Shown piece by piece: positions 1 to 42,620 of a stretch of DNA of 42,620 nucleotides (its first letter is position 1; each line of letters begins with the position of its first letter). The notes beneath the pieces were generated by a model. It was not told the origin of the DNA and ran no database searches. It saw only the letters and a program-made list of their open reading frames with translations. The DNA comes from Fidelibacterota bacterium. Its GTDB lineage: Bacteria > Fidelibacterota > Marinisomatia > Marinisomatales > UBA1611. Where the stretch lies: contig JABIHN010000011.1 of NCBI GenBank assembly GCA_018649625.1, forward strand, positions 1 through 42,620, given 5' to 3'. The translations under genes were made by a program, and so were the position numbers.

Positions 1-46
1 CGGACGGCTAAAGGTTGATTTCTAATATTACTTAAAGAAAAAATAA

Positions 47-862
47 ATGCCAAACCATAATATAAATATTCATTACAACATAGTTGGTAATGGTGAACCT
101 ATTCTTTTTCTCCATGGACTTGGCTCTCAAGGTATAGATTGGGAACCACAGGCTAACTATTTAAAATCCAATTATAAATGTATTCTCCCCGATTTGCGTG
201 GACACGGCAAATCTGATAAACCAAAAGGAGAATATTCCATTAGGCAAATGGCTGATGATATTAGTTTATTAATGAAGTCATTAGATTGTCCGCAATTCCA
301 CGTTGTTGGCATTTCTATGGGAGGTGCTGTGGCCTTCCAAATGGCCATTCGTGATCCAGAAACTATCAAGAGCATGGTTATTATTAATTCTATCTCCGAT
401 TGGCGTATGAAGACCCTTGGTGAAAAATTTAAACTAGGCCAGAGAAAACTAATTGTTAGACTCTTAGGTATGCGTAAAATGGGTGAAGTATTGGCAGGAC
501 GCCTTTTGCCAAAACCTGAACATGAATCTTTACGATTAAACTTTATTGATAAATGGGCAAAAAATGATACAAATGCTTATTTGAATAGCCTAAATGCTTT
601 AGTGAATTGGTCCTTAACTCCAGAAGAATTGAATTCTATCAAAATACCGACTTTATTGATAGCGTCAGATTTAGATTATGCACCTGTAGAAAAAAAAGAA
701 AAAATTGTATCTCAAATGCCTTGTGCTGAACTTAAAATTATTACAGATGCTCGTCATGGCGTTACCATCGAACATCCAAAACAAGTTAATACTTTACTAG
801 AATCATTTTTTGAGAAGATTAACTCTTCCGTTTCTTTATCATCAGTTTTGCCACCTTTATAA
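47..862 (+). CDS. alpha/beta-fold hydrolase
   Basis: Cytosolic serine hydrolase of the alpha/beta-fold superfamily; the substrate cannot be told from sequence. The protein (271 aa) shows the oxyanion-hole HG at residues 23-24 (FLHGLG), the strand DLRGHGKSD near 49-57, and the nucleophile elbow GISMGG with Ser90. The acid is probably Asp208 (IASDLDYAP) and the base His237 (DARHG), completing a triad. No signal peptide is visible. The ATG follows an A-rich stretch without a strong ribosome site. It is the only plus-strand gene in the window, and its last 44 bases overlap the 3' end of uvrC on the other strand. Lactonase, esterase and haloperoxidase-like relatives share this pattern, so only the fold is called with confidence. 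Confidence 0.9.
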   Translation: MPNHNINIHYNIVGNGEPILFLHGLGSQGIDWEPQANYLKSNYKCILPDLRGHGKSDKPKGEYSIRQMADDISLLMKSLDCPQFHVVGISMGGAVAFQMAIRDPETIKSMVIINSISDWRMKTLGEKFKLGQRKLIVRLLGMRKMGEVLAGRLLPKPEHESLRLNFIDKWAKNDTNAYLNSLNALVNWSLTPEELNSIKIPTLLIASDLDYAPVEKKEKIVSQMPCAELKIITDARHGVTIEHPKQVNTLLESFFEKINSSVSLSSVLPPL

Positions 863-2660
863 TTTCCATTGCGATCTTTAATGGAATCATTGTTTCCCCG
901 TTTATCACTTCGGGTGTTAGTTTTGAAATGCTTTCAGGTCCATCAAAATTTTGAAGCAATTTAGATAGTCTTTTTTTACCCATTCCAGGAATATCAGAAA
1001 AAACGGACAAAACCATATCTTTATTTCGTTTTTGCCTTTGAAATGTAATGGCAAAGCGATGTGCTTCGTCTCGAATTCTTCGAAGTAAAATGAGTCCCGG
1101 ACTTTGTTTATGTATAGATTGAGCTTCTGAATTCCCCGGAATAAATACTTCCTCCAGTCTTTTTGCCAATCCTACAATTGAAATATAATCTAAACCCAAT
1201 TCTCTTAATGCAGAAACAGCCATACTTAACTGACCTTTTCCACCATCAATAAGAATTAAATCCGGTAACGGTTTATTTTCTTCCTTTACTCTCTTATATC
1301 TACGAAAAACAACTTCTCTCATGGACGCGAAATCATCAATTCCTGACACAGTTTTAATATTGAATTTTCGATAGTTTGTTTTTCTTGGCTTAGCATCAAT
1401 AAAACAAACCATAGATGCGACAGTGTTGGTCCCGCCAAGATGAGAAATATCAAATGCTTCAATTCGTTTCGGTGGCACATCAAGGTTTAAATCTTCCTGA
1501 AGTTGAGCTAACATTTTAGGAACTTGTTCCTTCAATATTTTACGCTTTATAATCCACTCACCTAAAAGCAATTTTGCATTTTGCTCTGTAATTCTTAACT
1601 CTTTTGCCTTTTCACCCTTTTGTGGATATAAAAAATGAATTGCACCTTTTCGTTTTTCTTTCAACCATTGTATAAGTTCACTTTCATTTTCAGGCTTCAA
1701 ACGAAAGGAAATTTCTTTGGGAATAAAATCGCTATCCATATAAAATCGAGAAATCACAGTCTGAAGTGTTGCACCATCATTTTCATCTAATCCTTGAAGC
1801 GATAGTTTTTCTCGACTGAATATTCGTCCATTCCGAATTCGTATAATTACAGCAACACCTAAATTATCTTCTCTAGCTAAAGCAACTACATCTCGTTCTT
1901 CAAAATCGGTAGCCACATGACTCTGTTTATCTTTAAATGATTTAATTGCACCTAATTGATCTCTATATATTGCAGCTTCTTCATATTTCTCTTTTTGAGA
2001 CGATATTTTCATGAGATCTGAAATATGATTCTCAGTTGATATTGTTTTCCCTTTCATGAAATCTTCGATTCGATTGACCATTTCCTGATAATGCGCCTGA
2101 GAAACTAATCCTTCACATGGCCCTTCACATTTTTTAATATGGTAATCAAGACAAAGATTAACTTTTTTTTCTGCTACAATATTTTTGTCTAAATAAAAGC
2201 TACAACTTCTAATAGGAAAGACTTTATGAAGCGCTTTTAATGTCATGCGTAATCGACCAACATCCGTAAAAGGCCCATAATATTTTGAACCATCTTTAAT
2301 AATTTTTCTAGTTAAAAGAATCTGCGGGTAAGGTTCTTTAGTGATTCGAATAAATGGATAAGTTTTATCATCTTTTAAATCAATATTATATTTTGGTCGA
2401 TGGGTTTTTATTTGGTTCGCTTCCGTCATCAAAGCCTCAACTTCATTTCGAACAATTATCCATTCAATATTTGCGATATTCTTAACTAAAGAAATCGTTT
2501 TTGCTCGTTGGTGCTTTTTACTTTGGAAATAGGATCGAACCCGATTTCTAAGGTTTTTAGCTTTGCCAATATAAATTATTTTATCATTTGAATTAAAAAA
2601 CTGATATACACCAGGATTTGTAGGAAGTTGTTTCAGCTTTTTTTGGACAGACGAATTCAT
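819..2660 (-). CDS. uvrC: excinuclease ABC subunit C (UvrC)
   Basis: Dual-incision nuclease of UvrABC nucleotide excision repair. Domains in order: GIY-YIG nuclease for the 3' cut (GVY 17-19, YIG 30-32), a four-cysteine cluster (Cys153, 170, 178, 182) matching the iron-sulphur site known in UvrC, a UVR motif that contacts UvrB (about 207-242), the RNase H-like 5' nuclease (FDISHLGG with Asp404; LILIDGGKGQ at 468-477), and a C-terminal helix-hairpin-helix pair (about 552-608). The length of 613 aa is normal. It follows the methylmalonyl-CoA epimerase gene after 98 bases holding a probable terminator, so it may have its own promoter. Its 3' end overlaps the convergent hydrolase gene. Confidence 0.98.
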   Translation of the reverse strand: MNSSVQKKLKQLPTNPGVYQFFNSNDKIIYIGKAKNLRNRVRSYFQSKKHQRAKTISLVKNIANIEWIIVRNEVEALMTEANQIKTHRPKYNIDLKDDKTYPFIRITKEPYPQILLTRKIIKDGSKYYGPFTDVGRLRMTLKALHKVFPIRSCSFYLDKNIVAEKKVNLCLDYHIKKCEGPCEGLVSQAHYQEMVNRIEDFMKGKTISTENHISDLMKISSQKEKYEEAAIYRDQLGAIKSFKDKQSHVATDFEERDVVALAREDNLGVAVIIRIRNGRIFSREKLSLQGLDENDGATLQTVISRFYMDSDFIPKEISFRLKPENESELIQWLKEKRKGAIHFLYPQKGEKAKELRITEQNAKLLLGEWIIKRKILKEQVPKMLAQLQEDLNLDVPPKRIEAFDISHLGGTNTVASMVCFIDAKPRKTNYRKFNIKTVSGIDDFASMREVVFRRYKRVKEENKPLPDLILIDGGKGQLSMAVSALRELGLDYISIVGLAKRLEEVFIPGNSEAQSIHKQSPGLILLRRIRDEAHRFAITFQRQKRNKDMVLSVFSDIPGMGKKRLSKLLQNFDGPESISKLTPEVINGETMIPLKIAMEIIKVAKLMIKKRKS

Positions 2661-2716
2661 AAGGTATATGAAATTATTTATAAGATTTAATCATGAAAAA
2701 TTGACAATACATAGAT

Positions 2717-2752
2717 AAAAAATTTGACGAGCTCAGTTCGACCTCACAAATT
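2717..2752 (-). terminator. probable rho-independent terminator after methylmalonyl-CoA epimerase
   Basis: On the minus strand, just after the epimerase stop, AATTTG (2752-2747) can pair with CAAATT (2726-2721). An inner GAG/CTC pairing is interrupted by mismatches, and a run of T follows. The arm contains the near-palindrome GAACTGAGCTCG. The interrupted stem makes this a moderate call. Confidence 0.5.
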
Positions 2753-2758
2753 AGTCAA

Positions 2759-3163
2759 TTAAGGCTTTTCAGCTAATTCCACCAAAACGCCACCCGTAGA
2801 TTTCGGATGGATAAATACAACTTTAAACCCTTCTGCGCCTATTAAATATTTATCAGTTAAAACTTGGATATTATTTTCTTTAAGTTCTTTTATTGCATTA
2901 GTTATATCATCTACTTCAAAACATACATGATGAATTCCTGACCCTTTTTTATCTATGAATTTAGAAATTGGCGAATCAGGTTTTAAAGATTCCAAGAGTT
3001 CAACTTTACCCTTTTGGGTATCATATATATCGGTGGTCACACCTTGACTTTCTACGGTTTCTGTAGAGTGATGTTTAATATTTAATATATGATTCCAAAA
3101 AGGAGAATCGTTCGCTAAATCATTTACGGCAATGCCGATATGTTCTATTCCTAGTATTTTCAT
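2759..3163 (-). CDS. mce: methylmalonyl-CoA epimerase
   Basis: Small vicinal-oxygen-chelate (glyoxalase fold) protein of 134 aa, the usual length for the enzyme interconverting (R)- and (S)-methylmalonyl-CoA on the propionyl-CoA/succinyl-CoA route. Two VOC half-modules are visible, starting with GIEHIGIAVNDL and GSGIHHVCFEVDD. Candidate metal ligands are His8, His78/79 and Glu129 (VLVELAE). The start ATG lacks a clear ribosome site. The mutase genes are not in the window. It lies 42 bases downstream of the enolase-superfamily epimerase, so it may share that transcript. Another VOC dehydratase or lyase is possible, but the C-terminal KSTGGVLVELAE pattern is typical of Mce. Confidence 0.88.
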   Translation of the reverse strand: MKILGIEHIGIAVNDLANDSPFWNHILNIKHHSTETVESQGVTTDIYDTQKGKVELLESLKPDSPISKFIDKKGSGIHHVCFEVDDITNAIKELKENNIQVLTDKYLIGAEGFKVVFIHPKSTGGVLVELAEKP

Positions 3164-3205
3164 TTTTGTTTCAACATTGAATCCACAAATCTAATAATAA
3201 TCATT

Positions 3206-4237
3206 TTATATTATATTGTCCGAGCTTGAATTTACGGTTAACCCTAATCCCGTTCCTTCAGGTAAAACTATTCTTCCATCTTTAATGCTTACACCGACAT
3301 AAGGGTCGTTGTTTATTAATAAGTTTCCATCTAAATCAACTTTATCTACTTCTCCGGCCAATTGGGCTGCCGCACTAATGCCAACTGAAGATTCCACCAT
3401 ACATCCCAACATAATTTTCATATCATAAAATCTAGCAAGATTAATCATTCGTTTCCCTTCTTCTAACGATCCACATTTCATTAGTTTTATATTTATACCA
3501 TCAAAAGCATTAATAATTTTCGGGATATCAGCTGAATTAATACTGTTTTCATCGGCATAAATATCTAAAGGACTTTTTGACTTTAAAACGGCTGTATTTT
3601 CTAATTGGTCAGCAGGAAAGGGTTGTTCAATAAATTCTACATTTTGATCAGCGAGCCATTTCGTTAAATCTAAAGCTGTCTCAGGATTCCATCCTTCATT
3701 GGCATCAATACGAATAAGCTTATCCGTATGTTTACGAATTTCAACCATAATTTCTTTATCTAAATTTGGTGTTCCCAATTTAACTTTTAATATAGAATAG
3801 GGTGCTGCTTCTTCAATTTTTTGTCCAATTTCACTTAACTCCCCAATAGCAATTGTAAAACTGGTGAGTGGCATTTTATCTGTATTCAATTCCAATAGAT
3901 CAAAAACAGACTTTTGTTGCTTTTGTGCAGCCCAATCCCATAATGCCATACTGAAAGCTGCTTCTAACGCTTTGATTCCATTCAATTGAGGAAGTACATG
4001 ATTCCATATAGACTCTCTTTGTGTACAATCTTCAGGAAGTTTAACTTTTTGTTTTAAAATAGATAAAATTCGCTCTGTGGACTCATTATACCTAAGAGAT
4101 GGAGCCGCTTCCCCTCTACCAATAATATCACCGTCAATAATGTAAATATAAACAATGTCGTACCAAGTATGAGAACTCCTCGCAATTCCAAAAGCATGTT
4201 TTAACTTAATCCGATAGGTTTTAAATATTAATTCCAT
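3206..4237 (-). CDS. enolase-superfamily dipeptide epimerase / DgcA-like N-acetyl-D-glutamate racemase
   Basis: Mandelate racemase/muconate-lactonizing subgroup of the enolase superfamily (343 aa). The capping domain occupies about 1-120, then the barrel carries the KxK pair Lys151/Lys153, metal ligands Asp178, Glu204 and Asp229, and the opposing lysine in IKLMKCG (Lys251 or Lys254). This two-lysine layout is that of 1,1-proton-transfer epimerases such as L-Ala-D/L-Glu epimerase. The gene overlaps the end of the DUF1611 gene by 10 bases, so translation is probably coupled. A DUF1611 protein next to such an epimerase is the arrangement of DgcN-DgcA, which converts D-glutamate to N-acetyl-L-glutamate. 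Murein-peptide epimerase remains the alternative role. Confidence 0.85.
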   Translation of the reverse strand: MELIFKTYRIKLKHAFGIARSSHTWYDIVYIYIIDGDIIGRGEAAPSLRYNESTERILSILKQKVKLPEDCTQRESIWNHVLPQLNGIKALEAAFSMALWDWAAQKQQKSVFDLLELNTDKMPLTSFTIAIGELSEIGQKIEEAAPYSILKVKLGTPNLDKEIMVEIRKHTDKLIRIDANEGWNPETALDLTKWLADQNVEFIEQPFPADQLENTAVLKSKSPLDIYADENSINSADIPKIINAFDGINIKLMKCGSLEEGKRMINLARFYDMKIMLGCMVESSVGISAAAQLAGEVDKVDLDGNLLINNDPYVGVSIKDGRIVLPEGTGLGLTVNSSSDNII

Positions 4238-5268
4238 TCATCTATTACCTTTTCTATATTTGTAATCATATCTTCCCCACCGAATCGAACTAAATCAGTA
4301 ACGGGTAAACTATATTTATCTTCAGCTAAAGTACATGTTTCCAAAGCTAATTGCTCCTTCAATTTTATTGTGAGATAATTCAACCCGATAAATATTGATT
4401 CTTTAAAAGGATTCATAAGATTAATATGCATATCCATCAATATTTTTAAATCTGGTATTGGGAAATCTGATACATCTAATTTTCGTCCAGGTTCATGAGT
4501 GAATATCAAAAAATCAGGCATACACCCATGAAGTAAACCAAGAGTTACACCTGAATATAACATATTATTTAAGGCGCCCTGACCTTCTACAATAGCCAAT
4601 TCTGTCTCAACCGGTAATTGATCCAAACAATACTCAATTTCGCCTGCCATAAAATCAGAAATTACTGCATCAACAGGAACACCATTTCCTGATAATAAAA
4701 TTCCGGTTTGTCCTGTACCAATAAATTCCACTCGTCTATTTCGTTTTTTTAAAGCATTTGTCAATTCCCACGCTGTGGTCATTTTACCTGAGTCACAGTC
4801 AGAACCAACAATGAGTAAGACAGGGAATTTCCTGTTTTCCCAGGTTCCTTTTGGAAAGTGGGGTGGTTTTGGTGGACGACGAAGATCTGTAATTGTTACA
4901 TTCATTTTTTGGGCTAAATCAGATAATTCTTTGTCGTCATTTAAAAAAGAATGCATTCCAGAGATAATATGGCACTTTGAATGTAAAGCATCAAGAATCT
5001 CATATCGAACTTTTTCAGTTAATTTTCCACCTTGAGGCGCTGTACCAATCACAAGATGAGTTGGAGACATTTTTTTAACATCAGAGAAAGATTCTACACA
5101 AGGAATAATTGGTCCCCACCCCAGAACTTGATCGGATGTTTTACCTTTTTGATTTGGATCAATAATTGCAATCACATCATCAGGACGATAGCGAATGAGT
5201 GCGTTCCCGGTTTTACTTAAAATATAATCAAATGCTCCAATAGCAAGAATTGCAATACGAGTCATCAT
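4228..5268 (-). CDS. DUF1611 P-loop protein, DgcN-like (putative D-glutamate N-acetyltransferase)
   Basis: DUF1611 family protein (346 aa): a Rossmann-like N-terminal domain to about residue 130, then a P-loop domain with GSDCDSGKMTT (155-165, Lys162), a GTGQTGILLSG loop (174-184) and VEGQGALNN near 227-235. The family was long annotated as unknown; members called DgcN N-acetylate D-glutamate and work with the epimerase DgcA. Here the epimerase gene follows with a 10-base overlap. The start ATG lies directly after the TAA stop of the enoyl-CoA hydratase gene, and a second ATG follows at once. Function is inferred from family and neighbour; substrate specificity cannot be read from the sequence. 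Confidence 0.82.
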   Translation of the reverse strand: MMTRIAILAIGAFDYILSKTGNALIRYRPDDVIAIIDPNQKGKTSDQVLGWGPIIPCVESFSDVKKMSPTHLVIGTAPQGGKLTEKVRYEILDALHSKCHIISGMHSFLNDDKELSDLAQKMNVTITDLRRPPKPPHFPKGTWENRKFPVLLIVGSDCDSGKMTTAWELTNALKKRNRRVEFIGTGQTGILLSGNGVPVDAVISDFMAGEIEYCLDQLPVETELAIVEGQGALNNMLYSGVTLGLLHGCMPDFLIFTHEPGRKLDVSDFPIPDLKILMDMHINLMNPFKESIFIGLNYLTIKLKEQLALETCTLAEDKYSLPVTDLVRFGGEDMITNIEKVIDEWN

Positions 5269-6039
5269 TTAACGGAAATTAGGTTTCCGTTTCTCTACAA
5301 ATGCAGTTAATCCTTCAGATGTTTCTTCTGTATCAAATAATTGGGTAAAAGTTTCTACTTCAAGATTCAATCCATCTTTCAATGTGTTACCTGAAGAAAA
5401 ATTGATACACTCTAATGATTTCGCAACACTATTGGGACCATTTTGTAAAATAAGATTGGCAAACTTGATTGTTTCATTTAAAAGCTGGTCTAAGGGGAAA
5501 ACTTTGTTAACCAATCCTATTCGGTTTGCTTCTTCTGCGTTGATCATTTGACCACCAATAATTAGTTCCATTGCAATACCTTTTCCTACTATTCTAGAAA
5601 GTCGCTGAGTGCCTCCCCATCCAGGAATCAAACCCAATTTTACTTCTGGTTGTGAAAACATGGCATTTTCGCTAGCAAATCGAATGTGACAAGCTAAACT
5701 TATTTCACATCCGCCACCCAAAGCAAAACCATTAATCGCTGCAATGACTGGTTTAGGTGAATTTTCAATAGTTAAAGTTAAATCCTGCCCTAATTTTCCA
5801 AAATCTTGAGCACCATCAAGATCTAATTGTTGCATGAGCTTAATATCTGCCCCAGCAATAAATGCTTTTTCGCCTGCACCTGTTAATACGATGACCCCTA
5901 CATCTTCATTAAGGATCATATTATTTAATGATTGACTTAATTCGCGAAGAACATCAGGATTCATAGCATTAAGTGCATCTGGACGATCAATCGTTAAAAT
6001 TCCAACTCGGTTTTGTATATCTGATTTAATATAATTCAT
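5269..6039 (-). CDS. enoyl-CoA hydratase / crotonase family
   Basis: Crotonase-fold enzyme of 256 aa, the normal length of a single-domain enoyl-CoA hydratase that adds water to trans-2-enoyl-CoA. The oxyanion-hole segments are AGADIK (62-67) and GGGCE (108-112). Both catalytic glutamates expected for a hydratase are present: Glu132 in QPEVKLGLIPGWGGTQRL and Glu158 in AMELIIGG. This favours true hydratase over isomerase or hydrolase relatives. It starts 6 bases after the trkH stop, and its own stop touches the ATG of the DUF1611 gene, so it is probably read from the trkA-trkH transcript. The chain length or pathway served (fatty acid, butanoyl-CoA or amino-acid breakdown) is not determinable. 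Confidence 0.92.
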   Translation of the reverse strand: MNYIKSDIQNRVGILTIDRPDALNAMNPDVLRELSQSLNNMILNEDVGVIVLTGAGEKAFIAGADIKLMQQLDLDGAQDFGKLGQDLTLTIENSPKPVIAAINGFALGGGCEISLACHIRFASENAMFSQPEVKLGLIPGWGGTQRLSRIVGKGIAMELIIGGQMINAEEANRIGLVNKVFPLDQLLNETIKFANLILQNGPNSVAKSLECINFSSGNTLKDGLNLEVETFTQLFDTEETSEGLTAFVEKRKPNFR

Positions 6040-6045
6040 ATTTCA

Positions 6046-7515
6046 TTATTTCCAAAAAGTACGACTAAAGAGAACCATCACAGTAAATATTTCTAATCTA
6101 CCTAATAACATACAAAAAGTAAGAACCCATTTTCCAGGTAGAGATAAAAGAGCATAATTGTCTGTAGGACCGAATTCATTCAAACCAGGTCCAATATTAC
6201 CCATGGCAGAAGCAGCGGCTCCAATAGCAGATTCAAGATCTAATCCCATGGTTGTTAGAACAATAGTAGAAATCATAAATGCAGACATAAAAAACAAGAA
6301 AAATCCCATTGTATTTTTGACCACATCTTCTTTAATTAATTGTTTGCCAATTCTAACAGGAATAAGTGCTCGCAAATGTAACATTCTTCGTGTTTCTAAA
6401 GCGGTATACTTCACCAACAGCATACAACGAATAACTTTCATTCCGCCACCTGTTGAGCCTCCCATTCCTCCTACAAACATTAAAGAGAGTAACACAGTTT
6501 GAGTAAAAACCGGCCACAATTCCCAATCTGCTGATCCAAAGCCAGTGGTTGTTAAAATACTCACCGATGCAAATAAAGACTCTCTAAAGTTTATTAAGGA
6601 AAATATATCTCCTTGCAAAGAAATAGCAAAAAATATTGAAACCGTAACTGCGATCGTACCACCAAAATAAACGAGAAATTCTTTATCTCTTAAATAGGAT
6701 TTAAAATCACCATTAATTGCTCGAAAATGGAGTGAAAAATTGATGCCCGCCAAAAACATAAAAAAGATAATGATGTAATGAATAACTGAACTATCGTAAA
6801 ACGCTATACTTGCATTTTTAGTTGAAAATCCACCCGTAGGCATTGTTGTTAAAGAATGACAGATTGAATCAAAAACATCCATTCCAGCAAGGCTTAACGC
6901 GATGGCTTCTACTGCTGTGATACCAACATATACTATCCAAAGGAATTTTGCAGTTTCTCGAACCCGCGGTGTAATTTTATCTGCAACTGGACCGGGGACT
7001 TCAGCCTTAAATAACTGAACACCACCCACGCCCAATAATGGAAGAATTGCAATATAAAAAACGACAATTCCCATACCACCAATCCATTGTATAAATGAAC
7101 GCCAAAATAAAATACCATGTGGTAAACTTTCAATTCCATTTGGAAGATTAGGAAGTGTAATAGGATTGCCTATTATAGTAGCGCCAGTTGTGGTAACACC
7201 AGACATTGATTCAAAAAAGGCATCTGTGATATTTGGAATTGCACCAGAAAAGTAAAAAGGCAATGCGCCTGCCACGGCTGTAATAATCCAGGAGAATGTT
7301 ACAATTGCAAACCCGTCACGATTGGTTAACGATCGATTGTGTTTTGTCAAACTCCAAATTGGTAATCCAATTCCAATACAAATCAACGATGAAACAAGAA
7401 ATCCATTTAAATCTGATTCGCCATACCCTAAAGAAATAAAAATAGGTACCACCATTGTGATACCTAAAATTGAAATAAGAGCCCCAAGTATATTCAGGAG
7501 TGTTTTAATTCTCAT
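6046..7515 (-). CDS. trkH: Trk potassium uptake protein TrkH
   Basis: Inner-membrane ion-conducting subunit of the Trk potassium uptake system (489 aa, about ten hydrophobic spans). The four selectivity-filter loops of the SKT family are recognisable: SGVTTTGATI, TTMPTGGFST, LTTTGFGSAD and AMGNIGPGLN, each carrying the filter glycine. The segment GGSTGGGMKVIR also matches TrkH. It overlaps the end of trkA by 4 bases, so the two subunits are translationally coupled. Length is normal and nothing looks broken. KtrB is a shorter relative; the length and the full-length two-domain TrkA partner favour Trk. Confidence 0.96.
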   Translation of the reverse strand: MRIKTLLNILGALISILGITMVVPIFISLGYGESDLNGFLVSSLICIGIGLPIWSLTKHNRSLTNRDGFAIVTFSWIITAVAGALPFYFSGAIPNITDAFFESMSGVTTTGATIIGNPITLPNLPNGIESLPHGILFWRSFIQWIGGMGIVVFYIAILPLLGVGGVQLFKAEVPGPVADKITPRVRETAKFLWIVYVGITAVEAIALSLAGMDVFDSICHSLTTMPTGGFSTKNASIAFYDSSVIHYIIIFFMFLAGINFSLHFRAINGDFKSYLRDKEFLVYFGGTIAVTVSIFFAISLQGDIFSLINFRESLFASVSILTTTGFGSADWELWPVFTQTVLLSLMFVGGMGGSTGGGMKVIRCMLLVKYTALETRRMLHLRALIPVRIGKQLIKEDVVKNTMGFFLFFMSAFMISTIVLTTMGLDLESAIGAAASAMGNIGPGLNEFGPTDNYALLSLPGKWVLTFCMLLGRLEIFTVMVLFSRTFWK

Positions 7516-8864
7516 GAGGTAAATAGTTTCTTTAGTTTATGGATCGCTTTTGGCTTTGCAAAAACTAAAGCGGTATCATCTTCAGTAAGAATAGATGTTC
7601 CATGTGCTATTCTAATTTTCCCATTATGATTTATTATACCAACGATACTATCTTTGGGGAAATTCAATTCTTTAAGTGGACGTTGAGTAACTGGGCTACC
7701 AGCTTCTGGTTGAAATTCAATCACATCGACATCAATTTCATCGAAGGTGACTACTGGTATTTCTGAAGCTTCTGTATGTAATTCTCGTAAAATTGAATTT
7801 ACGGTAGATAAATTTTTACTAATGACAGCACCAACGCCAATTTCTTGGATGGTCGGAATATGTTCCGTTGTAGAGATATGAATAATACTTTGCTTGGCCC
7901 CCAAATGTTTAGCCAATAATCCAGCAATAAGATTCGTTTTTTCATCTTCAGTTACAGTAATAAAACTATCAACATCTTGAATGTTTTCTGATTTTAAAAA
8001 TTCTATATCAGTCCCATCTCCATAGACAATCATAGCATCATCAATATTATCTGCAATACGCAAAGCTTTTAATCTATTATAATCAACAAGTCGAACATTG
8101 ATGTTTTCACTCGGTAATGCAATTGCAAGAGAGCGACCAATTTTTGATCCGCCAATTATCATAACACGATGCGTTTTTGTAGCTTCCTTACACAGCAATC
8201 CAAGAAGGTTTTCAATATCTTCCGTCTTTATGATAAAATAGCCAATATCACCATCTTTAAATTTAAAATCAGCCCAAGGTACAATGGTTTCTTGTCCACG
8301 AAGAACTGCGATTACACCAAATCTAAAATGACTATTTTCAAGACAAACATTTCCTAAAGGATGGCCATTAAGGTTTTCACAATTCCCATCTATTCTGAGC
8401 CCTAGCATTGTAAGGCGTCCAGATTCAAAATCCATAACCTGAACAGCATATGGATGTTTGACCAATCGCATAATTTCTTCGCAAGCAACTTTTTCTGGAT
8501 GAATGACTATATCTATACCAAATTTTTCAGGACGGATAATAGAATCATGAGCTGTGTATTGTTGATTTCGCAATCTCGCAATAACCTTATTTGCACCCAA
8601 TTTATGGGCTTGTTGGGATGCAATTAAATTAACTTCATCAACTTTAGTTAAACACAAAACATAGTCAGCTTCACCTACATGCGCTTCAGTGAGTGTTTTG
8701 GGACTCGCTCCATTCCCTTTTACAGTACTGACATCTAAATTTTGAGATACACGGCTACACTTTACAGGATCAATATCGATAACCGTTATATCATAATTTT
8801 CTTCACTTAGGGCTTTAGCAACATGGAAACCCACTTCACCACCACCAATAATTATTACCTTCAT
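7512..8864 (-). CDS. trkA: Trk system NAD-binding regulatory subunit TrkA
   Basis: Cytosolic gating ring subunit of the Trk potassium transporter (450 aa). It has the duplicated RCK layout: first Rossmann domain with GGGEVG (7-12) and acidic Asp30 for the nucleotide ribose, a first TrkA_C domain (about 140-215), a second Rossmann domain with GGSKIG (238-243) and Asp261, and a final TrkA_C domain (about 365-450). It is the first gene of the trkA-trkH pair. A 63-base gap separates it from murA, where the minus strand shows only an A/T-rich AAAAAGCTTTTT palindrome as a weak termination candidate. Confidence 0.96.
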   Translation of the reverse strand: MKVIIIGGGEVGFHVAKALSEENYDITVIDIDPVKCSRVSQNLDVSTVKGNGASPKTLTEAHVGEADYVLCLTKVDEVNLIASQQAHKLGANKVIARLRNQQYTAHDSIIRPEKFGIDIVIHPEKVACEEIMRLVKHPYAVQVMDFESGRLTMLGLRIDGNCENLNGHPLGNVCLENSHFRFGVIAVLRGQETIVPWADFKFKDGDIGYFIIKTEDIENLLGLLCKEATKTHRVMIIGGSKIGRSLAIALPSENINVRLVDYNRLKALRIADNIDDAMIVYGDGTDIEFLKSENIQDVDSFITVTEDEKTNLIAGLLAKHLGAKQSIIHISTTEHIPTIQEIGVGAVISKNLSTVNSILRELHTEASEIPVVTFDEIDVDVIEFQPEAGSPVTQRPLKELNFPKDSIVGIINHNGKIRIAHGTSILTEDDTALVFAKPKAIHKLKKLFTS

Positions 8865-8927
8865 ACTATTATACTCATAAATTTTAAGACAAAAAAATTA
8901 CTTCAATTTTTAATAAAAAAAAGCTTT

Positions 8928-10184
8928 TTATGTTACTGGATTTTTTCGCCAAATATTGGCACCTAAAGACCTGAATTTCTCTTCAATTTTCTCATAACCT
9001 CTATCAATATGATAAACACGGCTAACGACAGTTTGCCCTTTTGCAGCTAATCCAGCAACAATAAGGGATGCACTAGCACGAATATCTGTAGACATAACAG
9101 GTGCACCTATCAACTCATCTATTCCTCGCACAAATGCTGTATTATTTTCTAATTTAATATTCGCACCAAATCTATTGAGCTCAGGAACATGACTAAATCG
9201 ATCATGGTAAACCGTGTCTGTTATGACAGATGACCCATTCGCCAATGTCATTAACGCAACCCACTGTGCTTGCAAATCTGTAGGAAATCCCGGATAAACT
9301 GCTGTAGTCATATCAACAGCTTGAATTGAATCTGCTGGGGATATTGTTATAGAACTTTTTGTTGTAGTTATTCCACATCCCGCTTCTTTTAATTTCAGTA
9401 ATACAGTATCAAGATGTTTTGGATTAACATCTTCTAAAGTAATCTCTCCCAATAAGGCACCGGCAGTTAAAAAAGTTCCAGCTTCAATTCTATCAGGAAT
9501 AACTTCAATATTAGCAGAATGTAATTTATCAACACCATCTATGATTAATTTTGGAGTTCCAATTCCATGAATAGATGCTCCCATCAAATTTAAATACTCG
9601 CAGAGTTGAACTATTTCAGGTTCACAGGCTGCATTATCAATAACCGTAGTTCCATCTGCCGTGGCTGCTGCCATAGCAATATTTCCTGTAGCACCAACAG
9701 ACGGAAATTCAAAACTTAATTCAGTTCCTTTAAGCCTATCAGCTTCAGCTAAAATATATCCACTTTCTAAAGTAATTTTTGCGCCCAGCTTTTCTAATCC
9801 TTTTAAATGAAAATCTACAGGTCTTGGGCCCCATGCACATCCGCCTGGCAATGATACTTTAACCATTCCAAACCGTGCCAAGAGGGGACCTAATACATAA
9901 AATGATGCCCGCATGGTTTTAACTAAATCGTACGGAGCTTCTGGATTATTGACTGTACTTCCATCAATGATAAGTTTATCATCTTCAAACGTACATGTTG
10001 CACCAACAATTTCCATCAATCGAATCATTGTTCTCGTATCGCGCAAATTTGGTACACGAGTAATTACCGATTTCCCTTCTGCCATTAAGGCTGCAGTCAT
10101 AATTGGAAGAACTGCATTTTTTGCTCCACTAATTTTCACTGACCCCGATAAAGGATTCTGTCCTTCAATAAATATGTTGTCCAT
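8928..10184 (-). CDS. murA: UDP-N-acetylglucosamine 1-carboxyvinyltransferase (MurA)
   Basis: First committed step of peptidoglycan synthesis: transfer of enolpyruvate from PEP to UDP-GlcNAc in the cytosol. The protein (418 aa, standard length) has the EPSP-synthase-like fold with Lys22 in SGAKNAVLP and the active-site loop PGGCAWGPRPVDFH with the PEP-binding cysteine at 116. Because that residue is Cys rather than Asp, fosfomycin sensitivity would be expected from the family rule. The RASASLIVAGLAAKG segment near the C terminus is also typical. It starts 12 bases after the recN stop and is probably cotranscribed with it. Confidence 0.98.
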   Translation of the reverse strand: MDNIFIEGQNPLSGSVKISGAKNAVLPIMTAALMAEGKSVITRVPNLRDTRTMIRLMEIVGATCTFEDDKLIIDGSTVNNPEAPYDLVKTMRASFYVLGPLLARFGMVKVSLPGGCAWGPRPVDFHLKGLEKLGAKITLESGYILAEADRLKGTELSFEFPSVGATGNIAMAAATADGTTVIDNAACEPEIVQLCEYLNLMGASIHGIGTPKLIIDGVDKLHSANIEVIPDRIEAGTFLTAGALLGEITLEDVNPKHLDTVLLKLKEAGCGITTTKSSITISPADSIQAVDMTTAVYPGFPTDLQAQWVALMTLANGSSVITDTVYHDRFSHVPELNRFGANIKLENNTAFVRGIDELIGAPVMSTDIRASASLIVAGLAAKGQTVVSRVYHIDRGYEKIEEKFRSLGANIWRKNPVT

Positions 10185-10196
10185 TATAGCCTCATT

Positions 10197-11786
10197 CTAT
10201 TCAGCACTCATAAATAAATCATTAATTATTTGAGAGCTTTCTGTTTTATTTAAATAACTAGCTGTCACAAATGTTTTTTCATTTTCTACAAATTTTGCTA
10301 CATGTAAATGATGATCCGCTTTCCGAGCAATTTGCGAGAGATGTGTAATACAAAATACTTGTTTAGATTTTGAAAGTTTCAATAATTGATCTGCTACTTT
10401 CCCTGCTGCTTTGCCTGAAATCCCTGAATCAATTTCATCAAAAACAAGAGTTTGAACAGGATCTAACTTTTGGAATACAGTTTTTATTGCAAGCATAATT
10501 CTTGAGATTTCCCCACCAGAAGCAATTGATGTAAGTGGTTTTACTTTTTCACCGGGATTTGCAGACAAAAAGAATTCAATAGTATCAATTCCCTTCATAT
10601 TTCCTTCTATTAATTCGTCCTTCAGCAATACAAATCCATCCATTGAATTTTTTTGTGAAATTTTTATTTCAAAAATAGCTCCGGGCATATTCAATACTTT
10701 CATTGCTTCTTCAACTTTGTTTGAAAGTAATGTTGAATTTTTTAATCTCGTTTTATGAACCTGTATAGCGAGTTTACTGAATTCTTTTTCTTTGTTAGCA
10801 ATATTTTGTAAAAGTTCATCTTCTGACAATTCAGGGCGAGTGAGGGATTTTATCTCAACTTGTATTGAATCTCTCTTTTCTATTACAGATTCTAATGACC
10901 CACCATATTTTCGTTTTAATAATTCGAGTGCTTGTAATCGCTCATCCACTTCAGCTAATTCTTCAGGATCAAATTCTGAATCTGCTAAATGATATGTTAT
11001 ATTAGCTCCAGCTTCTTGCAGTTGAATTAAAGATGATTCAAATAAGGTTGATATTTTTTCTAATTCTTCATCATAACGAGACAATGAATCAATCGATCTT
11101 AAATTTTTCTCTAAGATACCTATAACAGAATTTTCGCCATTATTCACTTGAGCCTGTACAACCTGAAGCGTTTTTAAAATCTCTTCTAAATGGCTTAGTT
11201 TTTTAAAAATTTTATCTAGATTAAAATCTTCACCTATTGTCGGATTTATGGAGTCAATTTCATTGAGCTGAAATTTTAATAATTCGATACGATTATGTCG
11301 TTCTTCGGCCGATTTACGAGCATGGTTTAATTGAGACCGGAATGACATTAATTCTTGAAAAATCCCCCCAAGTCTTATAACATCTTTTTCATGATGACAA
11401 TATCGATCTAGATAATCAACATGCTTATTAACATCAAGAATCAATTGTTGATCATGCTGCCCATGAAAATCAACTGTGGTTTCATTGGCTTTAATTAATT
11501 CTGAAATTGTAATGGGTTCATCATTTTGGTATGCTTTACTTCTTCCTTTTTTGGAAAGAAGTCTTCGAAATGTATTTCCGATGAATTCTGTTTCTACAAG
11601 TGCCCGTTCAGTACCATTTCGCACCATTATTTTATCTGTTTTAGCTCCCAAGGATACACTCAACGCTTCAAGGAGAATCGATTTACCGGATCCAGTTTCA
11701 CCTGTAATGACAGTAAACCCATCTTTGAGGATAAGCTCAATCTCATTTATAATGGCAAAATCTTTAATATATAGTCGTTGAATCAT
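10197..11786 (-). CDS. recN: DNA repair protein RecN
   Basis: SMC-like ATPase that acts at DNA double-strand breaks. At 529 aa it is slightly shorter than the usual 550-570. The head domain halves flank a coiled-coil middle (about 150-360). Walker A is GETGSGKS (29-36), the Q-loop region shows DFHGQHDQQ, the signature is SGGEIS (423-428), Walker B is VFDE (448-451), and the switch histidine is His482 in CITHLSQIA. The ATG overlaps the VanZ-like gene stop by 4 bases. The modest shortness appears to lie in the coiled coil, with all ATPase motifs intact. Confidence 0.97.
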   Translation of the reverse strand: MIQRLYIKDFAIINEIELILKDGFTVITGETGSGKSILLEALSVSLGAKTDKIMVRNGTERALVETEFIGNTFRRLLSKKGRSKAYQNDEPITISELIKANETTVDFHGQHDQQLILDVNKHVDYLDRYCHHEKDVIRLGGIFQELMSFRSQLNHARKSAEERHNRIELLKFQLNEIDSINPTIGEDFNLDKIFKKLSHLEEILKTLQVVQAQVNNGENSVIGILEKNLRSIDSLSRYDEELEKISTLFESSLIQLQEAGANITYHLADSEFDPEELAEVDERLQALELLKRKYGGSLESVIEKRDSIQVEIKSLTRPELSEDELLQNIANKEKEFSKLAIQVHKTRLKNSTLLSNKVEEAMKVLNMPGAIFEIKISQKNSMDGFVLLKDELIEGNMKGIDTIEFFLSANPGEKVKPLTSIASGGEISRIMLAIKTVFQKLDPVQTLVFDEIDSGISGKAAGKVADQLLKLSKSKQVFCITHLSQIARKADHHLHVAKFVENEKTFVTASYLNKTESSQIINDLFMSAE

Positions 11787-12130
11787 TTCGAATATTTAAG
11801 TCTGAAAGAAGCGATTATAGCACCACAAATTACACCAATTCCATCTGCAAAAACATCATAATGGCTTGGAAATCTTCCTGGCGTCATTGATTGCCAAAAC
11901 TCGTCAAAACATCCAAATAGAATACCACTTATTGAAATGATTAATAATGGCTTTTTTAATTCAGAAGCATAAGCCATATATCCCAACCACCCAACGATAG
12001 AATATTCTGCAACATGAAGTAATTTATCCCAAGTGAAATCAAAAATAGGCGGCATGGAATTCCCCGGAATGCTAGACCCTATAATTATCAAGACTAAAAA
12101 AATATAAAGATGAATCTTAGGATTGTTCAA
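11783..12130 (-). CDS. VanZ-like family membrane protein
   Basis: Small integral membrane protein of 115 aa with about four hydrophobic segments. The VanZ-like signature is visible: DKLLHVAEYSIVG, then FDEFWQ, PGR and DVFADGIGV in the second half. Members are short membrane proteins of mostly unknown role; VanZ itself is tied to teicoplanin resistance, which should not be assumed here. The start is TTG at 12130-12128, inside the end of the NAD(P)HX repair gene (14-base overlap). The next methionine would cut into the first membrane span, so the TTG is preferred. It overlaps recN by 4 bases. Confidence 0.8.
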   Translation of the reverse strand: MNNPKIHLYIFLVLIIIGSSIPGNSMPPIFDFTWDKLLHVAEYSIVGWLGYMAYASELKKPLLIISISGILFGCFDEFWQSMTPGRFPSHYDVFADGIGVICGAIIASFRLKYSK

Positions 12131-13649
12131 AATGAGATATGACTTTAGGTATTTGAAGAAGTAAATCTGATGCTATTTGTCCACGAAAGCCTTTTTCTTT
12201 AATCAGATTATCTGATGCCTTTCCATGAATATATGCAGATAGAGTTGTGGCTGTGAATAGATCAAATCCTTGCGCAACAAGGCTACCTAATATTCCAGAC
12301 AAAACATCACCTGACCCTCCTGTTGCTAATCCCGGGTTTCCTGTTGAATTAATCATTGAAATTTCTTTTTGAAATGTACAAGAAGGCACCTGTTTAATAT
12401 GTGCAATATGATTGAAATCGGACATGAACTGTTTCATTATATTTGGGAAATTTGATATAAGCTCTGAAGATTCAATCCCTAATAATTTTGAAAGTTCACC
12501 TAAATGTGGTGTAATGATTAAAGGATATTTTCTGTTTCTTAGTTTATTATAATTTCCTGCAAAAGGAAAAAGTCCATCCGCATCCAAAATAAGGGGTTTT
12601 GAAATTGACTCAACTAATTTTATCACCAATTCTTGTGTTGTTTGTGCTCGCCCTATTCCAGGTCCTAATACAACTGCGTCTGCCCATTCTACTTTTTCCA
12701 TAATTTGATCATAATGATCTATGAGTAAATGGCCCGATCCATTGTCAGCTAAAGGTAATGTTATTCCTTCAATAATTGAACGTTCATAAATATCGTTTAG
12801 AGATGATGGTGACGTCGTAATTGTAAGACCGACCCCTGACCTTAGAGCACCATAACTTGTTAATATAGCGGCACCAGTCAACCCTTTTGAACCTGCGATA
12901 ATTAGAACTTTCCCATTTGAATATTTATTAGAATCTATACCGGGCTTTTTAAGCATAACCGATGCAAGAGATTCATCAAACATTGACCATTCTATTCCAG
13001 AAAAATCAATTTCATCTAGATTCGGAAAGCCAATATTTTCAGTAATTACTTCTCCAGAATACAAAGGACCTTTACGAAAAATAGTTCCAACTTTTGGTGC
13101 GCCAAATGTAAGCGTCTTATCAGCATTTACTGCTATGGGTAAGACTTCACCAGAATTTCCACTTAATCCCGAAGAAATATCAATAGATAGTACAGGCGAT
13201 TCTGATGAATTAATCCATTCTATCCATGGCAACAAGTTTTGTCTTAGATTGCCTTTAAACCCTGTACCTATAATACCATCAATGATTAAATCAGGTTTTA
13301 GATTAATTGGTATTGTATCACCAAATATTATAGGCAATTTATGAGATTCACATTCTAAGAAAAAAATTAATGCATCATCCTTAATCTCACCTCTATTACA
13401 GGTTACATAGATTTGAACCTGCACATTATAGTTTAAAAGTTCTAAAGCTGTTGCAAAGCCATCGCCACCATTATTGCCTTTACCACAAACAATTACAATG
13501 AGTGGAACATTGTTATCAGAAATCATTTTCATCGCTAAATCGGCAATACATCGCCCAGCATTCCCCATGAGTTTATAACCTGAAATCCCCATTGAATTCA
13601 TGGAGATATCTTCTAATTCATATGCTTGAATTGGTGTTAAGAGTCTCAT
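12117..13649 (-). CDS. nnr: bifunctional NAD(P)H-hydrate epimerase / ADP-dependent dehydratase
   Basis: Metabolite-repair enzyme that restores hydrated NAD(P)H: the N-terminal YjeF_N domain (about 1-215) epimerises NAD(P)HX and the C-terminal ribokinase-like domain (about 230-505) dehydrates the S form using ADP. Visible motifs are GKGNNGGDGF (56-65) in the epimerase half, GPGIGR, and GGSGDVLSG in the dehydratase half with the catalytic Asp near 448. At 510 aa it is a full-length fusion. It overlaps acpS by 4 bases upstream and the VanZ-like gene by 14 bases downstream. Linkage of acpS to this gene is common in bacteria. Confidence 0.95.
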   Translation of the reverse strand: MRLLTPIQAYELEDISMNSMGISGYKLMGNAGRCIADLAMKMISDNNVPLIVIVCGKGNNGGDGFATALELLNYNVQVQIYVTCNRGEIKDDALIFFLECESHKLPIIFGDTIPINLKPDLIIDGIIGTGFKGNLRQNLLPWIEWINSSESPVLSIDISSGLSGNSGEVLPIAVNADKTLTFGAPKVGTIFRKGPLYSGEVITENIGFPNLDEIDFSGIEWSMFDESLASVMLKKPGIDSNKYSNGKVLIIAGSKGLTGAAILTSYGALRSGVGLTITTSPSSLNDIYERSIIEGITLPLADNGSGHLLIDHYDQIMEKVEWADAVVLGPGIGRAQTTQELVIKLVESISKPLILDADGLFPFAGNYNKLRNRKYPLIITPHLGELSKLLGIESSELISNFPNIMKQFMSDFNHIAHIKQVPSCTFQKEISMINSTGNPGLATGGSGDVLSGILGSLVAQGFDLFTATTLSAYIHGKASDNLIKEKGFRGQIASDLLLQIPKVISHFEQS

Positions 13650-14014
13650 TCCATAGTATAGATTGCCGATGCAATGGCAAGCGAATCTGTGTGAGAAATA
13701 GATACTTTACATATTCCCGAACACTTAAGGGCTAATACGACAATAGGTTCACCAGTCTTTGATGATTGGATTTCTATAGATGAGAATGCAATTGGTTCAT
13801 GAATACCCGACGATTTTAATGCCTTCATAATTGCTTCTTTTGCTGCAAATCGCCCAGCAAAGTGTATTTCAGGGTTAGCCTTAGATTGACAATACTTTTG
13901 TTCTCTCGGCGTATAAATACGATTTAAAAAACGATCGCCCGTTTTTTCTAATGCGGATCGGATTCGTGAAACTTCCACCAAATCCGTTCCAATAAAAACA
14001 TCAACCACCGCCAT
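13646..14014 (-). CDS. acpS: holo-[acyl-carrier-protein] synthase
   Basis: Transfers 4'-phosphopantetheine from CoA to acyl carrier protein, activating fatty-acid synthesis. The 122-aa protein matches AcpS-type length, with the magnesium ligands Asp11 (GTDLVEVSRI) and Glu60 (GRFAAKEAIMKAL) and the C-terminal VSISHTDSLAIASA segment. The start overlaps the HAD phosphatase gene by 14 bases and the end overlaps the NAD(P)HX repair gene by 4, so all three are probably translated from one message. No anomalies. Confidence 0.96.
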   Translation of the reverse strand: MAVVDVFIGTDLVEVSRIRSALEKTGDRFLNRIYTPREQKYCQSKANPEIHFAGRFAAKEAIMKALKSSGIHEPIAFSSIEIQSSKTGEPIVVLALKCSGICKVSISHTDSLAIASAIYTME

Positions 14015-14699
14015 TTAACTCGTTGATAATTACAACAAGTTGATATATATCATTAATTTCCCAGTCGGCACCGGAATTTATTGTACCAAATGTATCACCA
14101 TAACGTGCAAAAGCTGTTTTCATACCAATTTGTTTAGCACCAACTACATCCCGTTCTGGCCAATCTCCAATCATAATAGTTTCTTCAGGTTTAAGTCCCA
14201 TTCCGTCTAAAGCCATTTTAAATGGTTTCGCAGAAGGTTTTCTTTCGCCACTATCATCATGAGTAATAACAACATCAAAGAAATGATACAGATTTAAATA
14301 ATAAATACGCATCCAAGCTTCTCGACTAGGTGCATCTGATACAACTGCCAATTTGATGCCTGATTTCGCCAATGACATTAGGGTTTTATTCACATTGGGA
14401 TATACCATAAGATTTGCTTCTCTTGCACGGCGATAGGCCACAATTCCAGCTGCAAGAAATTTATTATCAACATGCCCAATTTGTTTTTCTATAAATACAT
14501 CAAAAACTTTTTGATTTTCCCAACCAATTTCTTCATAAATAGCAATGATTTCATTATAAGATAATTCTTCATCAACCAATAGTCCAGCTTCTATCATTCC
14601 TTTTATTGCTGATTTCACCGCAAATTCTTTCATTTTCATGAAGTCTAATAGTGTATTATCTAAATCAAATACAACGCCTTTAATTTTTTGATTTTCCAT
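14001..14699 (-). CDS. HAD-superfamily phosphatase
   Basis: Haloacid dehalogenase-like hydrolase (232 aa) with all four HAD motifs: DLDNT with nucleophile Asp12 and acid Asp14, the VVSDAPS serine of motif II, the lysine in GERKPSAKPF, and GDWPERDVVGAK of motif IV. A helical cap lies between motifs I and II, the C1 layout of phosphoglycolate phosphatase and YjjG-like enzymes. The substrate is unknown. The gene sits 5 bases after the TPR gene and overlaps acpS by 14 bases. Gene order suggests a housekeeping or damage-control role, but nothing in the sequence fixes it. Confidence 0.9.
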   Translation of the reverse strand: MENQKIKGVVFDLDNTLLDFMKMKEFAVKSAIKGMIEAGLLVDEELSYNEIIAIYEEIGWENQKVFDVFIEKQIGHVDNKFLAAGIVAYRRAREANLMVYPNVNKTLMSLAKSGIKLAVVSDAPSREAWMRIYYLNLYHFFDVVITHDDSGERKPSAKPFKMALDGMGLKPEETIMIGDWPERDVVGAKQIGMKTAFARYGDTFGTINSGADWEINDIYQLVVIINELNGGG

Positions 14700-14704
14700 A
14701 AAAT

Positions 14705-16003
14705 TTATTTTTCGTATTTCTCGGGGTTATTAATCTCATCAATTTTGCGTTCGGCCATCTCACGCCAATTTCTATCATTTTTGGCTTGTTGAAAATGTTT
14801 TTTGGCTCTAGTCCGATTTCGTTTTCCTAATTCTGCTATACCTAACTCTAACCATCCACCACCAAATTTCCGTTTTAAATCGACACATGATTGCGCTGCA
14901 GTTGCTGCTTCATTCCATTTTTTCAAATGATTATATGCAGATGCAAGATTGAAATATTTGTTATAATCTTCATCATCTAGTGATGTTGAAATAGCTAAGT
15001 TTTCAACTGCAAGATCATATTTTTCTAATTCAATATATAAAAACCCTAATCTCATAAATCCATCGGCATAATTAGGATCGATTTGTATGACAGTCTTTAA
15101 TACATCTTCTGCAAGTTTATAATCTTTACTTTCTGTATATAATTTCCCAAGATTTCCATAAGCCTTAGAATATCCCTGATTAAACTCAATTGCTTGCAGG
15201 TAATGGTTTACAGCTTCAGTAGTATTTCCATCCGATTCGTAAGCTGTACCTAGCGTAAACCATGTTTTATCATGTTCTGGCTTTATTTCTAGGACTTTTT
15301 GCAATAATTCAATTGCTTTTTTAGAATTTCCCTGTTTTTTTTCTAACACACCCAATTGAAAATAGGCGAGATAAAATTCAGTATCAAATTCCAGAGCTTT
15401 GTAATAGTAGTCCTTTGCTTTTGCAAGGTTTCCTCGTTTATATGATTTATTTCCCTTGTTCAAAAACTGTTTTGTAACATTATCTAACCCTTTTCTTGCT
15501 TTTGGGTGTAATGGATAAATTTTAAGTGCATTACTAAAATGACGAGCAGCTCCTTCAATATCTTTTTGACGAAAACGAGTTAAGCCTTTATAGAATTCTC
15601 CGTCAGGAAAATATGGGTGAGCTTTTAAAATGGCATCATATTCTATTATCGCTTCTTCATATAACCCCTGCTGAACATTACGATTTCCATTTTGAATATG
15701 TTCTGTGATTTTACCAATTTGGATTGCCCATTCTCTAAAATCTTCATCTGCCTGAACTGCTTGGTTAGAAAACTCATTGGCTTTTTTTAAATCGCCTTTA
15801 TGTAAATATAGTTTAGATAAAGTTTGAATCGCAGGCGCAAATGACGGGTCTGCTTGCACAGCATCCTTCAAAGATTTTTCAGCACCAATAATATCACCAG
15901 ATAATAATTGAGACTCACCTAACTCCAAAAGGGCTTCAGGGTCCTGTGCAAAAGCAAGTGTCATTGTAAATAAAAGAATTAATATTCGCTGGAATTGCGT
16001 CAT
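14705..16003 (-). CDS. exported tetratricopeptide-repeat protein
   Basis: A 432-aa protein with an N-terminal signal sequence (hydrophobic ILILLFTMTLAFA, cleavage probably before QDPEALL), followed by about ten TPR helical hairpins through residue 400; several show the canonical pattern, for example AYFQLGVLEKKQGNSKKAIE. The tail is basic and charged. It is likely periplasmic or envelope-associated and a scaffold for protein contacts; no catalytic domain is seen. The ribosome site is good (GAGGT upstream of ATG). It lies 99 bases after the exported coiled-coil gene and 5 bases before the HAD gene, heading the HAD-acpS-nnr chain. Confidence 0.88.
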   Translation of the reverse strand: MTQFQRILILLFTMTLAFAQDPEALLELGESQLLSGDIIGAEKSLKDAVQADPSFAPAIQTLSKLYLHKGDLKKANEFSNQAVQADEDFREWAIQIGKITEHIQNGNRNVQQGLYEEAIIEYDAILKAHPYFPDGEFYKGLTRFRQKDIEGAARHFSNALKIYPLHPKARKGLDNVTKQFLNKGNKSYKRGNLAKAKDYYYKALEFDTEFYLAYFQLGVLEKKQGNSKKAIELLQKVLEIKPEHDKTWFTLGTAYESDGNTTEAVNHYLQAIEFNQGYSKAYGNLGKLYTESKDYKLAEDVLKTVIQIDPNYADGFMRLGFLYIELEKYDLAVENLAISTSLDDEDYNKYFNLASAYNHLKKWNEAATAAQSCVDLKRKFGGGWLELGIAELGKRNRTRAKKHFQQAKNDRNWREMAERKIDEINNPEKYEK

Positions 16004-16051
16004 AGTTACCTCATGTCCGTTCTTAGTTTTTATTCGTGTTAATGTTAAAAT

Positions 16052-16085
16052 AATAGGTGTGGATTTTAATAAATAATCACCTAAT
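16052..16085 (-). terminator. weak terminator-like hairpin after the coiled-coil gene
   Basis: On the minus strand TTAGGTG (16084-16078) is followed by an A/T loop and CACCTA (16059-16054), giving a six-base-pair stem plus two outer pairs across a mismatch, then a T-rich stretch. The long loop makes this a weak candidate. Confidence 0.3.
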
Positions 16086-16102
16086 AAAACAAAACTGATT
16101 CA

Positions 16103-17152
16103 CTATTTTTGAGTGGATAGTTTATCCACCTTTTTTTCAACATTTTTCAAACTGCTTTTAAATAAATTAATATCTTTATTCAGAATTGATATCGCATTTT
16201 TTAAGTTAGAAGTTTCATCTTTAAAACTATTGGTATTAGTTAAAATCCGTTCATCAGTTTTCGCCAACATTTTTTCATTATTATTAATAGCTTTATTAAT
16301 TTTTCGAATTTGTTGATTAAAATCACTTCGCATTTCTAACATTGTAGAATTAATCTCTTTTGACTCTTTACTTACTTTTCCGTCTAATTCTATAATGGAA
16401 ATCCGGTTTAATTCAATATGATTTTCTATAGATGAAAAACTCTCATGAACTTTTTTAACTTCCTGAATTAAATTTGCTAAGGAACCCGAAATGATATCTA
16501 TTTGGTTTTGCTGGTTCTGCTGGTTACCTTGAGTTTTTTGTAATTCTGATTTTATATTGGAAACTGTACCTGAAATCAAATAAGATTGGCTTACCGTCAC
16601 ATCTAATTTTTGTTTGGTTATTCTAAAATCTTTGATTAATGAGTTAAGTGTATCTTCTATTCCACCCATATCTTGCCGATTGGAAGCAATAGCCACACCT
16701 TGGTTACCCAAGTTCTCTTGTATATTTTTTATTTGCTTTTTTTGTTCGCGACCTTTGGAATGGAGTCTCAAAAGATCAATTTCAAATTCATTTTGTAGGG
16801 CATTTATTTTTTTAAACTCTTCAAATAAATTATCTGTAGATGTACTTAAAGAGTCATTTAGATGATTAACTCTACCCATTAATCGTTTAATATTATTTTG
16901 AAGATAATCTAATCTTTCATTCATAAATGATAAGTCACCTTTCTTTGCAAGGCTTTCCCTACCGATGATATCACTTAATTGTATCTTAATTGTGCCTTGT
17001 TCCGTTTTCAAAAATAGACGATGGTTATTCTCATTAATTACGTTTCCCTGAAAAATGGATCCATTTTTCAAAAAAAAGATTGATAAATCTTGTGCAGATG
17101 CAAAATTTGTTGCAGTAAGGAATAGGGCTAGTATTATGAGTTTTTTTGTCAT
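16103..17152 (-). CDS. exported coiled-coil protein of unknown function
   Basis: I do not recognise this 349-aa protein. It begins with a signal peptide (KKLIILALFLTATNFASA, cleavage probably before QDLS). Next comes a short beta-rich module at about 26-65 (FFLKNGSIFQGNVINENNHR, then KTEQGTIKIQLSDIIG) that looks like a small barrel or RNA-chaperone-like fold of the kind seen at the start of other envelope proteins. The rest, about 75-345, is almost entirely heptad-like and rich in Lys, Asn, Glu and Ile, with a Gln/Asn run near 210 (QGNQQNQQNQ). It is probably a periplasmic filament or tether. Upstream is tRNA-Val(GAC); downstream, after 99 bases, is the exported TPR gene. Confidence 0.8.
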   Translation of the reverse strand: MTKKLIILALFLTATNFASAQDLSIFFLKNGSIFQGNVINENNHRLFLKTEQGTIKIQLSDIIGRESLAKKGDLSFMNERLDYLQNNIKRLMGRVNHLNDSLSTSTDNLFEEFKKINALQNEFEIDLLRLHSKGREQKKQIKNIQENLGNQGVAIASNRQDMGGIEDTLNSLIKDFRITKQKLDVTVSQSYLISGTVSNIKSELQKTQGNQQNQQNQIDIISGSLANLIQEVKKVHESFSSIENHIELNRISIIELDGKVSKESKEINSTMLEMRSDFNQQIRKINKAINNNEKMLAKTDERILTNTNSFKDETSNLKNAISILNKDINLFKSSLKNVEKKVDKLSTQK

Positions 17153-17286
17153 CTCAATAGGCTTGTAAAGTCGGGGAATCTAAAACGATGGAATGAATTG
17201 GGCAATGATGAAGAAATAAAATATTATTAATATTTTCATACATAAAAAAACATTAATTAAACAAAAAATTATCTTAACTATATCTG

Positions 17287-17360
17287 TGGGCGATGACGGA
17301 GTCGAACCGCCGACCTCTACGATGTCAACGTAGCGCTCTAACCAACTGAGCTAATCGCCC
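17287..17360 (-). tRNA. tRNA-Val (GAC)
   Basis: Full cloverleaf on the minus strand. The acceptor GGGCGAT pairs with ATCGCCC, the D arm is GCTC/GAGC, and the anticodon arm CTACG-TTGACAT-CGTAG gives anticodon GAC. The T arm GGCGG-TTCGACT-CCGTC is well paired apart from one wobble. The discriminator is A and the CCA end is not encoded. It sits 77 bases after the S41 protease stop. Confidence 0.96.
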
Positions 17361-17437
17361 TAAAAAAAAGCATGGAATATTACTATAAGAAATATTTTTT
17401 ATATCAGAATATTTAAAAAACAATAGTGTATAAAAAA

Positions 17438-19102
17438 CTATTCTTCATTTAAAGAGTTATAATTTTCTAATTGTGGTAAAAAGACTTTATCATAGACAAC
17501 TGGATTTTGTAAAATACTTAATGCTTTTAAAATATCTTTATCTTTTGTCGCAGACTTTTTCACCCTACCATCATTACCATGAAAATAATTAGCGAATTCA
17601 ACCATTAACCAATGGTGTAAGTTTTCTTCTTCTCTTTCAAATTGGGTGATAGCAATTTCTTCAAAGTAGGCATCTAAGATATCAACAGCACCCTTTATTT
17701 GAAGATTTGTAGAATCCAATTCTATAAGCATATCTTTCATATCTAAATAATTTGATTCGCCTTTCATAAAAACATCTAAATCACTAGAATAAATAAAATC
17801 TTCAAAATTTTTCATAATTAAAGTATCAGATTCAACAGTGCTTAATGAATCATAATCTACTTTATGTTTTTGAACATAATTGAAAAACAACCCCTGACGC
17901 CAACTTGCTGAAAGAATGGGAGCTACTTGATTAAGAATTACTTCATGGTCTGGCGTTATTCCACCTGCACCTGAAACTTCACGACCGCCTCTAGTAAAAA
18001 AGATACTATCTTGCTCAGTTGAGTCAGCTAAAATATCAACGGGTAAATAGCCGGGTTTTTGAATCAAGCGTCCACTCGGGATAAAATATTTGGCTGTTGT
18101 TATTTTTAATGAACGATCACGGTCAATTTTAAAAACAGTTTGAACCAATCCTTTTCCAAAGGTAGATCGACCAATGACCACTCCGCGATCTAAATCTTGT
18201 AGAGCTCCTGCAACAATTTCACTGGCAGAAGCACTTCCTTGGTTAACTAATACTGTAACATTAATATCATTTGGAACAATTGGATCATATTTACTTTGGT
18301 ATTTTCGTTTTGATTTTTGAGTCTTCCCTTCCGTCCAAACTAACATTTCCCCTTTTTCTATAAATAGATCAAGTATATTGACAGCTGCATTCAATAACCC
18401 ACCTGGATTATCACGAAGATCGAGTATAAGACCTGTCATATTTTGGTCAAGCAGATCTTCCAATGCTTTTTCCATTTCTTTATCAGAATTGCGTGAAAAA
18501 CGAGTTAATCGAATATACCCTGTTTGATTATTTAACATTCCGGAAAAAGAAATATCCTTAACTTTAATATCTTCACGAGTTAGATTGTAATCAATTAATT
18601 CAGATTCACCATATCGTTGAATACTTAATGTAACAATCGACCCTTTTTTACCACGAATTAACTTTGCCGCATCATTCATATTCAAATCTTCGGTATCTTG
18701 ATTATCAATTTTGATAATTTTATCACCACTAATTATTCCGGCGCGTTTTGCTGGCGAATTTTCCATAGGTGAAATAACCGTTAAAATTTTCTCTCTATTC
18801 CCAATTTGAATTCCTACACCACCATATTTTCCTTTCGTCAGCATTTCAATACCACTTTTTTCTTCATTCTCGAGATATACCGTATAAGGATCAAGGTCAT
18901 AAAGCATATTATTAATACTCATTTTGGTAAATGCATCTAAATCAATATCATCAACATAATTAGTTATTAAATGACGGTAAACATCATTGATTAAAGCTTG
19001 ATTTTTCCGAACTTGTTTATAGATATCTTTTTTGTCTGCTGATACAAAAGATAAAGTAAATAATATGCTGAGTGTTACAGATAATAATTTCTTGGTTTTC
19101 AT
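17438..19102 (-). CDS. S41 family carboxyl-terminal processing protease
   Basis: Periplasmic tail-specific serine protease of the CtpA/Prc family (554 aa). It has a signal peptide (LLSVTLSILFTLSFVSA), a PDZ domain at about 85-170 (GKYGGVGIQI, SPAKRAGIISGDKII), and the S41 core. By comparison with Tsp spacing, the nucleophile is Ser292 in GSASASE, Lys317 in FGKG is the general base, and Gln321 completes the site. The C-terminal 150 residues are helical and less conserved. The ATG overlaps the tmk stop (ATGA). It is last in the run from the lysine-catabolic pair through rsmI and tmk. Confidence 0.96.
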   Translation of the reverse strand: MKTKKLLSVTLSILFTLSFVSADKKDIYKQVRKNQALINDVYRHLITNYVDDIDLDAFTKMSINNMLYDLDPYTVYLENEEKSGIEMLTKGKYGGVGIQIGNREKILTVISPMENSPAKRAGIISGDKIIKIDNQDTEDLNMNDAAKLIRGKKGSIVTLSIQRYGESELIDYNLTREDIKVKDISFSGMLNNQTGYIRLTRFSRNSDKEMEKALEDLLDQNMTGLILDLRDNPGGLLNAAVNILDLFIEKGEMLVWTEGKTQKSKRKYQSKYDPIVPNDINVTVLVNQGSASASEIVAGALQDLDRGVVIGRSTFGKGLVQTVFKIDRDRSLKITTAKYFIPSGRLIQKPGYLPVDILADSTEQDSIFFTRGGREVSGAGGITPDHEVILNQVAPILSASWRQGLFFNYVQKHKVDYDSLSTVESDTLIMKNFEDFIYSSDLDVFMKGESNYLDMKDMLIELDSTNLQIKGAVDILDAYFEEIAITQFEREEENLHHWLMVEFANYFHGNDGRVKKSATKDKDILKALSILQNPVVYDKVFLPQLENYNSLNEE

Positions 19103-19722
19103 AAACTTTTCCTATTTTGGATTTCACTCCAAATTTTTTGATGAATTTCATCAGGTGATAATACACCATCAATAATAATAAACCGATGTGAGAACATATG
19201 CGCCAACTTTAAATATTGTTCCCTAACTTTTTCTTGGAAGCTCAATCCGGCATTTTCGATTCTATCTAAATCGCCATTCGATTGCCTTTTTCTTCCTTCT
19301 TCCGAAGTTATATCAATGAAAAATGTTATATCAGGATCTAAATCATAAGTCGCAAATTCGTTTAATTGAACCAAAAAGCCCAAATCAACTCCACGACCAC
19401 CGCCTTGATAGGCTAAAGTTGAATCCTTAAATCGATCTGCAATGACAATTAGTCCAGAATTTAAACTTGGAATAATAATATCTTGTGTTAATTGGGCACG
19501 ACTAGCTGTCATAAGAAGTGCTTCTGTTCTTTCAGCCATTTTATCATCACGATTTTTTAAAAGGACTTCTCGGATTTCTTCAGAAATAGGCGTTCCGCCT
19601 GGTTCTCGAACTAATAATGATTTAATATCATTTTTATCTAATTGATTCATAAGCATCTTTACTTGAGTGGATTTACCACACCCATCGATACCTTCAAATG
19701 AAATAAAAAGTGAACGATTCAT
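19099..19722 (-). CDS. tmk: thymidylate kinase
   Basis: Phosphorylates dTMP to dTDP with ATP (207 aa, normal length). The P-loop is GIDGCGKS (11-18), the dTMP-binding DRFKDST lies at 96-102 followed by LAYQGGGRG, and the LID region is near 145-165 (EEGRKRQSNGDLDRIENAG). The P-loop and LID patterns are those of ordinary bacterial Tmk. It lies 24 bases after rsmI and overlaps the S41 protease start by 4 bases. Confidence 0.97.
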   Translation of the reverse strand: MNRSLFISFEGIDGCGKSTQVKMLMNQLDKNDIKSLLVREPGGTPISEEIREVLLKNRDDKMAERTEALLMTASRAQLTQDIIIPSLNSGLIVIADRFKDSTLAYQGGGRGVDLGFLVQLNEFATYDLDPDITFFIDITSEEGRKRQSNGDLDRIENAGLSFQEKVREQYLKLAHMFSHRFIIIDGVLSPDEIHQKIWSEIQNRKSL

Positions 19723-19746
19723 ATTGTAATTTTCTTTGGATAAACC

Positions 19747-20469
19747 TTAATGATGCTGATTGATATTATTCTCTTTAAAATAGACATTTGGATCATCTTT
19801 GCCCACGAGAATAACACATTCTCCCTTTGGGGGCTTAGTTGTAAAATACGAAAGTAACTCGGAAAGAGTTCCCCTTTTTATTTCTTCATATATTTTTGTT
19901 AATTCACGCGCCACAACTGCAGGTCTGTCACCTAGCTCTTCCAGTAATTGTTTTAACGTTCGTTGGATACGTTTTGGAGATTCGTAATATATTAAAGTTG
20001 CAGGTTCATCTTTAACTTGATTAATTCTACCTTTTCGACCTTTTTTTGGCGGTAAAAATCCTTCAAAAATAAATCGATCCGTTGGAAGACCCGATGATAC
20101 GAGTGCAGCCAATAAAGCAGATGCACCAGGTATAGCTTCAATTATAATATCATTAGCTATTGCTTCTCTAATTAATTTATAAGCAGGATCAGATATTCCG
20201 GGAGTCCCAGCATCTGTTATAACGGCAAGGTCTTTTCCACTATTTAAATGATCAATTATTTTAGGAATACGTGTAAATCGATTATGCTCATAATAACTAA
20301 TCAATGGAGTCGAAATATCATAATGAGACATTAATCTACGAGAATGCCGTGTATCTTCAGCGGCGATCATTGGGACATTCTTTAAAGTTTCAATAGCACG
20401 GTAAGTCATATCACCCAAATTTCCAATGGGTGTTGATACAATAAAGAGTTTACCGTCTGATTCTTCCAC
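19747..20469 (-). CDS. rsmI: 16S rRNA 2'-O-methyltransferase RsmI
   Basis: SAM-dependent methylation of C1402 in 16S rRNA. The 240-aa protein has the tetrapyrrole-methylase fold: FIVSTPIGNLGDMTYRA at the N terminus, AAEDTRHSRRL, the GTPGISDP loop, and IPGASALLAALVSSGLPTDR. The length is somewhat below the common 275-290; the missing part is the C-terminal extension, while the catalytic core is complete. The start codon is GTG at 20469-20467, two bases after the TAA of the lysine transaminase gene, so translation is probably coupled. Confidence 0.95.
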   Translation of the reverse strand: MEESDGKLFIVSTPIGNLGDMTYRAIETLKNVPMIAAEDTRHSRRLMSHYDISTPLISYYEHNRFTRIPKIIDHLNSGKDLAVITDAGTPGISDPAYKLIREAIANDIIIEAIPGASALLAALVSSGLPTDRFIFEGFLPPKKGRKGRINQVKDEPATLIYYESPKRIQRTLKQLLEELGDRPAVVARELTKIYEEIKRGTLSELLSYFTTKPPKGECVILVGKDDPNVYFKENNINQHH

Positions 20470-20471
20470 GT

Positions 20472-21791
20472 TTAGAGTCGAGCCAATGCTTTCCGAGTCA
20501 TTGATAATCCTAAATCTATTTCTTCTTTTGTAATATTTAAATGTGGGCGAAAACGGATAGAAGTAAAACCACAGCCTAATACAAGCGCACCTTCTTCTTG
20601 AAGTAAATTAATTAATTGATCGCGCTGTGATCCACTAGGCAAATCGTAAGCACAAAAAAGTCCACTTCCCCGAACATTGGATACAAGACCTTCAAAATCA
20701 GTCTCTAATTTTTGTAATTCCATTTGCAAATATTCTCCATTAATTGCCGCATTTTGGACAAGTCTTTCTTGTTCAATCACTTCAAGGTATAGTGTGAATC
20801 GAACCATATCTACCAGATTGCCACCCCAGGTAGAATTAATACGACTAGACTCATTAAAAACATTGTTTTCAACTTCATCTAATCGTGTACCTGCAAAAAT
20901 ACCACAACATTGGGTTTTCTTACCAAATGAAATAATATCTGGACGTGCATCATCCGAAAAATTTTGATGAGCCCACATTTTTCCTGTAATGCCAACTCCA
21001 GTTTGAACTTCATCATAGATAAGAAGAATATCATTATCTAATGCAATTTCTTTCAACTTAACTAAGTAGTCATTCCGAAAATGATTATCACCACCTTCGC
21101 CTTGAATTGGCTCAAGAATGATACAAGCAATGTCATCAGGATTATTTAAAATAGCTTGTTTTATTTCATTCAATGATTGCTCTTCTAACGCAGCAACTTT
21201 AGCTGTATTAGCTTCATTCATTGGGAAAATCATAGATGGGTTACTGACTCGTGGCCAATCAAATTTAGGGAAATATTGAACTTTCCGTGGATCAGGAGAA
21301 TCTGTCAATGACATTGTATATCCTGAGCGCCCATGAAAGCATTGTTTAAAATGAAGAACTTTTGAACCTTTCTCTCCCTTGCCCTTGGCAATATTAAGAC
21401 GAACTTTCCAATCGAAAGCAGCTTTAAGTGCATTTTCTACTGCTAATGTTCCACCTGAAACATAAAACGAATATGGTAAATAATCAGGTTGGACCACTCG
21501 GCCCATTGTTGCGACAAATTCAGCCATTAAAGGAGAATAAATATCTGAATTTGTTGGCTTATTTATTGCCGCTGATAATAATCTATCTTTATTTGCCAAA
21601 ACATAAGGATGGTTATAACCAATTGACATAGATGCAAACATGGAAAAAAGATCCAAATATTCTTTTCCTGTATTTCCATCTACCAACCATGAACCATGAC
21701 TTTTTTCTAAATCAACTATTGGAGACATTCCATCAGCTAGCATATATCTAGCAATCGAATTTCTTGTTTCTTGAAAACTAATTTGACTCAT
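20472..21791 (-). CDS. lat: L-lysine 6-transaminase
   Basis: PLP enzyme that moves the epsilon amino group of lysine to 2-oxoglutarate, giving 2-aminoadipate semialdehyde (cyclising to piperideine-6-carboxylate). The 439-aa class III aminotransferase matches the LAT subfamily closely: EPIQGEGGDNHFRNDY, IYDEVQTGVGITG with PLP-binding Asp260, FGKKTQCCG with the Schiff-base lysine (probably Lys291), and RINSTWGGNLVDMVR, the LAT-specific stretch. The ribosome site AGGAG is strong. The semialdehyde dehydrogenase gene precedes it by 8 bases, so the two consecutive steps are encoded together. Confidence 0.95.
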   Translation of the reverse strand: MSQISFQETRNSIARYMLADGMSPIVDLEKSHGSWLVDGNTGKEYLDLFSMFASMSIGYNHPYVLANKDRLLSAAINKPTNSDIYSPLMAEFVATMGRVVQPDYLPYSFYVSGGTLAVENALKAAFDWKVRLNIAKGKGEKGSKVLHFKQCFHGRSGYTMSLTDSPDPRKVQYFPKFDWPRVSNPSMIFPMNEANTAKVAALEEQSLNEIKQAILNNPDDIACIILEPIQGEGGDNHFRNDYLVKLKEIALDNDILLIYDEVQTGVGITGKMWAHQNFSDDARPDIISFGKKTQCCGIFAGTRLDEVENNVFNESSRINSTWGGNLVDMVRFTLYLEVIEQERLVQNAAINGEYLQMELQKLETDFEGLVSNVRGSGLFCAYDLPSGSQRDQLINLLQEEGALVLGCGFTSIRFRPHLNITKEEIDLGLSMTRKALARL

Positions 21792-21799
21792 TATTTCTC

Positions 21800-23323
21800 C
21801 TATTCGCTTAAATCGAATTTAATTCCTTGAGCTAACGGTAATTCCGTTCCCCAATTGATTGTATTTGTTTGACGTCGCATATATTGTTTCCAAGAATCAG
21901 ATCCTGATTCACGACCGCCACCTGTCTCTTTTTCACCACCAAATGCACCCCCAATTTCAGCGCCTGATGTTCCTATATTGATATTTGCAATGCCACAGTC
22001 TGATCCGACTGATGATAAGAATTTTTCTGCATTTCGCATATTTAATGTAAACATGGCTGATGATAATCCTTGGGGAACATCATTGTGCATATGAATTGCA
22101 TCATCCAAATCTGAATATTCCATAATGTACAAAATAGGTGCAAATGTTTCTTCCTGAACAATATCCCAATGATTTTTAGCTTTTATTATTGTTGGATTAA
22201 CAAAGTTTCCTTTCCCATTTATAGATGAACCACCAAATAGAATTTCACCACCTGATTCTTTTGCTTTTTTAATCGCATTTTCGAAGTCTAATACTGCATT
22301 TTCATTGACTAATGGACCCATTAATGTACCATCGGTCAACGGATTGCCAATATTTACTTGTTTATAAGCACTCACCAATCGTTTTATTAATTCATCAGTA
22401 CGAGAATTATGAACAATTACACGTCGAGTACTTGTACATCTTTGCCCTGCGGTTCCAACTGCACCAAAAGCAATAGCAGGAATGACAATATCCATATCTG
22501 CAGTTTCATCTACGATAATACAATTATTTCCACCCAACTCTAATATAGTTTTGCCAAAACGTTTTGAAACAACTTCACTCACATGACGACCCATTCTAGT
22601 AGAACCAGTGAATGAAACCATTGGAACTCTAGAATCGTTTATCATTGTTTCCCCCACAGTAGATCCAGGTCCAATCACGGTGCTAAATATGTTGGGGACA
22701 TTATTTACAGATAATACTTCATTACATATATTTTGAACTGCTACAGCACATAATGGGACAGATGATGAAGGTTTCCAAATAGTTGTATTTCCGCAAATTG
22801 CTGCAAGAAAAGCATTCCAGCTCCAAACAGCTACAGGAAAATTGAATGCACTTATTACGCCGACAATACCCAATGGATGCCATTGCTCATACATTCGATG
22901 ATCCTTTCGTTCTGAATGCATAGTGTTTCCGTAAAGCATTCTAGACTGCCCAACTGCAAAATCTGCAATATCAATCATTTCCTGAACTTCGCCATCACCT
23001 TCTTGTTTTATTTTACCCATCTCCAAAGAAACAAGACTTCCTAATGGATCTTTATAGTCTCTAAGTGCATTTCCCATCTGGCGAACCAATTGACCTCTTT
23101 CTGGGGCTGGCACTTTTCGCCATTCTTTAAATGCTTCAAGTGATTGTTTAACTACTGTTTCATAATCATTCGTGGAACACTGATAAACAGATGAAATTAA
23201 TTCATTGGTCGCTGGATTAATTGATTCAATTATTCCTTCTTTTTTTGTCGAGTTCCATAGATTTGGCCCCGCACATGCTCCATAATTTTGATTATCAACA
23301 CCAAGCTTTTTTAAAAAATCCAT
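21800..23323 (-). CDS. ALDH7-type 2-aminoadipate semialdehyde (piperideine-6-carboxylate) dehydrogenase
   Basis: NAD-dependent aldehyde dehydrogenase of the ALDH7A1/AmaB group that oxidises 2-aminoadipate 6-semialdehyde to 2-aminoadipate. The start is placed at the ATG preceded by AAAGGAAA, giving 507 aa; an in-frame ATG nine codons upstream lacks a ribosome site. Active residues are Glu262 (ELGGNNCI) and Cys296 ([12 protein letters not shown]). The C-terminal [11 protein letters not shown] stretch is characteristic of ALDH7. Working with the lysine 6-transaminase gene 8 bases downstream, it forms a two-step lysine degradation module. Family names in use are amaB and pcd. Confidence 0.94.
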
Positions 23324-23358
23324 AAATTTTCCTTTAGAATATTTTACCATTTCAAATC

Positions 23359-23388
23359 ATTCTAGAAAGTAGAAAATCGCATATTCAA
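23359..23388 (-). promoter_or_regulatory. candidate promoter for the lysine-catabolic operon
   Basis: On the minus strand, TTGAAT (23388-23383) and TAGAAT (23364-23359) are separated by 18 bases, resembling a sigma-70 type -35/-10 pair. They would start a leader of about 30 bases before the dehydrogenase ATG. The match is moderate, and the promoter consensus of this organism is unknown. The rest of the 190-base gap holds no recognisable element. Confidence 0.3.
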
Positions 23389-23541
23389 TAAACACAATTT
23401 CTATTCTAATATAATTTTATAAGGTGAGTATTTATTACCCAGCTCAGCAATTAAATAAATAATTTAATCTAAAATGAGCCTATAAACTTAAACATGAAAA
23501 AGGCTGGTTTCGATGAGAATAAATTGCTTTAATTGAAAATT

Positions 23542-24894
23542 CTATCTTGGAATTGATTCTGGTAAATCAGCAACGACAAATGCCATAATTGCCATGGTTG
23601 CTACGCAGCGATTGAATTCGTTATAATCAATTTTATCAAACGTATCTGCATTTGTATGGTGATACCAAAAATATTTTGAACCATCTACTTTTAGAGACAT
23701 AACCGGCACACCTTCATCATTTAATGGAGCAACATCTGCTGCTCGGCCACCTTTTGAAATTGTATTTGCTCCAACGGGCTTTAATAACTCATGAATTTCT
23801 TTTAAAATTTCAAATGCTGAATCTGAACCCGTGAATCCAAAACCTTCAGGTGAAAAAACGCCTCCATCAGATTCAATCGCTAAAACATGCTTGTCCAATT
23901 CATTCTTATACAAATCTCTGTAGGCCTTATTGCCTTTTCCCCCGTTCTCCTCATTGGTCCATAAAACACAACGAATAGTACGTTTTGGTTTTAAATTTAA
24001 TGCTTTAATTAAGCGAAGAGTTTCCCATGCAGCAATGCAGCCACCGCCATCATCTTGAGCGCCTTGACCCACATCCCAAGAATCTATATGACCTCCTATA
24101 ACTATTACTTCATCTGGAAATTCAGATCCCTTTATTTCACCAATCACATTTCTCGACCAGCGGTTTGCAACCATTCTTGCATCCATCTTTATTTTCATAC
24201 GAATTTTTCCACCACGTTCACTGATACGACTTAGCATCATTGCATCTTCCATTGTAATAGCCGCATGTGGAATTTCAAGAACACCTTCTTGATACGCCAT
24301 GACACCTGTGTGTGGTGTATTCATTGACCATGGACCAACAGATCTGACTAAACTCGCCACAGCACCGTATTTCGCAGCTTCACTAGCACCTGAGTACCGA
24401 TATCCTACCGTCTTCCCATATGTTGTAAATGGAACATTAAACAATACAATTTTACCTTTTGCTTCCTGATTTCTAGTAACAAGATCATCCCAATCTTCAA
24501 CAATCATAACTTCGGCATTAATTCCATGATCGGGTGTTGCAATACTCCCTCCCAACCCCAACATGGTTAATTCCTTCTTGAAAGGCTTTAGTAAAACGAT
24601 AGATTCAGTTCCACGAATCCAAGTAGGCACTGAAACATTTTGACCGTGAACATTACTAAACCCATCATTTTCCATTTCTTTCAGGATCCAATCAATAGCA
24701 TTTTCTAGATTCTTTGAGCCACTTAACCTAGGACCAAATGTATCGCATAAGTATCCCAATCGATTATAAGCTGTGCTATCTGATAAAGCTTTCGAAATTA
24801 TATCTAAAGAGATAGACTTATAGGTTTCGGGGATTGATTTACCCGAAGATACCGTAATGAAAATGGACGTTATTATAATTATTAATTGTTTCAT
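23542..24894 (-). CDS. exported M28 family metallopeptidase
   Basis: Secreted co-catalytic zinc peptidase, similar to carboxypeptidase Q and bacterial aminopeptidases (450 aa). It has a signal sequence (LIIIITSIFITVSSGKS) and an inserted PA-like domain at about 120-240 before the catalytic core. Predicted zinc ligands are His269 (GGHIDSWD), Asp281 (QDDGGG), Glu315 or Glu316 (TNEENGG), Asp343 (ESDGG) and His413 (YHHTNADT). A good ribosome site (AAGGA) precedes the ATG. It stands alone between the CBS terminator and the lysine operon. Together with the lysine genes it fits a peptide-consuming lifestyle. Confidence 0.93.
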   Translation of the reverse strand: MKQLIIIITSIFITVSSGKSIPETYKSISLDIISKALSDSTAYNRLGYLCDTFGPRLSGSKNLENAIDWILKEMENDGFSNVHGQNVSVPTWIRGTESIVLLKPFKKELTMLGLGGSIATPDHGINAEVMIVEDWDDLVTRNQEAKGKIVLFNVPFTTYGKTVGYRYSGASEAAKYGAVASLVRSVGPWSMNTPHTGVMAYQEGVLEIPHAAITMEDAMMLSRISERGGKIRMKIKMDARMVANRWSRNVIGEIKGSEFPDEVIVIGGHIDSWDVGQGAQDDGGGCIAAWETLRLIKALNLKPKRTIRCVLWTNEENGGKGNKAYRDLYKNELDKHVLAIESDGGVFSPEGFGFTGSDSAFEILKEIHELLKPVGANTISKGGRAADVAPLNDEGVPVMSLKVDGSKYFWYHHTNADTFDKIDYNEFNRCVATMAIMAFVVADLPESIPR

Positions 24895-25035
24895 TTTAAT
24901 CCTTCATAAGGTTTATTTTTATATATAAAGGCTTTTCTAAATGATTGGAGATCAAAAATAGAATAGCTTTCAAATTTTGATTAGTGTGTTGATGGGAGCC
25001 TTTGATCGGCTAAACTATTAAACGTTTTACAGGAC

Positions 25036-25068
25036 AAAAAAAGAAGCGTGAGGAACTACCCACCTTCT
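25036..25068 (-). terminator. rho-independent terminator overlapping the CBS gene stop
   Basis: On the minus strand AGAAGGTGGG (25068-25059) pairs with CTCAC and CTTCT (25052-25042) with one bulged G, followed by a run of U. The stop codon of the CBS gene lies in the loop side of the hairpin, so the terminator is built into the end of the coding sequence. Confidence 0.7.
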
Positions 25069-25607
25069 TGATTGGAAGAATCAACCAATCGATCTAAAGG
25101 CGGTAAGTTTATAATTTCTCGACTAAAGTAGTCTGCAATGGTAGAAATAATATTGCTTATACTAATAACACCGACGGGTTCTATATCATCATTCACGATT
25201 GGAACATGACGAAAGCCACCGATATGCATTTTATTTAAAGCATAGGCTATAGGATCTTCAGGAGAAAGAGACTCAGGATTCTCAGTCATAAATTCTTCTA
25301 CAGTCACTAAATCAAGATCAAATCCCTTCCCTGTCACCTTCAATAACATATCTCTTTCGGTCAAAATACCAATTAGTATTTCATTCTCAATGATTAATAA
25401 ACAATTTTGTTTTTCTTTTTGTAATTGTTTTAACGCATTCTTGATGCTGGTTCCAGCAACAGCAGTCAATGGGGATTCTAATCCCAGAGAAGAAATTGGA
25501 TCTTGAATGAGAACGGCTTCTTTCATAAGTGAATCACCTTCAGGAGACTCTAAAGCTTCTGTCCACAGTTCTTCGTCTTCGGATTCTATATTAAAATCAT
25601 AATTCAT
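25056..25607 (-). CDS. tandem CBS-domain protein
   Basis: A 183-aa cytosolic protein with an acidic N-terminal tail (about 1-38) and two CBS domains (about 40-100 and 105-165), including GILTERDMLLKV and PVGVISISNIIS, the usual adenosine-nucleotide-binding style. No partner domain is attached, so it may sense adenylates or act on a separate protein. The open frame extends upstream to 25724, but that part reads through the tRNA gene and gives the spurious peptide RSGVQISPPR, a familiar tRNA translation artefact. The start is therefore set at the methionine of MNYDFN. It ends in a terminator hairpin. Confidence 0.82.
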   Translation of the reverse strand: MNYDFNIESEDEELWTEALESPEGDSLMKEAVLIQDPISSLGLESPLTAVAGTSIKNALKQLQKEKQNCLLIIENEILIGILTERDMLLKVTGKGFDLDLVTVEEFMTENPESLSPEDPIAYALNKMHIGGFRHVPIVNDDIEPVGVISISNIISTIADYFSREIINLPPLDRLVDSSNQEGG

Positions 25608-25691
25608 GAAGCCGAATATAAATGGGCATTCTTTCAAAAACAATAAGTCAAATAAAATTTTAAAATACTTTAATAATTGAATATAAAAAAT

Positions 25692-25766
25692 TCTGGGTGG
25701 AGAGATTTGAACTCCTGACCTCATTGCTCCGAACGACGCGCACTAACCGGGCTACGCTACACCCCG
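25692..25766 (-). tRNA. degenerate tRNA-Pro (CGG), possibly a pseudogene
   Basis: A tRNA-Pro-like cloverleaf of 75 nt: acceptor CGGGGTG/CACCCAG, D arm GCGT/GTGC, anticodon arm CGTCG-TTCGGAG-CAATG with anticodon CGG, T arm AGGAG-TTCAAAT-CTCTC, discriminator A, no encoded CCA. Three stems carry a non-pairing position: G2/A71 in the acceptor, C/A in the anticodon stem and A/C in the T stem. Position 37 is A, whereas proline tRNAs normally have G37 for m1G. It starts 4 bases after the stop of the YqaA-like gene. It may be decaying, since a tRNA-Pro(UGG) elsewhere could read CCG. Confidence 0.75.
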
Positions 25767-25770
25767 GGTT

Positions 25771-26385
25771 TTAAAAAAGAAATTTTATGAGAATAAATCC
25801 ACCAATTAACAGAAAAGTAAATGCAAGAGCCAAAATATTAAAATATTTATCAATAAATTCTCGAATGGGTTCTCCATACAATTTAATCAATCCGGCCACC
25901 AGATAAAATCTTGCACTTCGACTCACAATACTGGCAAGAATAAACATCATAAAATTTATATCGAATGCACCTGCGCTTATCGTAAATAATTTAAATGGAA
26001 TGGGTGTAAATCCTGCAGTGAAAACAATCATAAAACTATATTCATCATATAATAATTTAATTTTATCAAATCCATGAATTGAAAACCCCGGAATATGATC
26101 AAAAAAGAATTGAGCAAACTTTGAAAATGTACTATCATTGCTCCACCAAACAAAATGACCTATTCCATATCCAATCAGCGCACCAATAATAGACCCAACA
26201 CTGCAAATTAATGCAAACCGAAAAGCTTTCTCTCGTTTTCCTAAGGACAACGGAATTAGAAGCACATCCGGTGGAATAGGAAAAAAAGATGCTTCTGCAG
26301 TGGACATAACCCCTAAAGCAACTGGTCCGGATGGTTTATTTGCCCAAGATAAAACCCAATCATAAATTTTTCGTACTAAATTCAT
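25771..26385 (-). CDS. YqaA/VTT-domain (SNARE-associated) membrane protein
   Basis: Integral membrane protein of 204 aa related to YqaA and the DedA/VTT superfamily, now linked to lipid scrambling or carrier transport. Typical features are the EASFFPIPPDVLLIPLSLG segment with its re-entrant-loop prolines, GYGIGHFVW, and FTPIPFKLFTISAG before the last spans. About five hydrophobic segments are visible. The ATG lies 4 bases after the upstream lipoprotein stop, with AGGA in that lipoprotein's last codons. The TAA stop is followed after 4 bases by the tRNA-Pro(CGG) locus. Confidence 0.87.
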   Translation of the reverse strand: MNLVRKIYDWVLSWANKPSGPVALGVMSTAEASFFPIPPDVLLIPLSLGKREKAFRFALICSVGSIIGALIGYGIGHFVWWSNDSTFSKFAQFFFDHIPGFSIHGFDKIKLLYDEYSFMIVFTAGFTPIPFKLFTISAGAFDINFMMFILASIVSRSARFYLVAGLIKLYGEPIREFIDKYFNILALAFTFLLIGGFILIKFLF

Positions 26386-26389
26386 TTAT

Positions 26390-27316
26390 TTAATCCTGAT
26401 AGTAAATGCCAATAGCTGACATAATTTCCCTTTGATACGACCTACCTGCAGGTCGATTTAAAAGGCGGCTATCTGCAACCAAAGCACTGGAACCACCTCC
26501 GTCAAGATTTAAGGCTTCAACACAATCAAATTGTTTCAACATTAAAGCTAATTCTTCCAAATAAACACCGCGACTATCCGGTTGACGACCATCAACCACC
26601 ATCAATACCAATTTATTTTCTTTTGTATATCCAACAGCTGATCGAGGTTGTACGCCAGCAATTGGCGTATTAAAAAAAGCTTCTTCTTCTACGGTAACAT
26701 TAATAATGCCGTCAGAAATTAAAACGGGACCAGCATGAATGGCATCTTTTACATTCCAAAATTTTGCTTGAGCAAATGGAAGAGACTCTATGGGTAAGCC
26801 TGGTCTATTATTCAAAGGCATTTCCCATTCGAATATTGAATCATTTTTTGTAGAACACCATGCTATATCAACTGTTCCATTTTTCTTAATTCCAAATGCA
26901 CCACGATTGATAAAATATCTTGATTGATCACGGATCACTGATGGGCTAGCCGGCTCTTCCAACTGACCATTTGTCTTCAATAATCCTATATGTTGAGTTG
27001 GATTTTTATTCATTAAAAAATAGCCTCCATTCATTACGAGTCGAGCGCCTGTATTTTCTAAAAAATTGAGTGGAGTTTCTTTTCTGTCCGAATCTGATGA
27101 TGATAATACGCGGGCTGAAATGCTTTCTTTCGATAAATCGACTACTGCTACCCATGCTTTTAATGGAATCGTTTTATTTTGTCCCTCATAAACAATAATA
27201 CCATCAGGTAATGCTATATCAAATTCTGTCCAATTCATTTGAATTTGTTTTTTTCTTTCTATGGGGCTACCACAGTGAATAAAAAAAACCATTAATAGGA
27301 TAAATACGTTTTTCAA
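26390..27316 (-). CDS. lipoprotein with phosphodiester glycosidase (NAGPA-like) domain
   Basis: A 308-aa predicted lipoprotein: N-terminal KNVFILLMVFFIHC with a lipobox and Cys15, then a phosphodiester glycosidase domain of the NAGPA/DUF2233 type. Supporting segments are LVMNGGYFLMN, HAGPVLISDG, QPRSAVGYTKENKLVLMVVDG, VYLEELALMLKQF and ALNLDGGGSSALV. Relatives remove GlcNAc from phosphodiesters or occur in exopolysaccharide and envelope contexts. The start codon is TTG at 27316-27314; the next ATG would destroy the signal sequence. It lies 13 bases after the DUF2914 gene and 4 before the YqaA-like gene. Confidence 0.88.
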   Translation of the reverse strand: MKNVFILLMVFFIHCGSPIERKKQIQMNWTEFDIALPDGIIVYEGQNKTIPLKAWVAVVDLSKESISARVLSSSDSDRKETPLNFLENTGARLVMNGGYFLMNKNPTQHIGLLKTNGQLEEPASPSVIRDQSRYFINRGAFGIKKNGTVDIAWCSTKNDSIFEWEMPLNNRPGLPIESLPFAQAKFWNVKDAIHAGPVLISDGIINVTVEEEAFFNTPIAGVQPRSAVGYTKENKLVLMVVDGRQPDSRGVYLEELALMLKQFDCVEALNLDGGGSSALVADSRLLNRPAGRSYQREIMSAIGIYYQD

Positions 27317-27329
27317 TAGACTAATTTGA

Positions 27330-28049
27330 TTAGGACGCTTTTATAATTTTAAATTTTTTGGATCCAATCATTCTTCCTTTTGAATCCAAAATTTCAACGC
27401 GCCACTGACCCACTTGATTTAAGAAATTAGTTTTTCGAGTCCAAGAGCGATAAATATTTGATTTTTTTATATTATAATTAATTTTATTCATCATTTTATT
27501 GTTATAATACCAAACATGCACCACCCCCTGTTTGATCCCTGTATTCTTAATTCTTGTATAACAATATAACGTATCTACATTATTATTAAATGTAAGGGCA
27601 GTACCAACTGGAATTCGATTTTCAATACTTTTACAAATCTGAATATCTCTTAGCTCCAGGGAATTTTCATCTTTTTTCTCATCAGTGTCCTTTATATTTT
27701 GTACTGATTCTACCTGTGGTACATCAACCGTTTTTTCATCGATAATCAGACTCTTATTAGTACGTCCAGAATCAAATATTAAAGGTTGAGGCTTAATTAT
27801 CTCTGAAATAAGTAAATGTTTTTTAGAAAGGTTATCAATCTTTCGCTTAGAAGATTGATTTGTTTTTTTATCCGAGATTAGAATTATATCATTACCTTGT
27901 TGAGTATCAAGACTATCCATGTTCAGCAATATAAAAGCCATATAAATAATTCCCAATGGAATGGATGCGCGTGGAATTTGCATCCAAAATGCAATTCCAA
28001 TTAAAGCTGCTAGGCTTATTGTGATAAATATAAAGTCGGGATTGAACAT
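27330..28049 (-). CDS. DUF2914 domain membrane protein
   Basis: A 239-aa protein with two N-terminal hydrophobic spans (about 5-22 and 30-46), a charged Ser/Lys/Asp-rich linker to about 130, and a C-terminal DUF2914 domain of about 105 residues (TLYCYTRIKNTG, VHVWYYNNK, SWTRKTNFLNQVGQWRVEIL, GSKKFKI). The domain has an immunoglobulin-like beta pattern and is thought to be extracytoplasmic; its function is unknown. It begins a tight run with the glycosidase lipoprotein and the YqaA-like gene, suggesting an envelope role. It starts downstream of the tRNA-Pro(GGG) terminator. Confidence 0.82.
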   Translation of the reverse strand: MFNPDFIFITISLAALIGIAFWMQIPRASIPLGIIYMAFILLNMDSLDTQQGNDIILISDKKTNQSSKRKIDNLSKKHLLISEIIKPQPLIFDSGRTNKSLIIDEKTVDVPQVESVQNIKDTDEKKDENSLELRDIQICKSIENRIPVGTALTFNNNVDTLYCYTRIKNTGIKQGVVHVWYYNNKMMNKINYNIKKSNIYRSWTRKTNFLNQVGQWRVEILDSKGRMIGSKKFKIIKAS

Positions 28050-28091
28050 AAATTGCTATATAAACAGAGTTGAATTTACTTTTTAATAATT

Positions 28092-28131
28092 AAAAAAAAA
28101 TAAAAAAGGGGTGAATTATTACCCCTTTTTT
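28092..28131 (-). terminator. rho-independent terminator after tRNA-Pro(GGG)
   Basis: A perfect 11-base-pair stem (28102-28112 with 28121-28131, sequence AAAAAAGGGGT) closes an 8-base loop. On the minus strand it is followed by A and nine T. It terminates the merR-tRNA-Pro transcript. The A and T runs on both sides would also let it work on the plus strand. Confidence 0.8.
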
Positions 28132-28157
28132 TTGTATTAAAAATTATCTTCAATTTG

Positions 28158-28231
28158 TCGGGGTGACAGGATTTGAACCTGCGACCACTTGACCCCCAGC
28201 CAAGTGCGCTACCGAACTGCGCCACACCCCG
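28158..28231 (-). tRNA. tRNA-Pro (GGG)
   Basis: Well-formed cloverleaf on the minus strand: acceptor CGGGGTG with CACCCCG, D arm GCGC/GCGC, anticodon arm CTTGG-CTGGGGG-TCAAG with anticodon GGG and G37, T arm GCAGG-TTCAAAT-CCTGT. The discriminator is A, with no encoded CCA. It starts 5 bases after the MerR-like gene stop and is followed by a strong terminator, so the mRNA and tRNA are probably one transcript. Confidence 0.96.
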
Positions 28232-28236
28232 AAAAT

Positions 28237-28599
28237 TTATTCGGATATAATATTCAATATTGACATCAAATCTTCCTTTATCTTTCGATAAATAACTTGC
28301 TGCTTTTCATTGAATGGCTGTTTTTCCTTTACTTCTTCAATAGGTAAAGATTTTTTTGAGATTACAGATCGAGCACCATTAATTGTAAATTTTTTGGTAT
28401 AAAGCAAGTCCTTGATATTTAAAATGATATCAATATCTTTTTGCCTATAAGTTCGATTTCCAGCACGGTTTTTTGGAGGCTTCAATTGAGTAAATTCTGT
28501 TTCCCAATATCTCAAAACATAAGATTTTAATTGAGTTAATTCACTCACTTCCCCGATTGAATAATATAGCTTTTTTACTTTTGGTTGTAGTCTCGTCAT
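28237..28599 (-). CDS. MerR-family transcriptional regulator
   Basis: A 120-aa winged-helix DNA-binding protein. The MerR head is at about 12-80: YYSIGEVSELTQLKSYVLRY, then WETEF, RNRxY-like AGNRTYRQKDIDIILNIK, then a short helical tail. There is no cysteine-based metal site, and the tail is too short for a ligand domain, so the signal is unknown. I chose the ATG at 28599; an in-frame TTG two codons upstream is the only alternative nearby. The stop is 5 bases from tRNA-Pro(GGG). Confidence 0.9.
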   Translation of the reverse strand: MTRLQPKVKKLYYSIGEVSELTQLKSYVLRYWETEFTQLKPPKNRAGNRTYRQKDIDIILNIKDLLYTKKFTINGARSVISKKSLPIEEVKEKQPFNEKQQVIYRKIKEDLMSILNIISE

Positions 28600-28670
28600 A
28601 ATCAAATATACTTCAAGTTATACTTTAAATTAATAATGATGTTATTCTTGAACAAGGGAAATGAGCCAAC

Positions 28671-29957
28671 TTATTTATTTAAATAGTCAAAATATAGCCG
28701 TGATAAAACTTCAGGTGTTTTCTCAATCAAATCCTTGGGCTCAACCATAGCCACACGCATTTGAGTTCTACCTTGATTTGAATCAGAATAGAATCCACCC
28801 ATAGGAGCAAGTAGTAAAGTGTAGTTCCTCCCATCAATGTCGACTTTACCTTCCGATGCACAGTATTTTACAAAGTCAGTTGCATCAAATATATCATCAC
28901 AAATATTTCTAAAATCGATTACTAAATAAATAGCTGCTTCTGGGTTAGATACTATTAATCCTGGTATTTCTTTTAATAATTTTCCTCTTATAGAGTACAT
29001 CAATTCACGATAATATTCTCTTTGGGATTTATACCATTTTTTTAAATCAAGGCTAGATTCATGAGCTAAACTTCCAAATACTTCTTGCCCTATCGCATTA
29101 GCGCAAAGGTTTGCTGTATACTCAGAAACTGACTTTTTATGAAATTCTAAATTATCTGTTACAAGTCCACCTATTCGCAACCCACAGGCATTCCATACTT
29201 TAGAAGATGATTCAATACTAATTCTATGTCCAGAAATTCCGGGTACATCATTTTCGCTGATTTTCCAAATACTTGAAGATCCATCATTTCCGTAATAAAG
29301 TTGTCTATATGCTTCATCACTTACCAACCAGATTCCATATTTTACACATAGTTTAGCAATTTTTATTAGCTGACTTTGATTTAAAAATTGTCCTGTAGGG
29401 TTATCTGATGGAATCACTAACAATGAACTTGGTTTTTCAGCAATAATTTTAGATTCAATTTTCTGTAGATCTAAAATAGCAAAATCCCCATTATCCAAAA
29501 TATCTCTATTCTCTGTTACAATAGGAATTGATAATCTTTTAGCAAATTCAATATAATTCGTGTAAGCCGGATCAAGAAGCATTAAGGGTTTTGTTGATGA
29601 AGGTCCACATACGCCTAAAAGCATAATCTCCATCGCTTGAGAACCGCCATCTGTTATCATACAATTCAGATTAGATGTATCAACATCTTCTGAAGCAATA
29701 ATATTTAAAAAAGAATTTCTTGCTTCGGTGGTTCCTACGCTAGGTGTATACTTAACTACACCATCTTTAAAACCTTTATCTCCCAATTCATTCATCCTTT
29801 TTTTCATTGCAGGATACATAGGTAACGATACATTGCCAATTGCAAGATTTATAACTTGAATTGAATCTTTACCTTTCCTTTGAGAAAAAATAATCTGAGC
29901 TTGACGAATAGCTGATGGTCGTCTATTTTTAAAGTGATCTGATAATTCTGGTGGCAT
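28671..29957 (-). CDS. class I/II PLP-dependent aminotransferase
   Basis: Fold-type I aminotransferase of 428 aa in the aspartate-aminotransferase-like group. Visible cofactor and substrate motifs are SDNPTGQ (184-190), VSDEAYRQLYY with Asp214, and ESSSKVWNACGLRIGG with the Schiff-base lysine at 253. The amino-acid specificity is not clear from sequence; aspartate, branched-chain and 2-aminoadipate aminotransferases all have this appearance. The last would extend the lysine route encoded 5-9 kb away, but that is speculation. It stands between the pnp terminator and the merR gene. Confidence 0.88.
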   Translation of the reverse strand: MPPELSDHFKNRRPSAIRQAQIIFSQRKGKDSIQVINLAIGNVSLPMYPAMKKRMNELGDKGFKDGVVKYTPSVGTTEARNSFLNIIASEDVDTSNLNCMITDGGSQAMEIMLLGVCGPSSTKPLMLLDPAYTNYIEFAKRLSIPIVTENRDILDNGDFAILDLQKIESKIIAEKPSSLLVIPSDNPTGQFLNQSQLIKIAKLCVKYGIWLVSDEAYRQLYYGNDGSSSIWKISENDVPGISGHRISIESSSKVWNACGLRIGGLVTDNLEFHKKSVSEYTANLCANAIGQEVFGSLAHESSLDLKKWYKSQREYYRELMYSIRGKLLKEIPGLIVSNPEAAIYLVIDFRNICDDIFDATDFVKYCASEGKVDIDGRNYTLLLAPMGGFYSDSNQGRTQMRVAMVEPKDLIEKTPEVLSRLYFDYLNK

Positions 29958-29984
29958 TAAAATATAATATATTAAATTTGTTGT

Positions 29985-30028
29985 AAAACAAAAACGGTGA
30001 AAATGTTAATAATTTAACATTTTCACCG
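29985..30028 (-). terminator. strong rho-independent terminator of the rimP-pnp operon
   Basis: A perfect stem of about 15 base pairs (29995-30009 with 30014-30028, CGGTGAAAATGTTAA) with a 4-base loop lies 28 bases after the pnp stop. On the minus strand it is followed by TTTTTGTTTT. It closes the long translation operon. Confidence 0.9.
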
Positions 30029-30056
30029 CTTATTTAATGATTAGTTGAAATCCGTT

Positions 30057-32207
30057 TTAGAAACGACGTTTCTTAAATGGCTTTCGTCCTCCTCCATCAC
30101 GACGAGGTGGTTTTGGACGTTCAACATAGCCTTCAGGTTTTTCCAATAGTGCTTTCCGGCTAAAATCAAGTCTACCTTGATCATCAATTTTGATCAATTT
30201 AACTCTCATAGCATCGCCAGGTTTAACAACATCTTCAACCTTATCAACCCTATGCCATTCTAATTCAGAAATATGCACTAGACCTTCTCTGCCAGGTACA
30301 AATTCAACAAATGCACCAAAAGTCATCATCCGAGTTACAGTCCCGTCAAATTCCATTCCAACTTCAGGTTCGAATGTAAGCGCTTTTACCATTTCGAGCG
30401 CATCATTACATTTATCAGTATTTGCTCCAGCTACAGTAACAACACCATCATCATCAACATTGACTTCACATTCTGTGTCTTCAATAATTTTTTTGATGTT
30501 TTTTCCACCTGGTCCTATCAATGCACCTATTTTTTCAGGATTAATATTCATTGACATAATTCGTGGAGCGTATTGAGATATTTCATTTGGCTCTGGCATA
30601 GTTTCGTTCATGATATTTAGAATATGCATTCTTCCTTCATGAGCTTGTTGTAATGCTTGTTCCATTATTTCAAAAGAAAGACCTTCAATTTTCAGATCCA
30701 ACTGAATTGCCGTAATTCCATCTGCTGTACCAGCAACTTTAAAGTCCATATCTCCTAAATGATCTTCCATTCCTAAAATATCACTTAAAATTGCATGACG
30801 TTTACCATCGGTTATTAATCCCATAGCAATTCCTGCTACATGGCCTTTCATGGGTGCGCCAGCACTCATTAATGATAAAGAACCACCACATACAGATGCC
30901 ATAGATGATGAACCATTTGATTCCATAATTTCAGATACAATCCGAATTGTGTATGGAAAATCGTCATAATCAGGTAATGCAGGTTTAATGGCTCGCTGTG
31001 CTAAATTACCATGACCAATTTCTCGGCGAGATGTAAAACCAATTCGTCCTGTTTCACCTACGCAATAGGGTGGAAAATTATAATGAAGATAAAAATTCTT
31101 TTTATAATCTTCATCTGCACTATCTATGATCATTTCATCTCTTTTAGACCCAAGAGTCGTTACAACCAACGCTTGTGTTTCACCACGAGTAAAGAGAGCA
31201 GAACCATGAGTTCTTGGTAGAATATCAGGATCAATTGAAATAGGACGAATATCTGATGTAGATCGTCCATCACTTCTTTTTCCTGTCGCAAGAATTTGTT
31301 CCCTAAACCCTTCTTTAAAACAAGAATCAATATGAGATTTAATTGTTTTAGTATCATCAGGATAAGATTCTTCAAGAGATGCCAAAACAGATGAAATCAT
31401 ATCATCTTTAGCTTTAGCTCGGTCTTGTTTATCTCCAATATTGACAATATCTTCAACTTGAGAACCAAGTTTTTCGTCAATGGCTGAGATTAATGATGCA
31501 TCAGGTTCTGGAATTATAAATTCATCTTTTACAACATTCATTTCTGAAAGCAAATCATTTTGAAGTTCAATTATTTCTTTAATCACTTCATGGGCTTGCT
31601 TAAGTCCATCAAGAATTTCAGATTCAGTTGCTCCATCCGATTCACCTTCAACCATTACAACTGTTTCTTGATTTCCAGATACCACTAATTCTATATCAGA
31701 ATCAGCAATTTCAGATCGTGTTGGGTTAATAATAAATTGTCCATCAACTCGACCCACACGAACAGACGCAATTGGTCCATTCCATGGAATTGAGGATGTC
31801 ATTAATGCTGCCGAAGCACCCACACCAGCGAGTACATCAGCCATATTTTCACCATCACTTTGTAAAACAGTAATCATGATTTGGGTTTCATTTTTAAACC
31901 CTTTTGGAAACAATGGGCGAATTGGGCGATCAGTAACACGACTGGTCAGCACTTCATTTTCCGCAGGTCTTGCTTCACGTTTAAAAAATCCGCCAGGAAT
32001 TTTCCCACCGGCATAATGTTTTTCACGGTATTCAACTTGCAATGGGAAAAAGTTTAAATCTTCCCTCGGTTCTTTTGCAGCATTTACCGCAGCTAAGATT
32101 GTTGTTTCTCCATAGGTCACCATTACGGAACCATTACTTTGACGAGCTACTCTGCCCGTTTCTAATCGCATGACTGTCCCAGCGATTTCTTTTTCTTTTA
32201 TTATCAT
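30057..32207 (-). CDS. pnp: polyribonucleotide nucleotidyltransferase (PNPase)
   Basis: Phosphorolytic 3'-5' exoribonuclease, normally a trimer in the degradosome. The 716-aa protein has both RNase PH-like domains (about 5-225 and 310-545, the second with GTADGITAIQLDLK), the connecting helical domain, a KH domain with GPGG at 565-568, and an S1 domain (about 618-685). The tail is rich in Arg, Lys and Gly (PPRRDGGGRKPFKKRRF), which may add RNA contacts. It is the last gene of the rimP operon, 45 bases after rpsO; I see no obvious RNase III type hairpin in that gap. Confidence 0.98.
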   Translation of the reverse strand: MIIKEKEIAGTVMRLETGRVARQSNGSVMVTYGETTILAAVNAAKEPREDLNFFPLQVEYREKHYAGGKIPGGFFKREARPAENEVLTSRVTDRPIRPLFPKGFKNETQIMITVLQSDGENMADVLAGVGASAALMTSSIPWNGPIASVRVGRVDGQFIINPTRSEIADSDIELVVSGNQETVVMVEGESDGATESEILDGLKQAHEVIKEIIELQNDLLSEMNVVKDEFIIPEPDASLISAIDEKLGSQVEDIVNIGDKQDRAKAKDDMISSVLASLEESYPDDTKTIKSHIDSCFKEGFREQILATGKRSDGRSTSDIRPISIDPDILPRTHGSALFTRGETQALVVTTLGSKRDEMIIDSADEDYKKNFYLHYNFPPYCVGETGRIGFTSRREIGHGNLAQRAIKPALPDYDDFPYTIRIVSEIMESNGSSSMASVCGGSLSLMSAGAPMKGHVAGIAMGLITDGKRHAILSDILGMEDHLGDMDFKVAGTADGITAIQLDLKIEGLSFEIMEQALQQAHEGRMHILNIMNETMPEPNEISQYAPRIMSMNINPEKIGALIGPGGKNIKKIIEDTECEVNVDDDGVVTVAGANTDKCNDALEMVKALTFEPEVGMEFDGTVTRMMTFGAFVEFVPGREGLVHISELEWHRVDKVEDVVKPGDAMRVKLIKIDDQGRLDFSRKALLEKPEGYVERPKPPRRDGGGRKPFKKRRF

Positions 32208-32252
32208 TTTTATCTTCTTTTATTGTTTATTATTTATGAGTTCTATGATCGC

Positions 32253-32522
32253 TTAACCGCGTATAGCTAACTCTTTTACTAGTTTTACATAAGAATCTGC
32301 ATTTGTCCTAATAAGGTACTTAAGCAACTTCTTTCTTTGTGAGACTAACTGAACTAAACCACGACGTGTGTGATTATCTTTTTTATGTAATTTTACATGT
32401 TCTGTTAATTCGCGAATACGGTGTGTTAATATTGCAATTTGAACTTCAGACGAACCTGAATCGTTCGCGTCTTTTCCAAATTGATCAACGTATTTTTGTT
32501 TATCTTCTTTAGAGATAGGCAT
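32253..32522 (-). CDS. rpsO: 30S ribosomal protein S15
   Basis: An 89-aa primary 16S rRNA-binding protein. The characteristic GSSEVQIAILTHRIRELTEH and KKDNHTRRGLVQLVSQRKKLLKYL segments are intact. It sits between ribF (14-base gap) and pnp, the widely conserved rpsO-pnp order. Confidence 0.98.
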   Translation of the reverse strand: MPISKEDKQKYVDQFGKDANDSGSSEVQIAILTHRIRELTEHVKLHKKDNHTRRGLVQLVSQRKKLLKYLIRTNADSYVKLVKELAIRG

Positions 32523-32536
32523 TTTCTTTTATACTC

Positions 32537-33475
32537 CTATTCATACTTACCTTGTAACTCAAGGCATTTTTGTTTATCGTTTATTAATTGAGATTTTAAA
32601 TCTTTAATGGTCGGAAATTTCTTTTCATCCCTTATTCTTTCTAAAAACTCTATTCTTATTTCTTTCCCGTATAGGTCAACGACCCTATCATGAAAAAAGT
32701 GAATTTCCATCACAAGATCTTCTTCATTGAATGTAGGTCTAGTCCCGAAGTTACACATTCCATACAGTCGAAGTCCATTAATCCTTCCTCTTGTAAAATA
32801 GACACCGGGTTTAGGCATTAATTGGTTTTTCTCTACTGGGATTACGTTTGCGGTCGGGAAATTTAGTCCTTTTCCTCGCCCTGCACCATAAACTACTTTT
32901 GCCAAAAAACCGTAAATTGATCCCAGTTCAAAATTGGCTCGTCGTACAAAACCTTCTTGAATCAGTTGACGAATTCGTGTGCTTGAAATAACATGTCCTT
33001 CATCAGAAACGGGTTGAATAATATCCAAACCAATTTTTTTTTCTGCACAATAGTGCTTTAAAAACTCAGGACTTCCTTCCCTTTTATAACCAAAATGATG
33101 ATCATAACCGATGATAATATATTCAGGATTGAAATTTGGAATGACAGTATGATTCAAAAAATCTACAGCTGTTGTTTCAGCGAATGTATTCGTAAAATTT
33201 ATGACATGAACTATATCAACACCTAAAGTGTCAATGATTTCCAATTTTTGCTCAATTCCCATAATTAAAGACATTTTATCAGAAGATGAATCTAAAATAT
33301 GGCGAGGGTGGGGATCAAATGTAACCAAAACAGATGGTAGATTTCTCGCATGAGCATGATTGACTACAGATGTTAATATACCATGATGTCCGCGATGAAT
33401 ACCATCATAAGATCCAATAGTTAAAACTGATGCTGGTAAAGACTTAAATTTATCTAACTGACGGATGATATCCAT
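32537..33475 (-). CDS. ribF: bifunctional riboflavin kinase / FAD synthetase
   Basis: Makes FMN from riboflavin and FAD from FMN. The 312-aa protein has the N-terminal FAD-synthetase nucleotidyltransferase domain (GSYDGIHRGH at 21-30, TFDPHP, GYDHHFG, ISSTRIRQLI) and the C-terminal flavokinase domain from about 180 (GRGKGLNFPTANV, GVYFTRG, EIHFFHD). All motifs are present. Its start overlaps truB by 22 bases, and it precedes rpsO by 14 bases, the usual ribF position in this operon. Confidence 0.97.
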   Translation of the reverse strand: MDIIRQLDKFKSLPASVLTIGSYDGIHRGHHGILTSVVNHAHARNLPSVLVTFDPHPRHILDSSSDKMSLIMGIEQKLEIIDTLGVDIVHVINFTNTFAETTAVDFLNHTVIPNFNPEYIIIGYDHHFGYKREGSPEFLKHYCAEKKIGLDIIQPVSDEGHVISSTRIRQLIQEGFVRRANFELGSIYGFLAKVVYGAGRGKGLNFPTANVIPVEKNQLMPKPGVYFTRGRINGLRLYGMCNFGTRPTFNEEDLVMEIHFFHDRVVDLYGKEIRIEFLERIRDEKKFPTIKDLKSQLINDKQKCLELQGKYE

Positions 33476-34107
33476 GATGATTGAAATTCGTCTAAAGATT
33501 GTGAATCTTCAACACAAAAACCACCAACCCGTGTTCGTGTTAAAGATAGTAAATATCCTACGGTACCTAATTTTTCAGCAATATCTTTTCCTAATACTCT
33601 AACATATGTCCCTTTAGAGCATGTTGCCGAAAACGTTAATTTGTTTTCAGAAAACTTATCCAAAGTAATTTCATTAATTTGAATTTCTACTGGTTCTCTT
33701 TTTACTTCAATATTTTTTCGCGCCAATTTATATAATCGTTGGCCCTTTACTTTCTTAGCTGAAAACATCGGAGGAATTTGAAATGTTTTCCCCAAAAAGG
33801 TTTTTATAGTTTTTTCGATTATTTCCGATGTGAGCTCAGGAACTGGTTTTGTTTCAATTATGTCGCCTTCAGTATCCAAAGTATTTGTTATTTCACCCAG
33901 CTGAATAGTTGCTACATAAGATTTATCTTCAGCTGTTATCATTGTAAGACGCTTTGTATCTTTTCCTGTACCTATAATTAAAACACCTTCTGCGAATGGA
34001 TCAAGTGTTCCACCATGGCCAACTTTTTTTTCTTTAACAATTCCGCGAATCTTTTTAACAACATCAAAAGATGTCCACCCAACAGGCTTATGAATGTTCA
34101 GAATCAT
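33454..34107 (-). CDS. truB: tRNA pseudouridine(55) synthase TruB
   Basis: Converts U55 of tRNA to pseudouridine. The 217-aa protein carries the catalytic motif HGGTLDPFAEGVL with Asp36, IHKPVGWTSFDVV at the N terminus, PPMFSAKKVKGQRLYKLAR, and CSKGTYVRVLGKDIA. It is shorter than the approximately 300-aa proteobacterial form because the C-terminal PUA-like domain is absent; short TruBs are known in other bacteria, so this is a natural variant and not an apparent truncation. It overlaps rbfA by 20 bases and ribF by 22. Confidence 0.96.
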   Translation of the reverse strand: MILNIHKPVGWTSFDVVKKIRGIVKEKKVGHGGTLDPFAEGVLIIGTGKDTKRLTMITAEDKSYVATIQLGEITNTLDTEGDIIETKPVPELTSEIIEKTIKTFLGKTFQIPPMFSAKKVKGQRLYKLARKNIEVKREPVEIQINEITLDKFSENKLTFSATCSKGTYVRVLGKDIAEKLGTVGYLLSLTRTRVGGFCVEDSQSLDEFQSSWISSVS

Positions 34108-34468
34108 CTTCTTCTTTTATTTCCACATCATGGAGTAGTTGATTGATTTTATCACCATAAAGAAGACTATCATCAAAATAGAAATGAAGATCAGGCGTAC
34201 TTCTTAAGTGTAACTCTGGTCCCATGAATTTCTTGAACGCTTTTCTTTTTTGATTAATTGCAACGTTAATCTCATTATCCGTCTTTTTGCGTCCTAACAC
34301 ACTATAATATACTTTGGCTGTACGAAGATCAGGAGCAACATCAACAAAAGTAAATGTAACGAATCCTAAATAAGAAAGGTTTATATGTTTTGAAAGAATT
34401 CCACTTAAAATATCTAGGACCTGATTTCCAACTCGGTCCATTCTTTTATAGGGTTTATTTGATTTCAA
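34088..34468 (-). CDS. rbfA: ribosome-binding factor A
   Basis: Small 30S maturation and cold-adaptation factor (126 aa). The KH-like core is visible: RVGNQVLDILSGILSK, LGFVTFTFVDVAPDLRTAKVYYSVLG, and LHLRSTPDLHFYFDDSL. The start is TTG at 34468-34466, overlapping the TGA stop of infB, which suggests coupled reinitiation. An ATG nine codons later would remove residues that family members usually have, so TTG is preferred but not certain. The C-terminal tail is acidic. Confidence 0.93.
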   Translation of the reverse strand: MKSNKPYKRMDRVGNQVLDILSGILSKHINLSYLGFVTFTFVDVAPDLRTAKVYYSVLGRKKTDNEINVAINQKRKAFKKFMGPELHLRSTPDLHFYFDDSLLYGDKINQLLHDVEIKEEDDSEHS

Positions 34469-36939
34469 TTTAGCTCTAGTTTACGCTTCACTTCACGAAT
34501 TTGATATACTTCAATAATATCGCCTTCCTGAAATTTCTTAATTCCATCGACACCAATTCCACATTCCAATCCTTCTTTTACTTCTTTGGCATCATCTTTA
34601 TGACGTTTTAAGGAATTAATAAGACCTTCAATTAGCACTTCACCATCTCTAATAATACGAGCTTTACCATTTCTGATAATAAGTCCTTCTAAAACTCTAC
34701 ACCCCGCAATAAAGCCAATTTTAGGAATTTTAAATTGAGTGAGAACTTCTGCTTTTCCAATACTGCTTTCAACTTTTTCAGGTTCGAGCATACCTTCTAG
34801 CGCTAATGTTAATTCTTCCACAGCTTGATAGATAACGTTATATGTTCGAATATCCACGCCTGCTTGTCTAGCTTGCAATCTTGCATTAGAACTTACCTGA
34901 ACATGAAATGCAATAATGACGGCTTTTGAAGCTTCAGCTAAAAGAACATCGGATTCAGTAACCATACCAACAGCTTTGTGAATTACTTTCATGCCAACTT
35001 CAGTGTTGCAAATCTTTTCAAGAGAATCTGCCAATGCTTCAACAGATCCATCAACATCACCTTTAATTACCAAGGGAAGTGTCTTCATACTGCCTTCTTT
35101 AATCAATGATGACATATGGTCTAACGAAAAGGCCATTTTTTTATGTTCAATTTCACGCCTAATTCGTTGACGTTCACTCGAAACTCGTTTTAATTCTTTC
35201 TCATTATCCACAACAGCAAATGAGTCTGCCGCTTGTGGCACCTGATCGTATCCTTGAATTTGAATTGCATCAGATGGCCCCGCTTTTTTTAATCGTACAC
35301 CATGTTCATTTGTAATAGCTCTAACTTTCCCGGAATAATCTCCACAAATAAATGGATCACCAATTTTCAATGTTCCTTTTTGAATAAGAACAGTTCCAAC
35401 AGGTCCAAGCCCTTTATCTAATCTCGAATCAATAACTGTACCACGAGCATTACAGTTTTTATTTGCTTTTAATTCTAATACGTCTGTTTCTAATAAAATA
35501 CTTTCCATCAATGCATCAATACCTTTACCCGTTTTTGCACTAATTTCAATATCTTGAATTTTTCCGCCCCATGTTTCTGTCAAGACTTCATGTTCACTTA
35601 ATGCACGACGAACTTTTTCCGGATCGGCACCAGGTTTGTCCATTTTATTTATAGCTACTACCATTGGAACGCAAGCCGCTTTTGTATGGCTGATTGCTTC
35701 AATTGTTTGTGGCATAACAGCATCATCAGCAGCAACCATAAGAACGACTATATCTGTAACTTTTGCACCCCGAGCACGCATAGCAGTAAAAGCTTCATGA
35801 CCTGGTGTATCTAAAAATGTTAATATTCGTCCTTTATAATCAACTTTATAAGCACCAATATGTTGTGTAATGCCGCCTGATTCCCCATCTGCTACATTGG
35901 CTTCGCGAATATAATCTAATAAACTAGTTTTTCCATGATCTACATGCCCCATTACTGTGATAATAGGAGGTCTTTCGACTGCATTTTTTATATCTTCTTC
36001 GGATTCTTCAATTACGAAAAGCTCTTCGCCTAAATCTTTTATTTTTTCTGCAATATATCCAAAATTATCAGCAAGGAGCTCTATAACATCCCAATCTATA
36101 CGTTGATTTTTTGTTACCAACATCCCTAATTCAATACAGGTTTGAATAATTTCACTAGACGTAATTTCAAAAATTTTCGCCAATTCTTCAACATTTGAAA
36201 ATTCTGCGACTTTAATTGTTTTCTTTTCCGATGAATCAATGATCTCATCTTCACCCTGAGGACGAGTCCTTTTATGAGACTTCTTTTTAATTCGAGTATC
36301 CATTTTCGCCAAAATACCTTTTACTTTGGTTTTAACAGATTTTTGAACTTGACCTCCAGCTCCACCCTTGTTTCCAGCTGGTTTTTTACTTGTTCCAGCT
36401 CCAACTTCTGTTTGTATATCTCTTAAATTAACCGATCGAAGTTTTTTTGTTGATTTAAATTTTTTCTTGAGTTCTTTTGCTTTTTTATTTGATTCTGTTT
36501 TCTGATCTTTTTCTTTTTCAACTTGAACTTGTTTTAATTTTTCAGTTTCTTTCTTTCTTTGAGCTATTTCTTCTTCTTTTTTACGATCTTCTTCTTCCTT
36601 GCGCTTTTTTGCTTGCTGATCATCTTCTTTACGTTTAATGGATTCTTTCTTTTCTAATTCTTGCTGATCAGAAAAAGAGAGTAGTTGAAGTTTTTTTGTA
36701 CTCTTTTGTTTTTCTTTTAACCGAACATCATGGATTTCTTTTCTTACCTGTTCTTTCCGGAACCTATCAACTTGTTCCCTGTCTTTAACAAATTCACCCA
36801 TAATCATTTGATGAACTGTATCATCCACTGGAGACATATGGCTTGATACGTTAATTTTACGACTTTTAAGAAAACTAAGAATATCTGTATGAGAAATATT
36901 CAAAGATTTAGCAATTTGGAAAATCCGTGTTTTTGCCAT
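34465..36939 (-). CDS. infB: translation initiation factor IF-2
   Basis: GTPase that places initiator tRNA on the 30S subunit (824 aa). The N-terminal IF2_N motif is at 1-50, followed by a highly charged Lys/Glu/Gln-rich linker (about 60-165) and a Gly/Lys-rich stretch (about 178-225). A second IF2_N-like segment lies near 243-290. The G domain has GHVDHGKT (331-338), DTPGHEAF (from 377), NKMDKPG and SAKTGKG; the remaining IF2 beta-barrel, IF2 domain 3 and C-terminal domain follow. It starts 3 bases after nusA. Confidence 0.98.
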   Translation of the reverse strand: MAKTRIFQIAKSLNISHTDILSFLKSRKINVSSHMSPVDDTVHQMIMGEFVKDREQVDRFRKEQVRKEIHDVRLKEKQKSTKKLQLLSFSDQQELEKKESIKRKEDDQQAKKRKEEEDRKKEEEIAQRKKETEKLKQVQVEKEKDQKTESNKKAKELKKKFKSTKKLRSVNLRDIQTEVGAGTSKKPAGNKGGAGGQVQKSVKTKVKGILAKMDTRIKKKSHKRTRPQGEDEIIDSSEKKTIKVAEFSNVEELAKIFEITSSEIIQTCIELGMLVTKNQRIDWDVIELLADNFGYIAEKIKDLGEELFVIEESEEDIKNAVERPPIITVMGHVDHGKTSLLDYIREANVADGESGGITQHIGAYKVDYKGRILTFLDTPGHEAFTAMRARGAKVTDIVVLMVAADDAVMPQTIEAISHTKAACVPMVVAINKMDKPGADPEKVRRALSEHEVLTETWGGKIQDIEISAKTGKGIDALMESILLETDVLELKANKNCNARGTVIDSRLDKGLGPVGTVLIQKGTLKIGDPFICGDYSGKVRAITNEHGVRLKKAGPSDAIQIQGYDQVPQAADSFAVVDNEKELKRVSSERQRIRREIEHKKMAFSLDHMSSLIKEGSMKTLPLVIKGDVDGSVEALADSLEKICNTEVGMKVIHKAVGMVTESDVLLAEASKAVIIAFHVQVSSNARLQARQAGVDIRTYNVIYQAVEELTLALEGMLEPEKVESSIGKAEVLTQFKIPKIGFIAGCRVLEGLIIRNGKARIIRDGEVLIEGLINSLKRHKDDAKEVKEGLECGIGVDGIKKFQEGDIIEVYQIREVKRKLELN

Positions 36940-36942
36940 GTT

Positions 36943-38376
36943 TTATTTAGTGTCCTTGGCTATGGTTTCTTCTTCATGTGTAGAATCAGCTAGTTCTTCA
37001 GACGGTGTAATATCATCTTCCGTTGAATCATCTTCATCTTCATTTGTTGTCGAATTAATATCTTTATTATTCTCATCTATAAACGAACTAATATCGACAC
37101 CTTCATCAACGACTTCTTCTAATTCAATTTCTCTTTCTACAAAAGATTGAACAGCTGTATAGATTTCATCTAAAGAATCTTCATCAATACCTTTAATGGA
37201 TGATAATTCATCCATATCTGCATCAAGTAATTCAGATACAATGCCAATTCCTGCTTTTTCTAAGTTTTTGGCAATTGTTTTTGGCACATCTTCTATGTCC
37301 GACAAAGCAGTTTTATGATCTTCTTGAATTCGCTCATATTGTTTAACACCATGTGCATCAATTCTATAATCAGTTATTTGTGAAGCAAGATTGATATTCA
37401 TTCCATTTCTTCCAATGGCAGCATCAAGACTATCATCATCAAATAAAGCCACACAATATTTCTTTTCATCATCAATAAAAAGTTTTACTGGTTTAGCAGG
37501 AGATAAAGCTCTACTTAAAAGGATTTCAGCCTGTTCACTGTAATTAACAATATCAATTTTTTCATTATTTAATTCACGAACAATAGCTTGAATTCGACTA
37601 CCACGCATTCCAACACAAGCTCCCACAGGATCAATTCTACGGTCATTTGAGCGAACAATAATTTTTGCACGTTCCCCCGCATAGCGAGCAATTGAAGAAA
37701 TATCAATTATCCCATCTTCTATTTCAGGGACTTCCATTTCAAATAATTTAAACAAGAAATGATTATCACTTCTGGATACAATAATATCCGGCCCTTTGGG
37801 CGTTACTTCTACAGATTTAATTATAGTACGAATTGTATCGCCACGACGATATCTTTCAGATTTAATTTGTTCACTTTTTGGCATTCTAAGTTCAGCTTGT
37901 TCAATATTGATATAAATACTATCACGTTGAACTTGATGGACAACCCCAATAACAATTTCACCAATCCGGTTGGCATAATCTTCATAAATATAATTACGTT
38001 CAACATCACGTAACCGTTGAGCAAAATATTGTTTTGCAGTAGTAACTAACCTTCGGCCAAATACTCGTGGATCAATCACTTCTACAAAAATGTCTCCTAA
38101 TTCAAGATCAGCAGCATCTGGTTCTATTGCAATAGCTTCAGGTAAAGTAATTTCTACTTTAAAATCGTCAATTTCTTCAACGATAGTTTTTTCTGAATAA
38201 ATTTCAATTTCACCTTTATCAAGGTTTACAATACAACTATAATTCGAAGAATCGCCATATTCTTTTTCTATAACATATAAAAATAAATCTTCAAGAATTT
38301 TAGCAAGTTCTGAACGTTCTACATTCTTCTCTCTCGCAATTTCTGAAAAAACTTCTATGAGTTCTCTATTTACCAA
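36943..38376 (-). CDS. nusA: transcription termination/antitermination factor NusA
   Basis: RNA-polymerase-associated pausing and antitermination factor (477 aa). Order: NusA N-terminal domain (about 1-125), S1 (about 130-200), two KH domains (about 225-350; VGACVGMRGSRIQAIVREL and AIGRNGMNINLASQIT), a helix-hairpin-helix region (about 365-420), and a strongly acidic tail (about 425-477, rich in Asp, Glu, Ser, Thr). The start is TTG at 38376-38374, with a strong ribosome site GGGAGG four bases before it. No ATG is near. It follows rimP after 9 bases. Confidence 0.96.
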   Translation of the reverse strand: MVNRELIEVFSEIAREKNVERSELAKILEDLFLYVIEKEYGDSSNYSCIVNLDKGEIEIYSEKTIVEEIDDFKVEITLPEAIAIEPDAADLELGDIFVEVIDPRVFGRRLVTTAKQYFAQRLRDVERNYIYEDYANRIGEIVIGVVHQVQRDSIYINIEQAELRMPKSEQIKSERYRRGDTIRTIIKSVEVTPKGPDIIVSRSDNHFLFKLFEMEVPEIEDGIIDISSIARYAGERAKIIVRSNDRRIDPVGACVGMRGSRIQAIVRELNNEKIDIVNYSEQAEILLSRALSPAKPVKLFIDDEKKYCVALFDDDSLDAAIGRNGMNINLASQITDYRIDAHGVKQYERIQEDHKTALSDIEDVPKTIAKNLEKAGIGIVSELLDADMDELSSIKGIDEDSLDEIYTAVQSFVEREIELEEVVDEGVDISSFIDENNKDINSTTNEDEDDSTEDDITPSEELADSTHEEETIAKDTK

Positions 38377-38385
38377 GATGCCTCC

Positions 38386-38826
38386 CTAGGGTTTATTGAA
38401 TGAAACTTTTACTTTAGCTGATTTAATTTGATCAAAGGACAAAACTATTTCCTGCCCACTATCCATCAATGTAACAGAAGATTCGTCTGCACCCATTACC
38501 TTCCCAGTAATAGTTTTAGACTCTTCACCTTCCATAAAAACTACATTTAATTGCCGATTTATATTTTTTCGATATTGGAATGGAAACGCTAAGGGCTGAT
38601 CTAAGCCGGGCGTTGAAACTTCCAAACGAAACCCATTTGGAAACCGAGCATCAATTTCTTCATCATCTCTTAACTTCTTAGATAATTTAGTTGTGTCTGC
38701 AAGTGTAACTGCTCGTTCCGAATCGATAATTATACGAATATAGTTTCCGCGGGTATCTTCAAAGACATCCACTAAAACCAATTCTGGAAGCAGGTAATTT
38801 TCTACGATATTTGTCATGTTATTCAT
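38386..38826 (-). CDS. rimP: ribosome maturation factor RimP
   Basis: Early 30S assembly factor (146 aa). Typical segments are LVDVFEDTRGNYIRIIID, LSKKLRDDEEIDARFPNGFRLEVSTPGLDQPL, and a C-terminal SH3-like domain (about 75-146) with TGKVMGADESSVTLMD. It is the first gene of the nusA-infB operon. A second in-frame ATG lies three codons downstream, so the exact start is uncertain by that much. The start is only 8 bases from the U-tract of a hairpin in its leader. Confidence 0.95.
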   Translation of the reverse strand: MNNMTNIVENYLLPELVLVDVFEDTRGNYIRIIIDSERAVTLADTTKLSKKLRDDEEIDARFPNGFRLEVSTPGLDQPLAFPFQYRKNINRQLNVVFMEGEESKTITGKVMGADESSVTLMDSGQEIVLSFDQIKSAKVKVSFNKP

Positions 38827-38833
38827 TTTAGAT

Positions 38834-38870
38834 AAAAGAAAAGCGGGCTCTCACCCGCTCTTCAACCCGC
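38834..38870 (-). promoter_or_regulatory. terminator/attenuator-like leader hairpin before rimP
   Basis: On the minus strand AGCGGG (38859-38854), a six-base loop and CCCGCT (38847-38842) form a GC-rich stem followed by TTTCTTTT, ending 8 bases before the rimP start. A second GCGGG at 38870-38866 can compete for the same CCCGC. It is either the terminator of the upstream TPR-like gene or an attenuator of the rimP-nusA-infB operon. Confidence 0.6.
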
Positions 38871-38904
38871 AAAATTACGGAATAACAATCCTTTTAACAA
38901 GAAA

Positions 38905-39579
38905 TTAGCCGGGAATTTTACCTAGTAATTCTTCTGCTGCTTGCTTCTGAACTGCAGTAATATTTTCTTCAGAAAGAATTGTACTTGCAATAGTCTTTGC
39001 CGTCTGACTATCTCCTGATTTTAATATGAGATTCGCTTTTTGTAAACTTAGCATTCTTAACGTATGAGCATCTTCACTTTTCCGGATTCCTTTCTCAATA
39101 TAATTTAAGGCTGTTTTAGTATCGGCTGCCTGAATTGCAATATCTGCGAGCATAATTGTTGCAGCTGGAATCATCGTTTCAATTGGCTTATCCTTTAAAA
39201 ATTGAGATAAATATATTTTCGCTTCCGAATAATTTTCTGCTTCAAAATTTAATTTACCCAAATAATATCCTGCTATCTGGGAACTACGAGTCCCTTTAAA
39301 CTCTGAAGTCAGTGTCTCTAATTGGAATTGTGCATTTTCATTATCTCCAATATCTAACGCAACTAACGCTTGTCCCAATGCTTCACTGGCATTTTCATTT
39401 TTTTGAGATTGTTTCTCTGAGATTACATTATATCCAATTACAATTATAATGAGAGCGATGGCAGCCTTCATATAGATTGACTTACTTTCAGAAATATGAG
39501 TTTGCGCTTTATCAATTGATTCTAAAAATGGATCTCTTTGAATTTCTTTTTTTGTAAATTTCTTAGTTGGCTTTAACAT
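38905..39579 (-). CDS. membrane-anchored TPR-like protein
   Basis: A 224-aa protein with a charged cytosolic N terminus, one membrane span at about 36-55 (IYMKAAIALIIIVIGYNVIS), and an extracytoplasmic helical domain with about four TPR-like hairpins (for example GYYLGKLNFEAENYSEAKIY). The layout resembles YfgM/TPR_21 proteins, which act with periplasmic chaperones or the SecYEG complex, but orthology is not established. A clear ribosome site (AAAGGAAAG) precedes the ATG. It starts 30 bases downstream of tRNA-Arg(CCT) and may share its transcript. Confidence 0.82.
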   Translation of the reverse strand: MLKPTKKFTKKEIQRDPFLESIDKAQTHISESKSIYMKAAIALIIIVIGYNVISEKQSQKNENASEALGQALVALDIGDNENAQFQLETLTSEFKGTRSSQIAGYYLGKLNFEAENYSEAKIYLSQFLKDKPIETMIPAATIMLADIAIQAADTKTALNYIEKGIRKSEDAHTLRMLSLQKANLILKSGDSQTAKTIASTILSEENITAVQKQAAEELLGKIPG

Positions 39580-39609
39580 TTCTTTCCTTTTACATTTATG
39601 TATTCATAG

Positions 39610-39681
39610 TACCCTCGGCGGGAATCGAACCTGCATCTAATGCTTAGGAGGCACTTGTTCTATCCATTGAACTACGAGGGT
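39610..39681 (-). tRNA. tRNA-Arg (CCT)
   Basis: Cloverleaf on the minus strand: acceptor ACCCTCG with CGAGGGT, D arm GTTC/GAAC, anticodon arm AGTGC-CTCCTAA-GCATT giving anticodon CCT, T arm GCAGG-TTCGATT-CCCGC. The discriminator is A and there is no encoded CCA. It lies 121 bases after the beta-helix gene stop; that gap has no convincing terminator. Confidence 0.95.
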
Positions 39682-39802
39682 ATATATTAATAAAATCCGA
39701 CGAAAAACATTCGAATTTCACTGACAAATTTACTTCATTTATTTTTCAATAAAAGAACCAATCAGCGATAATATTTTCATCAAATCTTTCAAAAAATAAA
39801 AT

Positions 39803-42620
39803 CTATTTCAGCAATATCATTTTCTTTGTTTTAACAAAATCCTGTGATTGAATGGTATAGAAATACAACCCGGCACTCACCGACTGACCTCCATTATTTG
39901 TCCCATTCCATTGGATAGATTTATAGCCAGCATTTTGCTGAACATTAACCAAATTCTTGATAACACGACCCATCATGTCATAAACCGTAATATTAACAAG
40001 TCCGTCTTCCGGTAAATCATATCGTAGCGTTGTGACCGGATTAAATGGGTTCGGATAATTTTGATGAATTTTATAGGACTTTGGAATCTCGCTTCCATCA
40101 GCTAATCCCACAGATTCTATAATTACAGACACCACGTTAGACCAACCTGACCAATTGCCAACAAATGCCGACACTCTATAATAGTACATCACATTAAATT
40201 CTAGATCATTGTCTGTATATGTATTTTGTGTTACGTATTGTGTCATCACATCCGATTCAAATTCCGGATCGGTGGATCGTTCAAGCGCATAATATTGTAC
40301 ATCTTCTGTAGGGTTCCAAACCAAAATCACAAATGTACCCTGATTATAGATTTGAAGTCCTGAAACTGCAGTCACAAATTCATGTGATCCCATATCCGGT
40401 GCAACGTCAAAATAATCGGAAATATCTTCTGTCCCATCTCCATCCAGATCTGCTATGCCAGCATCAATACAAGGCGACCCATCTTGGAGGAAGAAATCTC
40501 CGTCATTTGCATCCACAAAAAGTGGATTGGAATTGATATTTCCATACCCACCGTAGCCACCTTGGACATCGCTGTAATCAACAGAAATTGTTCCACCACT
40601 AGCAGCTCCCACTTCACTGGGAGTACCATTGCCCCAAACAATAGAATTGATAACTGAGACTTGGCTTTCCATGATTGATCGAATTGCACTGCCCTGATTT
40701 GTTGAATTACCGGTTACCGTACAATTAGAGATAGTTGCAGGAGTTCCAAAAATATTGATCGTATTCCAGTTGCTGGAATTGTTGGTAATCGTACTGCGAG
40801 TCATAGTAAAACTATCAGTCCAAGCAACCAAAACACCACCGCCACTAGAATTACTTGCTGTTGAAATGTTATTCGCAATAAGGCAGTTATTAATCACAGG
40901 ATTGCCACCCCACATGGCAGCAATACCACCCCCGCCGTAATCAGGAGTTCCGGCAGTGTTTCCTGTAATGGTGCAATTTTCGATTGTTCCATTGGAAAGC
41001 ATCCAGATTCCTCCTCCAGAATTTGCAGCATCATTATTTGAGATGGTTACATTATCCAGAGTTGGGTTTGCTTCATTCATCCATACAAGACCACCACCGC
41101 TACCATCAGCTGAATTATTACTAACGATAGAATTTGTTAAAGTCCAAGTTGACCCAGATGCATCCGAAAAAATCCCGCCACCATGAGTCGGTGCATAATT
41201 TTCTGTAATCGTCATATTATTATATGTGCCACTACCACTTGCTAAAAAGATGCCTCCACCGTGCCCCATATCATTATTCTCTCCAAAAAGGCCAAGAGAT
41301 TCATTGTTATTTATATCCACATTTGACATATCTAAAGAAGAAACGTAAACAAACATCCCACCGCCTAAAGCACTGGTTTGGTTATTTCTAATTTCCATGT
41401 TATTGAGTTCAGGTCCATTCACGCGAAATACACTAACGCCACCGCCATTGTGAGAATGATTATTCTCTACAATCACATTTTCTATGACAGCATTATTTGT
41501 TCCAACCACATTATAATCGTTATTGAACATATCATTGGCAGTCAATAGAAGCGCTCCGCCTCCCGTACACCCATGACTTTCTGAATAGCCACCGGTTAAA
41601 GTCAGATTAGCTACATGAACGTTTTCCACTTCCTTGATAATCAAAACACCTGACTGATTATTCACATCAGCTGCAGCATCTAAAATAGTTGTTTCCATTT
41701 CGGCTCCAACGAGATGAACATTATCCGGCAAAATGATTGGAAAAACTTCATTGGTGGATGCTTTAGAATAAACACCGGGACCGATGTGAATTGTAGTCAC
41801 TTCATCAGATTCTTGCTTCACCATGGTCAACGCATGGACAATAGATCTAAATGGAGCAGATTCAGAACCGACATTACTATTATCACCAGACGGCGAAACA
41901 TAATATGCGTTCTCTTCAATACAATTCCCTAAAATATCATTTTGAATATAATTTGCATCATCTTCTATGGATCTGAGAACAAAATCATTTACTGTGCTTG
42001 ATTCACAATCAATATTTTCAAAGACACTGCCACTCACATCAATGGATCCTTCGTAGCCAAAAGAATAAAAATTCTCACCATCGCCGCTACTGTTACTCTC
42101 AAAATAATTATTCTGGATATTTAGCTCTTCTGGTATATCTCGGCTATTGCTATTACTCTGATTTGCATTGTTCCTATCTTCATCAAACTCAATATCATCA
42201 TCAGCAAAATGACTGATGGCGCCGCCATTTGCGGTATTTTGTCCTGTATCACCAGTAAGCCCATTATTCATAAATCGGTTGTAATTAATTGTCGGATACG
42301 CTTTATAAATTAGGATCGCGCCACCGGAACGTTCTTGTTTCTGAGCACAATCGTTAGTTATTAACATAGATGTCCCGTTCCCATCCTGGAAAGTAAATCC
42401 AAATATCGTTGGTTGAATGTCACCATCGCGAACAATCAGACAACTTCCGTTTTGGGCGCCACTTATTACAGTATTAATAATGTTCTCATTATTGTAAAAT
42501 TCGAACTCAATGTCATCATAAATGGCATGGCTGGCGAGCACTATCTCATTTTCGAGAATTAGGTTTTCGGTGTAAGTGCCCGGAGCAACAAGAATTGTGT
42601 CACCATCTGCAGAAGCGTTA
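39803..42620 (-). CDS. large beta-helix surface protein with T9SS-type sorting domain (5' end outside window)
   Basis: Only the C-terminal 938 residues are in the window. The reading frame stays open through the right edge (NASADGDTILVAPGTY), so the first in-window start codon, a GTG at 42541, is internal. A first right-handed beta-helix is followed by a second DUF1565-like start (YYVSPSGDNSNVGSESAPF) and a long parallel beta-helix whose turns repeat the N-N-x-S-x-x-G-G-G pattern. Then come a fibronectin type III-like domain (LVWNPTEDVQYYALERS) and a sorting domain of about 85 residues (NYPNPFNPVTTLRYDLPEDG, ending VKTKKMILLK). This points to secretion by a type IX system and cell-surface attachment. 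Ligand or enzymatic role is unknown; no lyase residues are identifiable. Confidence 0.92.
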   Translation of the reverse strand, partial: NASADGDTILVAPGTYTENLILENEIVLASHAIYDDIEFEFYNNENIINTVISGAQNGSCLIVRDGDIQPTIFGFTFQDGNGTSMLITNDCAQKQERSGGAILIYKAYPTINYNRFMNNGLTGDTGQNTANGGAISHFADDDIEFDEDRNNANQSNSNSRDIPEELNIQNNYFESNSSGDGENFYSFGYEGSIDVSGSVFENIDCESSTVNDFVLRSIEDDANYIQNDILGNCIEENAYYVSPSGDNSNVGSESAPFRSIVHALTMVKQESDEVTTIHIGPGVYSKASTNEVFPIILPDNVHLVGAEMETTILDAAADVNNQSGVLIIKEVENVHVANLTLTGGYSESHGCTGGGALLLTANDMFNNDYNVVGTNNAVIENVIVENNHSHNGGGVSVFRVNGPELNNMEIRNNQTSALGGGMFVYVSSLDMSNVDINNNESLGLFGENNDMGHGGGIFLASGSGTYNNMTITENYAPTHGGGIFSDASGSTWTLTNSIVSNNSADGSGGGLVWMNEANPTLDNVTISNNDAANSGGGIWMLSNGTIENCTITGNTAGTPDYGGGGIAAMWGGNPVINNCLIANNISTASNSSGGGVLVAWTDSFTMTRSTITNNSSNWNTINIFGTPATISNCTVTGNSTNQGSAIRSIMESQVSVINSIVWGNGTPSEVGAASGGTISVDYSDVQGGYGGYGNINSNPLFVDANDGDFFLQDGSPCIDAGIADLDGDGTEDISDYFDVAPDMGSHEFVTAVSGLQIYNQGTFVILVWNPTEDVQYYALERSTDPEFESDVMTQYVTQNTYTDNDLEFNVMYYYRVSAFVGNWSGWSNVVSVIIESVGLADGSEIPKSYKIHQNYPNPFNPVTTLRYDLPEDGLVNITVYDMMGRVIKNLVNVQQNAGYKSIQWNGTNNGGQSVSAGLYFYTIQSQDFVKTKKMILLK

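Follow-up and report, generated by a model that had tools for sequence, protein, structure and literature searches.

A gene for a DUF1611 protein and a gene for an enolase-superfamily epimerase (together, the window pair, at 3206-5268) lie side by side in the 42,620-nucleotide stretch of JABIHN010000011.1 (GCA_018649625.1) analysed here, which we call the window and which belongs to a marine bacterium of the Neomarinimicrobiota. What do the two proteins do together? The preliminary description saw in them two genes overlapping by 10 bases, and the reading frames and Pfam agree (Table 1); it went on to propose D-glutamate catabolism, which on the comparisons below is possible. The DUF1611 protein matches DUF1611 (178.2 bits) and DUF1611_N (79.2 bits), both above the cut-off, and the epimerase matches MR_MLE_C at 115.6 bits (cut-off 29.4) and MR_MLE_N at 21 bits, just below the cut-off of 22. 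Both genes belong to a minus-strand run of genes for TrkA, TrkH, an enoyl-CoA hydratase-family protein, the DUF1611 protein, the epimerase, methylmalonyl-CoA epimerase and UvrC, in which the hydratase-family and DUF1611 genes abut with no gap. The same run is present again in loci of the same genus and family. One same-genus locus, L097, encodes proteins with 80% and 72% identity to the two of the window and keeps their gene order and 10-base overlap, so the pair is not a product of chance. No amino-acid transporter, deacylase or D-amino-acid gene was recognised among the genes adjoining it. A promoter scan found 22 promoter-like sites where 28.6 were expected, and 7 terminator-like sites where 3.5 were expected.

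Table 1. Features of the window pair and its neighbours, with positions counted from the first letter of the window
Feature	Positions	Strand	Evidence
Enolase-superfamily epimerase, 343 aa	3206..4237	minus	Pfam, NCBIfam, PDB match, trees, Foldseek
DUF1611 protein, 346 aa, DgcN-like fold, outside DgcN clade	4228..5268	minus	Pfam, NCBIfam, tree, Foldseek
Overlap of epimerase and DUF1611 genes, 10 bases	4228..4237	minus	Same overlap in same-genus locus L097
P-loop GSDCDSGKMTT, residues 155-165, DUF1611 protein	4774..4806	minus	Motif common to DgcN, 2obn, 2g0t
KxK motif K151, K153, epimerase	3779..3787	minus	Invariant in alignment A2
DxD motif D301, D303, epimerase	3329..3337	minus	Invariant in A2; true DgcA also has DxD
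Enoyl-CoA hydratase-family gene, directly upstream of pair	5269..6039	minus	Pfam ECH_1 239.8 bits
Methylmalonyl-CoA epimerase gene, downstream of pair	2759..3163	minus	TIGR03081 140.9 bits, cut-off 114.95
TrkA	7512-8864	minus	
TrkH	6046-7515	minus	
UvrC	819-2660	minus	

The known system for comparison is the DgcN-DgcA pathway of Ruegeria, Pseudoalteromonas and Vibrio (structure 7xrj), reportedly described in a 2023 paper in ISME J. Like the window pair, it consists of a DUF1611 gene and then an enolase-superfamily racemase gene that touch or overlap, and the folds and core motifs, including the core DUF1611 motifs shared by DgcN and the window protein, are the same. It differs in sequence, the window proteins having 26-32% identity with DgcA and 30-33% with DgcN in the alignment and falling outside both clades, and in setting, as neither dgcR nor a gene for D-amino-acid metabolism is found beside the window pair.

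The AlphaFold model of the DUF1611 protein (mean pLDDT 93.8) has the DUF1611 fold with the P-loop that a DgcN should have. Its best NCBIfam match is the DgcN model NF041892, at 217.8 bits against a cut-off of 480; the Ruegeria and Pseudoalteromonas proteins score 551 and 493 bits. By Foldseek the model is closer to 2obn (TM 0.92) than to DgcN 7xrj (TM 0.79), although 7xrj gives the best E-value; 2obn and 2g0t, two DUF1611 structures of unknown function, share the fold. In a 34-row tree, DgcN, 7xrj and two of six DgcN-like copies form a clade (100/100) on a long branch with the window protein outside it, in a clade with Ignavibacteria proteins (99/97). A joint clade of DgcN and the window-type DUF1611 proteins is not rejected (p-AU 0.0717).

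Across 199 Neomarinimicrobiota genomes there is no DgcN or DgcA match over the cut-off. Six of them encode a second DUF1611 protein close to DgcN (448-471 bits), and the window type is present in all six as well, which makes the two forms paralogous in these genomes. In these six loci (L091-L096) the near-DgcN gene adjoins a gene for a membrane protein that has no Pfam match over the cut-off and is presumably a YkvI-like transporter. In five of the six the opposite neighbour is an amidohydrolase gene (one scanned), and none of the six has a frame labelled as resembling the window epimerase. A third DUF1611-epimerase pair occurs beside a predicted transporter of the same type in two same-order loci (L204, L205), and at L206:1665-4480 a low-scoring DUF1611 gene is found beside a fusion of alanine-racemase-like and M15/VanY-type D-Ala peptidase domains.

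The best NCBIfam match of the epimerase (AlphaFold model, mean pLDDT 90.9) is the DgcA model NF042940, at 215.2 bits and below the equivalog cut-off of 400. The DgcA proteins of Ruegeria, Vibrio pelagius and Pseudoalteromonas reach 508, 416 and 402 bits, and the dipeptide epimerases of E. coli (YcjG), B. finegoldii and Deinococcus 424, 222 and 238 bits. Since dipeptide epimerases score equally well or better, we dropped this score as a sign of DgcA; a value of 215 bits shows no more than a resemblance to dipeptide epimerases. YcjG (L067:1465-2430) exceeds the cut-off, which does not separate it from DgcA. On the L-Ala-D/L-Glu epimerase model NF011708 the window epimerase obtains 147 of 343 bits, and the B. 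finegoldii dipeptide epimerase also falls short, at 154.

Among solved structures, the window epimerase is closest to the Bacteroides dipeptide epimerase (3iji and 3ijq, both with L-Ala-D-Glu in the PDB title), with 40% identity and the KLMKC and DLDGN motifs in both. In a PDB sequence search 3iji led with 217 bits, followed by 1jpd with 123, and Foldseek returned 3iji and 3ijq as the top matches (TM 0.91/0.93). The Bacteroides relative is encoded beside a C40 peptidase gene with no DUF1611 annotated nearby, unlike the window epimerase. The L-Ala-D/L-Glu epimerases of E. coli (YcjG) and B. subtilis (1jpd, 1jpm) have the same catalytic residues and belong to the same family. The window protein keeps the KxK, which we take to be catalytic from what is known of the enolase superfamily, as well as the acidic metal ligands and the DxD. 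None of these discriminates, because DgcA has them all, and DxD was accordingly dropped as a means of telling DgcA from dipeptide epimerases. An Arg equivalent to E. coli R24, presumably the ligand of the Glu side chain, is also present; it is not decisive, since 3iji, the closest solved dipeptide epimerase, has Thr at that position. Taken with its relatives, these residues fit the inversion of N-acylated or N-aminoacylated Glu.

A 36-row tree unites DgcA, YcjG and 4gfi in a clade (100/100) and leaves the window epimerase outside it, grouped with 3iji, B. finegoldii and NlpC-linked proteins (96/93). A 44-row tree concurs, with the window epimerase on the 3iji side (95/94). Holding the 12-row window clade together with DgcA, YcjG and 4gfi costs 9.5 log units and is not rejected (p-AU 0.169), which leaves the sister group of the window clade, 3iji or the DgcA clade, unsettled. 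Two further constraints were uninformative. The first, which joined the window protein alone to DgcA, YcjG and 4gfi and split it from its own close relatives, was bound to fail and was set aside (p-AU 0.00121); the other, with only the window clade, 3iji and B. finegoldii, has the same flaw (p-AU 2.5e-56). The Agrobacterium structure 4gfi, a dipeptide-epimerase homologue to which no function is assigned, sits with Ruegeria DgcA in the trees and may itself be a DgcA.

The preliminary description had placed the two proteins in the DgcN and DgcA families. This was not borne out, as their scores are about half of the equivalog cut-offs and both lie outside the 100/100 clades of DgcN and DgcA. The clustering with L-Ala-D/L-Glu epimerases that would tell against its reading is seen only in part: the best tree places the protein with the Bacteroides L-Ala-D-Glu epimerase, but a sister relation to DgcA and YcjG withstands the test just given. 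True but very divergent orthologues of DgcN and DgcA, overlooked by the NCBIfam models, would share the family pair and gene order and have DgcN and DgcA as top NCBIfam matches, as observed, and the joint clades were rejected for neither protein (p-AU 0.169 for the epimerase, 0.072 for DUF1611). We nevertheless consider such orthology very improbable, given that YcjG, which is not a DgcA, sits within the DgcA clade while the window protein does not, and that the near-DgcN copy and the window type are paralogues in six genomes. From the sequences, the window pair is probably a variant of the D-glutamate enzyme pair that stands outside both of its families.

How regularly the two genes occur together was surveyed in the same 199 genomes, with genes called adjoining when fewer than 400 bases separate the matched stretches. 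Window-type DUF1611 copies number 79, in 79 genomes, and 58 of them adjoin an epimerase gene. One gene intervenes in a further 10, the epimerase lies further along the same contig in two, and the two genes are on separate contigs in six genomes. No epimerase was found in the remaining three, whose genomes are 73-82% complete. Conversely, an epimerase occurs without any DUF1611 match in 32 of the 111 epimerase-bearing genomes; within the window's own order this is so in 9 of 64 (a count that excludes G061, outside the order), four of the nine being 91-94% complete. Tight coupling of the two genes, and its conservation across the phylum, is thus supported. The epimerase seems able to do without its DUF1611 partner, whereas the DUF1611 protein is seldom found without the epimerase.

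The genes around and between the pair in relatives bear on the substrate. Seven of the 10 one-gene-between loci were read (G106, G104, G130, G186, G117, G072, G114), and the intervening gene encodes a gamma-glutamyltransferase in all seven. One of these was scanned (PF01019, 344 bits) and the other six were assigned by similarity; the copies examined have a TTH motif. In the two loci where the epimerase lies further along, genes for a gamma-glutamyltransferase and an M14 peptidase are among those in between, and one of the two loci adds a penicillin amidase gene. In four loci (L137, L141, L144, L150) the stretch with the DUF1611 gene and the gamma-glutamyltransferase gene also contains a SusC/SusD-like outer-membrane pair, scanned only in L141.

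After the pair, L103 has a PBP4-type D-Ala-D-Ala carboxypeptidase gene (scanned), and similarity identifies one at that place in L104, L160 and L182 as well; an NlpC/P60-type peptidase gene lies beside the epimerase gene in the Bacteroides and Deinococcus records and in two of the 10 DUF1611-free phylum loci read (L107, L109). A serious rival reading is that of a plain murein-peptide epimerase, which would turn L-Ala-D-Glu into L-Ala-L-Glu for a dipeptidase, with some other role for the DUF1611 protein. Besides these peptidases, it can point to the Bacteroides enzyme crystallised with L-Ala-D-Glu, which is both the top sequence and fold match and the neighbour in the tree, and to the 9 of 64 own-order genomes that retain an epimerase in the absence of a DUF1611 match. 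It does not explain why a DUF1611 gene overlaps the epimerase gene and is conserved beside it (58 of 79 adjoining), and NlpC/P60 genes are missing beside the window pair and in the other eight of the 10 DUF1611-free loci read. On balance we find this reading doubtful. A residue signature of DUF1611-linked epimerases was also sought and rejected: eight alignment columns (e.g. N231-S232) split nine in-operon epimerases from four NlpC-linked ones and, with the exception of one of five at column 47, are absent in five DUF1611-linked epimerases of other phyla. N231 is also present in G093, a genome in which no DUF1611 was found.

We tentatively favour, with somewhat less than even confidence, a two-protein module that works like DgcN-DgcA and comes from other branches of both families, in which a D-amino acid, probably D-Glu, is capped and then inverted. 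The DUF1611 protein would acylate a free D-amino acid at its amino group, the acyl cap probably being acetyl and its donor acetyl-CoA. The amino acid would most likely be D-glutamate, released from murein or from gamma-glutamyl peptides. Such a cap would stand in for the L-Ala of L-Ala-D-Glu and so allow a dipeptide-type epimerase to invert the alpha carbon of the capped amino acid, after which a deacylase would release the L-amino acid as the last step. Supply of a capped substrate by the DUF1611 protein is the simplest account of an epimerase that dispenses with DUF1611 and a DUF1611 protein that rarely occurs without an epimerase; the epimerase may retain an older dipeptide role beside it.

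The pairing, the lineages, the modelled folds, the retained catalytic residues and the gamma-glutamyltransferase genes in relatives' operons are the observed basis of this module. Acyl transfer and the direction of the pathway we infer, as we do acetyl as the cap and D-Glu as the substrate, the latter two from the analogy with DgcN-DgcA and the gamma-glutamyltransferase of relatives. We count in favour of the capping module the pairing (58/79), the asymmetry in occurrence (32/111 versus 3/79), the gamma-glutamyltransferase between the genes and the pairs in other phyla, together with an epimerase co-present in 10 of 10 genomes (below), the shared DUF1611 motifs, the fold match to 7xrj, KxK, DxD and the R24-equivalent Arg. 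Against it we count that neither protein is in a clade with demonstrated activity and that the nearest epimerase structure is that of a dipeptide epimerase; that the gamma-glutamyltransferase lies outside the window operon, where no transporter, deacylase or D-amino-acid neighbour was recognised; and that Ignavibacteria DUF1611 genes lie near lysine genes, with unlinked epimerases on the 3iji side, and that 6 of 79 genomes have the genes on split contigs.

A scan of genome contigs extended the comparison to other phyla. Its best 80 loci divide by assigned label into 44 Neomarinimicrobiota-like loci (a few of which bear other labels, including one Rhodobacteraceae) and 36 others. An epimerase adjoins DUF1611 in 23 of the 44, is in the same locus in 10 and is absent in 11; the corresponding counts for the 36 are 6, 1 and 24, with no DUF1611 frame called in five. 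The seven out-of-phylum pairs among these best 80 loci belong to Planctomycetota, including Brocadia, Gemmatimonadota and Chloroflexota. An M20 peptidase gene follows the pair in L192 and L194 (one scanned).

Sister DUF1611 genes of Ignavibacteria have a different setting, near lysine genes and without an epimerase nearby. Within the best 80 loci, lysC or lysA is in the stretch of the sister DUF1611 gene in 13 of the 36 out-of-phylum loci, all labelled Ignavibacteria or Bacteroidota. More generally in L157-L184 (e.g. L167:5965-12314), such genes are often near lysC, lysA and a semialdehyde dehydrogenase gene, the last (asd-like) being the label of a loose cluster with two members scanned. In 10 of 10 DUF1611-bearing Ignavibacteria/Bacteroidota genomes there is an unlinked epimerase 43-48% identical to that of the window (one has a stop), a figure that has no base rate, as the genomes were picked for lysine-type neighbours and all bear DUF1611. 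Six of the 10 have a second epimerase, 36-40% identical. The tree included four of the 43-48% epimerases and three of the 36-40% ones; every one of them falls on the 3iji side and not with the window protein, the three at 36-40% clustering tightly with 3iji itself. The unlinked epimerase gene sits in a conserved run with genes for a CDP-alcohol phosphatidyltransferase, an SRP54-type GTPase and MutL (L221-L230), and a methylmalonyl-CoA mutase gene is near it in 8 of 10 Ignavibacteria stretches (one member scanned).

These neighbourhoods invite the thought that capping and inversion, or some related logic, act on another substrate, such as D-Asp, a lysine-pathway or diaminopimelate compound, a product of CoA-ester metabolism or another N-acyl compound. 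The lysC and lysA genes of those 13 loci and the mutase of those eight stretches would agree with this, as would the enoyl-CoA hydratase and methylmalonyl-CoA epimerase genes that flank the window pair. We think it quite unlikely: the gamma-glutamyltransferase of relatives points to Glu, and no lysine step is obviously missing where a DapD-like match is present. Such a near full-length match occurs in 8 of the 10 genomes (195-221 bits against a cut-off of 375, three flagged with a stop), and DapL and DapH have no match over the cut-off in the 10. DUF1611 as a missing lysine enzyme of Ignavibacteria/Bacteroidota was therefore rejected, no gap being evident in those eight.

If the favoured capping module is generalised, DUF1611 proteins would form a capping family that makes free D-amino acids dipeptide-like for several separate epimerase lineages, namely the YcjG-like DgcA, the 3iji-like window type, those of Planctomycetota/Gemmatimonadota and of Chloroflexota, and the third type in Neomarinimicrobiota. 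This spread would have arisen by repeated recruitment or repeated loss, and in Neomarinimicrobiota the gamma-glutamyltransferase would add the harvest of gamma-D-glutamyl peptides. We regard this extension as speculative and rather unlikely.

The distinction matters for surveys of D-glutamate use. A survey in mSystems (2025; PMC12363236) lists Marinisomatia among significant dgcN carriers and defines dgcN by more than 30% identity, more than 70% coverage and KO filters. By tblastn, the window DUF1611 protein is 34.1% identical to the annotated V. pelagius DgcN over 94% of its length and 35.9% identical to Pseudoalteromonas DgcN over 81%, and it could therefore count as dgcN there. The pathway is also mentioned for Shewanella and a Rhodobacteraceae strain in two other papers (PMC10845958, PMC11747546). 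If the capping module is true, proteins that escape the present equivalog models would extend D-glutamate use across a marine phylum; if the window holds merely a dipeptide epimerase and an unrelated neighbour, some of the genes counted as dgcN in marine surveys at about 30% identity may encode something else.

The window genome itself (2.39 Mb in 115 contigs, 93% complete) encodes one DUF1611 protein. It has no match to ArgJ, and N-acetyl-L-Glu for arginine synthesis via ArgJ was set aside as a role on that search, which covered ArgJ only. Its single NlpC/P60 protein is encoded on another contig, away from the pair, and so is its single gamma-glutamyltransferase. The organism plausibly handles gamma-glutamyl and D-acidic amino acids, but these genes have no physical link to the window pair. 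The gamma-glutamyltransferase gene is clustered (L202; G000:C34:8000-26000) with genes for a TonB receptor, an Asp/Glu racemase-family protein, an aminotransferase, an asparaginase_2 and an M20 peptidase; this cluster may be devoted to D-acidic or isopeptide amino acids.
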